Shown: in pieces, positions 1 to 64,000 of the stretch
Numbering within the stretch: the first letter of the stretch is position 1
How the letters are laid out: the number at the start of each line of letters is the position of its first letter
Assembly: GCF_025790165.1 (NCBI RefSeq)
Contig: NZ_CP094970.1
Span: forward strand, 434,001 to 498,000
Direction of reading: 5' to 3'
Source: Solicola gregarius
GTDB lineage: Bacteria > Actinomycetota > Actinomycetes > Propionibacteriales > Nocardioidaceae
Length of the DNA stretch: 64,000 nt
Position numbers and translations under genes: made by a program
The notes under the pieces: model-generated
The model's database searches: none
Told to the model about the DNA's origin: nothing
What the model saw: only the letters and a program-made list of their open reading frames with translations

Positions 1-109
1 CATCGATGGCCCCTGTCTTGTTCGGCACTGCGTGTTCGGCCCTGGGATCAGGGTACGGCCAGCACGGCGTCACGGCGCGCGAACGACGACAGGTAGCGGC
101 CGCGCTCGC
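1..109. other. window edge, no gene identified
   Basis: Short stretch beyond the stop of the YbbN-like gene. I see no supportable reading frame, hairpin or promoter here; it could hold the end of a neighbouring gene cut by the window edge. Confidence 0.4.
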
Positions 110-1004
110 TCAGAAGAGCGCCGCAGCGAGATCCCGACGCGCGCGACCGACGCGCTCGTCGTCATTGCCCACCACCGTGAACAGGTCGATCAGGCGCAGC
201 CGGACGCGCTCACGATCGTCGCCGAACGTACGATGGACGAGGTCGATCAGGCGGCCGAACGCGTCGTCGATGTGCCCGCCGCTGACATCGAGATCGGCAA
301 CGAGCAGCTGGGCGTCGATGTCGTCGGGATTGTTCGCGGCCTGCTCACGGGCGGCATTCAGGTCGGCGCCCGACGTACGCTGCATGAGCCGGACACCGGC
401 GAGCCGCTCGGCGGCCTCGCTGTCGGCGGGGTTCGCGGACACGAGCTTCTCGTACGCGGCGACCGCGGCCTCGAGGTCGCCCGAGCCGAGCGCCTCGTCG
501 GCCTCGGCGAAGCGCGGGTCGCTGCCCTCCTCGTCGTCCTCGCCGGCCGTCTGGCGGGGTTGCGCCGTGCCCGTGATGCCGTTGCTCACAGCGAGCTCGA
601 GCAGCTTGTCGAGGTACTGCTTGGCGGTCGGCTCGTCGACGGTGCCCTGGAACAACGGCACCGGCTGCCCCCTGTACGAGCCCGAGGACGTACGGCACAC
701 CTTTCACCTGGAGCGCCTGGGCGATCTGCGGGTTGGTGTCGACGTCGAGGCGCGCCACGACGAGCTTGCCTTGGTACGAGTCGGCCAGCGCGGTCAGCGT
801 GTCGTTCAGCTCGGCGCTCTCGGGCGCACGCGGCGACCACAGCGAAAGCACCACGACGTATCGCATCGAGGCCTCGGCGACCTCGGACTGGAAGGTCTGC
901 TCGGTCGCGTCGAAGGAGTACGCGCCGGACTCGGCGGGCGCGCCGGGCTCGCCGCCGGTCAGGCCGGACAGATCGACAGCACCCGGTCGGGAGAACGAAG
1001 TCAT
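110..1004 (-). pseudogene. YbbN-like thioredoxin/TPR co-chaperone, frameshifted
   Basis: Two adjacent frames together encode one protein of about 297 residues: an N-terminal thioredoxin fold (about residues 30-130) and a C-terminal TPR-like region. The reading LGLVQG...QPVPLFQG is continuous only if one base is removed from the five-C run at 668-672. The thioredoxin motif has no cysteines (WSPRAPES where WCxxC would be), as is common in actinobacterial YbbN-type proteins, so a chaperone or scaffold role is more likely than redox catalysis. I chose the second ATG (1004) because a CACAAT box lies 6 nt before it, matching the leaderless pattern seen elsewhere in the window; ATG at 1010 is the alternative. 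Whether the frameshift is real or a homopolymer error cannot be decided here. Confidence 0.8.
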
Positions 1005-1062
1005 ACCCATATTGTGGCGCGCGCGACTCGCCGCGCCTCGGCAGGGTCTCGCCGTCCGGTGC

Positions 1063-4000
1063 TCATCCCTGCGACCGCAGTGCCGAAGGGCGACCACTGC
1101 GCACAACGGTCCGCGCGATCAATGCGGACACCACGGCGAGCACCCCGAACACCGCGACGCACAACAGCGCGAGCGCCGTCGGGTCGATCTCGGTCAGTAC
1201 CCGCGGCGTGCCGACCTCGACCGTGCCGAGCCGGCTCCCGTGAACGACGACCTGCGCGGCGCCGGCACCTGCCAACGTGCCGAGAACCGTCGCGATCCCG
1301 ATCACCGCACCCAGCTCGAGCACCGCCGCGAGCCACACCGACCGCTCGCGTACGCCCGTCACCCGAAGCGCCGCGGCGTCCTTGCGCCGTGAGCGGACCT
1401 GCACGGCCAGGCTCACCACGACACCGATGATGGCGAGCCCGAGGGTGGCAGCGGCTGCGAGCATGTACAGGCGCAGCGACAGCGCGTACGCCTCGTTGTC
1501 GTACGTGGCCCGAACGTCCGACAGGAGCATCGGGTTCGAGGTTTGTACGCCGGCGTCGGCGAGCTCCTCGATGACGGAGTCGGGTACGTCGTCGGTGGCG
1601 AGGATCCGAGTCTGCCGCTCGATCGTCTTCGGGCTCGCGCGGGTCATCGTGGTGAGGTCGGCCATCACCCCGAGAGATCCCACGACGGGGAGTGCTTCGG
1701 CGGTCCGGACCCGCGCGAGCCGGTACTCCGCGCTCGGACCGGTCGAAACGCCGGCGTCGCTGTCGATGCCGAGACTCGGTGAGTCCCGCCCCGCGAGCGC
1801 GGGTGGTACGACGGGAGTCCCGTCCGGCTGCAGGAGAACGGACGTCTGTTGCCCGCGCGAGTCGATGTCGAGCGTCGTACCGTCGGGGTCCGCTGCGGTG
1901 AGGCCGACCTCGACGTCGGCATCTTCGGCAACCGATGACTGCCACGCCGTGGAGTCGCGGAAGGCGTCCGTCGCCCGACCGTCGACGACGAGGTCCGCGA
2001 GCGTGAACGTACCCGTCATCGGACTCAGTGTGCCGGCGACCGCTCCCACCTGGACGCCGGTCACGTCGCACCCCTCCGCGCACGCCCGCACGGTCGTCGA
2101 GCGAGTGACGGTCTGCCCGCGGGGAAACGGCCCGATGGATGCGCTGTGGGGACGCCCGGACGAGTCGAGCAACGCCAGCGTCGCGTACATCCGTTCGTCC
2201 GAGTCGATCCGAGAGGTCGCGCGTACGCTGATCGTCCGGCCGCGAATCTCCGGGTCGTCGACCGGTCGCAGCTCGTCGCTGACGGCCGGCAGGCTGCCGG
2301 CGCCCGTCCACGACTCGGGCCACTCGGCAACCGACGTCAGCCGCGGCGAGTCGACCAGGAACTGCAGGTCGCCGGCATGGGTGGCCAACGCGGTCGCCAT
2401 CAGCCATTGCCCGTCCGGGTCGATCCGATGCGTCAGCGTCGCCGCCGCTACGGGGTTCATCGACGTCGCGTACGAGCGGTCGGCACCGATCTCCGCGGCC
2501 GCAGCGCTCGCCCGCCAATGGTCGGCGGTCGACCAGACACCGATAGCGAACACCGCGACCGTCATGGCCACCGTGATCGGAAAGACGAGCAGAGTGCCGT
2601 CTCGCCGACGCGCGATGGCCCTCGCCTGGAGGAACCGCACGGTCGAGCCACGTCCGGACGTACGGCGTACGAGCCAACGAGCCGCTCGGAGGGTGAGGGC
2701 GGTCGTCAGTACGGCGGTCGCCATCCCCACGATCGCCGGCATCGACTGTCCGACGACACCCGGCGATGACGAATCCCCCGCGTCGACCGCGAGAACCACC
2801 GAGACGGCCGCCGCGACGACCACCAGGGTTCGCAGGATCCGCACACTGCGCCGCGCGGGCCGCGGCGCGGCGGCCGTCTCGAGCTGCTCGCGCAACGACT
2901 CCGTCGCGACCGCCCGCGTCGCGAGCACGGCCGCACCGACGGCGACGACCAGGACGAGCAACGCCATCACGCCGGCGGCGAGGGACATCGTGGTCGGTGT
3001 CCCGTCGCGCAGCCAGGCATCCGTGAGGCGCGACGCGCACGGTACGGCCAGAACCGTGCCGGCGACCCATCCGGCGATCAGGAGCATCAGCGGCTCGGCG
3101 AGCGTCACCGCCCGTAGGCGGCGACCCGTCCAGCCTCGGACCTTCAGCAGCGCGACCTCGGGACGTCGCAGCTCCGCCGCGGCCGCGACCAGCCGGAAGA
3201 GCAGTACGACGCACACGATGATCAGGGACAGCGACGCGGGCAGGATCGTCTTGATCGCGACGTCGGTCTCGGTCTCGATGTCGTCTCGGATCGATGCGAG
3301 CTCCACGGGTTCGGCCTTGCCGAGGGTGCCGCCGTCGACCTCCTGAGGGCCGCGGCTCGCCTCCTCGGCGGCGAAGTCGGCCAGCGCGGTCAGCTCCTGC
3401 TGGTCGAGGTCGCCCGGCGGGTGGAGCGCCCGGTCGACCCGGACGACCCGGTCGCCGGCGGGCAGTGCGGCCAGCTCCTCCGGGGTGACCAGGAACGGCG
3501 ACGGCGTGTACGGCACGCTCGGCCGGCCCGCCTGGAAGGGGGTACTGACGTATCGGACGGGGTCGTACCAGAAGTCCGAGGTCGGATCGTCGAGTACGTA
3601 CGAGCCCACAACCGTCAGGCGATGACCGATACCGAGGTCTGCCTCGGATCCGACCGCGTACCCTCCGCGACCGACATCGATGTTGGCGACCATCATCTCG
3701 CCGGGACCGCGTGGACAGCGGCCGTCGACCACGCGGACATGGGCGCAGGTGTCGTCGCGGGCCTCCATCCGCCAACGGACCTCGCCGAGGTTGCGCGGCA
3801 GGTCGGTGTCGTAGTTGCGCGGCCCGGTGATCCAGGCGACCTGCGGCGCGGCGTAGTAGCCGTCGTTCGCGCGTACCCGCGAGACCGCGGCCGCGGCGTC
3901 GTCTCGGAGACGCTGCCAGCCCGGATCGCCGTCCGGACGGAACTCCCAGGACAGGTTGCGCAAGGTGCCGGACTTCCCCACGATCCGCTCGACCCGCAGC

Positions 4001-4119
4001 GACGTCATCGACGATGACAGGTACAGCGGGCCGATCGCCCCCGCCACCACCGCTGCGATCGTCAAGGCGACGATCCCCGCGGACAGCCACCAGCGGTGGA
4101 GCACTCCACGGAGCAGCAT
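1063..4119 (-). CDS. FtsX-like ABC transporter permease (1018 aa)
   Basis: Large permease of a MacB/LolCDE-type exporter. It has an N-terminal membrane segment (about residues 10-35), a long extracytoplasmic domain, a first FtsX block near residues 270-430 with the charged cytoplasmic loop AELRRPEVALLKVRG, a second extracytoplasmic domain, and a final FtsX block of three to four helices at the C-terminus (loop RSRRKDAAALRVTGV). The start is the ATG 14 bases after the preceding permease stop; longer upstream readings have no membrane-protein character. Last gene of a four-gene unit (ATPase, ATPase, permease, permease). The cargo is unknown; peptides, lipids or lipoproteins are family precedents. 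Confidence 0.85.
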   Translation of the reverse strand: MLLRGVLHRWWLSAGIVALTIAAVVAGAIGPLYLSSSMTSLRVERIVGKSGTLRNLSWEFRPDGDPGWQRLRDDAAAAVSRVRANDGYYAAPQVAWITGPRNYDTDLPRNLGEVRWRMEARDDTCAHVRVVDGRCPRGPGEMMVANIDVGRGGYAVGSEADLGIGHRLTVVGSYVLDDPTSDFWYDPVRYVSTPFQAGRPSVPYTPSPFLVTPEELAALPAGDRVVRVDRALHPPGDLDQQELTALADFAAEEASRGPQEVDGGTLGKAEPVELASIRDDIETETDVAIKTILPASLSLIIVCVVLLFRLVAAAAELRRPEVALLKVRGWTGRRLRAVTLAEPLMLLIAGWVAGTVLAVPCASRLTDAWLRDGTPTTMSLAAGVMALLVLVVAVGAAVLATRAVATESLREQLETAAAPRPARRSVRILRTLVVVAAAVSVVLAVDAGDSSSPGVVGQSMPAIVGMATAVLTTALTLRAARWLVRRTSGRGSTVRFLQARAIARRRDGTLLVFPITVAMTVAVFAIGVWSTADHWRASAAAAEIGADRSYATSMNPVAAATLTHRIDPDGQWLMATALATHAGDLQFLVDSPRLTSVAEWPESWTGAGSLPAVSDELRPVDDPEIRGRTISVRATSRIDSDERMYATLALLDSSGRPHSASIGPFPRGQTVTRSTTVRACAEGCDVTGVQVGAVAGTLSPMTGTFTLADLVVDGRATDAFRDSTAWQSSVAEDADVEVGLTAADPDGTTLDIDSRGQQTSVLLQPDGTPVVPPALAGRDSPSLGIDSDAGVSTGPSAEYRLARVRTAEALPVVGSLGVMADLTTMTRASPKTIERQTRILATDDVPDSVIEELADAGVQTSNPMLLSDVRATYDNEAYALSLRLYMLAAAATLGLAIIGVVVSLAVQVRSRRKDAAALRVTGVRERSVWLAAVLELGAVIGIATVLGTLAGAGAAQVVVHGSRLGTVEVGTPRVLTEIDPTALALLCVAVFGVLAVVSALIARTVVRSGRPSALRSQG

Positions 4120-4133
4120 GGTGACGGCGGCCC

Positions 4134-6440
4134 TCAACGCTCGGCACTCCGTCGCAGGATCTCGGGCCGCGCCCGGACGCGATCCCGCCGTCGTACGAGC
4201 AGAGCCGCGCCCGCGGTGACCAACAGCGTGGGTACGGCGACGACCGCGGCAACGCCACCGCGCGTGGAGACGTCGACGGCCGGGTCGAACGGGCCGGGCA
4301 GCGCAAGCACGAGTGCGTGCCGCGTGCACCACCACGTCACCAGGGCGATCGCCACTGCAGACAGGATCGAGGTGACCGAGAGGACACCGACCTCGTAACG
4401 CGCAGACGATGCGGCAACACTCATCGGAACGTGCGCCGAACGCAGCGCGGCGTCGTCGCGGCGCGTACGTGGGCGCGCGACCGACGCCGCGTGGATCGCA
4501 ACGGACACAGCGACGACGGCGACGACGGCCGCGAGCACACACCAGGCCAGCACGCTGCGACCGACGCCCGAATCGGCCAGCTCATCGCTGACGTGACCGG
4601 GCGTCAGCGGATGGCCGGTGTCGACACCGTGCCGGCCGAGTGCCGCCAACACCGACGCCGGTGTGTCGGAGCGCGCGAGCACGCGCACCCGCGATCCGGC
4701 CGGTTCGTCGTACGAGTCGAGCACGATGTCGGCCAGGTTGCCCAGGTAGCCGTGCGTGCCGATGAGCGGAAGGATCTCCGATCTCGCGACGACCTCGCTC
4801 GGGGCGACGGCCGGATCGAGGCCGCCCACACGATCAGGGATCCGCGTCGTACCGGCCGCGACGACCCGGCGAACAAGGTGCGCCGACGACGGCACGACTG
4901 CGGCCGCGTCGGTCAGGCCGTGTGCCGCGAGCTCGACCTCGAGCCCGGCTGACGTGCCCCGCACCCCGATCGGATGCCCGGCCGCCGCGGCCGTGGCGCG
5001 GTCGGGGCTCCAGGTACGGCCCGCGTCCGGCCCCCGGGCGCCGGCAACAGGCTTCCCGCCGACGGTCAGGTCCCGCACGACGAGCCGACCGGTCAGGTCG
5101 ACGGGCGCATCGGCCTGCGTCGCGAATTGCAGCTTCCGCAGCACACAACCGCCCGAGCATCCGCGTACACGCCCGTGTAGGTCGCCGCCGTGCTCGGGAA
5201 TCGGCATGCCCGCCGACACGATCTCCCCGTCGGGACGCAGCAGGCTCAGGTTGAGGTACGGGCGGTCGCCGGATGGCCATCGCAGGTCGCCGTCGATCGT
5301 GGCGTGCATCGTGCCGTCACCGACCACGACCGGGTTCCAGGTGTCCTCGCGAAACGCCCGCGCGACCGCGGTCGGTGCATCGTCCGAGCCGGCGTGCCAG
5401 GAGGTTCCGAGCACCCGTTCCCAGCGGGTCAGATCCGCGAAGCCGTTGTACGTCTCGGGGTCGATGTCCGTTGGCGATCCCTCGATCGTCATCAGCCACC
5501 TGCCGTCGGGGTCGGCGGCCCGCGTTGCCAGGAAGGTCGCCGTCGCCGTGTGCTCGCTGTCGTACGTGTCGACGCCGCCGGTCGCGATCGCCGCGACGTC
5601 GTCACGCCACTGTGCATCGGCCTGCCGGACCGTCAGCCCGAAAACCGCCATCGCCACCGCGCCCGCAACGGCCGCGAACGCCAACGCAAGCGTGCTCGTA
5701 CGCCGCAGCCGTCGCACCGCGAGATAGCGACCCATGTCGGCGGTCCGGGCGAAGACCCGGATGCCGATCGCACCGAGAGCCAGAGACAGCCATCCGCTCA
5801 CGATGACGGCGGCGAGCGCGGCTGCGAGCGGCGCGAGCGCGACGATCATCGGTGACTCCCCGAGCCCGGCGGACGCTGCGGTCACCAGCAACCATGCGCA
5901 TCCCACGAGCGCAATGCATTCGGCGGAGGCGCGCCACACCGGCGTACCCACGGAACCGTCCGAGAATGCCATCCGGCCCGCGAACCGGCAGCAAACCGCA
6001 ACCGTCGTTGCGCACACGACGCCCGCGCCGACGGCGCTCAGGGCGACGATCGCCGACGAGTCCGGCCGCTCGTGCCCGGCCGAGACGAGCAGCCGAATCG
6101 CCGCCGCGCCGACCACGAGACCTGCAATCGATCCCACCGTGACGACCAGAAGCGGTTCGGAGACGAGCCACCGCCACATCCGACCGCGGCCATAGCCCCG
6201 CACCGCCGCAAGGCGGATGTCGCTCGCCTGCTCGCGAAGTGATCCGCTCACGATCGAGGCGGTCGCCAAGCACCCGGCGATGCCGATCCCGAGGAGCGTC
6301 GCGACGGTCGCCGTACGGGCATCCCCGGCGGCGGGAAACGCAACGACGCATGACGTACCCGCAACCACGAACGCGCAGGTGAGCCCCAGGCTCAGCACGC
6401 GCGTGGGGGCCGCACGGACCGCGCGGAGCGTGCGGCTCAT
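4134..6440 (-). CDS. FtsX-like ABC transporter permease (768 aa)
   Basis: Second permease of the exporter, same architecture as its downstream neighbour: an N-terminal helix pair, an FtsX core with four helices near residues 45-290, a long extracytoplasmic domain from about 300 to 620, and three terminal helices. The ATG sits in an ATGA overlap with the stop of the ATPase gene, which fixes the start and implies coupled translation. The cytoplasmic loop reads LREQASDIRLAAVRGYG, the typical coupling loop of the FtsX fold. The pair probably forms a heterodimeric transmembrane core. Confidence 0.85.
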   Translation of the reverse strand: MSRTLRAVRAAPTRVLSLGLTCAFVVAGTSCVVAFPAAGDARTATVATLLGIGIAGCLATASIVSGSLREQASDIRLAAVRGYGRGRMWRWLVSEPLLVVTVGSIAGLVVGAAAIRLLVSAGHERPDSSAIVALSAVGAGVVCATTVAVCCRFAGRMAFSDGSVGTPVWRASAECIALVGCAWLLVTAASAGLGESPMIVALAPLAAALAAVIVSGWLSLALGAIGIRVFARTADMGRYLAVRRLRRTSTLALAFAAVAGAVAMAVFGLTVRQADAQWRDDVAAIATGGVDTYDSEHTATATFLATRAADPDGRWLMTIEGSPTDIDPETYNGFADLTRWERVLGTSWHAGSDDAPTAVARAFREDTWNPVVVGDGTMHATIDGDLRWPSGDRPYLNLSLLRPDGEIVSAGMPIPEHGGDLHGRVRGCSGGCVLRKLQFATQADAPVDLTGRLVVRDLTVGGKPVAGARGPDAGRTWSPDRATAAAAGHPIGVRGTSAGLEVELAAHGLTDAAAVVPSSAHLVRRVVAAGTTRIPDRVGGLDPAVAPSEVVARSEILPLIGTHGYLGNLADIVLDSYDEPAGSRVRVLARSDTPASVLAALGRHGVDTGHPLTPGHVSDELADSGVGRSVLAWCVLAAVVAVVAVSVAIHAASVARPRTRRDDAALRSAHVPMSVAASSARYEVGVLSVTSILSAVAIALVTWWCTRHALVLALPGPFDPAVDVSTRGGVAAVVAVPTLLVTAGAALLVRRRDRVRARPEILRRSAER

Positions 6441-7090
6441 CGCACCAGCGAGGGTACGAGCGCGCCGTCGTCCAAGCGGTACTCCCGGTCGCACTGTGCG
6501 GCGACCTCGACGTCGTGCGTCGCGATCATGACCGCCGCGCCGCGTTCGGCCTCATGCCGCAGCTCGCCGATGACGCGGTCGCGGTTGTACTCGTCCAGCT
6601 CGCTGGTCGGCTCGTCGGCGAGCAGGAGGGTGCAGTCGACCACGAGCGCACGCGCGCAGGCGACGCGCTGCGCCTGCCCACCCGAAAGCTCCTGCACGAG
6701 ACGCTCTCCGAGATCGGTGATGCCGACCCGGTCCAGGGCGGCCGCCGCGGCCGCATCGGCCTCTCGCGGACGTACTCCGCGGGCGCGTAGCGCGATCGAC
6801 ACGTTCTCCGCCGCGGTCAGGATCGAGACCAGGCCGTACGACTGCAGGATGAGCGCGACGTCCGGCCGCGGGTCTCCCGTGCCGAGCCAGGTCGGCTCAC
6901 CGTCGAGAGTCGCCATGCCTTCGTCGGGCGGCAGCAGACCACCGGCGAGGTTGATCATCGTCGTCTTCCCCGAACCCGAGGGACCCGTCAGCGCAACCAG
7001 CTCGCCGGCTCCCGCGTACAACGAGACGTCGGTGAGGATCTGCCGGTCTCCGATCCTCGAGACGACGCCTTCGGCTACGAGCTTCGTCAT
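6437..7090 (-). CDS. ABC transporter ATP-binding protein, MacB/LolD type (217 aa)
   Basis: Single nucleotide-binding domain with Walker A GPSGSGKT near residue 35, signature LSGGQAQRV, Walker B LLLADEPTSELD and H-loop ATHD. This is a normal length for LolD/MacB ATPases. ATG and stop are in ATGA overlaps with both neighbours, so the unit is tightly coupled. It probably pairs with the other ATPase to energise the two FtsX-like permeases. Confidence 0.88.
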   Translation of the reverse strand: MTKLVAEGVVSRIGDRQILTDVSLYAGAGELVALTGPSGSGKTTMINLAGGLLPPDEGMATLDGEPTWLGTGDPRPDVALILQSYGLVSILTAAENVSIALRARGVRPREADAAAAAALDRVGITDLGERLVQELSGGQAQRVACARALVVDCTLLLADEPTSELDEYNRDRVIGELRHEAERGAAVMIATHDVEVAAQCDREYRLDDGALVPSLVR

Positions 7091-7968
7091 CTCCCCTGCT
7101 CCTCGCGGCTCAGCAGCAGGTCCGCCTCCTCCGGCTCGATGCGCACCATCGTTCCCTGCGGCCACTGCTCGACAAGGTGCGCCGGCAGTTGCAGTACGCC
7201 GTCCGCGCCGATGACCACGTACTCGACGCCATCGCGTCCCTCGAGGCCGACCCGGCCGGACTTGATGGTGACGGTGCGGGGAAACGTCGCCGAGACCGCG
7301 GGATCGTGGGTGACGACGACCACGGTCGTGCCGAGCTCCTCGCCCACCTCGTGCATCAGCGCGAGAACCTGGTCGCGGTCGTCGTCGTTCAGCTGGCTCG
7401 TCGGCTCGTCGGCGAGCAGCAGGCGCGGGTGCACGGCCACCGTTGCGGCGAGGGCGGCGCGCTGGCGTTGCCCACCCGACAGGTTGGCGACCGTCCGGTC
7501 GGCCTGCTCGGACAGGCGCACCCGGGCCAACAGGTCATCGGGACTCGGGAGGTCGCGCCGCCTCGAGCGGGGTACCGCGAGCTGCGCGAACTCGACGTTC
7601 TGACGCGTCGTCGCGTACGGCAGCAGGTTCCGGTCGGCGCCCTGCAGCATCGTGCTCACCGACGACGAGCGCAGCCGGGTCAGCTCGGCGTCCGACTGCC
7701 GCGAGATATCGTGCTCACCCAGCTGGATCCGCCCGGCGGACGCGCGCTGGATGCCGCCCAGCAAGGCGAGCAGCGTCGACTTGCCGGAGCCGGACGGGCC
7801 GAGCAGCGCTACCCGTTCCCCGGCGGAGATCTGCAGGTCGACGCCCTGCAGCGCGACGACATCGTGTCCCTGCACCGTGCGGTAGAGGTGCACGACACCT
7901 TCACACCGAACGGACAGGCCGCCGGTCTCGACGGCATCGGCACGCGATGCCTCGCGTACGTGGGTCAT
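7087..7968 (-). CDS. ABC transporter ATP-binding protein, first gene of exporter unit (293 aa)
   Basis: Nucleotide-binding domain with Walker A GPSGSGKST, signature LSGGQRQRA, Walker B LLLADEPTSQLND and switch His in VVTHD. A C-terminal extension of about 60 residues follows the core and carries an acidic tail (EPEEADLLLSREEQ). The ATG is chosen because GGAG lies 8 nt upstream. It leads the cassette and diverges from the sugar importer at 8180. No linked two-component system or regulator for this exporter is visible. Confidence 0.87.
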   Translation of the reverse strand: MTHVREASRADAVETGGLSVRCEGVVHLYRTVQGHDVVALQGVDLQISAGERVALLGPSGSGKSTLLALLGGIQRASAGRIQLGEHDISRQSDAELTRLRSSSVSTMLQGADRNLLPYATTRQNVEFAQLAVPRSRRRDLPSPDDLLARVRLSEQADRTVANLSGGQRQRAALAATVAVHPRLLLADEPTSQLNDDDRDQVLALMHEVGEELGTTVVVVTHDPAVSATFPRTVTIKSGRVGLEGRDGVEYVVIGADGVLQLPAHLVEQWPQGTMVRIEPEEADLLLSREEQGR

Positions 7969-8108
7969 GCGTATCGCTCCCCCTGGCGGACCGGCTCTAC
8001 CAGACCGTTGCAACCTGCCACCATCGCGGCCGACGCCTCAAGACCGCGTACCCGATAGTTAGCCACTCGTGACCGGCACGATTCGCGGCGCCACCGTCTC
8101 GCGGTCGC

Positions 8109-8138
8109 TTGACAGGACAAATCGGACGGGCCTAGCCT
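8109..8138 (+). promoter_or_regulatory. promoter of sugar ABC importer
   Basis: Perfect -35 TTGACA (8109-8114) and -10 TAGCCT (8133-8138) with an 18-bp spacer. The predicted transcription start is near 8145, immediately before the LacI-type operator, a classical roadblock arrangement. Confidence 0.7.
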
Positions 8139-8148
8139 CGGCACATTC

Positions 8149-8162
8149 TGAAATCGATTACA
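8149..8162. promoter_or_regulatory. LacI-family operator, copy 1
   Basis: TGAAATCGATTACA, a 14-bp palindrome centred on ATCGAT, just downstream of the predicted transcription start of the importer. An identical 14-mer lies at 13201-13214 before the hydrolase unit. The central CG step and AT flanks are typical of LacI/PurR-family sites. Confidence 0.8.
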
Positions 8163-8179
8163 CGCCGATTGAGGTATCG

Positions 8180-9733
8180 ATGCCGACACGAGCCGACCCG
8201 GTCGCACTGTTGTCGATGTCGGACATCCAGAAGAGCTTCGGCGGCGTGCACGCCCTGCGTGGCGCGAGCCTGTGCGTGAGCGCCGGCGAGGTGCACGCGC
8301 TGCTCGGCGAGAACGGCGCCGGCAAGTCGACGCTGATGAATATCCTCTCGGGCGTCATACAGCCCGACGCCGGCACGATCGAGATCGATGGCCGGCCCGC
8401 CTCGTTCCACTCGCCCGCGGCATCGCAGGCGGCAGGCGTCGCGATGATCCACCAGGAGCTCGACCTGGTACCGCACCTCACCGTCGCCCAGAACCTCTTC
8501 CTCGGACGCGAGCCACGTACGCCGTTGCGCACGCTCGACGTCAAGGGCCTCGGCCGCAAGGCGCGCGGTCTGCTGGACGAGGTCGGGATCGACATCGCTC
8601 CCGGCCGCAGGCTGGGCTCGTTGCGGGTCGCCGAGCAGCAGATGGTCGCGATCGCCAAGGCGCTGTCCCTGGATGCCCGGATCCTGGTCATGGACGAACC
8701 GACATCCGCGCTGCCCGACAACGACGTCGACCGGCTGTTCGAGCTGCTCCCCCGGCTGCGCGAACACGGGGTCGGCATCGTCTTCATCTCCCACCGGATG
8801 GAGGAGATCGCCCGCATCGCCGACAACGGCACCGTCATGCGCGACGGCCGCGACGTCGGCAGCTTCGAGGTCGCACAGACCGATCCCGCCAAGGTGATCC
8901 AGCTGATGGTCGGCCAGCCGATCGAGCAGCTCTTCCCCGATCCCCGGCAGCCGCACGACGACGTACGCCTCGAGGTCCGCGACCTCACTGTTCCGGCCGG
9001 AGCCGCCGGTCGTACCGAGCCGCGGGGCATCGATCTGTCCGTACGAAGGGGCGAGATCCTCGGCCTCGCAGGGCTTCTCGGCGCCGGGCGTACCGAGCTG
9101 CTGGAGGCGCTGTTCGGCTGTGGACCGCATGGCACCACCGGCTCGGTGTCGATCGATGGGCGACGCGTACGCGCGGGCTCGCCGCGGGCCGCGATCCGGG
9201 CCGGCATCGGCCTGGTTCCCGAAGACCGGCGCGCCGACGGCCTCGTCACCGAGGAGTCCGTCGGCGCCAACATCCTGCTGACCGCCCTCGGCGACCTGGC
9301 GACCATGGGCATTCGTCGGCGTAGCGCCGAGACTCGGTCGGTCGACGAGTCCGTCGCGTCCTTGCACATCAAGACGACGAACGCCGCCGTCCGGGTCGGC
9401 ACGCTGTCCGGCGGCAACCAGCAGAAGGTCGTGTTCGCACGCCAGCTGCTCAGCGGGCCGAAGGTGCTGCTGCTGGACGAGCCGACCCGCGGCGTCGACA
9501 TCGGCGCGAAGGCCGAGATCTATCGCCTGCTGACCGGGCTGGCCGCGGACGGCGTCACGGTCGTGGTCGCCTCGTCCGAGCTCCCCGAGCTGCTCGGAAT
9601 CTGTCACCGGATCGCCGTGCTGCGGCGGGGCCGGATCGTCGAACTACTGGACGCGGTCGATGCCACGTCCGAAAGCGTGCTGGCGGCCGCATCGCTCGAG
9701 CCGGCCGCCGAACCCCAGCCGGAGGCCTCATGA
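8180..9733 (+). CDS. sugar ABC importer ATP-binding protein, RbsA type (517 aa)
   Basis: Double ATPase of the ribose/xylose/arabinose (CUT2) importer family. First domain: Walker A GENGAGKST at residues 43-51 and Walker B VMDEPTSALP. Second domain: degenerate loop GLLGAGRTE, signature LSGGNQQK and Walker B LLLDEPTRGVD, the normal asymmetry of this family. The start is the ATG with GAGG 5 nt upstream; a further upstream ATG would run through the operator. It overlaps the permease start by ATGA. CUT2 importers carry monosaccharides, mostly pentoses, which matches the kinase and isomerase in the same regulon. Confidence 0.92.
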   Translation: MPTRADPVALLSMSDIQKSFGGVHALRGASLCVSAGEVHALLGENGAGKSTLMNILSGVIQPDAGTIEIDGRPASFHSPAASQAAGVAMIHQELDLVPHLTVAQNLFLGREPRTPLRTLDVKGLGRKARGLLDEVGIDIAPGRRLGSLRVAEQQMVAIAKALSLDARILVMDEPTSALPDNDVDRLFELLPRLREHGVGIVFISHRMEEIARIADNGTVMRDGRDVGSFEVAQTDPAKVIQLMVGQPIEQLFPDPRQPHDDVRLEVRDLTVPAGAAGRTEPRGIDLSVRRGEILGLAGLLGAGRTELLEALFGCGPHGTTGSVSIDGRRVRAGSPRAAIRAGIGLVPEDRRADGLVTEESVGANILLTALGDLATMGIRRRSAETRSVDESVASLHIKTTNAAVRVGTLSGGNQQKVVFARQLLSGPKVLLLDEPTRGVDIGAKAEIYRLLTGLAADGVTVVVASSELPELLGICHRIAVLRRGRIVELLDAVDATSESVLAAASLEPAAEPQPEAS

Positions 9734-10776
9734 CCACCGATACCGTCGCGCCCGCGCCCCAGCCGCCTGAGCCGGAGCGTACGACCAAGCGACGGTTCGT
9801 CATCCCGGAGCGCTTCTTCACGTTGCAGAGCTACGTCGCGCTCGCGCTCGTCTTCGTCCTGTCCGTGGCGATCTCGCCGCGGCGGGGCGGCGAGATCCTG
9901 TTCCTCGACACCGACAACCTGCTGGAGATCCTGCGGCAGGTGTCCGAGATCGGCATCATCGCGGTCGGCATGACGTTCGTCATCCTGATCGCGGGCATCG
10001 ACCTGTCGGTCGGTGCCGTGCTCGGACTCGCGTCGACCGGTGTCGCCTCGCTCCTCGTCATCGACGGGTACGGGGTGCTGCCGGCCGTGCTGCTGATCCT
10101 GGTGATCGGGCTCGCGTTCGGCGCCGTGCAAGGCACCTTGACGACGTTCCTCGGCATCCAGGCGTTCATCGTGACCCTCGCGGGCATGCAGGTCGCCCGC
10201 GGGCTCGCCCGGATCTGGTCCGACGGCCAGGTCATCGGCATCGCGTACGGCGGCGGTGAGGGCACCGTGCCGGACGGCTTCGAGCTGCTCGACTCACGTA
10301 CGTTCAACGGGACGATCCCGATTCCCGCACTGATCTTCGTCGGCGTCGCGATCATCGCGCTGCTGGTCGTGCGCTACACCGTCTTCGCCCGACACGTGTA
10401 CGCGATCGGCGGCAACGAACGCGCGGCGCGGCTCTCCGGCATTCCCGTCGCTCGCGTGAAGATCACCGTGTTCGCGATCGCCGGCCTGCTCTCTGCCCTT
10501 GCCGGCATCATCCACGCCGGCCAGTACAACCAGGGGGATCCGAACGCCGGCATCGAGTACGAGCTGGACGCGATCGCGGCCGTCGTCATCGGCGGTACGA
10601 GCCTGATGGGTGGCGTCGGCAGCGTCGCCGGAACGCTCGCCGGCGCACTGCTGCTCGGAATCCTGAACAACATCCTGCTTCTGAAGAACATCGACTCCGA
10701 CGTCCAGCTACTGATCAAGGGACTCATCATCGTGGCCGCCGCCGGCATCCAGGTCTTCCGGCCACAGCAGCGCTGA
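9730..10776 (+). CDS. sugar ABC importer permease, RbsC type (348 aa)
   Basis: Membrane permease of the CUT2 importer, with about ten hydrophobic segments. It has the family signature region GGNERAARLSGI near residues 225-236 and the conserved GGTSLMGGVGS motif near 290-300. ATG overlaps the ATPase stop. The N-terminal 25 residues are hydrophilic. It should form a homodimeric channel with the RbsA-like ATPase. Confidence 0.92.
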   Translation: MTTDTVAPAPQPPEPERTTKRRFVIPERFFTLQSYVALALVFVLSVAISPRRGGEILFLDTDNLLEILRQVSEIGIIAVGMTFVILIAGIDLSVGAVLGLASTGVASLLVIDGYGVLPAVLLILVIGLAFGAVQGTLTTFLGIQAFIVTLAGMQVARGLARIWSDGQVIGIAYGGGEGTVPDGFELLDSRTFNGTIPIPALIFVGVAIIALLVVRYTVFARHVYAIGGNERAARLSGIPVARVKITVFAIAGLLSALAGIIHAGQYNQGDPNAGIEYELDAIAAVVIGGTSLMGGVGSVAGTLAGALLLGILNNILLLKNIDSDVQLLIKGLIIVAAAGIQVFRPQQR

Positions 10777-10821
10777 ACGCCGACGCGGCGCTCACCCGGC
10801 AAACCCAGAAAGGAACCCACC

Positions 10822-11844
10822 ATGTCTCACCTCCTCCCGAGGTCGCGAGGCCTCGCGGCGCTGGCGACGATCGGCGCGACCGCGGCGCTTGCCCTGACCG
10901 CGTGCGGCACGGAGTCGGACGCCCCGTCCGGTGACGAGCCCGCATCGCAGGCCGAGTGCCAAGGCCCCGATGGCGACTACCTGATCGGCATGAGCCAGGC
11001 GAACAACGCCGAGCCGTACCGCGTACAGATGAACGACGACATCGAGGCCGCGGCGAAGGAGGTCGACCAGTTCGACGTCAAGATCGCCGACGCCGCTCAA
11101 GACAGCGCCACGCAGGTGTCGCAGGTGCAGAACTTCATCACCCAGAAGGTCGACCTGCTGATCATCAGCCCGAACGAGGCCGCTCCGCTCACCTCGGTCG
11201 TCGCGGACGCGTACAACCAGGGGATCCCGGTGATCGTGCTCGACCGTAAGGTCGAGGGCGACGCGTACACACAGTGGATCGGCGCGGACAACGAGGAGAT
11301 CGGAAAGCGAGCGGGCGAGTTCGTCGCCAAGGAGCTGCTGCCCGACGGCGGCAACGTGGTCGAGATCCGCGGGCTCTCCGGGTCGACGCCGGCCAAGGAG
11401 CGCGAGGACGGCTTCGCGAAAGGCATCGCCGGCAACCCCGATATCAAGATCATCGACAAGGGCGACGGTGACTGGCTGCTCGAGGACGGCCAGGCCGAGG
11501 CACAGGCCATGTTCAAGGCACACGACGACATCGACGTCGTGTACTCGCACAACGACCCGATGGGTCAGGGCGCCGCGGCCGCAGCCGAGGACGCGGGCGT
11601 CAAGGACCAGATCGACATCCTCGGGATCGACGGTCTGCCCATTCCGGCGGGTGGCCTGAAGTCGGTCGAGACCGGCGAGCTGACCGCGACGTTCGTCTAC
11701 CCGACCGGCGGCAAGGAGGCGGTCGACACCGCCAAGCAGATCCTGATCGACTGCGAGGACGTACCCAAGACCGTCACGCTCGAGACCGAGCAGGTCACCA
11801 AGGAGAACGCCGCGCAGATCTACGAGCAGAACTCGACGGAGTAA
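10822..11844 (+). CDS. sugar-binding lipoprotein of CUT2 importer, RbsB type (340 aa)
   Basis: Periplasmic-binding-protein-like type I domain behind a lipoprotein signal peptide: hydrophobic helix at residues 13-29, lipobox LTAC with the lipidated Cys at 30. AGGA lies 7 nt before the ATG. Characteristic segments are QNFITQKVDLLIISPNE and the hinge region DVVYSHNDPMGQGA. It is the third gene of the importer operon and would set the sugar specificity, which cannot be read from sequence. Confidence 0.9.
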   Translation: MSHLLPRSRGLAALATIGATAALALTACGTESDAPSGDEPASQAECQGPDGDYLIGMSQANNAEPYRVQMNDDIEAAAKEVDQFDVKIADAAQDSATQVSQVQNFITQKVDLLIISPNEAAPLTSVVADAYNQGIPVIVLDRKVEGDAYTQWIGADNEEIGKRAGEFVAKELLPDGGNVVEIRGLSGSTPAKEREDGFAKGIAGNPDIKIIDKGDGDWLLEDGQAEAQAMFKAHDDIDVVYSHNDPMGQGAAAAAEDAGVKDQIDILGIDGLPIPAGGLKSVETGELTATFVYPTGGKEAVDTAKQILIDCEDVPKTVTLETEQVTKENAAQIYEQNSTE

Positions 11845-12098
11845 GCGGTCTCAGCGGACAGAGACATCTCGCCGCTTCGGCTCGGGCACGCGATCGTCGT
11901 TCCGCGTGCTGTGGCTGGGAAAAGACGCCGCGACGGAGAAGGTGCTTACCAGGTGGCGGTTTCCTGCCGGCTGGCCCGTTCCGGTCCACAATTTGGACTG
12001 CCAAGCGCACTGGAAACCCGGCGGCGCACTGGGCCGAAGCGGCGAGCTGCCGCACACGTAACGAACGGCCAGCCGCGAACGAGGAACCTCCGAGCGAG

Positions 12099-13094
12099 CT
12101 AGCGGATCGAGCTCTCGCGGACGTGTAGCGTCGGCGAGAGCACGATCGTGCGCGAGATCGCGGTGTCGCCGGCGATCCGCGCCGACAGCGCTCGGCCCGC
12201 CTCGCGGCCCATCTCGTACGTCGGCTGGGCGACCGTTGTGAGCTGCGGTCGGGTCAGGTCGGCCCACGGCAGATGGTCGAAACCGACGAGCGCCATGTCC
12301 TGCGGGATCTTGACGTCTCGGTCGACGAGCGCGGACAGCGCGCCGACGGTCATCAGGTTGTTCGCGACGAACAGCCCGTCGGGTGGGTCGGCGAGCTCGG
12401 CGAGTCGGCTCGCACCGTCGCGACCGCCGTCCTCCTTGAAGTTCTCGCGCAGTACGAGGGCGTCGTCGACGTCGATGTCGCGGGCGCGATGCGCACCGAG
12501 GAACCCCTGCAGCCGCTGGTACGCCGTCGTCGTGCGCGTCGGCCCGGTGATGCACGCGACGCGGCGGCAGCCCTGGTCGAGCAGGTGCCCGGTGCCGAGC
12601 TGGGCTCCCCGCGCGTTATCGACCATGACCGTGTCGACGTCGTCGCGTTCGAGACGCCGGTCGACCGCGACGACCGGGATGCCGCGATCAATCAGCGGTG
12701 AGAGGTCGCTGTCGGCCTCGGACGCCGCGGCGATGATCACGCCCGCCATCTGCTCGTCGAGCGCAACGTCGACGTACCGGCGTTCCTTCTCGAGGTTCTC
12801 GTCGCTGTTGCAGAGCACCAGCGAGTAGCCCTCCTCATGCGCAGCGTCCTCCATGCCCCGGACCATCGCGGTGAAGAACGGGTTGCCGACGTCGGGAATG
12901 ATGACGCCCCACACCGTCGTGCCGCGGCGCCGGAGGTTGCGCGCCACCGCGTTCCGCCTGTAATCGAGTTCCTCGACGGCAAGTCGTACGCGCTCGGTGA
13001 GATCGGGCGAGACCTCCGTCTGCCCGTTGAGCACGCGCGAGACGGTAGCGGCCGAAACGCCCGCACGGCGGGCGACATCGTGAATTGTCGGCAC
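12099..13094 (-). CDS. LacI-family transcriptional regulator (331 aa)
   Basis: N-terminal LacI helix-turn-helix (residues 3-50: IHDVARRAGVSAATVSRVLNG) with the hinge helix NAVARNLRRR, followed by a ribose-binding-like effector domain (about 60-325). It starts at GTG with a strong AGGAGG 6 nt upstream. It lies between the importer operon and the hydrolase/kinase unit and faces the latter; the identical palindromes at 8149 and 13201 are its probable operators. The second site is about 107 bp from its own start, so autoregulation is possible. The effector is probably the imported sugar or its phosphate. Confidence 0.92.
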   Translation of the reverse strand: MPTIHDVARRAGVSAATVSRVLNGQTEVSPDLTERVRLAVEELDYRRNAVARNLRRRGTTVWGVIIPDVGNPFFTAMVRGMEDAAHEEGYSLVLCNSDENLEKERRYVDVALDEQMAGVIIAAASEADSDLSPLIDRGIPVVAVDRRLERDDVDTVMVDNARGAQLGTGHLLDQGCRRVACITGPTRTTTAYQRLQGFLGAHRARDIDVDDALVLRENFKEDGGRDGASRLAELADPPDGLFVANNLMTVGALSALVDRDVKIPQDMALVGFDHLPWADLTRPQLTTVAQPTYEMGREAGRALSARIAGDTAISRTIVLSPTLHVRESSIR

Positions 13095-13200
13095 GGAGAC
13101 CTCCTGACTCCTGCCCCGATCATAGGCCTCCGTTCGACCGCTCGGGTCCGAACAAACGTGCCGCCGGGCCTTGCATTGAGGCGCAGATGATGCTTGGCTC

Positions 13201-13214
13201 TGAAATCGATTACA
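13201..13214. promoter_or_regulatory. LacI-family operator, copy 2
   Basis: TGAAATCGATTACA, identical to the site at 8149-8162, placed 27 bp before the GH172 start. I could not define a convincing -35/-10 pair next to it, though TTGCAT at 13171 is a possible -35. Confidence 0.8.
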
Positions 13215-13241
13215 CCACGAGCCCCCAACCGGGAGGACCCG

Positions 13242-15758
13242 ATGTCACCCAGCGCGTCGACCCCGTCCGTACGTCTGGCCGCACGTCTGGCCGCGATCAC
13301 CGTGGCACTCGGCGCCGCGGTCGCCATGGCCGCGCCGGTCGCGGCGCATCCGCCGCGTCCGGAAATCGATGCCACCCCGACCGTCGGCTGGCAGACGTAC
13401 GGCTCGCTCGATCGGCTCCCGTATCTCGACCAGGGCACGCAGACCCTGCAGTCGTCGAGCTACGACCGCACCGGGGGCAATGACGACGGGTTCGAGGGCA
13501 CGTACTCGTGCCTGCGCGAAACCGACGCGGGCTGTGTGATCGCCGAGGACAGCGGTCCGGGCGAGATCGACGCCATCTGGTTCACCCGCGACGAGGGCGT
13601 TGTCGCCAAGACCGGCAACCTCCGCATCGAGCTCGACGGCGAGACCGTGCTCGACGCGCCGTTGCAGGACATCGTGGACGGCAAGCTCGGGGCGCCGTAC
13701 GTGTTCCCGCTGGTGGCGCACGGCCGGCAGAGCTCGGGCGGCGTGACGATCAAGGTGCCGATGCCGTATCGCGAGTCCATGCGCGTCACGACCACGAAGA
13801 ACCCGCTCTTCCACCACGTCTCGTACCGTACGTTCGCAAGTGCCGACGGCATCGAGACGTTCGACCCGGACGACGTGCCGGCCGACGTGATCGAGACGCT
13901 GCAGGCGTTCGGGACGGCCGACCCGAAGCCGCGGGCCGGGAACGCGACGACCCAGGACACCGAGTTCGACCTGGCACCGGGTGAGCGGACGAGTCTCGGT
14001 TCCCTGCGCGGCGCCGGCACGATCGACGAACTGCGCGTACGTATCCCGCAGATCGAGGGCATCCCCGACGACCTCTACATCACCGACGACGGCAGGGCGT
14101 TCAAGGGTGGCAGCACGTTCACGGTCGCGATCGACCCGGACAACGAGGGCGTCGAGATCACCAAGCGAGCCGACACGCTGATCGGCAACCAGAAGTCGAA
14201 GCTGATCGTCGAGGGCGAGGACGTCGGCACCTGGGAGACGACGGAACCGACCGGCGGCCAGTGGGCGGACCAGACGATCGAGGTCCCGGCGTCGATCACG
14301 GCCGGGAAGTCGAAGCTGACCGTACGTAACGAGTTCGTCGGTAGCGACCTCGACGTGAACGAGTTCCGCTACTGGGTCGACTCGGTGAAGGGCGGCGAGC
14401 CGACCCGCACCGACACCGTCGACATCGGGCCCAGCGACGCGGGGCAGGAGAGCGAGAAGGCGCACGACTACAAGATCGAGGACCAGGTGTGGGAGGGGTA
14501 CCACACCTACACCTACCCGATCGATCCCGCGCTGGAGAAGCGCCTCGCGAGGTCCGACCGCCTGCTGCGCAAGCTGCGGGTGCAGCTGGCGTTCGACGGT
14601 CGGCGTACGGTCGACGCACCGCTCGGCGAGTTCTTCGGCTCCGGGCTCGGCGAGTCCGAGGTCACGTCGCTGATGTACGCGATGCAGACCGACGACAAGG
14701 GCTCGTACTTCGCCTGGTGGCCGATGCCCTATGGTCATGCGGCGAAGGTCGAGCTGGTCAACCGGTCTCGGCAGACGGTCGAGGGTGCCGATGCCTCGGT
14801 CACCTCTCATCGAGACGCCGCCGTGCGCGGGAGCCTGTCGGGCAAGCGGCCGACGATGGGCTACTTCAACGCCACCAGCAAGCGCTCGCACACCACCAAG
14901 GACGCCGACTGGCGCTTCCTCGACGTACGCGGGCACGGCCGGTTCGTCGGCGTCAACCACACGATGACCGGGCTGATCCGCGAGGGCAACATCCGCAACT
15001 ACCTCGAGGGCGACGAGCGGGTGTACGTCGACGGCGCGAAGTCCCCGTCGATCTACGGCACCGGCTCGGAGGACTTCTACGAGGCCGGCTGGTACTTCAA
15101 CGGCGGGGCGTTCTCCAACCCGATGAACGGTGCGCCGCTGATGAAGACGAAGTCGTTCGGATGCGAGTTCCAGTGCGACTCCGCGTACCGGCTGATGCTC
15201 GCCGAGGGCGTCGACTTCACGTCGTCGCTGCGGTTCGGTATCGAGCACGGACCGGCCGCCGAGGAGCCGGCGATCTACGGGTCGACCGCGTTCTGGTACG
15301 GCCACCAGGGCGACCGCCGCTCGCGTGTCGTCGACACCATCGACATCGGCAACCGGCGAAGCGAGCGTGCCCACGACTATCGCGGCGGCGGTGGCGTCAA
15401 CCGCCTCACGTCCGTCTACGAGGGTGACGACGACACCGTCGAGGTCACCGACAAGACTCGGGCCGCACGGAAGGCCGTCTCGTTCACGGTGACCGTGCCG
15501 CGGTCGAACGACGGTGTACGCATCCGCCGCACCAGCGACCAGCTGAACGCGTACCAGAGCGTCGACGTCACCGTGAACGGCGAACCTGTCGGCACCTGGC
15601 TGCAGCCGCGGGGCAACAAGAGCCAACGCTGGCTGCAGGACTCGTTCGCGGTTCCGGCGGAGGTGTCACGGGGCGAGCGCACGCTGCACGTGACGCTGCG
15701 GCGTACCGACGGCGCACCAAAGTGGTCGGCCGCGAGGTACGAGGTGAGTTACGAATGA
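13242..15758 (+). CDS. secreted GH172 (DUF2961) glycoside hydrolase (838 aa)
   Basis: Signal peptide (residues 10-35, ending near APVAAH) then the DUF2961 core: the [10 protein letters not shown] region near 81-90 and the GTGSEDFY motif near 606-613. That motif is the conserved GTGxED segment thought to carry a catalytic Glu. Characterised GH172 enzymes act on alpha-D-fructofuranosides (difructose dianhydride I) or on D-arabinofuranosides of mycobacterial arabinan. A module of about 120 residues occurs twice (about 275-390 and 730-838; both contain GTW and a VPAS/VPAE step), and TVDIG...AHDY also recurs, so the protein carries duplicated beta-sandwich domains. The ATG has GGGAGG 5 nt upstream. 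It overlaps the next gene by ATGA. Confidence 0.88.
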
Positions 15759-17460
15759 GATTGCGACGACTACGGTGGCGCGCCGTACTTGCGATCCTGA
15801 CCGTTGTCTCCGCCGCGGCCACCGTCACGGCACCGGCGGCGACATCGGCCGATCGACCAGCGAGCGGAGAGCGTACGGCGAAGGTCGTGCAGAAGCCGTA
15901 CGAGCGGGTCGACCGCGGCGTCGGGGCCGGCGAGCGTTTCCGCATCTACGACCCCTCGGTCGGCGAGTCGAAGCAGTGGTACATCAACGACCACACCTTC
16001 GTACAAGGCCCCGACGGCACCTGGCACATGTTCGGCATCACCCACGAGGAGCCGGCGAACCCGCTCGACGAGACGTACTTCGCGCATGCGACCGCCGACT
16101 CCCTGACGCAGGAGCAGTGGGTCAAGCAGGAGCCGGTGATGCACGCCGACCCCGACAGCGGCGAGACCCACGTCTGGGCGCCGTACGTGATGGAGCACGA
16201 CGGCACGTACTACATGTTCTACGCGGGCGGCACGGATGACCACGAGCGCTATCGCATGCAGCTCGCCACCTCGACCGACCTCTACCACTGGGAGCGGCAC
16301 CCGGAGAACCCGCTGTTCACCGACGGGTACGACGCTCGCGATCCGATGGTGCTGCGCGTCGGCGACCAGTGGGTCATGTACTACACGGCGAACAGCCGGC
16401 CGGACGGCGGCCACCACATCGTCGCGTACCGGACCAGCGACGACCTCGTGCACTGGAGCGAGCGCGGGGTCGCTCTGAAGCATCCGGTGACGGGAACGTT
16501 CGGCGGCCCGACCGAGTCGCCGTACGTCGTGCAGGACGGCGATGACTACTACCTCTCGACCTGCTGCACGTCGAACTACACCGATACCCGCGTCTACCAC
16601 AGCAACGACCCGCTGCACTTCGACGTCTCCGACGAGGTCGGCCAGATCGACGAGCATGCGTCCGAGATCGTGCGCGACGGCGACGACCTCTACGTCAGCG
16701 GTGCCGGATGGGGGCAGGGCGGCCTGTACCTGCGGCCCCTCGATCTCGACAAGGAACTGGTCACCGAAGGGCGAATCATCAAGACGGGCGGGTATCGCCT
16801 CGACCTGCAGACCGCACCACACGCCAGCATCCGGTCGATGGACGTACGCGCCCGGGGTGGCTGGCGGCGGGTGCTGAACGACGACTTCCGGGCCACCGCG
16901 CCCTACCTCGCGGTCGGCAACTTCGGCAGCACCGACCCGGCCGGGAAGCCGCGCCGGGTCGCGGTGCGTAAGGACGGCAGGCGATTGGCGCTGCGCGGCG
17001 TACCCCTCGGTGACGAGCCGGCGCGGGTCGACTGGCGATTCCGGTTCTCCCCGAGCACTTCGACATGTCCGCCGACTGGCATGTCAACGGCCGCCCGCAT
17101 GCGCCGGTGTGGGAGGTCGCCATGCCCATCGACACGGCGCTGCCGCGGGTCGGCGACGACGAGAACGTCGACCGCGACACAGGTGACGTCCCCGGGTTCC
17201 CGCGCTTCGCGCTCGCCAGCTCGCGACGCGCGACGCTCGCCGCCGCGTACCTGCGCGACTCTGCGTGGCGCCGCGACAACGGGTTCGTCAACCGTCCGGT
17301 GGGCGCCTTCGTCTGGCAGGCGCTGTGGACCGAGGGTGGCGAACAGATGGCCCGTACGACCTACCCGGGCGGCACCTGGCGAATCGGCGCGACACCGCGC
17401 GGCCGCGACCGCGCGCTCGGCGAGCGGCTCTACCGTTCCCTGAATGCGGGGACTCGATGA
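15755..17460 (+). pseudogene. secreted GH43-like five-bladed propeller glycosidase, frameshifted
   Basis: Signal peptide (residues 1-33) followed by a GH43/GH32-superfamily beta-propeller: an Asp in [18 protein letters not shown] near residue 80, RDPMVL near 205 and TESPYVV near 250, matching the usual base, pKa-modulator and acid positions. The first frame is good to about residue 433; the protein then continues in another frame ([13 protein letters not shown] ... to the stop at 17458). One G is missing near 17053 (CCCCGAGC where CCCCGGAGC is expected). The shift lies in the C-terminal beta-sandwich, so the catalytic propeller could still fold. ATGA overlaps at both ends couple it to GH172 and to the isomerase gene. 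A related subfamily (GH43_34) includes D-galactofuranosidases; the exact subfamily here is not assigned. Confidence 0.8.
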
Positions 17461-18089
17461 CCGACGATCCCCTCATTGCCATTGCGCGCGAAACGCTGCT
17501 GACCGAGGCGTCGGCGATCAAGGCGACCGCCGAGGAGCTCGGGCCCGACTTCCGGAAGGCGATCGACCTCCTCGCCTCGGCATCCGGGCGGGTCGTGGTG
17601 ACGGGCCTGGGCAAGTCCGGGCACATCGGGCACAAGATGGCGGCGACGTTCGCGAGCACCGGTACGCCGTCGGTGTACGTCCACGCGACGGAGGCGCTCC
17701 ACGGCGACTCGGGCATGGTGCAGGCCGGCGACGCGACCATCGCGATCTCCAACTCCGGTACGACGGCCGAGGTGGTCGACTTCGCGGCTCACCTGCACGC
17801 GCGGGGCATCCCGATCGTGGCGATGACGGCCGGTGGAGCGGAGTCTCCCCTCGGCCGGGTCGCCACCGTCGTGCTCGACACGCGCGTCGAGCGCGAGGCC
17901 GATCCGCTCGGCCTCGCGCCGACGACGTCGACCACGGTGACGCTGAGCCTCGGAGACGCGCTCGCGGCGGCGTTGATGACGCTGAGCGCCTTCACGCACT
18001 CCGACTTCCGCTCGTACCACCCGGGCGGCTCGCTCGGCGCTCAGCTCGCCACGCACGACGACGCCGACCCGGAGGGAACACCGGAGTGA
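17457..18089 (+). CDS. SIS-only D-arabinose-5-phosphate isomerase, KdsD/GutQ family (210 aa)
   Basis: Single SIS domain very like E. coli KdsD but without the CBS pair. GLGKSGHIGHKMAATFAS (50-67), HGDSGM (82-87), ISNSG (97-101), EADPLGLAPTTSTT (147-160) and HPGGSLG (188-194) all align. The residues corresponding to the KdsD active site (Lys59, Glu111, Glu152, His193) appear present as K53, E105, E147 and H188. Expected reaction: D-arabinose 5-phosphate to D-ribulose 5-phosphate. In Gram-negatives this serves Kdo/LPS synthesis; here it sits in a sugar-catabolic operon between a glycosidase and a kinase, coupled by ATGA and GTGA overlaps, which points to catabolism. A related ketose/aldose isomerisation cannot be excluded. 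Confidence 0.85.
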   Translation: MTDDPLIAIARETLLTEASAIKATAEELGPDFRKAIDLLASASGRVVVTGLGKSGHIGHKMAATFASTGTPSVYVHATEALHGDSGMVQAGDATIAISNSGTTAEVVDFAAHLHARGIPIVAMTAGGAESPLGRVATVVLDTRVEREADPLGLAPTTSTTVTLSLGDALAAALMTLSAFTHSDFRSYHPGGSLGAQLATHDDADPEGTPE

Positions 18090-19000
18090 CACAAGGTTCT
18101 GTATGCGTGCTCGGGTCGTTCATGATGGACCTCATCACCCGGGCACCGAGGAGACCCGTTGCCGGCGAGACCCTGATCGGCACCGGCTTCTCCCAGCATC
18201 TCGGTGGCAAGGGCCTCAACCAGGCCGTTGCCGCGGCACGCTCGGGCGCCCACGTACGCATGATCGGTGCGGTCGGCGACGACGACTACGGCCGACAGTT
18301 CCTCCAGCGTCTCGACGACGAGCGCATCGACGGCGCCCGGGTGATGACGACGGCCCGCGGTACCGGGGTCGGGCTGCCGCTCGTCGAGCCCGGCGGTGAG
18401 AACTCGATCGTGGTCGTGCCGCGTGCCAACCTCGCGATCACGCCCGAGGACGTCCGGGCGGCCGCCTCGATGTTGCAGTCGTCCGACGTGGTGCTGTTGC
18501 AGCAGGAGCTCCCTCTCGACGCGATCGCGGAGGCCGCACGGATCGCACATGACGCCGGCGTGACCGTCATGCTCAACCCGGCGCCGGTGCTCGAGGGCAC
18601 CCGCGGGCTGAGCGGACTCGTCGACATCCTGGTGCCCAACGAACCCGAGGCGCGCTCGCTCACGAACGACCCGAGCGGTACGGCGGAGGCCGTCGGCAAG
18701 GCACTGCTCGACGAGTGGGACCTCGGCAGGGTCGTGCTGACCCTCGGCCCCGCAGGTGCGCTCGTCGTCGACCGCGACGGCGCCACCCCCGTACGCGCGC
18801 ACGCCGTCGATGCGGTCGACACCGTCGGTGCGGGAGACGCGTTCTGCGGCAGCCTGGCCGCCGGTCTCGCGCGCGGAGACGAGTTCCCGTCGGCCGTGCG
18901 GTACGCGAACGTCGCGGCCGCCCTCTCGGTGACGCGCGCGGGTGGAGCGGACTCGGTGCCTACGTACGCCGAGGTGAGTGAACTGATGTCTGGTGACTAA
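18086..19000 (+). CDS. ribokinase-family (PfkB) sugar kinase (304 aa)
   Basis: PfkB fold with the first signature HLGGKGLNQAVAAARSGA (39-55), the ribokinase-like NPAP (164-167) and the catalytic anion-hole motif DTVGAGDAFCG (245-255; base Asp251). The sequence is closer to ribokinase than to fructokinase in these motifs. GTG start overlapping the isomerase stop (GTGA), with GGAGGG 9 nt upstream. Expected role: ATP-dependent 5-phosphorylation of the imported pentose. If the sugar is D-arabinose, the product is the isomerase substrate. Last gene of the hydrolase unit. Confidence 0.88.
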   Translation: MTQGSVCVLGSFMMDLITRAPRRPVAGETLIGTGFSQHLGGKGLNQAVAAARSGAHVRMIGAVGDDDYGRQFLQRLDDERIDGARVMTTARGTGVGLPLVEPGGENSIVVVPRANLAITPEDVRAAASMLQSSDVVLLQQELPLDAIAEAARIAHDAGVTVMLNPAPVLEGTRGLSGLVDILVPNEPEARSLTNDPSGTAEAVGKALLDEWDLGRVVLTLGPAGALVVDRDGATPVRAHAVDAVDTVGAGDAFCGSLAAGLARGDEFPSAVRYANVAAALSVTRAGGADSVPTYAEVSELMSGD

Positions 19001-19023
19001 CTTCTATGGCTGAGGTTGGCGCG

Positions 19024-19380
19024 CTATGACTGAGACGTTGGTGCGGATTCCCGGCGCAGCGCCCGCAGCGTGTCGAGCTCTCGGTCGATGTCGCGGCGTT
19101 TCGCTTCGAGCCGCTCCACCTCGTGCGCGAGTAGCTGCCCCATCACATCGGTTCGCTCCTCCGGCGGTGCCTCGAGGCACGGCAGCAACTGGCTGATCGT
19201 GGCGCTGCGCAGGCCGGCGGCGAAGAGGTGTTGAATCATTACGACCCGTTCGACCGCTGAGTCGTCGAAGTCTCGCCAGCCACTGGCAGTGCGCTCGGAT
19301 CGGATCAGTCCCTGCTCCTCGTAGTACCGCAGGGACCGCGGGCTCACCCCGCTGGCGTGTCCGAGCTCACCGATGCGCAC
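19024..19380 (-). CDS. MerR-family regulator (118 aa)
   Basis: MerR winged helix at the N-terminus (RIGELGHASGVSPRSLRYYEEQGLI) followed by a dimerisation helix and no effector domain of size. GTG start with GAGGAGGGG upstream. It diverges from two SMR transporter genes; a 20-bp palindrome lies between them, so it probably controls the exporter pair and itself. Confidence 0.85.
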   Translation of the reverse strand: MRIGELGHASGVSPRSLRYYEEQGLIRSERTASGWRDFDDSAVERVVMIQHLFAAGLRSATISQLLPCLEAPPEERTDVMGQLLAHEVERLEAKRRDIDRELDTLRALRRESAPTSQS

Positions 19381-19419
19381 TGCCCCTCCTCAACTTGTAC
19401 CGGGCGCTCCCACTATTGC

Positions 19420-19439
19420 ACCTGACACCAGTGTCAGGT
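19420..19439. promoter_or_regulatory. MerR-type palindromic operator
   Basis: ACCTGACACCAGTGTCAGGT, a near-perfect 20-bp palindrome (only the central two bases break it) in the divergent MerR/SMR intergenic region. MerR regulators bind such dyads within elongated promoter spacers. On the minus strand it lies between TGCAAC and CAATAG with a 19-bp spacer, which fits MerR practice. Confidence 0.7.
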
Positions 19440-19492
19440 TGCACGGTGGATCAGTCGCACCCACCCGGGTGTCGAAGGACAAGGAGGTTGAA

Positions 19493-19813
19493 GTGCACTG
19501 GATACACCTCGGCATTGCCGTCGTCTTCGAGATCACCGTCGCCATCGCGGCCAGTCGGGCGCACGGCTTCACCCATCGCGGGTGGACCGCCGCGACCCTC
19601 GCCAGCGGTGGCATCGCCACGTACTTCCTGAGCAGGGCATTGCTGACCTTCGACGTCGGCACCGGGTACGCCATGTGGACGTCTATCGCGGGTGTCGGCA
19701 TCAGCCTTCTCGGAGCCCTGCTCTTCGGCCAGCGACTCGACTGGCGCAAGGCGCTCGGGATCGCCATAGTCATCGGCGGAGTGGTCGGCCTCCAGCTCAG
19801 CGGGGGCGCGTGA
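19493..19813 (+). CDS. SMR-family transporter subunit 1 (106 aa)
   Basis: Four-helix small multidrug resistance protein. The essential Glu lies in helix 1 (VFEITVA) and the helix-3 GTGYAMW motif is present. GTG start with AAGGAGG 5 nt upstream, giving the normal SMR length. It is 4 bp from a second SMR gene, as in paired systems such as YkkCD or EbrAB, so a heterodimer is likely. Confidence 0.85.
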   Translation: MHWIHLGIAVVFEITVAIAASRAHGFTHRGWTAATLASGGIATYFLSRALLTFDVGTGYAMWTSIAGVGISLLGALLFGQRLDWRKALGIAIVIGGVVGLQLSGGA

Positions 19814-19817
19814 GCAC

Positions 19818-20177
19818 ATGTCGACGATCACCCGTACCCGCTCCGGCACGAACGCGTGGGTCGTGCTGCTCCTCGCTGGACTCTTCGAGGTCGGCTACGC
19901 GCTGTCCGTCGGTGGCAGCGACGGCTTCACCGTTCTGTCGTGGTCGCTCGTCGCGGTTGTGTTCTTCCTGCTCACGCTGTACGCCCTCAGCGTCGCGCTG
20001 CGCACCATCGACGTCGGGATCGGCTACGCAGTATGGGCCGGCATCGGGGCGGCCGGTGCAGCACTGCTCGGACCAATGTTCTTCAACGAGAGCCTGAGCC
20101 TCGCGAAGGTCGGCTGGCTCAGCGTCGTCATCGCCGGTGTCGTCTGGCTCAAGCTCGCCGACGGGACGTCCGACTAG
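19818..20177 (+). CDS. SMR-family transporter subunit 2, SugE/Gdx-like (119 aa)
   Basis: Four-helix SMR protein with a 12-residue hydrophilic N-terminal extension, helix-1 Glu in LFEVGYALS, and GIGYAVWAGIGAAG in helix 3, closest to the SugE/Gdx (guanidinium exporter) signature. Partner of the preceding subunit. Substrate could be guanidinium or quaternary ammonium; no guanidine riboswitch is visible upstream, only the MerR-type operator. Confidence 0.85.
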   Translation: MSTITRTRSGTNAWVVLLLAGLFEVGYALSVGGSDGFTVLSWSLVAVVFFLLTLYALSVALRTIDVGIGYAVWAGIGAAGAALLGPMFFNESLSLAKVGWLSVVIAGVVWLKLADGTSD

Positions 20178-20312
20178 TGTTGCGTCTCCAAAGCGGCCAG
20201 GTTCGGATGACACGACGTCCAACGCCTCCCGGAAACCGGCCGGTCGGTGGGTCGCGTCATGGCGCGTTCCGGCCGCGCGGGCAACGCTATTCGGGCAGAC
20301 CCGGCGTCGCCG

Positions 20313-20690
20313 TTATGCGGCGTTGTTGTGTGCGGTCCAGTCAAGGGGTCGGGTGTCGAGGCGGGTGGTCGTGCCGGCGGTGACTGCGTAGTGCCGGCCT
20401 CGCGGGCCTGCACCTCGGACATCTCACGGGTCGCGGCCGCCACCTCCCGCAACCGTCGTAGGTCGAGGCGTCCGTCTTGCAGCGCCAGATAGAGCATCGG
20501 GAGGCGGCAGGTGATGTCGAGTACGTCGGCGACCTCGCAGATCGTGAACTCGGGGATCTCGGGTGTGCCGTCGCCGCCGTAGCCATGGATGCGCTCGGCA
20601 CCTGGCGACAGTGGCCCACCCGCCGACCGGTCGGCGTCGGTTGCGGCGTCGTTCAGATAGGTGGCGGGGTGTTCGACACCATCGGGTCGA
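20313..20690 (-). pseudogene. decayed DUF222/HNH (13E12-like) gene
   Basis: One frame reads ERIHGYGGDGTPEIPEF followed by TICEVADVLDITCRLPM, typical of DUF222 proteins, and continues to LRRLREVAAATREMS. At REAG it joins, with a frame change, HYAVTAGTTTRLDTRPLDW ending at TAA (20313-20315), which resembles the extreme C-terminus of the same family. The middle, including the HNH nuclease motif, is missing, and there is no start codon context. An intact family member lies at 38441-39844. Confidence 0.65.
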
Positions 20691-20705
20691 ACGGTCGGTG
20701 AGGGT

Positions 20706-20755
20706 GAAGGAATCTGCCTTTGGCTCGGACGGTGCGGCCAAACGCAGATTCCTTC
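20706..20755. terminator. strong hairpin, likely terminator
   Basis: Eighteen-base arms (GAAGGAATCTGCCTTTGG at 20706-20723 and its partner at 20738-20755) pair with one mismatch around a 14-nt loop. It lies 9 bp past the stop of the PH-domain gene. There is no clear U tract, which is common in high-GC actinobacteria. Confidence 0.65.
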
Positions 20756-20764
20756 GTCGCCGCC

Positions 20765-21295
20765 CTAGATGCCCTGCTTGGGGCCGCGCAGGCCGGAACG
20801 CTGGACGACGCTCTGGATCGTGAGGTTTCGCGCATCGGGATCGCCGATCGCGCGGATGTCACGCAGGCCCTGCTCCTGCGCGGCGGACTCGAACACGAAG
20901 TGCCCGTAGCCGAGAATGCGGCCGATGAACGGCTTGTTGACCGTGATGTCGAGGATTCGCGCGATCGGCATCGTTGCGACCTTCTGGGTGAAGACGCCGC
21001 TCGCGCGGAACACGCGCATGTTCGTGATCACGAACAGGTCCATGTGCTCACGCATCATGCGGTATCCGCCGAACAGCAGCAGCCCGAAACCGACGAGCAG
21101 GAAGAACCAGCCGAGCTCGATCGGGCCGATGACGGCGACCACGAGCGCGACCACCCCACCGAGCAGGAAGACGATGCCGCGGATGTACGCGACCCAGTGA
21201 TGCTCGACGATGTCGATCACGTGCTCGCCCTCGTCGGCCAACAGGTGTTGTTGGATCTTCTGTTCGGGTAGCAGCCCCAGGAGATGGCGGAGCAC
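20765..21295 (-). CDS. PH-domain (bPH2, YdbT-like) membrane protein (176 aa)
   Basis: Cytoplasmic N-terminus, two adjacent transmembrane helices (about residues 36-80) and a C-terminal bacterial PH domain with the usual FVITNMRVFRASGVFTQKV and MPIARILDITVNKPFIGRILGYGHFVFES segments. The family is widespread and of unknown biochemical role. The predicted start is GTG; the ribosome-binding site is weak, so the exact N-terminus is uncertain. Next upstream gene is a small membrane protein on the same strand. Confidence 0.82.
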   Translation of the reverse strand: MLRHLLGLLPEQKIQQHLLADEGEHVIDIVEHHWVAYIRGIVFLLGGVVALVVAVIGPIELGWFFLLVGFGLLLFGGYRMMREHMDLFVITNMRVFRASGVFTQKVATMPIARILDITVNKPFIGRILGYGHFVFESAAQEQGLRDIRAIGDPDARNLTIQSVVQRSGLRGPKQGI

Positions 21296-21306
21296 GAGGA
21301 CTTAGC

Positions 21307-21474
21307 TCACGACGCGAGACGCTCGAAGAAGTTCACGACCTGGTTGAAGCCCTCAACGATCGCATCCACGATGCCCTGGAGGAAGTCAGCCGACTGACCT
21401 GGGCGGGTGAACAGGTAGTACAGCAAGAAGCCCACGATCAGGATCAAGATCGCTTTCTTGATGAGGCCGTTCAT
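21307..21474 (-). CDS. small membrane protein (55 aa)
   Basis: Reads MNGLIKKAILILIVGFLLYY then a short loop and an amphipathic C-terminal helix (ADFLQGIVDAIVEGFNQVVNFFERLAS). One transmembrane helix at residues 7-24. The ATG follows GGAG closely, and a TATAAA-like -10 lies inside the longer alternative reading, so the short form is preferred. No function is known to me; it may associate with the PH-domain membrane protein downstream. Confidence 0.7.
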   Translation of the reverse strand: MNGLIKKAILILIVGFLLYYLFTRPGQSADFLQGIVDAIVEGFNQVVNFFERLAS

Positions 21475-21574
21475 AGCTCCAGTCCAGGTCCGTGCGTGAA
21501 CACAAGTGTGCACGCTCTTTATAGCGAGATCGCTCCGCCACACCGTTCAGGCGCGCCGCGCGTACCGAATGCGA

Positions 21575-22549
21575 TCAGGTGTCCCTGTGCATGACGGCCT
21601 CGAGAAGTACGTCGGCTGCGGAGTACGGGTCGCTCTCGCGTGCGAGCACCGAGTGTGCCAGGTCGTCCATGTCGCGGCCAACATTGACACGCGCGAGCCG
21701 GGACCGCAATGACGCAAGGGCAATCGCCTCGATCTCGTCTCGTGTACGCCGGGCTCGCCGGCGTTGCAGCTCGCCGTGGGTATCCAGCCAACGGTGATGC
21801 GCGTCCACCCGCGCGGCGACCTCGTCGACGCCCTCCCCCGTGTTGGCCGTCGTCAGCAGGATCGGTGGTTTCCACGCCTCGGTCGGCCGCGAGCTCGGGG
21901 CGAGCATGGTGCGCAGGTCGCGGCGTACCTCGCTCGCACCCTCGCGATCGGCCTTGTTGACCACATAGATGTCGCCGATCTCGAGGATGCCGGCCTTGGC
22001 CGCCTGGACTCCGTCACCCATGCCCGGAGCCAGCAGCACGATCGTCGTGTCGGCGAGCCCGGCGACCTCGATCTCCGACTGGCCGACGCCGACGGTCTCG
22101 ACGATCACGGTGTCGCACCCCGCGGCGTCGAGAACCCGCAGTGCCTGCGGCGTCGCCAGCGACAGCCCGCCGAGCTGGCCACGCGTCGCCATGGAGCGTA
22201 CGAAGACGTCGGGGTCGGTCGCGTGGACCTGCATTCGGATCCGGTCACCGAGCAGAGCTCCACCGGAGAAGGGCGACGACGGGTCGACGGCGAGTACGCC
22301 AACGCGATGGCCTGCCCCGCGGAGCGCAGACACCAACGCCGACGTGGACGTGGACTTCCCGACGCCGGGCGCCCCGGTCACCCCGACCACGTGGGCCCGC
22401 CCCGCATGGGGAGCGAGCAACGCCGTGATCTCGCGCAGCAGCGGGGACTCCTGCTCTACGAGCGTGATCAGCCGGCCGACGGCGCGCGCGTCGCCGGTAC
22501 GCGCCCGCTCGACCAGATCCGCGACGTCGGGCACCTGCCCTCCGGGCAT
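21575..22549 (-). CDS. meaB: MeaB-type G-protein chaperone of B12-dependent mutases (324 aa)
   Basis: SIMIBI-class GTPase with Walker A GAPGVGKST near residue 57, switch region DPSSPFSGGALLGDRIRM, ETVGVGQSE and NKAD. It protects and loads adenosylcobalamin on methylmalonyl- or ethylmalonyl-CoA mutase; the mutase is 31 kb away at 53782. I take ATG 22549, 5 bp after the thiolase stop, because the longer start overlaps the thiolase; length then matches the family. Confidence 0.9.
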   Translation of the reverse strand: MPGGQVPDVADLVERARTGDARAVGRLITLVEQESPLLREITALLAPHAGRAHVVGVTGAPGVGKSTSTSALVSALRGAGHRVGVLAVDPSSPFSGGALLGDRIRMQVHATDPDVFVRSMATRGQLGGLSLATPQALRVLDAAGCDTVIVETVGVGQSEIEVAGLADTTIVLLAPGMGDGVQAAKAGILEIGDIYVVNKADREGASEVRRDLRTMLAPSSRPTEAWKPPILLTTANTGEGVDEVAARVDAHHRWLDTHGELQRRRARRTRDEIEAIALASLRSRLARVNVGRDMDDLAHSVLARESDPYSAADVLLEAVMHRDT

Positions 22550-22553
22550 CTGC

Positions 22554-23753
22554 TCAGCGACGGGGAACGCGGACGATGAGCGCGTCGCCCTGACCGCCAC
22601 CGCCGCACAGTGCCGCCGCGCCGACGCCGCCGCCGCGGCGGCCGAGCTCGAGCGCGAGGTGCAGGGTGATCCGGGCGCCGCTCATACCGATCGGATGCCC
22701 GAGCGCGATCGCGCCACCGTTCACGTTGACCCGGTCGACGTCGATGCCGAGCTCACGCGCGCTCGCGATGCCAACGGCGGCGAACGCCTCGTTGATCTCG
22801 ACCAGCTCGAGGTCGGACGGATCGATGCCCTCCTTGGCGCACGCCTTCGCGATCGCATTGGCGGGCTGCATCTGCAGCGTCGAGTCGGGGCCCGCGACGA
22901 CTCCTGATGCGCCGATCTCCGCGATCCAGGTCAGGCCGAGCTGCTCGGCGCGGCTCCTGCTCATGACGACAACGGCCGCGGCGCCATCGGAGATCTGCGA
23001 TGCGGAGCCGGCGGTGATCGTGCCGTCCTTGGCGAATGCGGGGCGTAGCTTCCCGAGCGACTCCGTCGTGGTGTCGCCGCGGATGCCCTCGTCGGCCGAG
23101 ACGACGACGGGGTCTCCGCGACGGGACGGGATCTCGACCGGCACGATCTCCTCGTCGAAGACGCCGTTCTTCTGCGCCTCGGCCGCACGCTGGTGCGACC
23201 GCGCGCTGAACTCGTCCTGCTCCTCACGGGTGAGCTGCAGGCCGGCGGTGTTGCACTCCTCGGTGAGGCTGCCCATCGCCTGGTCGGTGAGGGCGTCCCA
23301 CAGGCCGTCGTACGCCATGTGGTCGACCAGCGTCGCGTCGCCGTACTTCGTGCCCTCGCGCGACTTCGGCAGCAGGTGCGGCGCCTGGGTCATGGACTCC
23401 TGCCCACCGGCGACGATGATCTCGTGCTCGCCTGCGCGGATCAGCTGGTCGGCCATCGCGATCGCGTTGATGCCCGACAGGCACACCTTGTTGATCGAGA
23501 TCGCCGGGGTGTTCAGCGGGATGCCCGCATTCGCGGCGGCCTGTCGGGCCGGAACCTGACCGGCACCCGCCTGCAGGACCTGGCCCATGATCACGTACTC
23601 GACCGATGTGGGGTCGACACCTGCGCGCTCGAGGGCGCCCTTGATCGCGACACCGCCGAGGTCGGCCGCGGACTGCGCCTTCAAGCCGCCGAGCAGGCGG
23701 CCGATCGGCGTACGCGCGCCGGCGACGATGACGGATGTGGTGGATTCGGGCAT
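22554..23753 (-). CDS. acetyl-CoA C-acetyltransferase (399 aa)
   Basis: Biosynthetic-type thiolase: nucleophile Cys in [10 protein letters not shown] near residue 90, NEAFAAVG with His/Asn-type motif, [17 protein letters not shown] near 340-356 and the terminal CGGGGQGDA. It condenses two acetyl-CoA to acetoacetyl-CoA, the first step of PHB and ethylmalonyl-CoA routes. AGGAG lies 7 nt before the ATG. It is co-directional with meaB and diverges from the epimerase gene. Confidence 0.92.
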
Positions 23754-23777
23754 CGCAATCTCCTCGGGTGGCCTTTT

Positions 23778-23796
23778 AGAGGTCGCGCGGACCTCT
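23778..23796. promoter_or_regulatory. palindrome in thiolase leader
   Basis: AGAGGTC-CGCGC-type dyad: perfect 7-bp arms around a 5-bp centre. It follows a minus-strand TACGAT -10 (23801-23806), so it would lie at the transcription start of the thiolase gene. It may be an operator or a short RNA hairpin. Confidence 0.45.
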
Positions 23797-23884
23797 ACGC
23801 ATCGTAACGACCGACGCCGTCGACGGGACAGGGTCGTGCGATACATCACGTTCACCGGCGATGGCCGTGCCGGCGCCGTGCGCC

Positions 23885-23890
23885 TATGTT
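23885..23890 (+). promoter_or_regulatory. leaderless -10 of epimerase gene
   Basis: TATGTT, then exactly 6 nt, then ATG at 23897; no Shine-Dalgarno sequence. No good -35 was found. Confidence 0.55.
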
Positions 23891-23896
23891 GCTGTC

Positions 23897-24334
23897 ATGG
23901 TTCCATCCGACATGCTGCTCGCCATCGACCACGTCGGCATCGCCGTCGCGGACATCGACGCCGCCAAGGAGTTCTACGCGTCGACGTTCGGGCTGCACTC
24001 GGTGCACGAGGAGACCAACGAGGAGCAGGGCGTACGCGAGGCGATGCTCGCGGTGGGCGACTCGGGCTCCTGCATCCAGCTCCTCGCGCCGCTGCGCGAG
24101 GGTTCGACGATCGCGAAGTTCCTCGACCGGCACGGCCCGGGCATCCAGCAGCTCGCGTACCGGGTGTCGGACATCGACGCCGTCTCCGAGACGCTGCGCG
24201 ACAAGGGCGTGCGCCTGTTGTACGACGAGCCGAAGCGGGGTACGTCCGACAGCCGGGTCAACTTCGTGCACCCCAAGGATGCGGGTGGAGTTCTGGTGGA
24301 GCTGGTCGAGCCGCGCAGCGACGAAGGAGCGTAG
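23897..24334 (+). CDS. mce: methylmalonyl/ethylmalonyl-CoA epimerase (145 aa)
   Basis: VOC-fold epimerase: IDHVGIAVADID near the N-terminus, QLAYRVSDIDA near residue 85 and GGVLVELVEP at the end supply the metal-binding His/Glu positions. It interconverts the R and S epimers of methylmalonyl-CoA (and ethylmalonyl-CoA). The catalytic core is complete, but the last six residues (RSDEGA) come from a 61-bp tandem repeat that begins inside the gene; collapsing the repeat restores the ending VEPAGA and a stop at 24506-24508. Confidence 0.9.
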   Translation: MVPSDMLLAIDHVGIAVADIDAAKEFYASTFGLHSVHEETNEEQGVREAMLAVGDSGSCIQLLAPLREGSTIAKFLDRHGPGIQQLAYRVSDIDAVSETLRDKGVRLLYDEPKRGTSDSRVNFVHPKDAGGVLVELVEPRSDEGA

Positions 24335-24496
24335 CGGCGAGCGCGACCAAGAGCACTGCGAGCTGGTCGAGCCGCGCAGCGACGAAGCAGCGTAGCGGCG
24401 AGCGCGACCAAGAGCACTGCGAGCTGGTCGAGCCGCGCAGCGACGAAGGAGCGTAGCGGCGAGCGCGACCAAGAGCACTGCGAGCTGGTCGAGCCG
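24301..24496. repeat. 61-bp tandem repeat, three copies plus 13 bp
   Basis: Copies start at 24301, 24362 and 24423, with a 13-bp fragment at 24484. Copies 1 and 3 are identical; copy 2 differs by one base (GAAGCAG for GAAGGAG). Each unit contains TGGTCG near its left end and CGACCA in its right half, as in palindromic REP-like elements. The array starts inside the epimerase gene and supplies its stop codon. Confidence 0.95.
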
Positions 24497-24504
24497 GCCG
24501 GCGC

Positions 24505-25287
24505 CTAGGGCACCTGGTACGCGGAGTTTCGCGCGTCGGTCACCAGCATGTGACCGGGAGCATGAGCGATCGCGAGGCTCGGTCGCGACTCCATCACCGC
24601 CGCCTGCGGGGTGACTCCGCATGCCCAGAACACCGGAACGTCACCCGGCTCGAGGCGTACGACATCGCCGAAGTCCGGACGGTCGAGGTCGGCGATGCCG
24701 AGCGCATCCGGATCACCGACGTGCACCGGTGCGCCGTGTACGGACGGATACCGCGACGTCACCCGCACGGCAGCCGCGACGAGATCGGCGGGCACCGGCC
24801 GCATCGACACCACCAGCGGGCCGGAAACCGCGCCGGCTGCGCGACAGCGTACGGACGTGCGATACATCGGTACGTTCGTACCCTGCTCGATGTGTCGCAC
24901 CGGCACGGACTCCTCGCGAAGCGCCGCCTCGAAGGTGAAGCTGCAGCCGACCAGGAACGACACGAGGTCTGCTTGCCACCATCGCGTCACATCGGTCGGC
25001 TCGTCGACGAGTTCGCCGTCGACGTACACGCGGTAGCGAGGGACGTCGGTGCGGATATCGCCGTCCAGCAGCGGGCCGGCGGTCTCACCGGCGTCGAGGA
25101 CATCGAGTACTGGGCACGGCTTCGGGTTGCGCTGCGCGAACAGCAGGAAGTCCCACGCGAGCGCCTCCGGTACCGCCAGCAGGTTCGCCTGCGTCCACCC
25201 GTCGCACCATCCCGTCGTGGGCGCGACATGGCCGTCGCGGAACCGTCGGCGGGCGTCCGTCGGAGTCATCGTCGCCACGTCGGTCAT
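24505..25287 (-). CDS. DUF1445 (YcsI-like) putative hydro-lyase (260 aa)
   Basis: DUF1445 family member, with [21 protein letters not shown]-type [15 protein letters not shown] and [10 protein letters not shown] segments. Some relatives are D-glutamate cyclases, which interconvert D-glutamate and 5-oxo-D-proline, fitting the 5-oxoprolinase genes alongside. AAGGAGGG lies 5 nt before the ATG and the start overlaps the PxpC stop (ATGA). Its stop shares CTAG with the ancestral stop of the convergent epimerase gene. Confidence 0.85.
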
Positions 25288-26171
25288 TGCCGCCCTCCTT
25301 GGGTGCTTGGGGATTCCCACCATTCGAACCGGATCGACTCACCCGGCCGTACCTGTGCGGCACGGTCGACGTCGGCGTCGGCGACCACCGCGAGCACCGG
25401 GTAGCCGCCGGTGACGGGATGGTCGGCGAGGAACAGCACGGGCTGCCCACCCGGGGGCACCTGGATCGCCCCGCGCCAGGCACCCTCGCTCGGCAGCTGA
25501 CCTGCCTCGTCGTCGGCCAGCAGCGCGGCACCGTCGAGTCGCATGCCGATCCGGTTGCTGCGATCCGACGACGTCCACGTGGTCTCGACGAGCTGCTCCG
25601 GATTCTTGATCCGTGCATCGCGTGGTCCGCGTACGGCCCGAAGGACGACGGGCTCCGTCGGGCGCCGGGGCGGGGGCGCGAGGTCGACCGACGGGAAGGC
25701 CCCACTGGCGTCGCCGATCGCCAGCACGTCACCCGGTTGCAGAGGTTGCGGCCCGATCGCGGACAACAGGTCCGCGCTCCTCGACCCGAGGACTGCCGGC
25801 ACGTCGATGCCGCCCCTGACCGCGAGGTACGAGCGGAGTCCCGACTCGGGCGTACCGATGGCCAGCCGCTCACCCCTGCGCAGCGGCTCGACGGAGTACG
25901 CGGGCACCGCCCGGCCGTCGATGCCCATCGGCGCCTGCGCACCCGTCAGCGTGATCCAGAGGTCGCCTCCGGCGACGACCTCCAGGCCGCCGAGCGTCAC
26001 CTCGATCGCTGCCGCGCCGGTGGTGTTGCCGACGAGCCGGTTGGCGAGGTCGTACGAGCGCCGGTCGGCGGCGCCCGAGACGCCGACCCCGATCTGGGCC
26101 ATGCCCGGTCGGCCGGCGTCTTCGACCAGGGCGAGCGGCCCTGGGCGTACGACCTCGAGGCTGTGGCTCAT
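25284..26171 (-). CDS. pxpC: 5-oxoprolinase subunit C, KipA-like (295 aa)
   Basis: Biotin-dependent carboxyltransferase-like (AHS2) domain: [22 protein letters not shown] at the N-terminus, [12 protein letters not shown] near 125 and [12 protein letters not shown] near 260. With PxpA and PxpB it forms the ATP-dependent prokaryotic 5-oxoprolinase that opens 5-oxo-L-proline to glutamate. GGAGGAG precedes the ATG, which overlaps the PxpB stop. Confidence 0.9.
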
Positions 26172-26791
26172 TGCTCCTCCGTGAACCGCACAACGCAACC
26201 GGGCATGAGCAATGCCGGCGGATCGCGGTCGAGGTCCCACAGCACCTCGTCGGTCGTGCCGATCAGCTGCCAACCACCCGGGGACGACCGCGGGTAGATG
26301 CCACTGAACTCACCGGCCAGCCCGACCGAGCCGGCCGGAACCGTCGTACGAGCCTCGTCTCGCCGCGCAACCCGCAGTGCGGAGTCTCCCCCGCCGAGGT
26401 ACGCGAACCCCGGCGCGAATCCTCCGAATGCGACTCGCCACGGCGTCTGCGTGTGCGCGCGTACGACCTCGCGTTGCGACAGACCGGTCAGCTCCGCGAC
26501 ATCGGCAAGATCGGGACCGTCGTAGCGCACCGGGATCTCGACCGTCGGCGGCGCGATTCGGCCCTCGTCGGCTCCCGCAACGGGCTCGACCGCCTGCAGC
26601 CGTCGGGCGAGTGCCGCCTGGTCGACGCCGGAGCGGCCGACCACCAGCACCGTACGTGCGGCGGGTACGACGTCGTCGACCTCGTCGACCTCCGCGGCCC
26701 GCAGCGCATCCGACCACGCGATCACCTCGGCGATGTCGTCGAACTCGGCGAGCAGGGCGCGATCACCGTACGGCAGCAGGGGTGGGGTCAC
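26168..26791 (-). CDS. pxpB: 5-oxoprolinase subunit B, KipI-like (207 aa)
   Basis: AHS1/KipI domain protein: [12 protein letters not shown] at the N-terminus, [13 protein letters not shown] near 120-132, [28 protein letters not shown] near 150-177. Partner of PxpC. GTG start overlapping the PxpA stop (GTGA). In Bacillus the homologue KipI also inhibits the sporulation kinase KinA; that role is not expected here. Confidence 0.9.
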
Positions 26792-27546
26792 GAGAACGGC
26801 GCTATCTCGACTCCGCGCTCGGTGAGCCGCTCGCGTACGGCGGCGGCCATCGCAACGGCGCCCGGCGAGTCGCCGTGCACGCAGATCGAGTCGGCCTCGA
26901 CCCGTACCAGTGAGCCGTCGATCGCCTCGATCGGCTCACCGGAGACCATCGCCAGCACCCGCTCGGCGACCACCCGCGGGTCGTCGAGGACCGCGCCCGG
27001 CTCCCGGCGGCTCACCAGCGTCGCCTCCGGCGTGTACGCCCGGTCGGCGAACGCCTCGCGTACCGAGCGCAGTCCCGCGGCGTCGGCACGGGCCAGCAAC
27101 CGCGAACCCGGCAGCCCGAGCACCGGCAGCGACGGGTCGTACGCGCGCACGGCTTCGACGACGGCGCGCGCGTGCTCGTCGTGGTGCACCGCGGTGTTGT
27201 ACAAGGCCCCGTGCGGCTTGACGTACGCGACGGCGGACCCGGCGACCTTCGCGAACGCCTCGAGCGCACCGATCTGGTACAGCACATCGTCGGTGAGCTC
27301 GGCCGGCGTCGCGTCGACGAAGCGGCGGCCGAAGCCGGCGAGGTCGTGGTACGCGACCTGCGCGCCGATGCGGACCCGATTCGTCGCCGCGATCCGGCAC
27401 GTCTCGCGCAGCGTCGGTGGGTCGCCGGCGTGGAAGCCGCACGCCACGTTTGCGCTGGTGACGATGTCCAGCATGGCCACGTCATCGCCGAGCACCCAGC
27501 GGCCGTAAGACTCGCCGACGTCGCTGTTCAGATCGATCGTGGTCAT
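26788..27546 (-). CDS. pxpA: 5-oxoprolinase subunit A, LamB/YcsF family (252 aa)
   Basis: LamB/YcsF barrel: [13 protein letters not shown] at residues 5-17, [13 protein letters not shown] near 31-43, KPHGALYN near 120, and VHGDSPGAV near the C-terminus. These are the family hallmarks. The start overlaps the stop of the carrier gene (ATGA). The gene order carrier-A-B-C-DUF1445 resembles the Bacillus ycsF-ycsG-ycsI-kipI-kipA cluster. Confidence 0.93.
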
Positions 27547-28766
27547 AGGTTCTGCAACTCTTTCATCGCCTCGTAAGCCAGGTACGCGCTCACCAGCCAG
27601 GCAAGCAGGCCGACGACCAACAGCCAAATCGGGTACGTGTAGCCGCGCAACAGGTCGCGTCGTCGCCAGGCCGCCCAGAGCAACGCGCCGAACCCGACGG
27701 GCAGGATCAAACCGTTGAAGGCGCCGGCGAAGAGCAACAGCTTGACCGGAGCCGTGCCGATCAGCAGGTAGATCACACAGGTCACCAGGATGAAGGCGAC
27801 CGTCAGCAGGTTCCGGAGCCGAGGCGAGGTGCGGCCGACGGTCAGGAACGAGACCGAGGTGTAGGAGGCTCCGATCACGGAGGTGATGCTGGCGGCCCAC
27901 AAGATGATGCCGAACAGCCGCATGCCCGCCTCGCCCGTCGCGGACTCGAACGCGCTCGCGGTCGGGTTGCCGGCCGCCAGGTCGACGCCGCCCGCCACGA
28001 CGCCGAGGATGGCGAGGAACAGCAGGATGCGCATCACACCCGTGACCAGAATGCTGGTGACCGAGCTGCGGGTGATGTTGCGGACGTTCTCGACACCGCT
28101 CACGCCGGAGTCGAGCAGCCGATGCGCGCCCGCATACGTGATGTAGCCGCCGACCGTACCGCCGATGATCGTAGTGATCACCAGGAAGTCGTCCCCGGAG
28201 TCGTACGGGACGACCGACTCGCGGATCGCTTCACCGACGGGCGGGCTCGAGGTGAGTGCGACGTACGCGGTGAGCGCGATCATCAGGACGCCGAGTACGA
28301 CCACGATCCGGTCGAGCGCGACACCGGCCCGCTTGCTCAGGAAGATGGCGATCGCGATCGCCGCGGAGATGGCGCCGCCGACCTTCGGCTCCAGCCCCAG
28401 CATCGCGTCGGCGCCGAGGCCCGTGCCCGCGGTGTTGCCGATGTTGAACACGAGTCCGCCGAGCACGATCAGCGCGGTCAGCAGATAGCCGAGCCCGGGC
28501 AAGACCTCGTTGGCGATCTCGTGCGCGCGCTTGCCGGCGACGCCGATCACCCGCCAGACGTTCAGCTGGACGGCGATGTCGATCACGATCGACACCACGA
28601 TCGCGAACGCGAATGCGGCGCCCAACCGCACGGTGAACTCGGTGGTCTGGGTGATGAAGCCCGGCCCGATCGCGCTGGTCGCCATCAGGAATACCGCACC
28701 GAGGATGGCCGATCGGGTGGTCGCCGAGGCGACCACGCTGCCGTCCTGCTTCTCGTTCGTACTCAT
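27543..28766 (-). CDS. NRAMP-related carrier of the 5-oxoproline operon (407 aa)
   Basis: Eleven hydrophobic segments in the NRAMP fold (YcsG-like). The two metal-binding signatures are not conserved: helix 1 reads AIGPGFITQ where DPGN is expected, and helix 6 reads TYAGAHR where MPH is expected. With the linked pxp genes this suggests transport of an organic substrate such as 5-oxoproline rather than Mn or Fe; that is inference. AAAGGGAG lies about 6 nt before the ATG. First gene of the operon, divergent from GntR. Confidence 0.85.
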
Positions 28767-28824
28767 GTCCGCTCCCTTTGTGGGTCCACCCCCGGATGTA
28801 AGGCGGGTCACATCGTAGCGATCG

Positions 28825-28840
28825 TTGAACAATTCTACAA
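28825..28840. promoter_or_regulatory. GntR-type operator
   Basis: TTGAACAATTCTACAA, a 16-bp dyad of TTG-N10-CAA form in the 98-bp divergent region between the 5-oxoproline operon and the GntR gene. It sits just upstream of the GntR -10. Confidence 0.6.
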
Positions 28841-28853
28841 TCCACCAGCGCGG

Positions 28854-28859
28854 TACCCT
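28854..28859 (+). promoter_or_regulatory. leaderless -10 of gntR-type gene
   Basis: TACCCT, then 6 nt, then ATG at 28866; no Shine-Dalgarno sequence. Confidence 0.55.
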
Positions 28860-28865
28860 CGGGCC

Positions 28866-29561
28866 ATGAGCGACCACGGGGACGTCGACGCCGTACTCAG
28901 CGCACTGGCCGACCGGCCTCGCACGATCATGAGCACCTCCGCCGAACGCGCCGCCAATGTCGTACGCGAGCAGGTGGCCGAGGGTCGTCTGCGTTCGGGC
29001 ACCCGGCTTCCGGAGGAGCGGCTCGCCGCGGCGCTCGGGGTGTCCCGGAACACGCTGCGCGAGGCGCTGAGCCAGCTGGTCTCCGAGCGAATCCTGGTGC
29101 GCGAGCCCAACCGTGGCGTGCTGGTCGCACGGCCCGACGCGGACGACATCGCCGACATCTACCGGGTGCGGATGATCATCGAACCCGCATCGGTACGACG
29201 GGCCGAGGCCGACGACACCCGGGCCGCGGCCATCCAGGCGGCCGTCGACGAGGGCCGGGCGGGCCGGGCGGACGGCAACTGGAACGCGGTCGCCAGCGCC
29301 AACCAGCACTTCCATCGCGGGATCGTCGCCCTCGCACGGAGTCCCCGGCTCGATACTCAGATGGGGCTCGTGCTCGCCGAGATGCGTCTGGTCTTCCATC
29401 TGATGAACGACCCACACCGGTTCCACGAGCCGTACCTCGACCAGAACGCCCGGATCGCGTCGCTGCTGATGGCGCGGGAGTACGAGCAGGCGGCGACCGA
29501 TCTCGAGGACTACCTGCGCGGGGCCCGAGACGAGCTGCTGTCCGCGGTGCCCAAGCCGTAG
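28866..29561 (+). CDS. GntR-family regulator, FadR/FCD subfamily (231 aa)
   Basis: Winged helix at residues 20-85 (GTRLPEERLAAALGVSRNTLREALSQLVSERI) and an all-helical FCD effector domain at 95-225 with the metal-type residues in RVRMIIEP and NQHFHRGIV. It diverges from the 5-oxoproline operon and is its probable regulator. Effector possibly 5-oxoproline. Confidence 0.88.
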   Translation: MSDHGDVDAVLSALADRPRTIMSTSAERAANVVREQVAEGRLRSGTRLPEERLAAALGVSRNTLREALSQLVSERILVREPNRGVLVARPDADDIADIYRVRMIIEPASVRRAEADDTRAAAIQAAVDEGRAGRADGNWNAVASANQHFHRGIVALARSPRLDTQMGLVLAEMRLVFHLMNDPHRFHEPYLDQNARIASLLMAREYEQAATDLEDYLRGARDELLSAVPKP

Positions 29562-29608
29562 GCGTACCTTCGCCACGTCCGCCGGCGACCCGCTGCCGGG
29601 GTGTCGAT

Positions 29609-29637
29609 TTGGTAACGAATACCCGCGCACGTACCGT
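29609..29637 (+). promoter_or_regulatory. promoter of acyltransferase gene
   Basis: TTGGTA (29609-29614), 17-bp spacer, TACCGT (29632-29637), about 25 nt before the predicted transcript body with a GGGGA ribosome site before the ATG. Confidence 0.5.
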
Positions 29638-29669
29638 GGCCGGATCGTCAGGCGAGGAGTTGTCGGGGA

Positions 29670-30845
29670 ATGCGGGTCGCGCAAGTACGCCCACTGACGG
29701 GTCTGCGATTCTTCGCCGCGCTCTGGGTCGCGCTCTACCACCTGACGCGCGCCAACCGCGACCTGATGATGCATCAGTTCCCGGACTCCTGGAGCCTGTG
29801 GCAACCGGTCGCGATGACGGGCGTCCGCGGAGTCGACCTGTTCTTCATCCTGTCCGGCTACGTCCTCGCCCTCAACTACCTCGACCGCATCGGGGGTCGC
29901 TTCTCGTTCCGCGACGCTGGGCGGTTCATCTGGGCGCGGCTCGCGCGCATCTGGCCGCTGTACGTCGTGGCGATCCACCTGTGCGGCGCCATCGTCGTCG
30001 TCCGGCACTTCTGGTTCGACACGGGCCACCTCGACCGGATGACCGGCAGCGCGTACGTCCGCCAGCTGGTGCTCATCCAGGAGTGGTCGATCACCGGCGA
30101 CCGAGTCAAGACCTGGGCGGGGCCCGGTTGGTCCCTGTCGGCCGAGTGGCTCGCGTACCTGCTGTTCCCGCTGCTCGCACTGGTCGTCCTGCGCGTCGCG
30201 CACGTCGCCCGAACGCGGACCATGATCGGTCTCACCGCGATGGCGATCGTGCCTCTGATGATCGTGAACGTCACTCAGGAGAGCTTCGGGGGCGACGGCT
30301 GGGTGATTCGGATCCTGTGCGAGTTCGTCGCCGGAATGCTGCTCTTCGGCGCGCTCCGCAACCTCAGGCTCTCGGACTTCCAACGCAGCTTGGCGGGTGT
30401 CGGAACCATCGTGACGATCGCCGCGATGCTCGCGGTCATGTACGTCGGTGACAATCTCTGGCAGCGCGGGTTCGTGATCGTGCTGTTCATCCCACTGATC
30501 GCGTGCCTCGCCGTCGGCAAGGGACCCGTCGAGTCACTGCTCAGTACGCGGCTCCTCGTACTCGGCGGCGGCATCTCGTTCGCGTTCTACCTGATCCACA
30601 CCACGTTGCTGGAGTTCTACCGAGACCTCGCCAAGCACTACGGGTGGGCCGCGGCGAAGCCGCTGTGGGCATGGGCCGGCGAGGTGGCGATGCTCGCCGT
30701 CATCATCGGGGTCGCGTACCTGCTGTTCCGCTTCATCGAACAGCCGGCCCGACAGGCGATGCGGGGCATGCTCGCCCTCCGGCTGGACGACACCACGGGC
30801 ATTCCCGACCGCGAGCGCGAACGCGTCCCGGCATCGGTTCGCTGA
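29670..30845 (+). CDS. acyltransferase-3 family membrane protein, OafA-like (391 aa)
   Basis: Ten-helix acyltransferase_3 protein. The N-terminal RPLTGLRFFAALWVALYH supplies the family motif with the catalytic-type His in helix 1; GVDLFFILSGYVLA (residues 54-67), GPGWSLSAEW and the final RFIEQPAR are conserved. Such proteins acylate surface sugars or lipids. Acceptor unknown; no glycan cluster is adjacent. Confidence 0.87.
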   Translation: MRVAQVRPLTGLRFFAALWVALYHLTRANRDLMMHQFPDSWSLWQPVAMTGVRGVDLFFILSGYVLALNYLDRIGGRFSFRDAGRFIWARLARIWPLYVVAIHLCGAIVVVRHFWFDTGHLDRMTGSAYVRQLVLIQEWSITGDRVKTWAGPGWSLSAEWLAYLLFPLLALVVLRVAHVARTRTMIGLTAMAIVPLMIVNVTQESFGGDGWVIRILCEFVAGMLLFGALRNLRLSDFQRSLAGVGTIVTIAAMLAVMYVGDNLWQRGFVIVLFIPLIACLAVGKGPVESLLSTRLLVLGGGISFAFYLIHTTLLEFYRDLAKHYGWAAAKPLWAWAGEVAMLAVIIGVAYLLFRFIEQPARQAMRGMLALRLDDTTGIPDRERERVPASVR

Positions 30846-30881
30846 CCCGACCGCCGCGGTTGCGAGGTCCATCACACAACG

Positions 30882-30910
30882 CTGCACGGTTGGCTACTCG
30901 CCGGTACGCT
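30882..30910 (+). promoter_or_regulatory. promoter of ccr
   Basis: CTGCAC (30882-30887), 17-bp spacer, TACGCT (30905-30910). The transcript would carry a leader of about 25 nt with GGAG at 30933. Confidence 0.55.
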
Positions 30911-30942
30911 CGCGCCAATCACGCCGACCCTTGGAGTTCCCC

Positions 30943-32280
30943 GTGCAACAGATTCTCGACGCGATCATGGCCGACGGCACGACGGCTGCCGACTTCGCCG
31001 CGCTCGAGGTACCGAAGACCTATCGCGGCATCACCGTCCGCAAGGACGAGGTCGACATGTTCGCGGGCCGCGAGTCCAAGGACAAGGATCCCCGCGAGAG
31101 CCTCCACCTCGATGAGGTGCCGGTGCCGGAGCTCGCGCCGGGCGAGGCCTTGGTCGCCGTGATGGCGAGCGCGATCAACTACAACACCGTATGGACGAGC
31201 ATCTTCGAGCCGCTCTCCACGTTCGGCTTCCTCGAGCGGTACGGCCGCACGTCGCCGTACGCCGAGCGGCACGACCTGCCGTACCACGTGGTGGGCTCCG
31301 ATCTCGCGGGCGTCGTACTCCGCACCGGGCCGGGAGTACACAGCTGGCAACCGGGCCGGGAGGTCGTCGCGCACTGCCTCTCCGTCGAGCTGGAGAGCCC
31401 GGACGGCCACAACGACACGATGATGGACCCCGAGCAGCGGATCTGGGGCTTCGAGACGAACTTCGGCGGGCTCGCCGAGCTCGCGATCGTCAAGGCGAAC
31501 CAGCTGATGCCGAAGCCGGGTCACCTGTCCTGGGAGGAGGCGGCGAGCCCAGGCCTGGTCAACTCCACGGCGTACCGCCAGCTCGTCTCGCGCAACGGGG
31601 CCGACATGAAGCAGGGCGACACCGTGCTGATCTGGGGCGCGTCGGGAGGGCTCGGGTCGTACGCGACGCAGATGGCCCTCAACGGCGGCGCTACCCCGGT
31701 GTGTGTCGTCTCGTCGCCGCAGAAGGCCGCCATCGTGCGCAAGATGGGCGCCGAGCTGATCATCGACCGTTCCGAGGAGGGCTACGCGTTCTGGAAGGAC
31801 GAGCACAACCAGGACCCCAAGGAGTGGCGACGCCTCGGCGCCAAGATCCGTGAGCTCACCGGCGGCGACGATCCCGACATCGTGTTCGAGCATCCGGGAC
31901 GCGAGACGTTCGGGGCGAGCGTCTTCGTCGCCCGCAAGGGCGGAACGATCGTCACCTGCGCCTCGACGTCCGGGTACATGCACCAGTACGACAACCGCTA
32001 CCTGTGGATGAACCTCAAGCGCATCGTCAGCTCGCACTTCGCCAACTACCGCGAGGCGTGGGAGGCGAACCGGCTCATCGACAAGGGCCTCATCCACCCG
32101 ACCGTCTCGAAGGTCTACCCGATCGCGGAGACCGGCCAGGCGGCGCTCGACGTGCACCGGAACGCACACCAGGGCAAGGTGGGCGTGCTCTGCCTCGCTC
32201 CCGAGGAGGGGCTCGGCGTACGCGATCCCGAGAAGCGGGCCAAGCACCTCGAGGGGATCAACCGCTTCCGCGGGGTCTGA
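30943..32280 (+). CDS. ccr: crotonyl-CoA carboxylase/reductase (445 aa)
   Basis: Medium-chain reductase with the features particular to Ccr: AINYNTVWTSIFEPLSTF near residues 70-87, a long insert ending WGFETNFGGLAELA near 168, an NADPH-binding WGASGGLGSYA near 230 and KRIVSSHFANYREAWEANR near 365. It reductively carboxylates crotonyl-CoA to ethylmalonyl-CoA. The GTG start has GGAG 6 nt upstream and gives the standard family length. It is the key enzyme of the ethylmalonyl-CoA pathway and also supplies extender units; here it is monocistronic. Confidence 0.93.
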   Translation: MQQILDAIMADGTTAADFAALEVPKTYRGITVRKDEVDMFAGRESKDKDPRESLHLDEVPVPELAPGEALVAVMASAINYNTVWTSIFEPLSTFGFLERYGRTSPYAERHDLPYHVVGSDLAGVVLRTGPGVHSWQPGREVVAHCLSVELESPDGHNDTMMDPEQRIWGFETNFGGLAELAIVKANQLMPKPGHLSWEEAASPGLVNSTAYRQLVSRNGADMKQGDTVLIWGASGGLGSYATQMALNGGATPVCVVSSPQKAAIVRKMGAELIIDRSEEGYAFWKDEHNQDPKEWRRLGAKIRELTGGDDPDIVFEHPGRETFGASVFVARKGGTIVTCASTSGYMHQYDNRYLWMNLKRIVSSHFANYREAWEANRLIDKGLIHPTVSKVYPIAETGQAALDVHRNAHQGKVGVLCLAPEEGLGVRDPEKRAKHLEGINRFRGV

Positions 32281-32289
32281 GCTTCTGCG

Positions 32290-32679
32290 CTACCGACGGA
32301 CCACCGTGCGGCGGCTGATCCGCCAGCCGTCGGAGGTGCGGACGACCTCGTCCTCGTACCCGACCGTGCCGGCGCTGCCGTCCGGCATCACCGAGAGTCC
32401 TTTCGAACGGACCGTGGCCGAGTCATCGGAACCAGGGAGGTCGGTCACGATCACGTTCGTGACGTGATGTCCTCGAGGCTGCGCTCCGGGCGCAGCCCGG
32501 AAGAGGTCGACCAGTGCGTCGATCCCCGTGACGACTCCGAGCCCGTAGTCGGTGACGTCGTACGCCCCGTCCACCGTCATGAGGTCTGTGATGCCTTCGG
32601 GCCGACCGTCGTCGGCGAGATGGCCGTGGAGAGAGATGAGCTCGTGGATCGCGAGTCGATCGGCAACGGTGATCGGCAT
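32290..32679 (-). CDS. SnoaL-like/NTF2-fold protein (129 aa)
   Basis: NTF2-like cone fold: ADRLAIHELISLHGHLADDGRPEGI at the start, HHVTNVIV in the middle and DGWRISRRTV at the end. Such domains serve as small hydrolases, isomerases or ligand binders; no specific function can be given. GAGGA lies just before the ATG. It is convergent with ccr. Confidence 0.75.
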   Translation of the reverse strand: MPITVADRLAIHELISLHGHLADDGRPEGITDLMTVDGAYDVTDYGLGVVTGIDALVDLFRAAPGAQPRGHHVTNVIVTDLPGSDDSATVRSKGLSVMPDGSAGTVGYEDEVVRTSDGWRISRRTVVRR

Positions 32680-32703
32680 GGTGTCCTCATAGGTCGTGAT
32701 AGA

Positions 32704-33089
32704 AGGGATGGGACGAGACTAACCGCGCGGTCGCGGACGTACTGTCCACCGCACGGGAGTGCGCCTCGGCTTCGAGCCCGGGCACGGCGCTCCGCACGTT
32801 CCTCGAGCAGGTCGTCGTGGCCGGCGCAGAGGCACATGAGCTCTCCCACCGCCTGGGAGGGTCGGCCGGCGAGATCGAGCGTGCGGTTGCCGAGCCGGTG
32901 GCCGACCTCGATCGCGAGCTCGGCCACCTCCTGCGCGCCGCGAAGGACGCCGGGGCCGTGTCTCCGGAGCTGGACCAGGCCGCCCTGGCCGCGGTGATCG
33001 CAGCCGCACATGCGGCGTACACCCATCGCAGCGGCGGCGTCGCCGCGATGGCGATCGTGTTCGACGGCCTCTTCGGGGCACCGGACTGA
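32704..33089 (+). pseudogene. TetR-family C-terminal remnant
   Basis: An open frame without a proper start reads TNRAVADVLSTARECASASS, TALRTFLEQVVVAGAEAHELSHRL, LDRELGHLLRAAKDAGAVSP and ends GLFGAPD. This resembles the ligand domain of TetR regulators of the SbtR type. The whole DNA-binding half is absent; two stops precede the frame at about 32690-32700. A GTG at 32817 could give a 90-aa product, but I consider it a relic. Confidence 0.6.
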
Positions 33090-33169
33090 GGGCCGATCGG
33101 ACCAGCCGCTTCCGGGCGCGATCTCGGCGATCCGCGGACAGGCCGCGGCCATCGTGCTTTCGTTGAGCT

Positions 33170-34549
33170 GTGGCGCACACCGTCGATGCCGACTATCTCG
33201 TGGTCGGGGCCGGCGCCACCGGGATGGCATTCACCGATGCGCTGGTCGATCACGCTGACGTACGTGTGGCCATGGTCGACCGGCGCCACGACGTGGGTGG
33301 CCACTGGCTCGACGCGTATCCGTTCGTACGCCTGCACCAGGCGTCCGCGTTCTACGGCGTGGCGTCGACGCTCCTCGGACACGGCCACGTGCAGGATCGC
33401 GGACCGGAGACCGGCCTGCAGGAGCGCGCAACGGTCGCGGAGATCTGCGCCTACTACCAGCACGTCCTGACCAACCGGATGCTCGAGTCGGGAAGGGTCG
33501 AGTTGCTCGCCAACTGCGATTACGTCGGAGATCGTCAGATCGTCTCGCGCATCTCCGGCGAGCACGTCGCCGTGTCGCAGCGGTGCCGGATAGTCGACGC
33601 CCGCTACCTCGCTCCCGATATTCCGGCACGTACGCCTGCGCCGTTCGCGGTAGCCGGCGACGCCCGCGTGATCCCGGTGAACGACCTTGCCCGGCTGACC
33701 GAAGCCGCGAGTCAGTACGTGGTCCTCGGCTCGGGCAAGACGGCGACGGATGTGTGCATCTGGCTCCTGACCGCCGGGGTTGACCCCGATGCGATCTGCT
33801 GGGTCCGCCCCCGCGATCCGTGGATGCTGAACCGGGCCTTGATCCAGCCCGATCCGGCCGTGTTCCTCGGGATGGCCGCGGACGTCATGGACGCCGCGGT
33901 CGCTGCGACCTCTCCGCACGACCTGTTCCTCCGGATGGAGGCCGCGGGCGTCGTGGTCCGCATCGACCGTTCGGTGACGCCGACGATGGCGAAGACGCCG
34001 ACACTCGCCACCTGGGAGCTGGACCTCCTTCGCACCATCGAGCACGTCGTACGGCTGGGCCGCGTCCGGCTGGTCGAACGCGGACGGGTGATCCTCGCCG
34101 ACGGGTCGGTCACGATCGCCGAGGACGCCGTCGTCGTGCATTGCGCTGCATCCGGATTGCAGTACGCGCCGCTGGTACCGATCTGGCGGCCGTCGGTGAT
34201 CACCCTGCAGCCGATCCGCGCGGGCTTCCCCTGCTTCGGTGCCGCACTCGCCGGGTACGTCGAGGCGACGCGCACCGACGATGGGGAGAAGAACCGGTTG
34301 TGCCCGCCGACGCCCTACTCCGACACGCCGGCCGATTGGGCGGCGATGAACGCCCATGGCACTCGGGCGACGATGGCGTTCGGGTCCGAGCCCGACATCG
34401 CGGCGTGGGCCAACCGCGTCCCGCTCAATCCGGCACGTATCCCGCCCGACCATGGCCGGTCCGACGAGCTGGATGACGCGGTCGACCGGTTGCGGTCTCA
34501 GACGCGCTCCGGGCTGGACCGACTCGCCGCGCTGAGCCGTTGGGGCTGA
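33170..34549 (+). CDS. FAD/NAD(P)-binding oxidoreductase (459 aa)
   Basis: Rossmann dinucleotide motif GAGATGMAFTDALV at residues 13-26 and HDVGGHWLDAYPFVRLHQAS near 40-60, like flavin monooxygenases; a second nucleotide loop VLGSGKTATDV lies near 186. Substrate unknown. GTG start with weak ribosome signals, so the N-terminus is less certain. It ends directly against the convergent DedA gene, the two stops lying inside a 14-bp palindrome (GGGCTGATCAGCCC). Confidence 0.75.
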   Translation: MAHTVDADYLVVGAGATGMAFTDALVDHADVRVAMVDRRHDVGGHWLDAYPFVRLHQASAFYGVASTLLGHGHVQDRGPETGLQERATVAEICAYYQHVLTNRMLESGRVELLANCDYVGDRQIVSRISGEHVAVSQRCRIVDARYLAPDIPARTPAPFAVAGDARVIPVNDLARLTEAASQYVVLGSGKTATDVCIWLLTAGVDPDAICWVRPRDPWMLNRALIQPDPAVFLGMAADVMDAAVAATSPHDLFLRMEAAGVVVRIDRSVTPTMAKTPTLATWELDLLRTIEHVVRLGRVRLVERGRVILADGSVTIAEDAVVVHCAASGLQYAPLVPIWRPSVITLQPIRAGFPCFGAALAGYVEATRTDDGEKNRLCPPTPYSDTPADWAAMNAHGTRATMAFGSEPDIAAWANRVPLNPARIPPDHGRSDELDDAVDRLRSQTRSGLDRLAALSRWG

Positions 34550-35206
34550 TCAGCCCTCGCGGTCGCAGACCAGCTCAGTGGTGTCGCTCGCCGGCTCGTC
34601 GTCGCGCGTGTCGGGAGCACCGAGCACCCGCCGGCTGACGACGTCGATCAGGTAGCCGAGGACGAGGGCGACGGCGATCGCGACCGCGGCGCCGAGCACG
34701 GGGCGGTCTCCCGTGAGCCGGCCGGCCGCCGCGCCGACCACGGCGAGATAGATCGCCCAGAGCACACAGGCCGTCACGGCCAACGGGAGATAGCGACGCG
34801 GCGGATATCTGGTGGCTCCGGCGACAAGGTTGACGGCGATGCGCACAACCGGAATATTGCGTCCTGTCAGTATCAACAAGGCACCCCGCCGGTCCAGGCC
34901 CTCGCGCGCCCATGAGACCACGCGCACGACTCTTGGAGTACGCATCCACCCGAACCGGTCGGTTCCGATCACGCGGCCAACCGCGTACACGGAGACGTCT
35001 CCGGCGACGGCGCCGAGTGCGGCGCACGGCACGATCACCCACAGCGACGGGTCGCCCGTCGATGCCGACAGCGACCCGATCGCAACGACGAGAGACTCGC
35101 TGGGCACGGCGGGCAGGAAGCTGTCGCCCATGCACACGAGGAGGAGGACAAGCCCGATCCACGGCGAGCCGGCAATGCCCATGACAGCATCATTGATCGC
35201 ACCCAT
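34550..35206 (-). CDS. DedA-family membrane protein (218 aa)
   Basis: DedA/VTT fold: GDSFLPAVPSESLVVAIGSL near residues 27-46, GAVAGDVSVYAVGR near 66-79, and LTGRNIPVVRIAVNLVAGATRYPPRRYL near 115-142, including the conserved Arg of the family. Putative lipid scramblase or proton-dependent transporter. AAGGGGG precedes the ATG. The acidic C-terminal tail is cytoplasmic. Confidence 0.85.
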   Translation of the reverse strand: MGAINDAVMGIAGSPWIGLVLLLVCMGDSFLPAVPSESLVVAIGSLSASTGDPSLWVIVPCAALGAVAGDVSVYAVGRVIGTDRFGWMRTPRVVRVVSWAREGLDRRGALLILTGRNIPVVRIAVNLVAGATRYPPRRYLPLAVTACVLWAIYLAVVGAAAGRLTGDRPVLGAAVAIAVALVLGYLIDVVSRRVLGAPDTRDDEPASDTTELVCDREG

Positions 35207-35227
35207 GGACGTACCCCCTTGCTCGCC

Positions 35228-35258
35228 CTGACGGATCGCATCGTGGACGCGCTAACCT
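35228..35258 (+). promoter_or_regulatory. promoter of DivIVA-like gene
   Basis: CTGACG (35228-35233), 19-bp spacer, TAACCT (35253-35258). A leader of about 60 nt follows with an AGAGGT ribosome site before the ATG. Confidence 0.4.
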
Positions 35259-35325
35259 GTGATCACCATCATTGCACCCGTTCCAAATTCAATAGTTCAC
35301 ACACTCATCGCGCCAGAGGTAATAA

Positions 35326-36507
35326 ATGTCAGATCAGCAAGGGCTGTCCATCTTCGAGTCCTCGGGTAACCAGCAGGGCTCCGGCCCGGCTCCTTCGTCG
35401 ACGCCGGGCGTCGGCGACGCATTCCCCGTGGTTCGCCGCGGTGGTTACGACCGTGACGCGGTCGACCAGTACCTGCAGAGGCAATCCACCGAGGTCGAGC
35501 GGGCGGCCGGTGAAGCCAAGGCATCGCAGTCCGAGGCCGACTCGCTGCGCCGGGAGATCGAGCGGCTGAAGAAGCAGCTCAAGGAGGTCGAGGAGCCGAC
35601 GTACACCGGGCTGGGCGGCCGGGCCGCCGAGATCCTCGGACTCGCCGAGCAGCAGGCCGACGAGGTCGTCGTCAAGGCCAACAAGTCCGCCGAGGAGGTA
35701 CGCCGGCTCGCCGAGAGCGACGCGGCGGCGCTGCGTGCTCGGGCGGCGCAGGAGGCCGAGGACGTACGCACGGTCCAGCTCAAGGAGATCGAGGAGCGGC
35801 GCGAGCGGCTCATCTCGGAGGCGCAGCAGGAGCGTTCGCTCGCCAAGTCCGAATCCGCCGACATCCGGGCGTCGGCCGAGCGCGAGGCGAGCCAGCTACG
35901 ACTCGCCGCCGAGCAGGAGTCGAACGACCTCCTGACGAGCACCAAGCGTGAGGCCGAGAAGATCCGCGCCGGGGCCGACCGCGAGGTGACCGAGGCTCGA
36001 CGCGTACTGGCCGTTGAGAAGGAACGCCTTACCCGCGAGGCATCTGAGGCACACGAGGGCGCGGCCGAGGAGACCCGCAAGCTTGTCCAGGAGGCCGAGG
36101 AGCGTGCGTCTGCGGCCGAGAAGCGGGCCAGCGAGGCAGTCGTCGAGGCCAACCGCCTGCGCGACGAGACCGCCGAGGAGGCCGACAGGCTGATCGCCCG
36201 GGCCCGCCGCGAGTCCGACCAGATCCTGTCCAACGCGAAGGTCCAAGCGGAGAAGACGGTCACCGACGCCACGGCGGACGTCGATCGCCAGACCGCCCAG
36301 GCACGCACCGACCTCGACCACGTGCAGCGTCGCCGCGACGCCGTCGTCACCCAGCTCGCACAGCTGCGTGACATCGTCGCGTCGTTCGCCGGCGCCGACT
36401 TCTCCCTGCAGACCGGCATCCACTCGCCGGAGTCGGCAACGGCAGTGTCGCAGGACGAGGCGGCCGAGCAGACGCGGGTCCAGCCGGCAGTGACCGACGA
36501 GGACTGA
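35326..36507 (+). CDS. DivIVA-domain coiled-coil protein (393 aa)
   Basis: N-terminal DivIVA-like segment (FPVVRRGGYDRDAVDQYLQ, residues 34-52) followed by an almost unbroken coiled coil of about 290 residues rich in Ala, Glu, Arg and Lys, then an acidic tail. The body has 11-mer-like repeats (AEEVRRLAESDAAALRARA). Proteins of this type organise polar growth, septation or the cytoskeleton in actinobacteria. Monocistronic, with a strong hairpin after the stop. Confidence 0.85.
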   Translation: MSDQQGLSIFESSGNQQGSGPAPSSTPGVGDAFPVVRRGGYDRDAVDQYLQRQSTEVERAAGEAKASQSEADSLRREIERLKKQLKEVEEPTYTGLGGRAAEILGLAEQQADEVVVKANKSAEEVRRLAESDAAALRARAAQEAEDVRTVQLKEIEERRERLISEAQQERSLAKSESADIRASAEREASQLRLAAEQESNDLLTSTKREAEKIRAGADREVTEARRVLAVEKERLTREASEAHEGAAEETRKLVQEAEERASAAEKRASEAVVEANRLRDETAEEADRLIARARRESDQILSNAKVQAEKTVTDATADVDRQTAQARTDLDHVQRRRDAVVTQLAQLRDIVASFAGADFSLQTGIHSPESATAVSQDEAAEQTRVQPAVTDED

Positions 36508-36525
36508 CACCCGCGCAGCATTTCC

Positions 36526-36565
36526 GTGAACGACCCGGGCGCCTCAAGGCGTCCGGGTCGTTCAC
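36526..36565. terminator. hairpin terminator of DivIVA-like gene
   Basis: Nineteen-base arms (GTGAACGACCCGGGCGCCT and its complement with one G:T) separated by two bases, 18 bp after the stop. No U tract. Confidence 0.7.
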
Positions 36566-36589
36566 GTCGAGCAACGAGAGGACGAATCG

Positions 36590-37714
36590 ATGGCGGACCG
36601 GATCGTGCTGCATGTCGGCACCCCGAAGACGGGCACGTCGATGGTGCAGGACATGCTCGCCCGCAACGCCGAGTCGCTGCGTCGCCACGACGTACTCGTC
36701 CCGGGTGGCGCGTTCGACCACCAGTATCGGGCCGGGCTCGATCTCCTCGACGAGAGCACCGATGACAGCCGCGGCGCATGGGACCGGCTCGCGGCGCAGG
36801 TACGCCGGCATCGCGGAACCGCGATCATCTCGAACGAGATCCTCAGCCGCGCCGAGCCGGAGCAGGTCGCGCGCGCGGCGAGCACGCTCGGCGCGCCCGC
36901 GTTCGATGTCGTGGTGAGCGTTCGCGATCTCGGCCGGCAGGTCCCGTCCGGTTGGCAGGAGGCCGTGAAGCACCGGGCCAGGCTGTCGTTCTCCGCATTC
37001 GTCGAGGCATTGCACGCAGATCCGCCGACCAGGCGCGTCGCGCGCGGCTTCTGGGCGGTCCAGGACTGGCCGACGGCCGCCGAGCGATGGGGCGCGCTGA
37101 CCTCGCCGGAGCGCGTACACATCGTCACGGTGCCGCCCTCGACGGCCGATCCCGATGTCCTGCGTACGCGGATGCTGACCGCGATGGGCATCGAGCCGGC
37201 ATGGGTTCCCACTCCGCCGCAACGCGGCAACACCCGGCTCGGCGCGGCCGAGGCGCGGGTGCTTCGCGGGATCAACACGCGTGTTCGTCCCGACGCAGTC
37301 GACGCCGGAGCGTATGCGGAGTTCGTCCGCGATCGCCTCGTACGCGCGATGGCCGAGCGCGCCGACGATCCCATCCGGATCCGACTCGATCCCGCCGAGT
37401 ACGACTGGGTGGCCGAGATCTCGCGGCGCTGGATCGATGACGTACGGGCGCGTGGCTATGACATCGTGGGCGATCTCGACGAGCTACGGCCCGTTCGGTA
37501 CGACGACTGGACCGACCCGGACGCCGTGGAGCCGGCCGTCGAGCTGGCCGCGGCGAACAACGTCATCGATGCCCTGCTCACGGGTCAGGTGGCCGAGCGC
37601 AACGACAACGTCGATCGCTTCTACGAGATCGCTCGCGCGTACGCGAGGCGCCGAGCGGGCCGGCTGCGCACCGTACGCGGGATCCTTCGTACGAAGTCGC
37701 GGCTCAGTCGCTGA
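36590..37714 (+). CDS. sulfotransferase-like P-loop protein (374 aa)
   Basis: N-terminal LHVGTPKTGTSMVQDMLARN matches the 5'-phosphosulfate-binding loop of sulfotransferases, and VVVSVRDLGRQVPSGWQE near residue 110 resembles the 3'-phosphate-binding strand. The rest is weakly conserved. It could sulfate a glycan or small molecule. GAGAGGA before the ATG. Its end overlaps the convergent MerR gene by 11 bp. Confidence 0.65.
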   Translation: MADRIVLHVGTPKTGTSMVQDMLARNAESLRRHDVLVPGGAFDHQYRAGLDLLDESTDDSRGAWDRLAAQVRRHRGTAIISNEILSRAEPEQVARAASTLGAPAFDVVVSVRDLGRQVPSGWQEAVKHRARLSFSAFVEALHADPPTRRVARGFWAVQDWPTAAERWGALTSPERVHIVTVPPSTADPDVLRTRMLTAMGIEPAWVPTPPQRGNTRLGAAEARVLRGINTRVRPDAVDAGAYAEFVRDRLVRAMAERADDPIRIRLDPAEYDWVAEISRRWIDDVRARGYDIVGDLDELRPVRYDDWTDPDAVEPAVELAAANNVIDALLTGQVAERNDNVDRFYEIARAYARRRAGRLRTVRGILRTKSRLSR

Positions 37715-38420
37715 CTTCGGCGATGTGCGACTCGGTGAGTCGGTCGAGCTGCAGCGCCACCATCGCCGACGTCGCCTCGCCGGACAGCTCGCGCAGGCGG
37801 AGCATCCGCTCGCGTAGCGCGTCCCAGTCGCGCTCGGTATCGAGGGCGTCGTCCCAGCCACCCCACACATGCCGGACGAAGAGGTCGAGGTACGCGCGCG
37901 CGATTCGATCCGACTCGACGCTGAGCGCGCGCGTCACCTCGAGCACGGCGGGTGCCGGGATGCCCTCGGCCGCAAGGCGTTCGGTGATCCGGAACAGCCG
38001 CGGACTCGCGACCCGGAAGCGCCCGCCGCCGATCGGCTCGAGGAGGCCGAGCGCCACCAGGTCGTCGACGAAGTGGTCGGGGATCGCACCGTGCCACGGC
38101 GCGGCGATGTCGTCGGGCGTGACGACCAGCTCTTGGTCTCGGTCGCCGTGGCTCGAGACGACGGCCTGCGCGAATGCGACGACGGATCCTTCGTCGTCCG
38201 CGGTCGCGAGCATCCTGGCGATCACACCGAGGTTGTACCCCTCGCCGATCAGCGCGCGAACGTGCTCCACGCGGCGGACGTGCCGGTCGGTGTAGTAACC
38301 CGTACGTCTCTTGATCTCCGGCGGCTGCAGTAGGCCCTTGGAGTTCCACGACCGCAGCGCTCGTACGGTCATGCCGGTACGACGCGCGAGCACCTCGATC
38401 GTGAACGACTCGTCCGGCAT
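37704..38420 (-). CDS. MerR-family regulator with long effector domain (238 aa)
   Basis: MerR helix-turn-helix at residues 5-75 (TIEVLARRTGMTVRALRSWNSKGLL) and a helical C-terminal domain of about 160 residues of unknown ligand. No obvious target gene is adjacent; it lies between a sulfotransferase-like gene and a DUF222/HNH gene. Leaderless promoter (see the -10 entry). Confidence 0.8.
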   Translation of the reverse strand: MPDESFTIEVLARRTGMTVRALRSWNSKGLLQPPEIKRRTGYYTDRHVRRVEHVRALIGEGYNLGVIARMLATADDEGSVVAFAQAVVSSHGDRDQELVVTPDDIAAPWHGAIPDHFVDDLVALGLLEPIGGGRFRVASPRLFRITERLAAEGIPAPAVLEVTRALSVESDRIARAYLDLFVRHVWGGWDDALDTERDWDALRERMLRLRELSGEATSAMVALQLDRLTESHIAEVSD

Positions 38421-38426
38421 GCGCCG

Positions 38427-38432
38427 ATGGTA
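38427..38432 (-). promoter_or_regulatory. leaderless -10 of MerR gene
   Basis: TACCAT on the minus strand, 6 nt before the ATG at 38420. Confidence 0.5.
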
Positions 38433-38440
38433 GTACCGCC

Positions 38441-39844
38441 TCAGTACGGCGGATCGGCGCTCCCCGGCCCGAGCACGGGCGGCGGGTGCGTCTCGTACGA
38501 GCGCCCCGATGGCATCGTCCAGGTGATGGTGCCGTCGAGATCGCGGTCGACGGAGACATCGGGGTGGAGCTTGTCGTAGTTGTGCCGCTCGCACACGGGC
38601 TGACCGCCCTCGAGGGTGGTCTTTCCACCTCGGGCGTAGTCGATCAGGTGGTCGATGTGGCGGGCGGATGACGCACACGTACCGACCGTGCAGCCCTGGT
38701 AGGTCCACGTGAGGAAGTGCCGCAGCGCATCGCCGAAGCGCCGACGATCGGGGTCTGCGGCGATCAGGTGCTGCGTGCGCGGATGAGCAACCAGGCGGCG
38801 CATCCAGGTGTTCGGTGAATCTCCGAGCGCAAGCGCAAGCGCGGAGGGTATCGGCCCGAACCCGCGCAACAGACCCGGCTCTTCGTCGAGCCCGAAGAGC
38901 GTACGCGCGGAGACCACGATCTGGAGCTCGACGTCGGGCGTCTCGGTCATCATCCGGCCGGTGATGCGCTCGACGGCGATATCGGAGCGGAGCTGGGACA
39001 CCGTGCGCGGATCCCCCGCGCGCTTCATCGCGCGTGCCGCGTCGTCGAGCACCGCCATGCACTCGACGGCCTTCTCGGCCGTGGTGCCCACGGCCACGTG
39101 GGCCGTGCCGTCGGGGCCCTCCTGCATGCTCACCGATCGGTCGGTACGAGCATGTTCGGCCCGCTTGCGGGCCGCCTCGGCATCGAGCCTCAGCGCGTGC
39201 CGGCGAGCCGCCTGCGAGAGCTTACGTGGAACGGTGAGTCCGCCGGCGATGTCCGCGGCGATCTTGCGGTCGACCGCCTGGCGATCGGACTCGTCGAGAC
39301 CTTTGGTCGCGGCCACGACCTCCCGGAGTGCGCTCAGCGAGACCGTGCCGTTGCACAGGAAGTCGAGGGTCAGCGGATGGTCGACGACCGCCGAGACCGC
39401 GAGCGAGATCTTGTACTGGGCCGCCTGGGTCGACGAGCTCGTCGCCAGTCCGATCTCGAGACAACGCGCGACCCCGACGATGCGCGGGTCGATCCGGGGG
39501 TCGTCGCGGTCGGAGCGAAGCGAGGCGTCGGAGAATTCGGCGATCAGCTTGAGCTGCTCGCCTTGCAGGGAACGGATCGACCGCTCCAGCTCGGCGATGC
39601 GATCGACGCCGTCTGCGTCATCCGCATCGCGGTCGAACCGCTCGACGACCCGGCTCAGGTACGCGCGCTCGTCCGGATCGTCGGGGTCGGCATTCCACAC
39701 CGCATCGATCAGCTCGACAACGCCGGTCACACCCGGATCGCACGATTCGAAGCCGCTGAGCTCAACGGCCGAGAAGGCCGGGAATGTCGCATGCCGCGGA
39801 GCAAGATCTACCTCACGCGTCCGGCACTCGATCGTCTCGCTCAA
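38441..39844 (-). CDS. DUF222/HNH endonuclease, 13E12-repeat family (467 aa)
   Basis: N-terminal DUF222 region (about 70-300; SLSALREVVAATKGLDESDRQAV) and a C-terminal HNH motif (CTVGTCASSARHIDHLIDYARGG ... GQPVCERHN). The family is abundant in actinobacteria and is suspected of being mobile, but its role is unknown. A TTG start is chosen because GGGAGG lies 7 nt upstream; no ATG or GTG fits. A -35/-10 pair is visible upstream. A decayed relative lies at 20313-20690. Confidence 0.82.
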   Translation of the reverse strand: MSETIECRTREVDLAPRHATFPAFSAVELSGFESCDPGVTGVVELIDAVWNADPDDPDERAYLSRVVERFDRDADDADGVDRIAELERSIRSLQGEQLKLIAEFSDASLRSDRDDPRIDPRIVGVARCLEIGLATSSSTQAAQYKISLAVSAVVDHPLTLDFLCNGTVSLSALREVVAATKGLDESDRQAVDRKIAADIAGGLTVPRKLSQAARRHALRLDAEAARKRAEHARTDRSVSMQEGPDGTAHVAVGTTAEKAVECMAVLDDAARAMKRAGDPRTVSQLRSDIAVERITGRMMTETPDVELQIVVSARTLFGLDEEPGLLRGFGPIPSALALALGDSPNTWMRRLVAHPRTQHLIAADPDRRRFGDALRHFLTWTYQGCTVGTCASSARHIDHLIDYARGGKTTLEGGQPVCERHNYDKLHPDVSVDRDLDGTITWTMPSGRSYETHPPPVLGPGSADPPY

Positions 39845-39872
39845 CGTCTGACCTCCCTTCGGCGGAGCACCA

Positions 39873-39902
39873 ACGGTACCACACCTAACCCTGTTATCGC
39901 AA
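39873..39902 (-). promoter_or_regulatory. promoter of DUF222/HNH gene
   Basis: Minus strand: TTGCGA (39897-39902), 18-bp spacer, TACCGT (39873-39878). GAACATAC just upstream weakly resembles an actinobacterial SOS box half. Confidence 0.45.
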
Positions 39903-39947
39903 GTATGTTCTAATCCCTCAGCCTGTGGACCCACCCGCAGAGGGCGG

Positions 39948-40517
39948 TCAGCGACGATCCGCCGGAGGCACCTCCAGCATCAGCGGGAGGATCTCGTCGC
40001 GGATCCGTCGAGTCGACGGAGTCCGGCCACGGACGAGAAGGTCGAGTAGCACGAGGCCCGGTCCGATGTCGGCTCGGGTGGCGAGTCCGGGTACGTCGCC
40101 GACAACACGCTGCAGACGGGCACGGTTGGCCTCGTACAGCGGGACGATCTTGGCCTCACGAATGACTGCGGCGAGTTCTGGGTCGGTCCCGCTGATCACC
40201 GTCGCGAGCAGCGGCCGAGACCGGCTGGCGAAGGCCTCGGCAAGGAGCTCGAGGCTGCGCCGCAGATCTGCGACCGGATCGTCGCTCTCGGGCACCTCGA
40301 GCGCCGAGACCGCGCCGCGGAGCGCCTCGAGCACGAGGCTGCGCTTGTCGGGCCAGCGACGGTAGAGCGCACCGAGCCCGATGCCGGCTCGGCGCGCGAC
40401 GTCGGCGACCCGGAGGCCGGCATACCCGTTCTCCTCCAGCAGCGCGCGCGTTGCATCCAGTGCCGCATCGCCGACCGCGGGATCGAGCGGCCGCCCCGGG
40501 CCCTTGGTCTGCTCCAT
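39948..40517 (-). CDS. TetR-family regulator (189 aa)
   Basis: TetR helix-turn-helix near residues 15-60 (ALDATRALLEENGYAGLRVADVARRAGIGLGALYRRWPDK) and a TetR_C-type ligand domain with ISGTDPELAAVIREA. It diverges from an SDR and a DoxX gene; two matching palindromes lie between, one overlapping its own -10, so it probably represses both directions. Confidence 0.88.
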   Translation of the reverse strand: MEQTKGPGRPLDPAVGDAALDATRALLEENGYAGLRVADVARRAGIGLGALYRRWPDKRSLVLEALRGAVSALEVPESDDPVADLRRSLELLAEAFASRSRPLLATVISGTDPELAAVIREAKIVPLYEANRARLQRVVGDVPGLATRADIGPGLVLLDLLVRGRTPSTRRIRDEILPLMLEVPPADRR

Positions 40518-40523
40518 ACCTCG

Positions 40524-40529
40524 ACGGTA
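40524..40529 (-). promoter_or_regulatory. leaderless -10 of TetR gene
   Basis: TACCGT on the minus strand, 6 nt before the ATG at 40517, lying inside the left arm of the operator at 40525-40554. Confidence 0.5.
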
Positions 40530-40554
40530 ACGGAATCATTGACTTCCGTTACCG
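40525..40554. promoter_or_regulatory. TetR operator 1
   Basis: Perfect 11-bp arms (CGGTAACGGAA and its complement) around an 8-bp centre (TCATTGAC). Confidence 0.8.
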
Positions 40555-40563
40555 TCGCGGCTA

Positions 40564-40587
40564 TAACGGAAGCGCATATTTCCGTAA
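40564..40587. promoter_or_regulatory. TetR operator 2
   Basis: TAACGGAA and TTCCGTAA arms around an 8-bp centre, the same half-site and spacing as operator 1 (7 of 8 paired), 14 bp before the SDR start. Confidence 0.7.
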
Positions 40588-40600
40588 TGAAAGGACACAT

Positions 40601-41380
40601 ATGGATCTCCATCTCGAGGGCCGCACGGCGCTCGTGACCGGCGCGTCGCGCGGAATCGGCGCGGCCGTGGCCGACGTCCTGGCTGAGGCCGGATGCGACA
40701 TCCGCCTGGTCGCACGGGAGGGGTCCGCCCTCACGGCCGCGGCAGAACGCGTACGCACGACGTACGGCGTCTCCGCCACTGCTCATCCGGTGGACCTGCG
40801 CAACCCGTCTGCGATCGCCGACCTCGTGGCAACAGCGGGCGACGTCGACATCCTCGTGAACAACGCCGGCGACATTCCCGGCGGGACCCTCGCCGACCTC
40901 GACGACGCCTCCTGGCGCTCGGCGTTCGAGCTCAAGGTATTCGGCTACATAAGCGTCACGCGCCGCGTCTACGCACGGATGAAGGAGCTCGGTGGCGGAG
41001 TCGTCGTCAACAACATCGGGGCTTCCGCGGAACGGTACGACCCGGCGTACATCGCCGGCTCGACCGGTAACGCCGCACTCGTCGCATTCACCCGCACGCT
41101 GGGTGGAGCGAGCCTCGCCGATGGCATCCGCGTCGTCGGCGTCAGCCCGGCACCCGTCGACACCGAGCGAATTGTCACCCTGACCCGATCGATGGCACGG
41201 AGTCATCTCGGCGACGCGGAGCGCTATCGAGAGCTCCTGGCCCGCTTTCCCCTCGGTCGCCCGGCCTCCACCCGAGAGATCGCCGACGCGATCGCGTTCC
41301 TCGCGTCCGACCGGTCTGCGTACACCAGCGGTGTGATCCTGACGGTGGACGGCGGTCTCACGGCGGCGGCCAGGGTCTGA
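40601..41380 (+). CDS. SDR-family protein with altered catalytic motif (259 aa)
   Basis: Classical SDR Rossmann fold: TGASRGIG near residues 12-19, NNAGDIPGG near 88, and the C-terminal GVILTVDGGLT. The usual YxxxK motif reads YIAGS, so the catalytic Lys appears replaced; a Tyr and an upstream Ser remain. It may use another residue or be a non-standard SDR subgroup. AAGGA lies 5 nt before the ATG. Followed at 2 bp by a DoxX gene. Confidence 0.83.
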   Translation: MDLHLEGRTALVTGASRGIGAAVADVLAEAGCDIRLVAREGSALTAAAERVRTTYGVSATAHPVDLRNPSAIADLVATAGDVDILVNNAGDIPGGTLADLDDASWRSAFELKVFGYISVTRRVYARMKELGGGVVVNNIGASAERYDPAYIAGSTGNAALVAFTRTLGGASLADGIRVVGVSPAPVDTERIVTLTRSMARSHLGDAERYRELLARFPLGRPASTREIADAIAFLASDRSAYTSGVILTVDGGLTAAARV

Positions 41381-41382
41381 GG

Positions 41383-41739
41383 ATGTGGGCAACCTATGTG
41401 ACGAACTCGATGCTGCTCGCAGCCGTCCTTGGCGGTGCCGGAGCGGCGAAGTTGGTGTCGGCGCCACCCGTGGTCGCCCAGGCGAATCGGTTGGGGTACA
41501 CCGCACGGACCTTCCGCTTCGTCGGCCTCCTCGAGGTTTCCGCGGCCGTAGGCCTCCTGCTCGGCCTGGCCTGGATGCCGATCGGCGCAGCCTCGGCTAT
41601 CGGCTTGGTGGTGCTGCTCGCCCTCGCTGCCCGTGCCCATCTCCGCTCGGGCGACCCGATCTTTCGAGCTCTGCCCCCTTGCGCGCTTGCGGCGGTCGCG
41701 GTTCTCACGGTGGTGGCCGCAGTTGTCAGCGGCCACTGA
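41383..41739 (+). CDS. DoxX-family membrane protein (118 aa)
   Basis: Four-helix DoxX-like protein: GAGAAKLVSAPPVV near residue 18-31, FVGLLEVSAAVGLLLGL, and AARAHLRSGDP. Several relatives assist redox stress or quinone-linked oxidation. Co-transcribed with the SDR gene under the TetR operators. Confidence 0.78.
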   Translation: MWATYVTNSMLLAAVLGGAGAAKLVSAPPVVAQANRLGYTARTFRFVGLLEVSAAVGLLLGLAWMPIGAASAIGLVVLLALAARAHLRSGDPIFRALPPCALAAVAVLTVVAAVVSGH

Positions 41740-41760
41740 CCCGCATCCACCAACGCCTGG

Positions 41761-41766
41761 TTTGAT
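41761..41766 (+). promoter_or_regulatory. leaderless -10 of tgt
   Basis: TTTGAT, then 6 nt, then GTG at 41773. Confidence 0.5.
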
Positions 41767-41772
41767 GGATGC

Positions 41773-42972
41773 GTGTCCGCGTACTTCTCCGTCCACCACC
41801 GCCTGCCCGGTCGCCTCGGCCGTACCGGCACGATCCGTACCCCGCACGGCGACATCGAGACCCCGGCGTTCATCCCCGTCGGTACGCGGGCCACGGTCAA
41901 GTCGGTTCTCCCGGAGTCGATGAGCGACCTCGGTGCCCAGGCGATCCTCGCGAACGCGTACCACCTGTACCTCCAGCCCGGCGACGATCTGATCTACGAG
42001 GCCGGCGGACTCGGCGCGTTCATGAACTGGCGCGGCCCGACGTTCACCGACTCCGGTGGATTCCAGGTGATGTCGCTCGGCGCCGGCTTCAAGAAGGTGC
42101 TGTCGATGGACAGCAGCACCGCGCGTCACGACGACGTCATCGCCGCGGGCAAAGAGCGCCTCGCCCATGTCGACGACGACGGCGTGACGTTCAAATCGCA
42201 TATCGACGGGTCGATGCACCGGTTCACGCCCGAGGAGTCGATGCGCATCCAGCACAACCTCGGCGCCGACGTCATCTTCGCCTTCGACGAGTGCACGACC
42301 CTGCTCAACACCCGCGGCTACCAGGAGCGCTCGCTGGAGCGTACGCACGCCTGGGCCAAGCGATGCGTCGTCGAGCACGAACGGCTCGCCGCCGAACGTA
42401 CGCACCGGCCGGCGCAGGCGTTGTTCGGAATCGTGCAGGGCGCGCAGTACGAAGACCTCCGGCGTACGGCGGCGCGCGACATCGCCTCGATGGACTTCGA
42501 CGGCTTCGGCATCGGCGGCGCGCTGGAGAAGACCGAGCTCGGCACCATCGTCTCGTGGGTCAACGAGGAGCTCCCCGACGACAAGCCGCGCCATCTGCTC
42601 GGCATCGGCGAGCCCGACGACCTGTTCACCGCGATCGAGAACGGCGCCGACACCTTCGACTGCGTCTCGGCGTCCCGCGTTGCCCGCAGCGGACGGGTGT
42701 TCGGACGCGACGGCCGGTTCAACGTCGTCACCGCCCGCTCGCGCCGCGACCTCTCCCCCATCGACGAGACCTGCGACTGCTACACCTGCCGCAACTACTC
42801 GCGCGCGTACCTCCACCACGCGTTCAAGACCAACGAGATGATCTCCGCAACGCTCGCGACCATCCACAACGAACGCTTCATCGTGCGGCTCGTCGACGAC
42901 ATCCGCGTCAGCATCGCCGACGGTACGTTCGACGCGTTCCGCGAGGAGTTCCTCGGTCGCTACTACGGCTGA
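41773..42972 (+). CDS. tgt: queuine/preQ1 tRNA-guanine transglycosylase (399 aa)
   Basis: TIM-barrel TGT: FTDSGGFQVMSLG near residues 92-104, ALFGIVQGAQYEDLR near 217, FDCVSASRVARSG near 295-307 and the zinc site CDCYTC ... HH near 330. The nucleophile loop has SASRVAR where PTRxAR is usual. It exchanges G34 for queuine or preQ1 in GUN-anticodon tRNAs. No queCDEF genes are nearby, while a YhhQ-type carrier follows at 43764, suggesting salvage. Confidence 0.93.
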   Translation: MSAYFSVHHRLPGRLGRTGTIRTPHGDIETPAFIPVGTRATVKSVLPESMSDLGAQAILANAYHLYLQPGDDLIYEAGGLGAFMNWRGPTFTDSGGFQVMSLGAGFKKVLSMDSSTARHDDVIAAGKERLAHVDDDGVTFKSHIDGSMHRFTPEESMRIQHNLGADVIFAFDECTTLLNTRGYQERSLERTHAWAKRCVVEHERLAAERTHRPAQALFGIVQGAQYEDLRRTAARDIASMDFDGFGIGGALEKTELGTIVSWVNEELPDDKPRHLLGIGEPDDLFTAIENGADTFDCVSASRVARSGRVFGRDGRFNVVTARSRRDLSPIDETCDCYTCRNYSRAYLHHAFKTNEMISATLATIHNERFIVRLVDDIRVSIADGTFDAFREEFLGRYYG

Positions 42973-42994
42973 GCCGACCGGTCGCGGCGGGCCC

Positions 42995-43000
42995 TAGAGT
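42995..43000 (+). promoter_or_regulatory. leaderless -10 of SGNH hydrolase gene
   Basis: TAGAGT, then 6 nt, then ATG at 43007. Confidence 0.5.
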
Positions 43001-43006
43001 TGACCC

Positions 43007-43762
43007 ATGTACTCGGCACGGCTCCACACGCGGCTCCGCACCCGGCCGTACGTGTCCGCGCTCGCTGTGCTCCTCACCGTCGGAGTCCTCGTGGTCCTCG
43101 CGGCAACGACGGGCCCCTGGCGCGCCGAGTCCGAGTCCGTCGGCGGTCCGGTGACACCGATCCGCCAGTCGGCACCGGATGCACCCGAAGCCCTGTGGGT
43201 CGGCGACAGCTACACCATCGGAGTCGGCGCCGAGGGACCTGCCCGCGGCTACCCGTGCCTCGTGTCCGACGCGCTGGGCTGGACCTGTCAGCTCGACGCA
43301 CAGAGCGGCACGGGGTTCGTCAACGCCGGACATCGGACCAACGAGGCATACGTACCCCTCGGCGAACGGCTCGGGCGCACCGCCGAGGCGTTCGGCCCCG
43401 ACCTCGTCGTCGTCGACGCCGGACGCAACGATCGCGATGCCGCGATCGGGCCGTTCCGCGAGGCGGTCGCGTCCTATCTCGACCGCGCTCGCGGGGCCTT
43501 TCCGGACGCACGCCTGGTCGTCGTGCTGCCGTTCCTGCTCGGCGACACCGGCGCCGACTACGGCAGGATCGGCGGTGTGCTCCGCAATGCGGCAGCCTCG
43601 GTGGACGCCGACGTCGTCGATACGTCGACGCCGGCCTGGAACCGAATGGTGAGCCGCCTGCCCACCGTCGACGCGATTCATCCGACGGCCTCCAGTCATG
43701 CCGCCATCGCTCGCCGGCTGATCGGCGAGTTCGAGCGGATGCACGTACTCGACCAGCGGTGA
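43007..43762 (+). CDS. membrane-anchored or secreted SGNH hydrolase (251 aa)
   Basis: N-terminal signal or anchor helix (residues 16-36), then an SGNH/GDSL lipase fold: block I VGDSYTIG near 64-71 with Ser nucleophile, block III DAGRND near 140, block V DAIHP near 220 with Asp and His. Function probably as an esterase or deacetylase outside the membrane. One base separates its stop from the convergent YhhQ gene. Confidence 0.83.
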   Translation: MYSARLHTRLRTRPYVSALAVLLTVGVLVVLAATTGPWRAESESVGGPVTPIRQSAPDAPEALWVGDSYTIGVGAEGPARGYPCLVSDALGWTCQLDAQSGTGFVNAGHRTNEAYVPLGERLGRTAEAFGPDLVVVDAGRNDRDAAIGPFREAVASYLDRARGAFPDARLVVVLPFLLGDTGADYGRIGGVLRNAAASVDADVVDTSTPAWNRMVSRLPTVDAIHPTASSHAAIARRLIGEFERMHVLDQR

Positions 43763-43763
43763 C

Positions 43764-44459
43764 TCAGGCGTACGTCGGCTCGCGCCTCTTGATCCAGCCG
43801 ATCACCGCATACGTCACCGGCAGGAACACCACCTCGATGGTCACCTTGTAGACGTACCCGGTGATGACGTAGTTGGCGAACGTGCCACCGGTGATCACGC
43901 CGTAGAACGCGATCGTGCAGAACACCAGGGTGTCGAAGAACTCCCCGACGACCGTCGACCCGAGCAGCCGCGCCCACAGGTTGCCCTCGCGGGTGCGCTT
44001 CTTGATCGCGACGAGGACGTACGCGTTCATCAGCTGTCCGACGAGGTAGCCGGCCATGCTGGCGAGCACGATCCGCGGTACGAAGCCGAGGATCGACTCG
44101 AACGCCTCCTGGTTCTCCCAGTCGGCTGCGGCCGGTGCGTGCTGCACGACGAAGAACGACAGCGAAGCCAGCACCGACACGGCGAAGCCGATGACGATCG
44201 CCCGGCGGGCGGCGCGAAAGCCGAACACCTCGGCGAGCACGTCGCCGAGGATGTACGTCAGCGGGAACAGGAACGCCCCGCCGTCGGTGACGATCTGCCA
44301 CGGACCGAGGTCGAACCCGATCAACTTGACGGCGCTGATGTTCGAGATCAGCAGCAGCGAACAGAAGACCGCGACAACTACCTCGTAGTTGCCCGTACGT
44401 ACCCGCGCGTGCGCGGCCTTCGTCTCGACGTCCATGCGGCTCAGTATCGACTGCCTCAC
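43764..44459 (-). CDS. queuosine precursor transporter, YhhQ/VUT family (231 aa)
   Basis: Six-helix VUT-family protein: NYEVVVAVFCSLLLISNISAVKLI, LTYILGDVLAEVFGFRAARRAI, and GEFFDTLVFCTIAFYGV. It imports preQ0/preQ1 or queuine-like bases. The GTG at 44459 overlaps the upstream dehydrogenase stop (GTGA); ATG 44435 is an equally sound start. With tgt 0.8 kb away it forms a salvage pair. Confidence 0.85.
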   Translation of the reverse strand: MRQSILSRMDVETKAAHARVRTGNYEVVVAVFCSLLLISNISAVKLIGFDLGPWQIVTDGGAFLFPLTYILGDVLAEVFGFRAARRAIVIGFAVSVLASLSFFVVQHAPAAADWENQEAFESILGFVPRIVLASMAGYLVGQLMNAYVLVAIKKRTREGNLWARLLGSTVVGEFFDTLVFCTIAFYGVITGGTFANYVITGYVYKVTIEVVFLPVTYAVIGWIKRREPTYA

Positions 44460-46234
44460 GCCGAGTAGTCGCGGAACCCCCGCTGCGTCTTGCGACCCAG
44501 GTACCCCGCCGTCACGAGATGCTCCAGCAGCGGTGCCGGCGCGAACCCCGGCTCGCGGAACTCGAGGTAGAGCGTGCGCTGGATCGCGAGCGACACGTCA
44601 TTGCCGACCACGTCGAGCAGCTCGAACGGTCCCATCGGCAGGGCACAGCCGAGCTTCATCGCCGTGTCGATGTCGTCCGCGGTGGCGTAGTGCGCCTCGA
44701 CCATGCGTACGGCGTCGTTGAGGTACGGGAACAGCAGCGCGTTGACGATGAAGCCCGCGCGGTCGCCGCACGAGACGGCATGCTTTCCGACGTTGGCGCA
44801 CAGGGCGAGCACGGTCTCCGCGACATCGGCGTTGGTACGTACGGTCGACACGACCTCGACCAGCTTCATCACCGGCGCGGGGTTGAAGAAGTGCATGCCG
44901 ATCACGTCGTCCGGCCGCTTCGTGACCGATGCGCACTCGATCACCGGCAGCGACGAGGTCGTGGTCGCCAGGATCGCACCGGGCTTGCAGATCTCGTCGA
45001 GGTTCTCGAACAGCGCCTTCTTGATGTCGAGGTCCTCCGCGATCGCCTCGACGACGATGTCGACGTCGGCCATCGCCTCGAGCTCGGTCGTGCCGGTGAG
45101 GTGTCCGAGCACATCGGACTTCGCGTCCTCGTCGAGCTTGCCGCGCTGGATCGCCTTGTCGAGCGAGCGGGTGATGCGCTCGCGTACCGCATCGACCTTC
45201 GTCGCCGAACGCCCGACGTAGGTCACGTCGTAGCCCGCCTTCGCGAAGACCTCGACGATGCCGGAGGCCATCGTGCCCGTGCCGATCACACCGACCTTCG
45301 CGATGTCGCGGCGCAGCTGCGGTGCGGAGTCGGCGGACGGCGTCAGGGAGTCGGCGACGACGACCGGCGAGTCCGGCGCTTCGTACGTGTAGAAACCGCG
45401 GCCGCTCTTGCGGCCGAGCAACCCGGCGGTGACCATCTGCTTGAGTACGGGAGCCGGCGCGTGCAGACGGTCGCGGCCCTGCCGATACATCGTGTCGAGG
45501 ATCTCGTACGCCGTGTCGAGACCGATCAGGTCGAGCAGAGCGAGCGGTCCCATCGGGTAGCCGCAGCCGAACCGCATGGCGGCGTCGATGTCCTCACGGC
45601 TGGCGTACTGGCTGTCGTACATCGACGCGGCGTGGTTGAGGTAGCCGAACAGCAGCGCGTTGGCGATGAACCCCGCCTTGTCGCCGGCCACGACGGGCGA
45701 TTTGTCGAGCTTGCCGGCGAGTGCCTCGACATCCTCGATCACATCGGGAGACGTGACGACGGTGCGTACGAGCTCGAGGAACTTCTGCACCGGCGCCGGG
45801 TTGAAGAAGTGCATGCCGACGACGCGGCTCGGATGATCGGTCGCGGCGGAGATCTCGGTGACCGAGAGCGACGACGTGTTGGTGGCGAGCACGGCATTGT
45901 CGCCCACGATCTTGTCGAGGCGGGAGATCACGTCCCGCTTGAGGTCGAGGCTCTCCACAACGGCCTCGACGACGAGGTCACAGTCGGCGACGTCGTCGAT
46001 ATTGGTCGTGAACGTGACATGGTCGAAGATCGCCTGCTGCTCGGCAGTCGTGATCTTCTCGCGGCGTACGGCACGGTCGGTGGAGTGCTGGATGTGGCCA
46101 CGCCCGCGTTCGAGCTGCTCGGTCCCCTGCTCGACGCCGACGACATCGAAGCCGTTGCGGGCGAATACCTCGACGATGCCGGCACCCATCGTCCCGAGGC
46201 CGATCACGCCAACCTGATTGAACTCGCGCGCCAT
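44456..46234 (-). CDS. tandem 3-hydroxyacyl-CoA dehydrogenase (592 aa)
   Basis: Two complete 3-hydroxybutyryl-CoA dehydrogenase units in one chain. Unit 1 (1-290): GLGTMGAGIVEVF, NTSSLSVTEI, GMHFFNPAP, AGDKAGFIANALL, GYPMGPLALLDLIGLD. Unit 2 (305-592): GTGTMASGIVEVF, TTSSLPVIEC, GMHFFNPAP, CGDRAGFIVNALL, LPMGPFELLDVVGND. Both retain the catalytic His in the MHFFNPAP region. It oxidises or reduces 3-hydroxybutyryl-CoA in beta-oxidation, PHB or the ethylmalonyl-CoA route. AGGAGA precedes the ATG. Confidence 0.9.
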   Translation of the reverse strand: MAREFNQVGVIGLGTMGAGIVEVFARNGFDVVGVEQGTEQLERGRGHIQHSTDRAVRREKITTAEQQAIFDHVTFTTNIDDVADCDLVVEAVVESLDLKRDVISRLDKIVGDNAVLATNTSSLSVTEISAATDHPSRVVGMHFFNPAPVQKFLELVRTVVTSPDVIEDVEALAGKLDKSPVVAGDKAGFIANALLFGYLNHAASMYDSQYASREDIDAAMRFGCGYPMGPLALLDLIGLDTAYEILDTMYRQGRDRLHAPAPVLKQMVTAGLLGRKSGRGFYTYEAPDSPVVVADSLTPSADSAPQLRRDIAKVGVIGTGTMASGIVEVFAKAGYDVTYVGRSATKVDAVRERITRSLDKAIQRGKLDEDAKSDVLGHLTGTTELEAMADVDIVVEAIAEDLDIKKALFENLDEICKPGAILATTTSSLPVIECASVTKRPDDVIGMHFFNPAPVMKLVEVVSTVRTNADVAETVLALCANVGKHAVSCGDRAGFIVNALLFPYLNDAVRMVEAHYATADDIDTAMKLGCALPMGPFELLDVVGNDVSLAIQRTLYLEFREPGFAPAPLLEHLVTAGYLGRKTQRGFRDYSA

Positions 46235-46350
46235 CCATCGTCTCCTAGTCGAGTGGTCACAGCCGTACGAAGACACTGTCGTACGTCGGGCGAAGTCTGT
46301 CATGCACGGGGGTGGTGCACCATGAGATCGGTCACGCGGGGCCGTCGTAC

Positions 46351-46356
46351 TAGCCT
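46351..46356 (+). promoter_or_regulatory. leaderless -10 of nucS
   Basis: TAGCCT, then 6 nt, then GTG at 46363. This spacing favours 46363 over the in-frame GTG at 46357. Confidence 0.6.
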
Positions 46357-46362
46357 GTGCGG

Positions 46363-47037
46363 GTGCGTCTCGTAATCGCTCGCTGCCAGGTCGACTACGC
46401 CGGCCGGCTGACGGCCCATCTGCCGATGGCGAACCGGCTCATCCTGGTCAAGTCCGACGGCTCCGTGTCCATCCATTCCGACGACCGCGCGTACAAGCCG
46501 CTGAACTGGATGAGCCCGCCGTGTACGTTGCGCGAGTCGCAGGATGACGGCGTGCTCGAGTGGATGGTGTCGGCGGCGAAGTCCGACGACACGCTGCGGA
46601 TCCGGATCGAGGAGATCCTGCACGACTCCGAGCACGAGCTCGGCGTCGATCCCGGACTGCAGAAGGACGGCGTCGAGAAGCATCTGCAGGAACTGCTGGC
46701 CGAGCACCCCACGGCACTCGGCGACGGCATCAGCCTCGTACGCCGCGAGTACATGACCGCGATCGGGCCCGTCGACCTGCTGTGCAAGGACGACGCCGGC
46801 GGGTCCGTCGCGGTGGAGATCAAGCGGCGAGGCGAGATCGACGGCGTCGAGCAGCTCACCCGCTACCTCGAGCTGATGAACCGCGACCCGCTCCTCACGC
46901 CGGTACGCGGGATGTTCGCGGCGCAGGAGATCAAGCCGCAGGCGCGCGTACTCGCCGAGGACCGCGGCATCCAGTGCGTCACGGTGAACTACGACGACCT
47001 GCGCGGCATCGACGACCCGTCCCTGCGGCTGTTCTGA
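46363..47037 (+). CDS. nucS: mismatch endonuclease NucS/EndoMS (224 aa)
   Basis: N-terminal beta domain ([20 protein letters not shown]) and a C-terminal RecB-like nuclease with [22 protein letters not shown] (Asp, Glu and Lys of the active site) and [12 protein letters not shown]. It cuts mismatched DNA in the non-canonical mismatch repair of actinobacteria and archaea, which lack MutS/MutL. A hairpin follows the stop. Confidence 0.93.
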
Positions 47038-47050
47038 GGTCCTGTCTTTC

Positions 47051-47111
47051 GGAGTTCGCGGACTTTTCGGTGGCGTAATCGCGCTGTACCACTGACAAGT
47101 CCGCGAACTCC
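47051..47111. terminator. perfect inverted repeat between convergent genes
   Basis: GGAGTTCGCGGACTT (47051-47065) and its exact complement (47097-47111), 15-bp stem with a 31-nt loop. It lies between the stops of nucS and the AbiEi/DUF559-like gene, and could stop transcription from both sides or be a palindromic repeat element. Confidence 0.65.
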
Positions 47112-47119
47112 TCTCGATG

Positions 47120-48052
47120 TCACCGGGTGTACGCGGGACGGCGCTCGAACAGGCGCGACCACGGCTCGTCGAAGACCGGTTCCGGTCCGGCGTATCCGCC
47201 CGCCACGAGCTTTGCGTAGACGCGTCGAACCACCTGACGAGGCGCCCGCAACCGGCGGTTCGTCACTCGATAGAAGCGCCATCCGGCGTCCTCGAAGCCC
47301 TCGACGCGATCGAGGTCGTGGTTCCACTGCTTGGTGTCCTCGGCATGCTGGCGTCCGTCATACTCGGTGACGAGTACGTACGCAAGCCAGACGAGATCGC
47401 CGCAGCCGACGAAGCGATCGCCGTCGTAGATGTCGAGGTTGCACTCGTCCGGCTCCGGAAGCCCTGCCAGGACGAGCATCAGGCGAGTCGCGGTCTCTCG
47501 AGGCGAGCGCACCTTCTCACATACGTACGGCAGTGCGAGCCGAGCGTTGCGGATCCCCTCCCAATTGTCCGTCGCTTCGACGAACGTCGTGAGCCGTTCG
47601 AGCGTCGTGGCTTCGTTATGGATGAGCCAGTCGGCCGCGATCACCGCATCGACGAGGTCGAGATCGAGACACGCGTCGAGCCAACATTGCTCCGGACTCA
47701 GAGCGCCGTTCTCGAACCAGGCGAGCCGCATCCGGCGGATCACGTGGATGCCGTCCCGCTCGGTCTCTCGCCCCGCAGAGGCGAAGTGCAGGGGGAGGAT
47801 CGGACCGACCTCGACCCCGTAGCACCGCAGGCCGGTCACGTGCGTCGCCGGTGCGCCGGCGACTACCAGGCGGGCGGCGTCGAGGTACGTCGCGAAGTCG
47901 AGCGACACATCCGCGCAGACGTACACGCCACGGAACACGCGTTTGACCCGCGGTCCACGCAGAGTCTGATCGCTCAGCCCATGGGCACGGGCCGCGGAAC
48001 GAGTGAACGGGGCCGTCAGGCGGCGACGCTCACGTGCACGCGGTTGGCCCAC
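47120..48052 (-). CDS. AbiEi-like/DUF559 domain protein (310 aa)
   Basis: N-terminal winged-helix-like segment (ARAHGLSDQTLRGPRVKRVFRGVYV) as in AbiEi-type proteins and a C-terminal Vsr/DUF559-like nuclease fold (TEYDGRQH, D..R..GFEDAGWRFYRVTNRRL). Such proteins are common and solitary in actinobacteria; no AbiEii toxin is adjacent. The start overlaps the upstream gene by 37 bp, so the true start may lie further inside. Function unknown. Confidence 0.65.
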   Translation of the reverse strand: MGQPRARERRRLTAPFTRSAARAHGLSDQTLRGPRVKRVFRGVYVCADVSLDFATYLDAARLVVAGAPATHVTGLRCYGVEVGPILPLHFASAGRETERDGIHVIRRMRLAWFENGALSPEQCWLDACLDLDLVDAVIAADWLIHNEATTLERLTTFVEATDNWEGIRNARLALPYVCEKVRSPRETATRLMLVLAGLPEPDECNLDIYDGDRFVGCGDLVWLAYVLVTEYDGRQHAEDTKQWNHDLDRVEGFEDAGWRFYRVTNRRLRAPRQVVRRVYAKLVAGGYAGPEPVFDEPWSRLFERRPAYTR

Positions 48053-48879
48053 GGGTCGTCGACGGTGACCGTACGCCCGTCGTCGCGGGGCTGCAGCCCG
48101 TAGTGCTTCATCCGCTCGGTGAGCGCGCCGACCTCGTCGGCGTTCGGCACGATGATGTCGACCTGGCCGAGGCCGAGTGCGGGCTGCCGTAGGCCGGCGC
48201 CGCGACTGTTCCAGACGTTCATCGCCATGTGATGGTGGTACCTGCCCGCGCTGACGAACAACGCCTCGTTGCCGAGGCTGGCGGTCGCCTCGAAACCGAG
48301 CCGGTCGACATAGAACTCACGGGCGGTCGCGGTGTCGCCGACCGAGAGGTGGACGTGACCGACGACGGCTCCGCCCATGCCAGGCGCGTCCATACCGCTC
48401 TCGGTGAGGTGCTCGCCAAGGAACTCGCGCGGGTCCAGGTACACCGTCGCCATCTCCACCTGCCCGTGCGTCCAGCTCCACTGCGTACGATCGCGGTCCC
48501 AGTACAGCTCGACCCCGTTACCTTCGGGGTCGTCGAAGTAGAACGCCTTGCTGACCAGGTGATCGGCGCTTCCGGTGAATCGGCCGGGGTACATCCGCGC
48601 CACGGAGTTCACCGCGGCGGCCAGCGCCTGCTGGCTGTCGAACAGGATCGCGGTGTGGAACAGCCCGGCCTCGCGGGGACCAGCGTGTCGCAGCCGCGGT
48701 GCATGCCGGAGGATCACCACCGCCGTGACGCCGCGCCCGAGCGTCACGGTCGCGTCGGCAGCGGCCAGTACGTCCAGGCCGACAGCGTCGCGGTAGTACC
48801 GCGTCATCCCGTCGAGATCGGCGACGTCGAGCGTGACGGCGCCCATTGTCGTGTCAGGTGCGAGGAGTTCGCCGGACAT
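48016..48879 (-). CDS. two-domain VOC protein, CatE-like (287 aa)
   Basis: Two VOC modules in tandem (about 12-125 and 165-285) as in extradiol dioxygenases of the CatE type: HTAILF and DPEGNGVELYWDR in the first, VGHVHLSVGD and YHHHMAMNVW in the second. The last expected ligand position reads DPWANRVHV with His in place of the usual acidic residue, so activity is uncertain. AAGGAG lies 7 nt before the ATG; a 20-bp palindrome lies just upstream. Confidence 0.8.
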   Translation of the reverse strand: MSGELLAPDTTMGAVTLDVADLDGMTRYYRDAVGLDVLAAADATVTLGRGVTAVVILRHAPRLRHAGPREAGLFHTAILFDSQQALAAAVNSVARMYPGRFTGSADHLVSKAFYFDDPEGNGVELYWDRDRTQWSWTHGQVEMATVYLDPREFLGEHLTESGMDAPGMGGAVVGHVHLSVGDTATAREFYVDRLGFEATASLGNEALFVSAGRYHHHMAMNVWNSRGAGLRQPALGLGQVDIIVPNADEVGALTERMKHYGLQPRDDGRTVTVDDPWANRVHVSVAA

Positions 48880-48892
48880 TCGCTGCTCCTTG

Positions 48893-48912
48893 ATAGTTGT
48901 ATGTTCAACTAT
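48893..48912. promoter_or_regulatory. MarR-type palindrome upstream of VOC gene
   Basis: ATAGTTG and CAACTAT arms around a 6-bp centre, immediately before the ribosome-binding site. The AGTTG...CAACT dyad resembles MarR-family operators, though no MarR gene lies in the window. Confidence 0.6.
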
Positions 48913-48971
48913 AGCAACTCCTGCACCCGCGGCTTGATTCCCGCGCGCTCGCCCGCACCGACCGAGGAGGT

Positions 48972-49496
48972 CTACGCTCCGGCGACGGCGGGCGCGGTCG
49001 GGTCGTCCGCCTCGCCCGTCTCCTCACGGGCGACCCAGTCCTCGATCGCCTCGAGGTCGTCCTTGGAGCGGGTCACCACCGCGAGCAGGTCCGTCATCTT
49101 CGCGACCTCCTCGACCTGCTCCTTGATGAACCACTGCATGAACTGGTCGGACGCGAAGTCCTTCTCGTCACGCGCGATCGAGGTGAGCTCGTTGATCTGC
49201 TCGGTGACCCGCTTCTCCTGGTCGAGCGCGACCTGTACCGGCGCGACGACGTCGTCGTACCCGCTCGCCGGGGTCTCGACACCGGGAATCACGACGTCCT
49301 CGTCGGCGTCGAGGAGGTACTGCACCATCATCATCGCGTGGTCGCGCTCCTCGAGCGCCTGCTGGTAGAACAGCGCCGCCATCTGCGGCATCGTCAGTGC
49401 GTCGTAGTACGTTGCGATCGCGACGTACTGCTGGTGTGCGGCGAACTCGTGTCCGATCTGCTGCGTCAGCGCCGAGACGAACTTGGGGGCTGCCAT
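48972..49496 (-). CDS. ferritin (174 aa)
   Basis: Four-helix ferritin of the actinobacterial BfrB type without a haem Met motif. Ferroxidase residues visible are E17 (GHEFAAHQQY), E50 and H53 (ALEERDH), plus the Glu/Gln pair in IKEQVEEV. It oxidises and stores iron in a 24-mer. AAGGAG precedes the ATG, and an IdeR-type iron box lies upstream; in mycobacteria IdeR activates this gene class when iron is plentiful. Confidence 0.9.
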   Translation of the reverse strand: MAAPKFVSALTQQIGHEFAAHQQYVAIATYYDALTMPQMAALFYQQALEERDHAMMMVQYLLDADEDVVIPGVETPASGYDDVVAPVQVALDQEKRVTEQINELTSIARDEKDFASDQFMQWFIKEQVEEVAKMTDLLAVVTRSKDDLEAIEDWVAREETGEADDPTAPAVAGA

Positions 49497-49534
49497 GTCG
49501 TACTCCTTCGATAGCCTTGTGACGGAGGTAACCG

Positions 49535-49553
49535 TTAGGGATGCCTAACCTTA
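49535..49553. promoter_or_regulatory. IdeR/DtxR iron box
   Basis: TTAGGGATGCCTAACCTTA matches the 19-bp IdeR consensus at 14 positions. It lies in the 73-bp divergent region between ferritin and a small Cys-rich protein gene, and abuts the latter's -10. Confidence 0.75.
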
Positions 49554-49557
49554 TTGG

Positions 49558-49563
49558 TACGGT
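49558..49563 (+). promoter_or_regulatory. leaderless -10 of small Cys-rich gene
   Basis: TACGGT, then 6 nt, then GTG at 49570; 4 bp from the iron box. Confidence 0.5.
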
Positions 49564-49569
49564 GGGGTG

Positions 49570-49737
49570 GTGCCGGCGAAGCCCAAGAAGAAGTGCTGCA
49601 CCTCGAAGCCGAAATGCAAGCGGTGCCCGCTTCGCATGCTCTCCGAGGGAACGCTGCCCAAGGGCTATACCGTGAAGAAGCGAAAACTCGTCAAGGTCAA
49701 GGGTGGCAAGAAGAAGGCCAAGGTCCCCGCCGCCTGA
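49570..49737 (+). CDS. Cys-rich basic small protein (55 aa)
   Basis: Reads MPAKPKKKCCTSKPKCKRCP, then LRMLSEGTLPKGYTVKKRKL and a Lys-rich tail ending KVPAA. Four Cys in a CC-x6-C-x2-C pattern could bind Zn or Fe; overall very basic, suggesting nucleic-acid contact. It is too short to be called by default. The GTG start is set by the 6-nt spacing to TACGGT; GTG at 49567 is the alternative. Its promoter abuts the IdeR-type box that it shares with ferritin, so iron regulation is likely. I do not know its function. Confidence 0.72.
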   Translation: MPAKPKKKCCTSKPKCKRCPLRMLSEGTLPKGYTVKKRKLVKVKGGKKKAKVPAA

Positions 49738-49751
49738 GCTCCACCACCTCC

Positions 49752-49786
49752 CGTTGGCTCGATCATCACCGACGATAGAACCAACG
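49752..49786. terminator. imperfect hairpin between convergent genes
   Basis: CGTTGGCTCGATC pairs with GATAGAACCAACG with two mismatches across a 9-nt loop, downstream of the small Cys-rich gene and of the convergent phosphatase gene. Confidence 0.45.
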
Positions 49787-49836
49787 CGGCGCCGAATCCA
49801 CGCAGGTTCGGCTGCCCTTGCGAAGGCGTGGCTTGG

Positions 49837-50448
49837 CTATCCGTCGCCCTGATCCGGCCATCGCTCGCAGCGCCAGTCGTCCGCGTCGGCCAGAAGTTCC
49901 GCAACGGCACCGTTGGGGATCACGCGTCCGTGCGCATGGGCGTCCGGCAGGTTCGATACCAACCGCGGAAGCACCAGACCCATGACACCGCCGTGACTGA
50001 CGACCAGCACGGTCTCGCCGCGGTGCAGGTCGACTATCGACTCGAGCGCGCCACGCACCCGCGCGACAACCCGCTCTGCGGACTCGCCACCGTCGTACGT
50101 CGCGCTCAGATCGCCCGCGCCCCACGCCTCGAACGTCTCCCGGAACAGGCTCAGGTCTTCCGGCTGCCCTTCGTACGCACCGACCGTGAGCTCCTGCAGC
50201 CCCTCGCGGACGCGCACCCCGACGCCGAGAACGCCGGCGGCGATCTCCGCGCTCTGCACCGCGCGAGCAAGAGGACTGCAGTAGACGTACGCGATGCGGC
50301 GACCGCGTAGCGACGTACCGAGCTCGCGGGCCTGCTCACGACCGCGTAGCGACAGCGACCCGCCGGCATCGGTGAGGCGGTCGGTCTCGTACTCCGCCTC
50401 TCCGTGTCTCGCGATCAACAGGGTCGACGCACATTGCAGGTCGCTCAT
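49837..50448 (-). CDS. histidine phosphatase family protein (203 aa)
   Basis: Phosphoglycerate-mutase-like fold with the phosphohistidine motif ARHGEAE at residues 13-19, YCSPLARAVQSAEI near 55, and VVSHGGVMG near 150 with the second His. Substrate unknown. A CAGGAT box lies 6 nt before the ATG, consistent with a leaderless transcript. Confidence 0.82.
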   Translation of the reverse strand: MSDLQCASTLLIARHGEAEYETDRLTDAGGSLSLRGREQARELGTSLRGRRIAYVYCSPLARAVQSAEIAAGVLGVGVRVREGLQELTVGAYEGQPEDLSLFRETFEAWGAGDLSATYDGGESAERVVARVRGALESIVDLHRGETVLVVSHGGVMGLVLPRLVSNLPDAHAHGRVIPNGAVAELLADADDWRCERWPDQGDG

Positions 50449-50491
50449 GCTCCGATCCTGCCATTCGGCGCCGCGGGGAGTCTTGCGGACG

Positions 50492-50497
50492 TACGCT
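50492..50497 (+). promoter_or_regulatory. leaderless -10 of sigma factor gene
   Basis: TACGCT, then 6 nt, then GTG at 50504. Confidence 0.55.
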
Positions 50498-50503
50498 GCG
50501 AAG

Positions 50504-51076
50504 GTGGACGCCGACCCGCTGGTCGTCCGCCTCCGCACGGGGGACGAGGCGGCGTTCACAACGCTGGTTCGCCGTTACGAACGGCATCTCCTCGCTCACG
50601 CCGAGTTCCTTGTACGCAACCATGCGGTCGCCGAGGAGGTCGTGCAGGACACCTGGACGGCTGTGTACACAGGTATCCAGCGATTCGAGGGCAGGTCATC
50701 GCTGCTGACGTGGATCACCCGCATCCTGGTCAACCGGGCAGCGACCGCGCTCGGCCGCGAGCGACGCGCAACGCCCTTGGGCACCGACGAGCTCGACCGG
50801 CTCGCCCGACCCTCCGGCGTTGGCCACGAGTACACGGGCGCCGACGCCGTAGATGACCGGCTGACCGCGCAACAGGCGATGCGCACCGTCGTACGCGTGC
50901 TGCCGCAGCTACCCGACGCGCAACGCTCGGTGTGGACGTTGCACGACATCGAGCACGCCACCACCTCCGAGGTCGCGGCTCGACTCGGCGTCTCGGCGTC
51001 CAACCAACGCGTGCTCCTCCACCGTGCACGCACCAGGCTGCGCCGGCACCTCGGGCCGGAGCTGGGTCGTTGGTGA
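50504..51076 (+). CDS. ECF-type RNA polymerase sigma factor (190 aa)
   Basis: Sigma region 2 near residues 18-90 (LVRRYERHLLAHAEFLVRNHAVAEEVVQDTW ... WITRILVNRA) and region 4 near 130-180 (LPDAQRSVWTLHDIEHATTSEVAARLGVSASNQRVLLHRARTRLRRHL). No anti-sigma factor or zinc-finger protein is adjacent. A methyltransferase and a small barrel-like gene follow on the same strand, so they may be its targets or partners. Confidence 0.87.
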   Translation: MDADPLVVRLRTGDEAAFTTLVRRYERHLLAHAEFLVRNHAVAEEVVQDTWTAVYTGIQRFEGRSSLLTWITRILVNRAATALGRERRATPLGTDELDRLARPSGVGHEYTGADAVDDRLTAQQAMRTVVRVLPQLPDAQRSVWTLHDIEHATTSEVAARLGVSASNQRVLLHRARTRLRRHLGPELGRW

Positions 51077-51150
51077 CCGCACCCGCACGAAGCGCAAGCC
51101 TGTAACGGTCGACGGCTCCGGTCGGACTCTTATACGACGAGAGGAGCACC

Positions 51151-52227
51151 ATGAGCACGACAGCGAGCCATACCGTCGACGAGGCACGGGTCGAGCAGGT
51201 GATGGGTCAGATGGCCGGGTACATGACCGGCCTGTCGATGTGCGTCGGCATCTGGCTCGGTGACGAGCTGGGCTTCTATCGGATCCTCGCGGCAGAGGAG
51301 TCGATGACGGCCGACGATCTCGCGGAGCGTGCCAACACCCATCCGCGACTCACCCGGGAGTGGCTCGACGCACAGGCCGCCGGATCGATCGTTGCCTACG
51401 ACGCTGGTAGCGATCGGTACGCCCTCTCGGCGGAAACGGCGGTTGCCCTTGCCGACGAGGACTCGCCCGTGTTCATCGCGCGTGCGATGAATGTGTTGCT
51501 CGCCGTTGCGATCGACGGCCAGAAATGCGTTGACGCATTCCGCACCGACGGAGCGCTGAGCTGGCGTGATCACGACGAGCACCTGTTCGCCGGCACCGAG
51601 TGGCTGTTCCGAACGGGCTACCGCGCCGAGCTGCCGAGCTGGATCGCCGCCCTCGACGGTGTGGAGGAGCGTCTCGAGCAGGGTGGGTCGATCGCCGACA
51701 TCGGATGCGGGCACGGGGCCGCATCCGTCGTGTTGGCGACGACCTACCCGAAGGCGTATGTGCACGGCTTCGACTTCCACGAGGCATCGATCGACACCGC
51801 TCGGCTGCGTGCGATCGAGTCGGACGTCGCCGGTCGGGTGGAGTTCACTCTTGCCGACGCGCGTGGCTATCCGGGTGCGTACGACCTGATCTGCTTCTTC
51901 GACTGTCTGCATGACATGGGCGATCCGGTGGGCGCCGCGGCGTACGCCCGCGAGCACCTCGCGCCCGGCGGGACGATCCTGCTGGTGGAGCCGTTCGCGC
52001 TCGACGACCGGGAGACGAACATCGCCGAGAACCCGATGGCGGCGATCTACTACACGGCCTCGTCGTTCATCTGCACACCGAACTCGCTGTCGCAGGACGT
52101 CGGATACGCGATCGGCACACAGGCAGGCGCCGCGCGATGGCGGGAGGCGCTCGCCGACGCCGGGCTGTCGCATGTCCGCCAGGTCGCCGCCACACCGTTC
52201 AACCTCATCCTCGAGGTACGCCCATAA
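51151..52227 (+). CDS. class I SAM-dependent methyltransferase (358 aa)
   Basis: N-terminal winged-helix dimerisation region (about 20-110: LGFYRILAAEESMTADDLAERANTHPRLTREWL) and a Rossmann methyltransferase domain with motif I ADIGCGHGAASVVLA near 186-200, a motif II acidic HGFDFHEASID, and post-I FFDCLHDM. It resembles the O-methyltransferase-like family with an Rrf2-type N-terminal domain. Substrate unknown. GAGGAG precedes the ATG; 74 bp after the sigma factor gene. Confidence 0.83.
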   Translation: MSTTASHTVDEARVEQVMGQMAGYMTGLSMCVGIWLGDELGFYRILAAEESMTADDLAERANTHPRLTREWLDAQAAGSIVAYDAGSDRYALSAETAVALADEDSPVFIARAMNVLLAVAIDGQKCVDAFRTDGALSWRDHDEHLFAGTEWLFRTGYRAELPSWIAALDGVEERLEQGGSIADIGCGHGAASVVLATTYPKAYVHGFDFHEASIDTARLRAIESDVAGRVEFTLADARGYPGAYDLICFFDCLHDMGDPVGAAAYAREHLAPGGTILLVEPFALDDRETNIAENPMAAIYYTASSFICTPNSLSQDVGYAIGTQAGAARWREALADAGLSHVRQVAATPFNLILEVRP

Positions 52228-52239
52228 GGAGATGACCCG

Positions 52240-52536
52240 ATGTTCATCCAGCTGATCGACTCACACATGTCCGACCTGGACACCGCACTCGAAGAGCTGC
52301 ACAGGGAATGGGAGCGGGCGACCGACGGCCGAAACACCGTGCGCCGCTCGATCACCGCACGCGATCGAGAGGACGAACGTCACATCGTGTCACTGGTGTT
52401 CTTCGACTCGTACGAATCGGCGATGGAGAACTCCAACCTGCCCGAGACCGACGAGATGGCCGCGAAGATGCGGACGCTCGTCGACGACGTGAGCTTCGAG
52501 AACCTCGACGTCATCGACGATCGGTCCTTCACGTGA
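52240..52536 (+). CDS. small alpha-beta barrel-like protein (98 aa)
   Basis: Begins MFIQLIDSHMSDLDTALEEL, with SLVFFDSYESAMENSNLPETDEMA in the centre, a pattern seen in dimeric antibiotic-biosynthesis-monooxygenase-type (ABM) ferredoxin-like proteins. GGAG lies before the ATG. It follows the methyltransferase by 12 bp and overlaps the convergent aminotransferase by 8 bp. Function unknown. Confidence 0.65.
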   Translation: MFIQLIDSHMSDLDTALEELHREWERATDGRNTVRRSITARDREDERHIVSLVFFDSYESAMENSNLPETDEMAAKMRTLVDDVSFENLDVIDDRSFT

Positions 52537-53776
52537 GCGCAGACAGGGCCGCGGCGAGCTGATCGAGACGGCGCGCCACCCACGGCAGCGTCGTCGGATC
52601 TTCCGACTCGAGGGCGCGCGTACGTTCCGAGTCGTCTCCGCCGTTCAGCATGCTCGTCGCGACGCGAAGGGTGAGTCGCTCCGGATCGTCGCCGAACGCC
52701 GCACCCGGCAGCGTCGCAACACCGAATCGGTCGAGCAGAGTCGACGCGAGCCCGGCACTCGTCGTGATCGACCAGCGATCGCGCAGCTGCTCACGCATGG
52801 AGTCGAACGACGGGTAGACGTAGAAGCCTCCCACGGGCTCGGGTACGTGCGCGCCGTGCCGCGCGAACACCGAGGCGCTCGCGCGGGCGATGGCGCCGTG
52901 CAGCCGACGGCCGCGGGCGATGTGGTCGACGAGCTCGGCAGGTTCGCCGTACGCCCAGGCGGCGGCCGACTGTACGGGTTGCGGCGCGGCCGACCAGATC
53001 TCGCTCGCCGCCGTCAGCACCGTCGCTCGGACCTCCGCGTACGCGGGGTCGGCGGGAAACCGCGCGACGCCGATCCGCCAGCCACCGAGCGCGAGGCTCT
53101 TGCTGAGCCCGCTGGTGATGATCGTCCGCTCGGGTGCCAGGTCTGCCGCGCTGACGTACGTCGCTGCCGCGTCGTGCACCAGGTCGCGGTAGATCTCGTC
53201 GGAGATGATCGTCAGGTCGTGCCGGCGCGCCGCCGCGCACAGCTCACCGATGGTCTCGGGACTCGCCAGCGTGCCGGTCGGGTTGTCCGGCAGCGTCACG
53301 AGCACGGCGCGCAGCGGCACGTCGGCCGCGCACTCTCGTGCGAGCGCGTCCAGCCGGTCGGGATCCGGTACGCCGCCCTCGCTCGGCCCGGTGGGTACGA
53401 GGTGCGCGTCGATGCCGAGCAACCTCGCCTGCGCCGCATAGCTGACCCAGCTCGGCTTCGGCAGCGCAACGGGGCCGCCGAGCGCCTGAAACAGCGCGTA
53501 CAGCAGGGGTTTGCTACCCGGCCCGGAGACGACCTGCGCCGGCCCGGTCGGCAGCGCGCGCCGGTCCCAGTAGCCCGCGGCCGCTTCGAGCAGCGCAGCC
53601 GATCCCGCCACCGGACCGTACTGGTTCCGCGCCGCCGAGTCGGCAAGCCTGCGTACGAGGGCGGGGTGAACTGGCACGTTGGCCTCTCCGAAGCCGAGCG
53701 GCACGGTGTCGAGACCGGCGGCGGTACGACGGGCGATCTCCTCGTTGATCGCCAACGTCGGTGAGATCGTTGCCAT
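52529..53776 (-). CDS. PLP-dependent aminotransferase, class I/II (415 aa)
   Basis: Fold type I aminotransferase: GFGEANVPVHPALVRRL at the N-terminus, LPDNPTG near 166 for PLP phosphate, SDEIYRDL near 195, and the PLP-binding Lys in SGLSKSLALGGWRIG near 228-242. Amino donor unknown; similar to aspartate/alanine aminotransferases. It starts 5 bp after the mutase stop, so the two are one transcript, though no metabolic link is evident. Confidence 0.85.
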   Translation of the reverse strand: MATISPTLAINEEIARRTAAGLDTVPLGFGEANVPVHPALVRRLADSAARNQYGPVAGSAALLEAAAGYWDRRALPTGPAQVVSGPGSKPLLYALFQALGGPVALPKPSWVSYAAQARLLGIDAHLVPTGPSEGGVPDPDRLDALARECAADVPLRAVLVTLPDNPTGTLASPETIGELCAAARRHDLTIISDEIYRDLVHDAAATYVSAADLAPERTIITSGLSKSLALGGWRIGVARFPADPAYAEVRATVLTAASEIWSAAPQPVQSAAAWAYGEPAELVDHIARGRRLHGAIARASASVFARHGAHVPEPVGGFYVYPSFDSMREQLRDRWSITTSAGLASTLLDRFGVATLPGAAFGDDPERLTLRVATSMLNGGDDSERTRALESEDPTTLPWVARRLDQLAAALSALT

Positions 53777-53781
53777 GCGGT

Positions 53782-55758
53782 CTAGTGTTGCAGGCCGTTC
53801 GCCTTCCGGATCTCCGTCACGATGTGGCCCATGATCTCGGTGAGGCCGAAGTCCTTCGGCGTGAACACCGCGGCGACGCCCTGCTCCTCGAGGCGGCGCG
53901 CATCCGACTCGGGCACGATGCCGCCGACGATCACGGGGATTTCCGCGGCGCCGGATTCACGCAGCCCGCGGAGCACGTCGGGCACCAGCTCCATGTGCGA
54001 GCCGGACAGGATGGACAGGCCGACGCAGTGCACGTCCTCGGCGACGGCAGCGGCGACGATCTCCGATGGCGTCAACCGGATGCCCTGGTAGATGACCTCG
54101 AACCCCGCGTCGCGCGCCCGCACCGCGACCTGCTCGGCGCCGTTGGAGTGCCCGTCGAGCCCGGGCTTGCCCACCAGAAGGCGCAGCCTGCCGCCGAGCT
54201 CCTCGCCGGTTTCCCGTACGCGCTCGCGTACGGCCGCGAGCTCGCCGCCGGCGTCGGAGACACCGACGCTGCCGGTCACACCCGTAGGCGCTCGGAACTC
54301 GCCGAAGACCTCCCGCAAAGCGCCCGCCCACTCACCCGTGGTCGCGCCCGCGCGTGCGGCGGCGAGGGTCGCGTCCATCAGGTTGGCGTCGGTCTTCGCC
54401 TCTGCCCGCAACCGCTCCAGCGCCGCGCGTACCGCGTCGGCGTCGCGCTGTGCGCGCCACTCGCGCAGGGCCTCGATCGCGCTCGCCTCGGCCTGCGGAT
54501 CTGCCGTCTGGATGGACGTCTCGAGATCGGCGGTCAGCGGCGACTGTTCGCTCTCGACGTAGGAGTTGACGCCGATGACCTGCTGCTCACCGGACTCGAT
54601 CGCTGCCCGGCGCTGCGCGTGCGCCGCGACAAGGGCCTGCTTCATGTAACCCGACTCGACGGCGGCGATCGCACCGCCCATCGCCTGGACCCGGTCGATC
54701 TCCGCGCGAGCGCCGCGTACGAGCTCGTCGACCTTCGCCTCGATGACATGGGAGCCGTCGAAGATGTCGTCGTACTCGAGCAGGTCGGACTCGAACGCAA
54801 GCACCTGCTGCAGACGAAGCGACCACTGCTGATCCCACGGCCGCGGCAGGCCGAGCGCCTCGTTCCAGGCGGGCAGCTGCACGGCCCGCGCCCGGGCGTC
54901 CTTCGACAGCGTGACCCCGAGCATCTCGAGAACGATGCGCTGCACGTTGTTCTCCGGCTGCGCCTCCGTCAGCCCGAGCGAGTTGACCTGGACGCCGTAC
55001 CGCATCCGGCGCATCTTGGGATCCTCGACGCCGTACCGCTCGTGGGTGATCTCGTCCCAGAGCCGTCCGAAGGCGCGCATCTTGCACATCTCCTCGACGA
55101 AGCGCACGCCCGAGTTCACGAAGAACGAGATCCGGCCGACGACCTTGCCGAAATCGGCCTCGGCCACCTGACCCGAGTCCTTGACCGAGTCGAGCACCGC
55201 GATCGCCGTCGACAGTGCGTACGCGAGCTCCTGCACGGGGGTCGCGCCGGCCTCCTGCAGGTGGTAGCTGCAGATGTTCAGCGGGTTCCACTTCGGGATA
55301 TGGACGACCGTGTACGCGATCATGTCGGTCGTCAGACGCAGGGAGTGCTCGGGCGGGAACACGTACGTGCCGCGGGAGAGGTACTCCTTGATGATGTCGT
55401 TCTGCGTCGTGCCCGCGAGGCTCACGGCGTCGACGCCCTGCTCCTCTGCGGCGACCTGGTACAACGCGAGCAGCCACATGGCGGTCGCGTTGATGGTCAT
55501 CGAGGTGTTCATCTCACCGAGCGGGATGCCGTCGAAGAGCGCATGCATCTGGCCGAGGTCGGCGACCGGCACGCCGACCTTGCCGACCTCCCCACGGCTC
55601 AGCTCGTGGTCGGGGTCGTAGCCGGTCTGTGTCGGCAGGTCGAACGCGACCGACAGACCCGTCTGGCCCTTGGCCAGGTTACGCCGGTAGAGGGCGTTCG
55701 AGGCTGCCGCCGAGCTGTGCCCCGCGTACGTCCGCATCACCCAGGGTTTGTCGCGCAT
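53782..55758 (-). CDS. ecm: ethylmalonyl-CoA mutase, MeaA type (658 aa)
   Basis: Adenosylcobalamin mutase in one chain: catalytic TIM barrel (about 5-480; RTYAGHSSAAASNALYR, FDLPTQTGYDPDHELSRGEVGKVGV, NATAMWLLALY) and a C-terminal B12 domain with the DxHxxG variant GKPGLDGHSNGAEQVAVRA and GLSILSGSH. The barrel sequence is that of Ecm/MeaA rather than of heterodimeric methylmalonyl-CoA mutase. It converts ethylmalonyl-CoA to methylsuccinyl-CoA after Ccr and epimerase. ATG 55758 has TAACCT 6 nt upstream. Confidence 0.92.
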   Translation of the reverse strand: MRDKPWVMRTYAGHSSAAASNALYRRNLAKGQTGLSVAFDLPTQTGYDPDHELSRGEVGKVGVPVADLGQMHALFDGIPLGEMNTSMTINATAMWLLALYQVAAEEQGVDAVSLAGTTQNDIIKEYLSRGTYVFPPEHSLRLTTDMIAYTVVHIPKWNPLNICSYHLQEAGATPVQELAYALSTAIAVLDSVKDSGQVAEADFGKVVGRISFFVNSGVRFVEEMCKMRAFGRLWDEITHERYGVEDPKMRRMRYGVQVNSLGLTEAQPENNVQRIVLEMLGVTLSKDARARAVQLPAWNEALGLPRPWDQQWSLRLQQVLAFESDLLEYDDIFDGSHVIEAKVDELVRGARAEIDRVQAMGGAIAAVESGYMKQALVAAHAQRRAAIESGEQQVIGVNSYVESEQSPLTADLETSIQTADPQAEASAIEALREWRAQRDADAVRAALERLRAEAKTDANLMDATLAAARAGATTGEWAGALREVFGEFRAPTGVTGSVGVSDAGGELAAVRERVRETGEELGGRLRLLVGKPGLDGHSNGAEQVAVRARDAGFEVIYQGIRLTPSEIVAAAVAEDVHCVGLSILSGSHMELVPDVLRGLRESGAAEIPVIVGGIVPESDARRLEEQGVAAVFTPKDFGLTEIMGHIVTEIRKANGLQH

Positions 55759-55764
55759 AGCCAC

Positions 55765-55770
55765 AGGTTA
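55765..55770 (-). promoter_or_regulatory. leaderless -10 of ecm
   Basis: TAACCT on the minus strand, 6 nt before the ATG at 55758. This favours it over the in-frame GTG at 55764. Confidence 0.55.
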
Positions 55771-55810
55771 GGCCCAAATGACCGGCGAGTAACCCCTGAC
55801 GTGAGACGGC

Positions 55811-56719
55811 TCACTGCCGGTCGAGGTTCGAACCCTTGTAGTCGCGGATCAGCCGCTGGCGTACGTGGGTGAGCTGCTCGCGCGCCCGCATCGCGCGGTC
55901 CTCGTCGAGGGCGCTGAGCCCGTAGCCGAGGACGTCGGCGACGACGATCGATGAGAGCGCCTCCGACGAGAGGAGCGCAGAGCCGCGGATGGCGAGCAGC
56001 CCGATGTCGTATGCCTTCGCCAGCTGCTTGTGCAGGCGCTCGCCGCTGATCAGGATCGCCTTGGCGCCAACGGACGTGGCGTGCTCGAGGATGACGTCGA
56101 TGTCGTGCAACAGCCGGCCTGGCTGGAATATGACGACCGCATCGCCGTGGCCGATGCGCATCACCGAGTCGGCGAGCATGAGCCCCGTGTCTCCGACTGC
56201 TCTTGCGTCGTACCCCATCCGGTTCGCCGTTCGAGCCAGGTGCCGGGCGCCGTGCTCGGATCCGCCGTAGCCGAACACGAAGATCGTGTCCGCGTGCGCC
56301 ATGGCCCCGACGGCGCTCTGCAGCTCGGCGTCGTCGATCGCCTCGCGGGTGAGCTCGAGCGACTCGATCGCGTCGGCGAAGATCTGCTCGCGCACGGCGC
56401 CGAGGTCCGAGCCCAGTGCGGACAGCCGACGCGACAGGCGCTCCCTCGGATGGGCGGTCGCCTCCCCGAGGCCGCTGCCCGCCTCGCGCTTGAGCTGCGG
56501 CAGCCCTGTGTAACCGAGCTTGCGCGCCGTACGTACGACCGTCGCGTCACTGGTACGCGTCAGGCGCCCGAGCTGCTCGGCGTTCGCGAAGATCAGCTCC
56601 TCGGTCGGCATCGCGTTGAGGTACTGCGCGACCCGCGTCTCCGACGGCGACAGCCGATCGAGCACCGCGCCCACCCGGTCGGCGAGCGAGCGCGACGATT
56701 CCACTTCATCTGTTGACAT
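55811..56719 (-). CDS. MurR/RpiR-family regulator (302 aa)
   Basis: HTH_6 domain at residues 10-85 (LSPSETRVAQYLNAMPTEEL, then RTSDATVVRTARKLGYTG) and a SIS effector domain (about 125-270; FVFGYGGSEHGARHLA, LISGERLH). Diverges from a C45 hydrolase/Dpp-type transporter operon, which is its likely target. A TGAAGTATTCA dyad lies at 56723-56733, just before its own start. The SIS domain usually binds a sugar phosphate, which is unexpected for an amide or peptide operon. Confidence 0.86.
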   Translation of the reverse strand: MSTDEVESSRSLADRVGAVLDRLSPSETRVAQYLNAMPTEELIFANAEQLGRLTRTSDATVVRTARKLGYTGLPQLKREAGSGLGEATAHPRERLSRRLSALGSDLGAVREQIFADAIESLELTREAIDDAELQSAVGAMAHADTIFVFGYGGSEHGARHLARTANRMGYDARAVGDTGLMLADSVMRIGHGDAVVIFQPGRLLHDIDVILEHATSVGAKAILISGERLHKQLAKAYDIGLLAIRGSALLSSEALSSIVVADVLGYGLSALDEDRAMRAREQLTHVRQRLIRDYKGSNLDRQ

Positions 56720-56803
56720 GTCTGAAGTATTCACTACACTCGGCCCTGACGCACGTCCGACACCGATGGCGTGTCGTGAAATGGATACTACAAGGAGCAG
56801 TGC

Positions 56804-57967
56804 GTGGACAGCTTGACCCTCCCGTCCGTCGAGATCAGCGGCGGCGACCACGAGCGCGGCACCCAGTACGGCGAGTTCGCAGCCGCCCAGATCGTCGCGG
56901 CGCGCGACTTCTACGAGGCGTCCTTCGGGCGGGTGCAGGGCCTCACCTGGTCGCAGGTACGCGAGCTCGCCCGCGAGTGGCTTGCGCCGAGCACCGCGTT
57001 CGCGCCCGACCTGATCGACGAGATGCGCGGGATCGCGGACGGCGCGGGGCTCGATCTGCTCGACGTCCTCGCCCTGAACGCCCGCGGCGAGATCAGCCGG
57101 ATGCGTCGCGACGAGCCCCTCGGTGAACGCGACGAGCTCGACCTGGACTCCGACGGATGCTCGTCGTTCGCGCTGTTGCCCGAGGCAACCGGCGACGGCC
57201 ACGTCTACTGCGGTCAGAACTGGGACTGGCGCCACGCCGTACGCGACACGGTGCTGCTGCTTCGGGTCGTACGCCCGGGCAAGCCGACGATCATCCAGCA
57301 CGTCGAGGCCGGCCAGGTCGGTCGACAGGGTGCGAACTCCGCCGGTCTCGCGCTCAACGCGAACGGGCTCGGCGGCCGGTTCCCGGGCACTGCCCCGGGC
57401 GTGCCGCAGCCGCTGATCCGCCGCCGCGTACTGGACTCGGCCGGTCCGTACGAGGCGATCAAAGTACTGCTCGACGCCACACAGGACATCCCGAGCAACG
57501 CGCTGCTCACTCATCGGGACGGGTTCGCGATCGACCTCGAGACGACGCCGTACGCGCACGACTGGCTCTACCCGACCGGCGGCGTCCTCGTCCACGGCAA
57601 CCACTACCAGGGCCGGATACCGGCCCAGCTCGCCGCGACGTACCGCCCGGACTCCGCCAGCACCCTGTATCGCGTCCCGATCATCGAACGCGGCCTGGCA
57701 GAGGCCGCGGCCGCGGTCGACGCCGAGTCGATCCGCAAGGTCGTGCACACGACGATGTCCGACCACTTCGGCAAACCCGAGTCGGTGTGCTCGCACCCCG
57801 ACCCACGCCACGACGAGCTCCGCCAGTGGTCGACACTGCTGTCGAGCTGCGTCGACCTCACCGCAGGCACGTACCACCTCGCGCCCGGTATGCCGTGCGA
57901 GCACGCGTACCAAGTTGCTCCGTGGAACATCTACGACGGCCCCGACGCCCCCACCCACACGAGGTAG
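56804..57967 (+). CDS. C45-family autoproteolytic hydrolase (387 aa)
   Basis: Ntn-hydrolase of the acyl-CoA:6-APA acyltransferase-like family. The predicted self-cleavage site is G118-C119 (DSDGCSSFALL), with C119 as the new N-terminal nucleophile; NWDWR follows near 138 and GLALNANGLGG near 182. No signal peptide, so it acts in the cytoplasm on imported N-acyl or peptide-like compounds. GTG start with AAGGAG 6 nt upstream. First gene of the operon with an oligopeptide transporter. Confidence 0.8.
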   Translation: MDSLTLPSVEISGGDHERGTQYGEFAAAQIVAARDFYEASFGRVQGLTWSQVRELAREWLAPSTAFAPDLIDEMRGIADGAGLDLLDVLALNARGEISRMRRDEPLGERDELDLDSDGCSSFALLPEATGDGHVYCGQNWDWRHAVRDTVLLLRVVRPGKPTIIQHVEAGQVGRQGANSAGLALNANGLGGRFPGTAPGVPQPLIRRRVLDSAGPYEAIKVLLDATQDIPSNALLTHRDGFAIDLETTPYAHDWLYPTGGVLVHGNHYQGRIPAQLAATYRPDSASTLYRVPIIERGLAEAAAAVDAESIRKVVHTTMSDHFGKPESVCSHPDPRHDELRQWSTLLSSCVDLTAGTYHLAPGMPCEHAYQVAPWNIYDGPDAPTHTR

Positions 57968-57970
57968 ATC

Positions 57971-59596
57971 ATGAACCGCCGCATCATCCTCCCCGCCACC
58001 CTGCTGAGCGCCGCGGCGCTCGCCTTGACCGGCTGCGCCGGCTCCGACTCCGGCGGGGGCAAGCCGCCGAGCGACGACGAGCTCGTCGCCACTACCAAGC
58101 CCGCCTCGGGGCCCGCCGACAGCGTGAACTGGATGCTGTCTGCCGAGCCGGCGACGCTCGACGCCGACGTCGGCGCCAGTGACGTCGAGGACTCCGTGAT
58201 CGCCAACATGTGCGAACGGTTGTTCCAGGTCCAGCCCGACTACAGCGTCAAGCCGCACCTCGCCAAGTCGGTGACGCGCCCCAACCCCACGACGGTCGTG
58301 TACGCCCTGCGCGATGACGTGACGTTCCACGACGGCAGCCCGCTGGCTGCCGATGACGTCGTATGGAGCATGCAACGCCACGCCGAGCCCGGCGCCGACG
58401 AGTCCGACGAGTATGAGGGTGTCAAGAACGTCGAGAAGACCGGCGAGTACGAGGTGACCGTCACGCTCGAGCAGCCCGATGCGCAGTTCGACATGCGGAT
58501 GGCCGGCGACGGCGGAATCGTCTGGAACCGCGCCGTGATCGACAGGGCGGGCGACTCGTTCGGAACACCGGACAGTCCCGATGCATGCAGTGGTCCGTAC
58601 CAGCTCAAGGAATGGAAGGCGGGTACGTCGATCACCCTCGAGGCGGCACCGAACTACTGGGACAAGGACCGCGCCGTCAACACGCAGAGCCTCACTTACA
58701 CCTGGGGCGCGGCGCCCGCCGTCGTGAACGCGGTGAACGCCGGTGAGACCGACGGCACCTTCCTGACCGATCCCTCGCTCGTCGGGCCGCTCGAGTCCAA
58801 CGACGAGCTCAGCGTCTCGTACGGCGCGACCACGACGTCGTGGCAGGTCTTCCCGTCCCGCGGCGACGGCGCACTCGGCGACGCTCGGATCCGTACGGCG
58901 CTGTCGCTCGCGATGGATCGCGACGGGATCGTCAAGGCAGCGTTCGACGGGCGCGCCGAGCCATGGAAGCTCCCGGTCGGATCGGGCACCTGGGGTTACG
59001 CGCCCGACGCCTTCCAGGACGCGTTCGACAAGGTCCCCGACACGCCCTCGTCGCCGAGCGACGCCGATATCGACAAGGCCAAGGACCTCGTCGAGCAGGT
59101 CGGCGACCCGGGCCCGATCACGCTCGCCACCAGTGGGAGCGAGATCCAGAACGTGATGGCCAACGGCGTCCGCACGGCTGCGGCCGAGATCGGACTCGAG
59201 GTCGAAATCAAGACGCTGTCGGACGCGCAGTACTCCGAGCTGTACGGGAGCGAGGACGCCCGAGCGAAGGTCGACGGCATGATCGGCGACTGGTACCTCT
59301 CCAAGCCCGATCCGCTCGGCATGTACGACAACGCGATGCCGGGAGGAGTCAACAACTACGTCGGCTTCGATGACCCGAAGTACGCGCAGGCGTTCAACGC
59401 CGCGGCCGGCGAGTACGACGAGACCAAGCGCGCGAACCTCACGGTGAAGGTGCAGGACATCTACCTGGACAACATGCTCTCCATTCCGTTGGTGATGACG
59501 CCGAACACCCTGGTGACGTCCGACAAGCTGTCCGGCGCACCCGTGTCGATGGCCTACCTCACGTACCCGTGGGCTGCAGATCTCGGCTCGGCGTGA
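57971..59596 (+). CDS. extracellular solute-binding lipoprotein, family 5 (541 aa)
   Basis: Signal peptide (1-20) with lipobox LTGC and lipidated Cys21, then SBP_bac_5 fold: PTTVVYALRDDVTFHDGSPLAADDVVWS near 97-124, VRTALSLAMDR-type RIRTALSLAMDRDGIVKAAF, and a typical C-terminal GGVNNYVGFDD. It captures peptides, opines or related molecules for the two permeases and two ATPases downstream. Confidence 0.9.
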   Translation: MNRRIILPATLLSAAALALTGCAGSDSGGGKPPSDDELVATTKPASGPADSVNWMLSAEPATLDADVGASDVEDSVIANMCERLFQVQPDYSVKPHLAKSVTRPNPTTVVYALRDDVTFHDGSPLAADDVVWSMQRHAEPGADESDEYEGVKNVEKTGEYEVTVTLEQPDAQFDMRMAGDGGIVWNRAVIDRAGDSFGTPDSPDACSGPYQLKEWKAGTSITLEAAPNYWDKDRAVNTQSLTYTWGAAPAVVNAVNAGETDGTFLTDPSLVGPLESNDELSVSYGATTTSWQVFPSRGDGALGDARIRTALSLAMDRDGIVKAAFDGRAEPWKLPVGSGTWGYAPDAFQDAFDKVPDTPSSPSDADIDKAKDLVEQVGDPGPITLATSGSEIQNVMANGVRTAAAEIGLEVEIKTLSDAQYSELYGSEDARAKVDGMIGDWYLSKPDPLGMYDNAMPGGVNNYVGFDDPKYAQAFNAAAGEYDETKRANLTVKVQDIYLDNMLSIPLVMTPNTLVTSDKLSGAPVSMAYLTYPWAADLGSA

Positions 59597-59603
59597 CGCG
59601 TCG

Positions 59604-60548
59604 ATGCGCACCGTCGTTCGAAACGTCGCCGAGGTCGTCACTACGCTCGTCCTCGCCTCGTTCCTGATCTTCCTGGCGATGTACCTTGCCCCAGGTGACA
59701 AGGCGGCGCTGCTCGCGGGCGGGCCGGAGAACCTGACCCCGCAGACGCTCCAGGCGATCAACGAGCAGTACCACTTCGACGACCCGATGATCGTCCAGTA
59801 CTTCTACTGGCTGGGCAACGCCGTGCAAGGCGACTTCGGTCGCTCGTACGTCTATGGGCAGGACGTGTCGAGCCTGTTGACCTCGCGTTTCGATGTCACG
59901 GTGTTCCTGGTGCTCTACACCGCCGTGCTGGTCATTGCGATCGGCCTCGTGCTCGGCGTCGTGTCCGCCTTGCGCAGGCGCAAGGCGGCCGACTCCGCGA
60001 TCCTGACGGTGACGACGTTCCTCGGTGGCATCCCGCCGTTCGTCGCGGCGGTCGCCCTGATCGCGGTGTTCGCGGTCGGGCTGGCGTGGTTCCCCACCAC
60101 GGGCGCCGGCGACGGTATCGCCGACCGCTTCTACCACCTGACGCTGCCCGCGATCGCGCTCGCCGTCGGCTCGATCGCCGGGATGACACGAGTGACGCGG
60201 CAGTCGATGGTGAGCCAGTCCGAGTCGCCGCACGTCGACGTCGCGCGTACCCGCGGGCTGCCCCGCGCGTACATCGTCCGGCAGCACATCCTGCGCAACT
60301 CCGCGGCACCGATCATCACCATGTCGGGTCTCATCATCGCCGGCACGATCGCCGGCACCGTGCTCGTCGAGGAGGCCTTCGGGCTGAGCGGGATCGGCAA
60401 GCTGCTGATCGACGCGATCGACCAGCGCGACCTCCCCGTGACGCAGGCGGTCCTGCTGCTGCTCGTCCTCGCGTACATCATCACCACCCGGATCGCCGAC
60501 GTACTGCAGCGCGTCGCCGATCCTCGGCTGCGAGGGAGTGAGTCATGA
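59604..60548 (+). CDS. dipeptide-type ABC permease, DppB-like (314 aa)
   Basis: Six-helix BPD_transp_1 permease: N-terminal TTLVLASFLIFLAMYLAPGDKA, GNAVQGDFGRSYVYGQDV, and the EAA loop region ARTRGLPRAYIVRQHILRNSAAPII near 213-237. It overlaps the DppC gene by ATGA. Confidence 0.9.
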   Translation: MRTVVRNVAEVVTTLVLASFLIFLAMYLAPGDKAALLAGGPENLTPQTLQAINEQYHFDDPMIVQYFYWLGNAVQGDFGRSYVYGQDVSSLLTSRFDVTVFLVLYTAVLVIAIGLVLGVVSALRRRKAADSAILTVTTFLGGIPPFVAAVALIAVFAVGLAWFPTTGAGDGIADRFYHLTLPAIALAVGSIAGMTRVTRQSMVSQSESPHVDVARTRGLPRAYIVRQHILRNSAAPIITMSGLIIAGTIAGTVLVEEAFGLSGIGKLLIDAIDQRDLPVTQAVLLLLVLAYIITTRIADVLQRVADPRLRGSES

Positions 60549-61409
60549 GCGCGGCGAGCGTTGATGCCGGCGTCATTGCGCCCGTCGCTCCTACGCGGTC
60601 ACGCGGCGGAGTGATGTTCTGGGTGTCGGCGGTGTTCCTCGCCGTCGTGATCTGCTGCGCCGTGTTCGCGCCGTGGATCGCACCTCACGACCCGACCGAG
60701 GCCGACCTGTCCGCGTCGCTGCAGGGCATCAGCGGCGACTACTGGCTCGGCGCCGACCAGTCCGGGCAGGACATCGCGTCCCGGATCATGTACGGAGCTC
60801 GTACCGGCCTGATCGGCCCGCTGTTGATCCTCGGTTTCGCGCTCACGTTCGGGCCGCCGCTCGGCATCCTCGCCGCGTGGAAGGGCGGTTGGATCGACGC
60901 AGTCGTCTCCCGCGCGACCGATGCCTTCATCGCCTTCCCGGGCCTGCTCTTCGCCGTGCTCGTCATCGCGATCTTCGGCGAGGGCATCGGGGCCGCCGTG
61001 ATCGCGCTCGGACTCGCGTACACCCCGGCGGTGGCGAAGCTGGCCCGAAGCGCGGCGCTGTCGGAGTGCCAGCGCGAGTACATCGAGGCGTACCGGGTGC
61101 TCGGTGTCGGGGGGTGTCGCGATCTGCCTGCGCAGGCTCGTCCCCAGGGTCATCCCGTTGATCCTCGGCTACTGCGTGGTGTTGTTCGGCGAGGCCCTGA
61201 TGAGCCTCGCCGGACTCAGCTACCTCGGCCTCGGCGCCCAGCCGCCGTCCTCGGACTGGGGTCTGATGGTGTCCGAGGGCCAGCTCCCGCTGATCCAGGG
61301 CTCGCTGCTCCCCTCACTCGCGCCCGGTGCGGCGATCGCGCTGACCGTCGTCGCCGTCAATGTCGTGGGTGTACGCCTCGCGGACAGGTTGGGGGTCGAT
61401 CGGCCATGA
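60545..61409 (+). pseudogene. dipeptide-type ABC permease, DppC-like, frameshifted
   Basis: About 288 residues across two frames. Frame 1 gives the N-terminal helix and the core up to EAYRVLGVGG (residue 188). Frame 2 resumes at VAICLRRLVPRVIPLILG and ends at GVDRP. The break is a run of six Gs at 61109-61114 where five would keep the frame. The EAA loop lies at the break, so the product would be inactive unless the shift is a sequencing error or is bypassed. ATGA overlaps link it to both neighbours. Confidence 0.82.
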
Positions 61410-62389
61410 AGCTCGAACTCGACCGGTTGAGCATGGCGCTCCCCGGTACGGCGCGGCCGGTGCTCGAGGACGTCTCCCTCGCCATCTCGGCGGGCGAGAT
61501 CGTCGGTCTCGTCGGCGAGTCCGGATCGGGTAAGTCCACCACTGCACGCGCGGCGCTCGGTCTGATGCCCGACGGCGCGGCGGTGAGCGGCGCCGTGCGC
61601 GTCGACGGTACGAGCGTGCTCGACCTCGACGACGCGGGTCTTCGACGGCTGCGCTCGGAGCGAGTCGCGATGGTCTACCAGAACCCACGGGCATCGCTGA
61701 ATCCCGTGCGGACGGTCGGTGCGTACGCGACCGAGCAGCTACGCACCGCACTCGGACTCGACGCGTCCGCCGCGAAGGCCCGCGTACTCGACCTGTTCGC
61801 GTCGGTCGGCCTTCGCGAGCCCGAGCGACTCCTGCGAGCGCATCCGCACCAGCTGTCGGGCGGCATGCTGCAGCGAGTGGTGATCGCGTCGGCGCTCGCG
61901 GGCGACCCGGAGTTCCTGCTCGCCGACGAGGCGACGAGCGCCCTCGACGTGTCGACCCAGGCGTCGATCGTCGCGCTGCTGCTGTCTCTGCGCCGCGAGC
62001 GCGGCCTGGGCATGCTGTTCATCACCCACGACCTCGGCCTCGCGTCCGCGCTGTGCGACCGGGTCTGCGTCATGTACGCCGGCCGGATCGTCGAGTCACA
62101 GCCCGGCGACCGGCTGCTGGTCGGGCCGCGGCACCCGTACACCGCCGGCCTGCGCGACAGCACCCCCGAACTGCTGTCCGGCCGCGCGATCAAGCCGATC
62201 GCCGGGGCGCCCCCGTCGCTGGGCGAGTCGGTCGCGGGCTGCGCCTTCGCACCGCGTTGCCCGTACGTCGAGCAGGAGTGCCGTGACGAGGCGCAGCCGC
62301 TGCGGCCCGTCGCGGACGACCTCGTCGCGTGTCGACGCCACGATGCCATCGAGCTGGCGGCCGACCACGCCTCGGAAGGAGCGTCATGA
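61406..62389 (+). CDS. oligopeptide ABC ATPase, DppD-like (327 aa)
   Basis: ATPase with Walker A GESGSGKST near residues 36-44, signature LSGGMLQRV, Walker B LLADEATSALDVS and the C-terminal oligo_HPY domain with a Cys cluster (GCAFAPRCPYVEQEC) that may bind a metal or Fe-S cluster. ATG is in an ATGA overlap with the permease. Confidence 0.9.
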   Translation: MKLELDRLSMALPGTARPVLEDVSLAISAGEIVGLVGESGSGKSTTARAALGLMPDGAAVSGAVRVDGTSVLDLDDAGLRRLRSERVAMVYQNPRASLNPVRTVGAYATEQLRTALGLDASAAKARVLDLFASVGLREPERLLRAHPHQLSGGMLQRVVIASALAGDPEFLLADEATSALDVSTQASIVALLLSLRRERGLGMLFITHDLGLASALCDRVCVMYAGRIVESQPGDRLLVGPRHPYTAGLRDSTPELLSGRAIKPIAGAPPSLGESVAGCAFAPRCPYVEQECRDEAQPLRPVADDLVACRRHDAIELAADHASEGAS

Positions 62390-63222
62390 CCGAGGACACG
62401 CCGGTGCTGCGCGTCGATGGGCTCCGCAAGACGTTTCGGTCGCGCGTACGCGACAGCGAATCCGTTATCGCGGTCGACTCCGTTTCGCTCGCGGTCGCAC
62501 CGGGAGAGTCGTTGGCGATCGTCGGCGAGTCCGGCAGCGGCAAGACGACCATCGCCCGCATTCTCGTCGGGCTCGAACGCGCCGATGCCGGCACCGTCGA
62601 GGTCGCCGGCGCGGACGTGACCGCGCCAGCGCGCAGTCGCCGCGCCCGGCTCAGGCGGGCGCGGGCGATCCAGATGGTGTTCCAGAATCCCTATGGGTCC
62701 CTCGACCCGGCGGCGACGATCGAGCAGAGCGTCGCGTACGCCCTCGCGCTGCACGGCGTGCCCGACCGCCGGGTTCGCACGGCCGAGCTACTCGACCGGG
62801 TCGGGCTGGGCAAACGGGAACGCGAGGCCCGCCCGGCGTCGCTGAGCGGCGGACAGCTGCAGCGGGCCGCGATCGCGCGCTGTCTGTGCGTCGAACCCGA
62901 CGTACTCGTGCTCGACGAGGCGGTCGCAGCGCTCGACGTCTCCATCCAGGCCCAGATCCTGCTGCTCATCGACGAGCTACGAACCGAGCTCGGGCTCACC
63001 TGCGTGTTCATCAGCCACGACCTGGCCGTCGTCGAGGCCGTCAGCGACCGAGTCGCGGTGCTGCTGCGCGGGAAGGTCGTCGAGGAGGGCGACACTGCGT
63101 CGGTGTTGCGAGACCCGCGACACGAGTACACACAGATGCTGCTGGACAGCGTTCCGCGACCCGGATGGGTGCCGACCGGAGGCCGAGCGGACCCGGCCGA
63201 CACGTTCGCGACTCGCCCGTAA
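62386..63222 (+). CDS. oligopeptide ABC ATPase, DppF-like (278 aa)
   Basis: Partner ATPase: Walker A GESGSGKTT near residues 45-53, Q-loop VFQNPYGSLDP, signature LSGGQLQRA and Walker B VLDEAVAALDVS. It lacks the long C-terminal Cys tail of DppD. ATGA overlap with DppD. Confidence 0.9.
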   Translation: MTEDTPVLRVDGLRKTFRSRVRDSESVIAVDSVSLAVAPGESLAIVGESGSGKTTIARILVGLERADAGTVEVAGADVTAPARSRRARLRRARAIQMVFQNPYGSLDPAATIEQSVAYALALHGVPDRRVRTAELLDRVGLGKREREARPASLSGGQLQRAAIARCLCVEPDVLVLDEAVAALDVSIQAQILLLIDELRTELGLTCVFISHDLAVVEAVSDRVAVLLRGKVVEEGDTASVLRDPRHEYTQMLLDSVPRPGWVPTGGRADPADTFATRP

Positions 63223-63248
63223 CTCTTCGACGTGGCAGATTCGGGTCC

Positions 63249-64000
63249 GTGACGTTCACTCGTATCGCCATCGTCAACCGCGGTGAGGCCGCCATGCGCC
63301 TCATCAACGCCGTTCGCGACATCAACGCATCGCACCTCGACGACGCACCCGAACTACGGACCATCGCGCTCTACACCGATACGGATGCGGCCGCGATGTT
63401 CGTACGAGAGGCCGACGAGACCTACCTGCTCGGCGCCGCCGCGGACCGCCCGTACCTGGACCTGGTCGTACTCGAGCGGGCGCTCGCCGACTCGAACGCC
63501 GAGGCCGTCTGGGTCGGATGGGGCTTCGTCGCGGAGGATCCGGCCTTCGCCGACCTGTGCGAACGGCTCGGTCTGGTGTTCATCGGCCCGACCTCGGCCG
63601 CGATGCGCCAGCTCGGCGACAAGATCGGCTCGAAGCTGATCGCCGAAGAGGTCGGCGTGCCCGTCGCCCCCTGGAGTCGCGGTGGAGTCGGGACCGTCGA
63701 GGACGCACTCGCCGCCGCCGATGAGATCGGCTACCCGCTGATGCTCAAGGCGACCGCCGGTGGTGGTGGCCGCGGGATCCGGATGGTCTCCGGCGCAGCA
63801 GAGCTGACCGATGCGTACCAACGTACGAGAGACGAGGCCGAGCGTGCGTTCGGAAGCAGCGTCGTCTTCCTCGAGCGCCTCGTCACCGGAGCGCGCCACG
63901 TCGAGGTGCAGCTGATCGCCGACGGCCAGGGCACGGCATGGGCGGTCGGCGTACGGGACTGCTCGGTGCAACGCCGCAACCAGAAGGTGATCGAGGAGTC
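63249..64000 (+). CDS. biotin carboxylase domain protein, 5' part only
   Basis: GTG-initiated reading open to the window end (250 residues visible). N-terminal biotin-carboxylase fold: FTRIAIVNRGEAAMRLINA, ALYTDTDA, and the ATP-grasp region LMLKATAGGGGRGIRMV with VEVQLIADGQG. The NRGEAAMR start resembles large fused acetyl/propionyl-CoA carboxylase chains of actinobacteria. It could supply the methylmalonyl-CoA side of the ethylmalonyl-CoA pathway. The rest is outside the window. Confidence 0.85.
   Translation, partial: MTFTRIAIVNRGEAAMRLINAVRDINASHLDDAPELRTIALYTDTDAAAMFVREADETYLLGAAADRPYLDLVVLERALADSNAEAVWVGWGFVAEDPAFADLCERLGLVFIGPTSAAMRQLGDKIGSKLIAEEVGVPVAPWSRGGVGTVEDALAAADEIGYPLMLKATAGGGGRGIRMVSGAAELTDAYQRTRDEAERAFGSSVVFLERLVTGARHVEVQLIADGQGTAWAVGVRDCSVQRRNQKVIEE

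Follow-up and report, generated by a model that had tools for sequence, protein, structure and literature searches.

The window, that is, the whole 64,000-nucleotide stretch of Solicola gregarius DNA analysed here, contains two divergently oriented genes separated by a short intergenic region. A ferritin gene encoding 174 residues lies on the minus strand (48972–49496, ATG at 49496), and a gene of 55 codons on the plus strand (49570–49737), with a GTG start at 49570 and an alternative possible start at GTG 49567. The gap between the two starts is 73 bp (49497–49569), and the 19-bp box that had been placed within it is indeed found there, at 49535–49553. This predicted DtxR/IdeR operator has the sequence TTAGGGATGCCTAACCTTA and scores 15/19 against TTAGGTTAGSCTAACCTAA, which we take to be the DtxR/IdeR consensus. 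It is the sole stretch scoring at least 13/19 within the 64-kb window, and this uniqueness, together with its enrichment in homologous upstream regions over controls (see below), rules out a chance box. The box ends 16 nt before GTG 49570 and its center is 26 nt before that start. The predicted −10 hexamer of a leaderless transcript, TACGGT (plus strand, 49558–49563), is located 6 nt before the GTG, in agreement with the family-wide placement of a TAnnnT element; it was originally described as abutting the box, but the two are 4 bp apart and thus near rather than abutting. The DtxR/IdeR-type box covers this predicted core promoter of the small gene, which has a leaderless-type start.

The product of the small gene is, as first described, a very basic and Cys-rich protein of 55 residues. 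Taking the first residue as Met, it comprises 17 Lys, 3 Arg, one acidic residue and four Cys, with a computed pI of 10.5 and a charge of about +18. The cysteines occupy positions 9, 10, 16, and 19, so that the spacing initially given, CC-x6-C-x2-C, has to be corrected to CC-x5-C-x2-C (C-x6-C-x2-C when counted from the first Cys), followed by a proline. A genome scan yielded 39 loci with relatives of the gene, chiefly in Nocardioides, Aeromicrobium, and other Nocardioidaceae. The four cysteines are invariant among 27 aligned small-protein sequences, as are P5, K6, R18, P20, M23, G27, P30, G32, T34 to R38, L40, and V41. The dN/dS ratio has a median of 0.25, a 90th percentile of 0.44 and a maximum of 0.83, calculated from 39 sequences over 38 codons. 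These are the window's own sequence and those of all the 39 loci but one, which missed the pattern; dS was usable in 725 of 741 pairs. A chance open reading frame is ruled out by the 39 homologous loci, the median dN/dS and the invariant cysteines, and the leaderless −10 geometry also supports the assignment; by these comparative measures, the small gene is a conserved protein-coding gene under purifying selection.

Searches with the window protein against Pfam, NCBIfam, and the PDB sequences gave no significant match, and Pfam returned nothing at E up to 5, so PF04324 is absent from it. Two matches in distant cousins, one SHOCT-like (E 0.0017) and one to Mut7-C in another cousin (E 0.03), fell below the curated cut-offs and were taken as chance. 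The AlphaFold model of the protein is of moderate confidence (mean pLDDT 75.8, pTM 0.50); Foldseek gave six matches, none at E 0.001 or better, and VIA-align, across 7 chains, gave none with a Z of at least 2. In view of the moderate confidence of the model and the lack of a convincing structural match, no argument is made here from the fold. No plasmid-borne copy of the gene was found when looked for, nor was a description of the protein in print, including by peptide-fragment search, within a coverage that takes in little of the subscription literature.

The identity of the ferritin is borne out by its match to the Pfam Ferritin model (E 8e-35) and by its closest solved chain, BfrB (3qd8, E 2.8e-47), presumably from M. 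tuberculosis. It scores below the cut-offs of both the bfr model (20 bits; cut-off 125.55) and the non-haem ferritin model (53.3; cut-off 178), and it is the one PF00210 ferritin of this genome. From these matches, it is probably a haem-free ferritin of the BfrB type; BfrB is termed an Ftn in PMC7762939. The computed charge of each ferritin chain is −23, against about +18 for the small protein.

The arrangement of box and start was compared across the 100 distinct upstream regions that were left of 109 loci or window stretches once duplicates, loci lacking the Cys motif and a single spurious motif had been removed. Two main types, the window type and a type labeled Kribbella by inference, account for 84 of them. 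A box of at least 14/19 is present in 44 of 72 window-type, 12 of 12 Kribbella-type and 2 of the 16 remaining cousin upstreams; for the two main types this represents 56 of 84, compared with 0.1% of 10,000 shuffles and none of 4,850 stretches taken elsewhere in these loci. The other 28 fall below 14/19, and they include ferritin-linked loci without a good box (9/19 in L023, L029, and L088, for instance). Conversely, the box is still found at this level in 11 of 15 loci where the retrieved sequence, with at most 3 kb of flank, contains no ferritin. A TAnnnT element stands 5–8 nt ahead of an in-frame GTG or ATG in 82 of the 84 main-type upstreams, at 6 nt in 56 of them (3.7% in the shuffled control), which predicts a leaderless mRNA. 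Of the 63 upstreams with a box of at least 13/19, 45 have the box center 28–34 nt before the start, and 12 have it at 19 nt. One genome carries both forms, a Kribbella-type copy with a 15/19 box and a window-type copy without a good one (L128 and L129). Three genomes have the small gene and no ferritin match; two of these boxes reach only 11/19 (L075, L077), and the third keeps one of 13/19 (L171).

A loose DtxR pattern gave 47 strand matches in a scan of this genome, compared with 37 for the backward control, so the pattern by itself is weak. Thirteen box places beyond that of the window, picked for few mismatches or for symmetry, were read in their gene context, and nine of them precede iron genes. 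The box lies 0 to 33 nt before the start of five siderophore-type binding lipoproteins (PF01497), an imelysin, which we take to be EfeO-like, an FTR1 iron permease and a siderophore-interacting protein; for the ninth, a haem oxygenase, the distance is 11 or 77 nt, depending on the chosen start. The remaining four comprise two places with no gene (L003, L006), one with an unclear gene (L188) and one whose gene, 71 nt away, has no evident connection to iron (L187). The genome also encodes a DtxR-family repressor with Fe_dep_repress and Fe_dep_repr_C domains (G000:C1:1263903).

The position of the box bears on the sign of the control. As described for C. glutamicum in PMC1382209, boxes internal to the promoter belong to repressed genes, and boxes upstream of the −35 to the activated ftn and dps; PMC13001254 likewise has C. 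diphtheriae ftn activated from a DtxR site adjoining the −35. Since the box of the small gene lies inside the promoter, like those of the uptake genes here, repression by iron is the better prediction. In the tandem loci of Nocardioides, the small gene and the ferritin gene look co-transcribed from the DtxR-covered promoter, so that ferritin would share this repression; this would be odd for a storage protein and makes the sign of the control less certain. One tandem locus (L087) has a −10-like TAGGCT 6 nt before the ferritin ATG.

At E up to 0.01, a wider small-protein profile built from 13 rows has matches in 106 of the 196 genomes examined in the order. Of 396 genomes sampled across the phylum, 24 have a match, in six cases only with E above 0.0001. 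The position table omits three of the 106, whose matches all have E above 0.004, as well as weak second matches and a single second copy. Among 76 sampled genomes of the window's family, 60 have both genes, 3 the small gene only, 2 the ferritin only, and 11 neither (Fisher p 4.5e-9, kinship ignored). In 13 of the 60, the only ferritin is a distant one, about 30% identical (E 1e-12 to 1e-18), which is not adjacent to the small gene; when only close ferritins are counted (E below 1e-60), the numbers become 47, 16, 2, and 11, respectively (p 1.1e-4, again ignoring kinship). All four of the distant ferritins that were checked fit the Pfam Ferritin model at E 1.1e-31 or better, which counters the doubt that they are ferritins, and tblastn with the window ferritin had missed two of these four. 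In some Nocardioides with the small gene, this distant second kind of ferritin, encoded elsewhere, replaces the BfrB type (L172–L175; Pfam E 1e-31 to 3e-34).

Conservation beside ferritin in other genomes, proposed at the outset as a check, was found in the family: where a close ferritin is present, in 49 genomes, the two genes are adjacent in 47, 19 times divergent and 28 times in tandem with the small gene first. The kinship data place the divergent pairs in the window and one genus and the tandem pairs in two genera, so the arrangements represent few independent events. In ten tandem loci, the small-gene stop is separated by −1 to 52 nt from the codon aligned with ferritin residue 1, with a stop/start overlap, TGATG, in one of them; downstream of the small gene, no box-like stretch scores above 10/19. 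Elsewhere in the order, four more genomes with a close ferritin have no adjacent small gene; three lack it and one has it far off. In another class the divergent pair recurs twice (L144, L153) and a convergent pair once (L146). No ferritin was found within roughly 4 kb on either side of the 12 Kribbella-type loci. In one Kribbella-type locus (L122), the frame ahead of the small gene, 4403–5158, looks by eye like a metal-receptor-type binding protein.

A consistent location away from iron genes, which had been named as evidence to the contrary, is not what the window's family displays; it does describe more distant relatives from a second family within the class, mostly without a good box and without a nearby ferritin. 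Seven of these loci (L140–L143, L148, L150, L151) share the motif PKKKCC-x5-C-x2-CP but differ in the C-terminal half; their boxes score 9 to 13/19, and they have no ferritin close by. Two or more of them (L141 and L142 included) lie, as judged by eye, antisense to a gene that we take to resemble typA. The window also has, downstream of the small gene, a frame (49837–50559) whose RHGE motif we take to be histidine-phosphatase-like; a similar frame lies just upstream of the small gene in three Nocardioides loci that have no ferritin at this position (L016, L020, L040), which suggests that this neighborhood is older than the present position of ferritin. Judged from the gene and promoter data together, the small gene has a strong link to ferritin and to a DtxR-type box. 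The iron link originally proposed for its protein is strongly supported by the adjacency to ferritin, by a DtxR box that often persists at loci away from ferritin and by a box geometry like that of the iron-uptake genes read in this genome.

The genome has a single ferritin, which must still give up its iron, and a search for PF04324 in the whole genome at E up to 0.01 gave no match, thus no Bfd-type ferredoxin was detected. We therefore propose, at slightly less than even confidence, that the small protein is a dedicated ferritin partner, Fe-S or iron-binding, Bfd-like in role yet unrelated to Bfd. Iron-loaded DtxR would close the promoter, and the small protein would be made as iron drops. 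Its four cysteines would hold an Fe-S cluster, or iron; its strongly cationic body would dock onto the shell of ferritin, which is strongly anionic. The protein would hand electrons to the ferric core or pick up released Fe2+, doing for a haem-free ferritin what Bfd does for bacterioferritin. Among these modes of partnership, redox release is proposed first and the chaperone mode second. Several observations count against a partner role: the 13 genomes whose ferritin is distant and non-adjacent, the three with the small gene only and the two with ferritin only, the 28 low-scoring upstreams, the Kribbella-type loci without nearby ferritin and the promoter shared in tandem.

The comparison with Bfd is one of role. 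Both are very small proteins encoded beside a ferritin-family gene. The four Cys of Bfd, which carries a [2Fe-2S] cluster, are spaced C-x-C-x~32-C-x2-C, whereas those of the small protein are clustered, no sequence relation was found, and the partner here is a BfrB-type, probably haem-free ferritin, in an actinobacterial lineage and with a DtxR-type box. The small protein would work like Bfd at most and stands outside the Bfd family, its function being probably of the same kind. A Fer2_BFD match of some kind is found in 57 of the 76 family genomes, among the matches listed mostly inside long frames, which argues against the small protein simply replacing Bfd. PMC7762939 and PMC4771812 describe Bfd as passing electrons to bacterioferritin for iron release and as being expressed differently from bfr. 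Corynebacterial ftn resembles the present case in having a DtxR box upstream of a ferritin gene, and differs in the activation reported from boxes upstream of the −35; in the passages of PMC1382209 and PMC13001254 consulted, no Cys-rich partner encoded divergently or in tandem is mentioned there.

The Fe-S cluster is suggested by the likeness of C-x6-C-x2-C-P-L-R to the [4Fe-4S] loop of MutY and endonuclease III (Nth), C-x6-C-x2-C-x5-C. The small-protein segment CCTSKPKCKRCPLRMLS is identical at 8 of 14 residues to the loop CSATAPDCDRCPLRTHC of this genome's own MutY-like protein, which itself falls below the mutY cut-off. However, only three of the four loop cysteines are in phase; the fourth (C-x5-C) is absent, being Ser in the window protein and variable in the family. 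There is an extra Cys beside the first, the protein is much too short to hold a glycosylase domain, and matches of the small proteins to the mutY profile are insignificant (E 0.26 and 0.42).

An iron chaperone or loading factor co-made with ferritin, carrying Fe2+ to or from the shell with no redox work and with DtxR perhaps as its activator, would account for the tandem loci, in which the genes are separated by tiny gaps and the best box-like stretch between them reaches 10/19, and for the single box common to both genes in the divergent form. It would also agree with the DtxR activation of ftn described in PMC1382209 (C. glutamicum) and PMC13001254 (C. diphtheriae). We consider it doubtful, since the activated ftn boxes lie upstream of the −35 and those of the small gene inside the promoter, as at the uptake genes here, and the MutY-like spacing suggests a cluster over labile iron. 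The four cysteines fit a Zn site equally well, which counts against the Fe-S reading and, with the charge of +18 and the distant cousins found away from ferritin and mostly without a box, would suit a zinc-knuckle-type nucleic-acid-binding or ribosome-associated protein of iron starvation that is near ferritin through shared regulation only; this is unlikely, because co-occurrence and adjacency in several gene orders are hard to explain by co-regulation alone, and the window protein has no significant match to a known family or solved fold. A small sensor of iron or redox state acting on DtxR or on the expression of ferritin, for which the linked DtxR-type box and a metal binding possible in principle could be invoked, is very improbable, as no regulator domain was found in Pfam or NCBIfam and nothing specific favors it. 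Of the three roles initially suggested, metal sensor, iron donor and nucleic-acid-binding factor, the iron donor came nearest, a redox or iron-transfer partner fitting best, and the other two have no specific support.

Returning to the ferritin partner, iron return from haem-free bacterial ferritins is poorly understood; the 2016 review PMC4771812 finds ferritin iron release less well understood than uptake and states that a prokaryotic iron chaperone had yet to be reported. With a linked, probably iron-regulated partner of a BfrB-type ferritin, this question could be tested directly on just two small proteins in purified form. It is nearly an even prospect that the genes described here represent a previously undescribed family of DtxR-controlled, leaderless Cys4 mini-proteins that serve as dedicated Fe-S reductants or iron chaperones of haem-free actinobacterial ferritins, the role of Bfd having been invented independently. 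The second match of the genome to the mutY model (L185), endonuclease-III-like by eye, has a cluster loop, RRCCHARKPACGACPVARWC, that also starts with CC, shifted by one position relative to the CC of the small protein.
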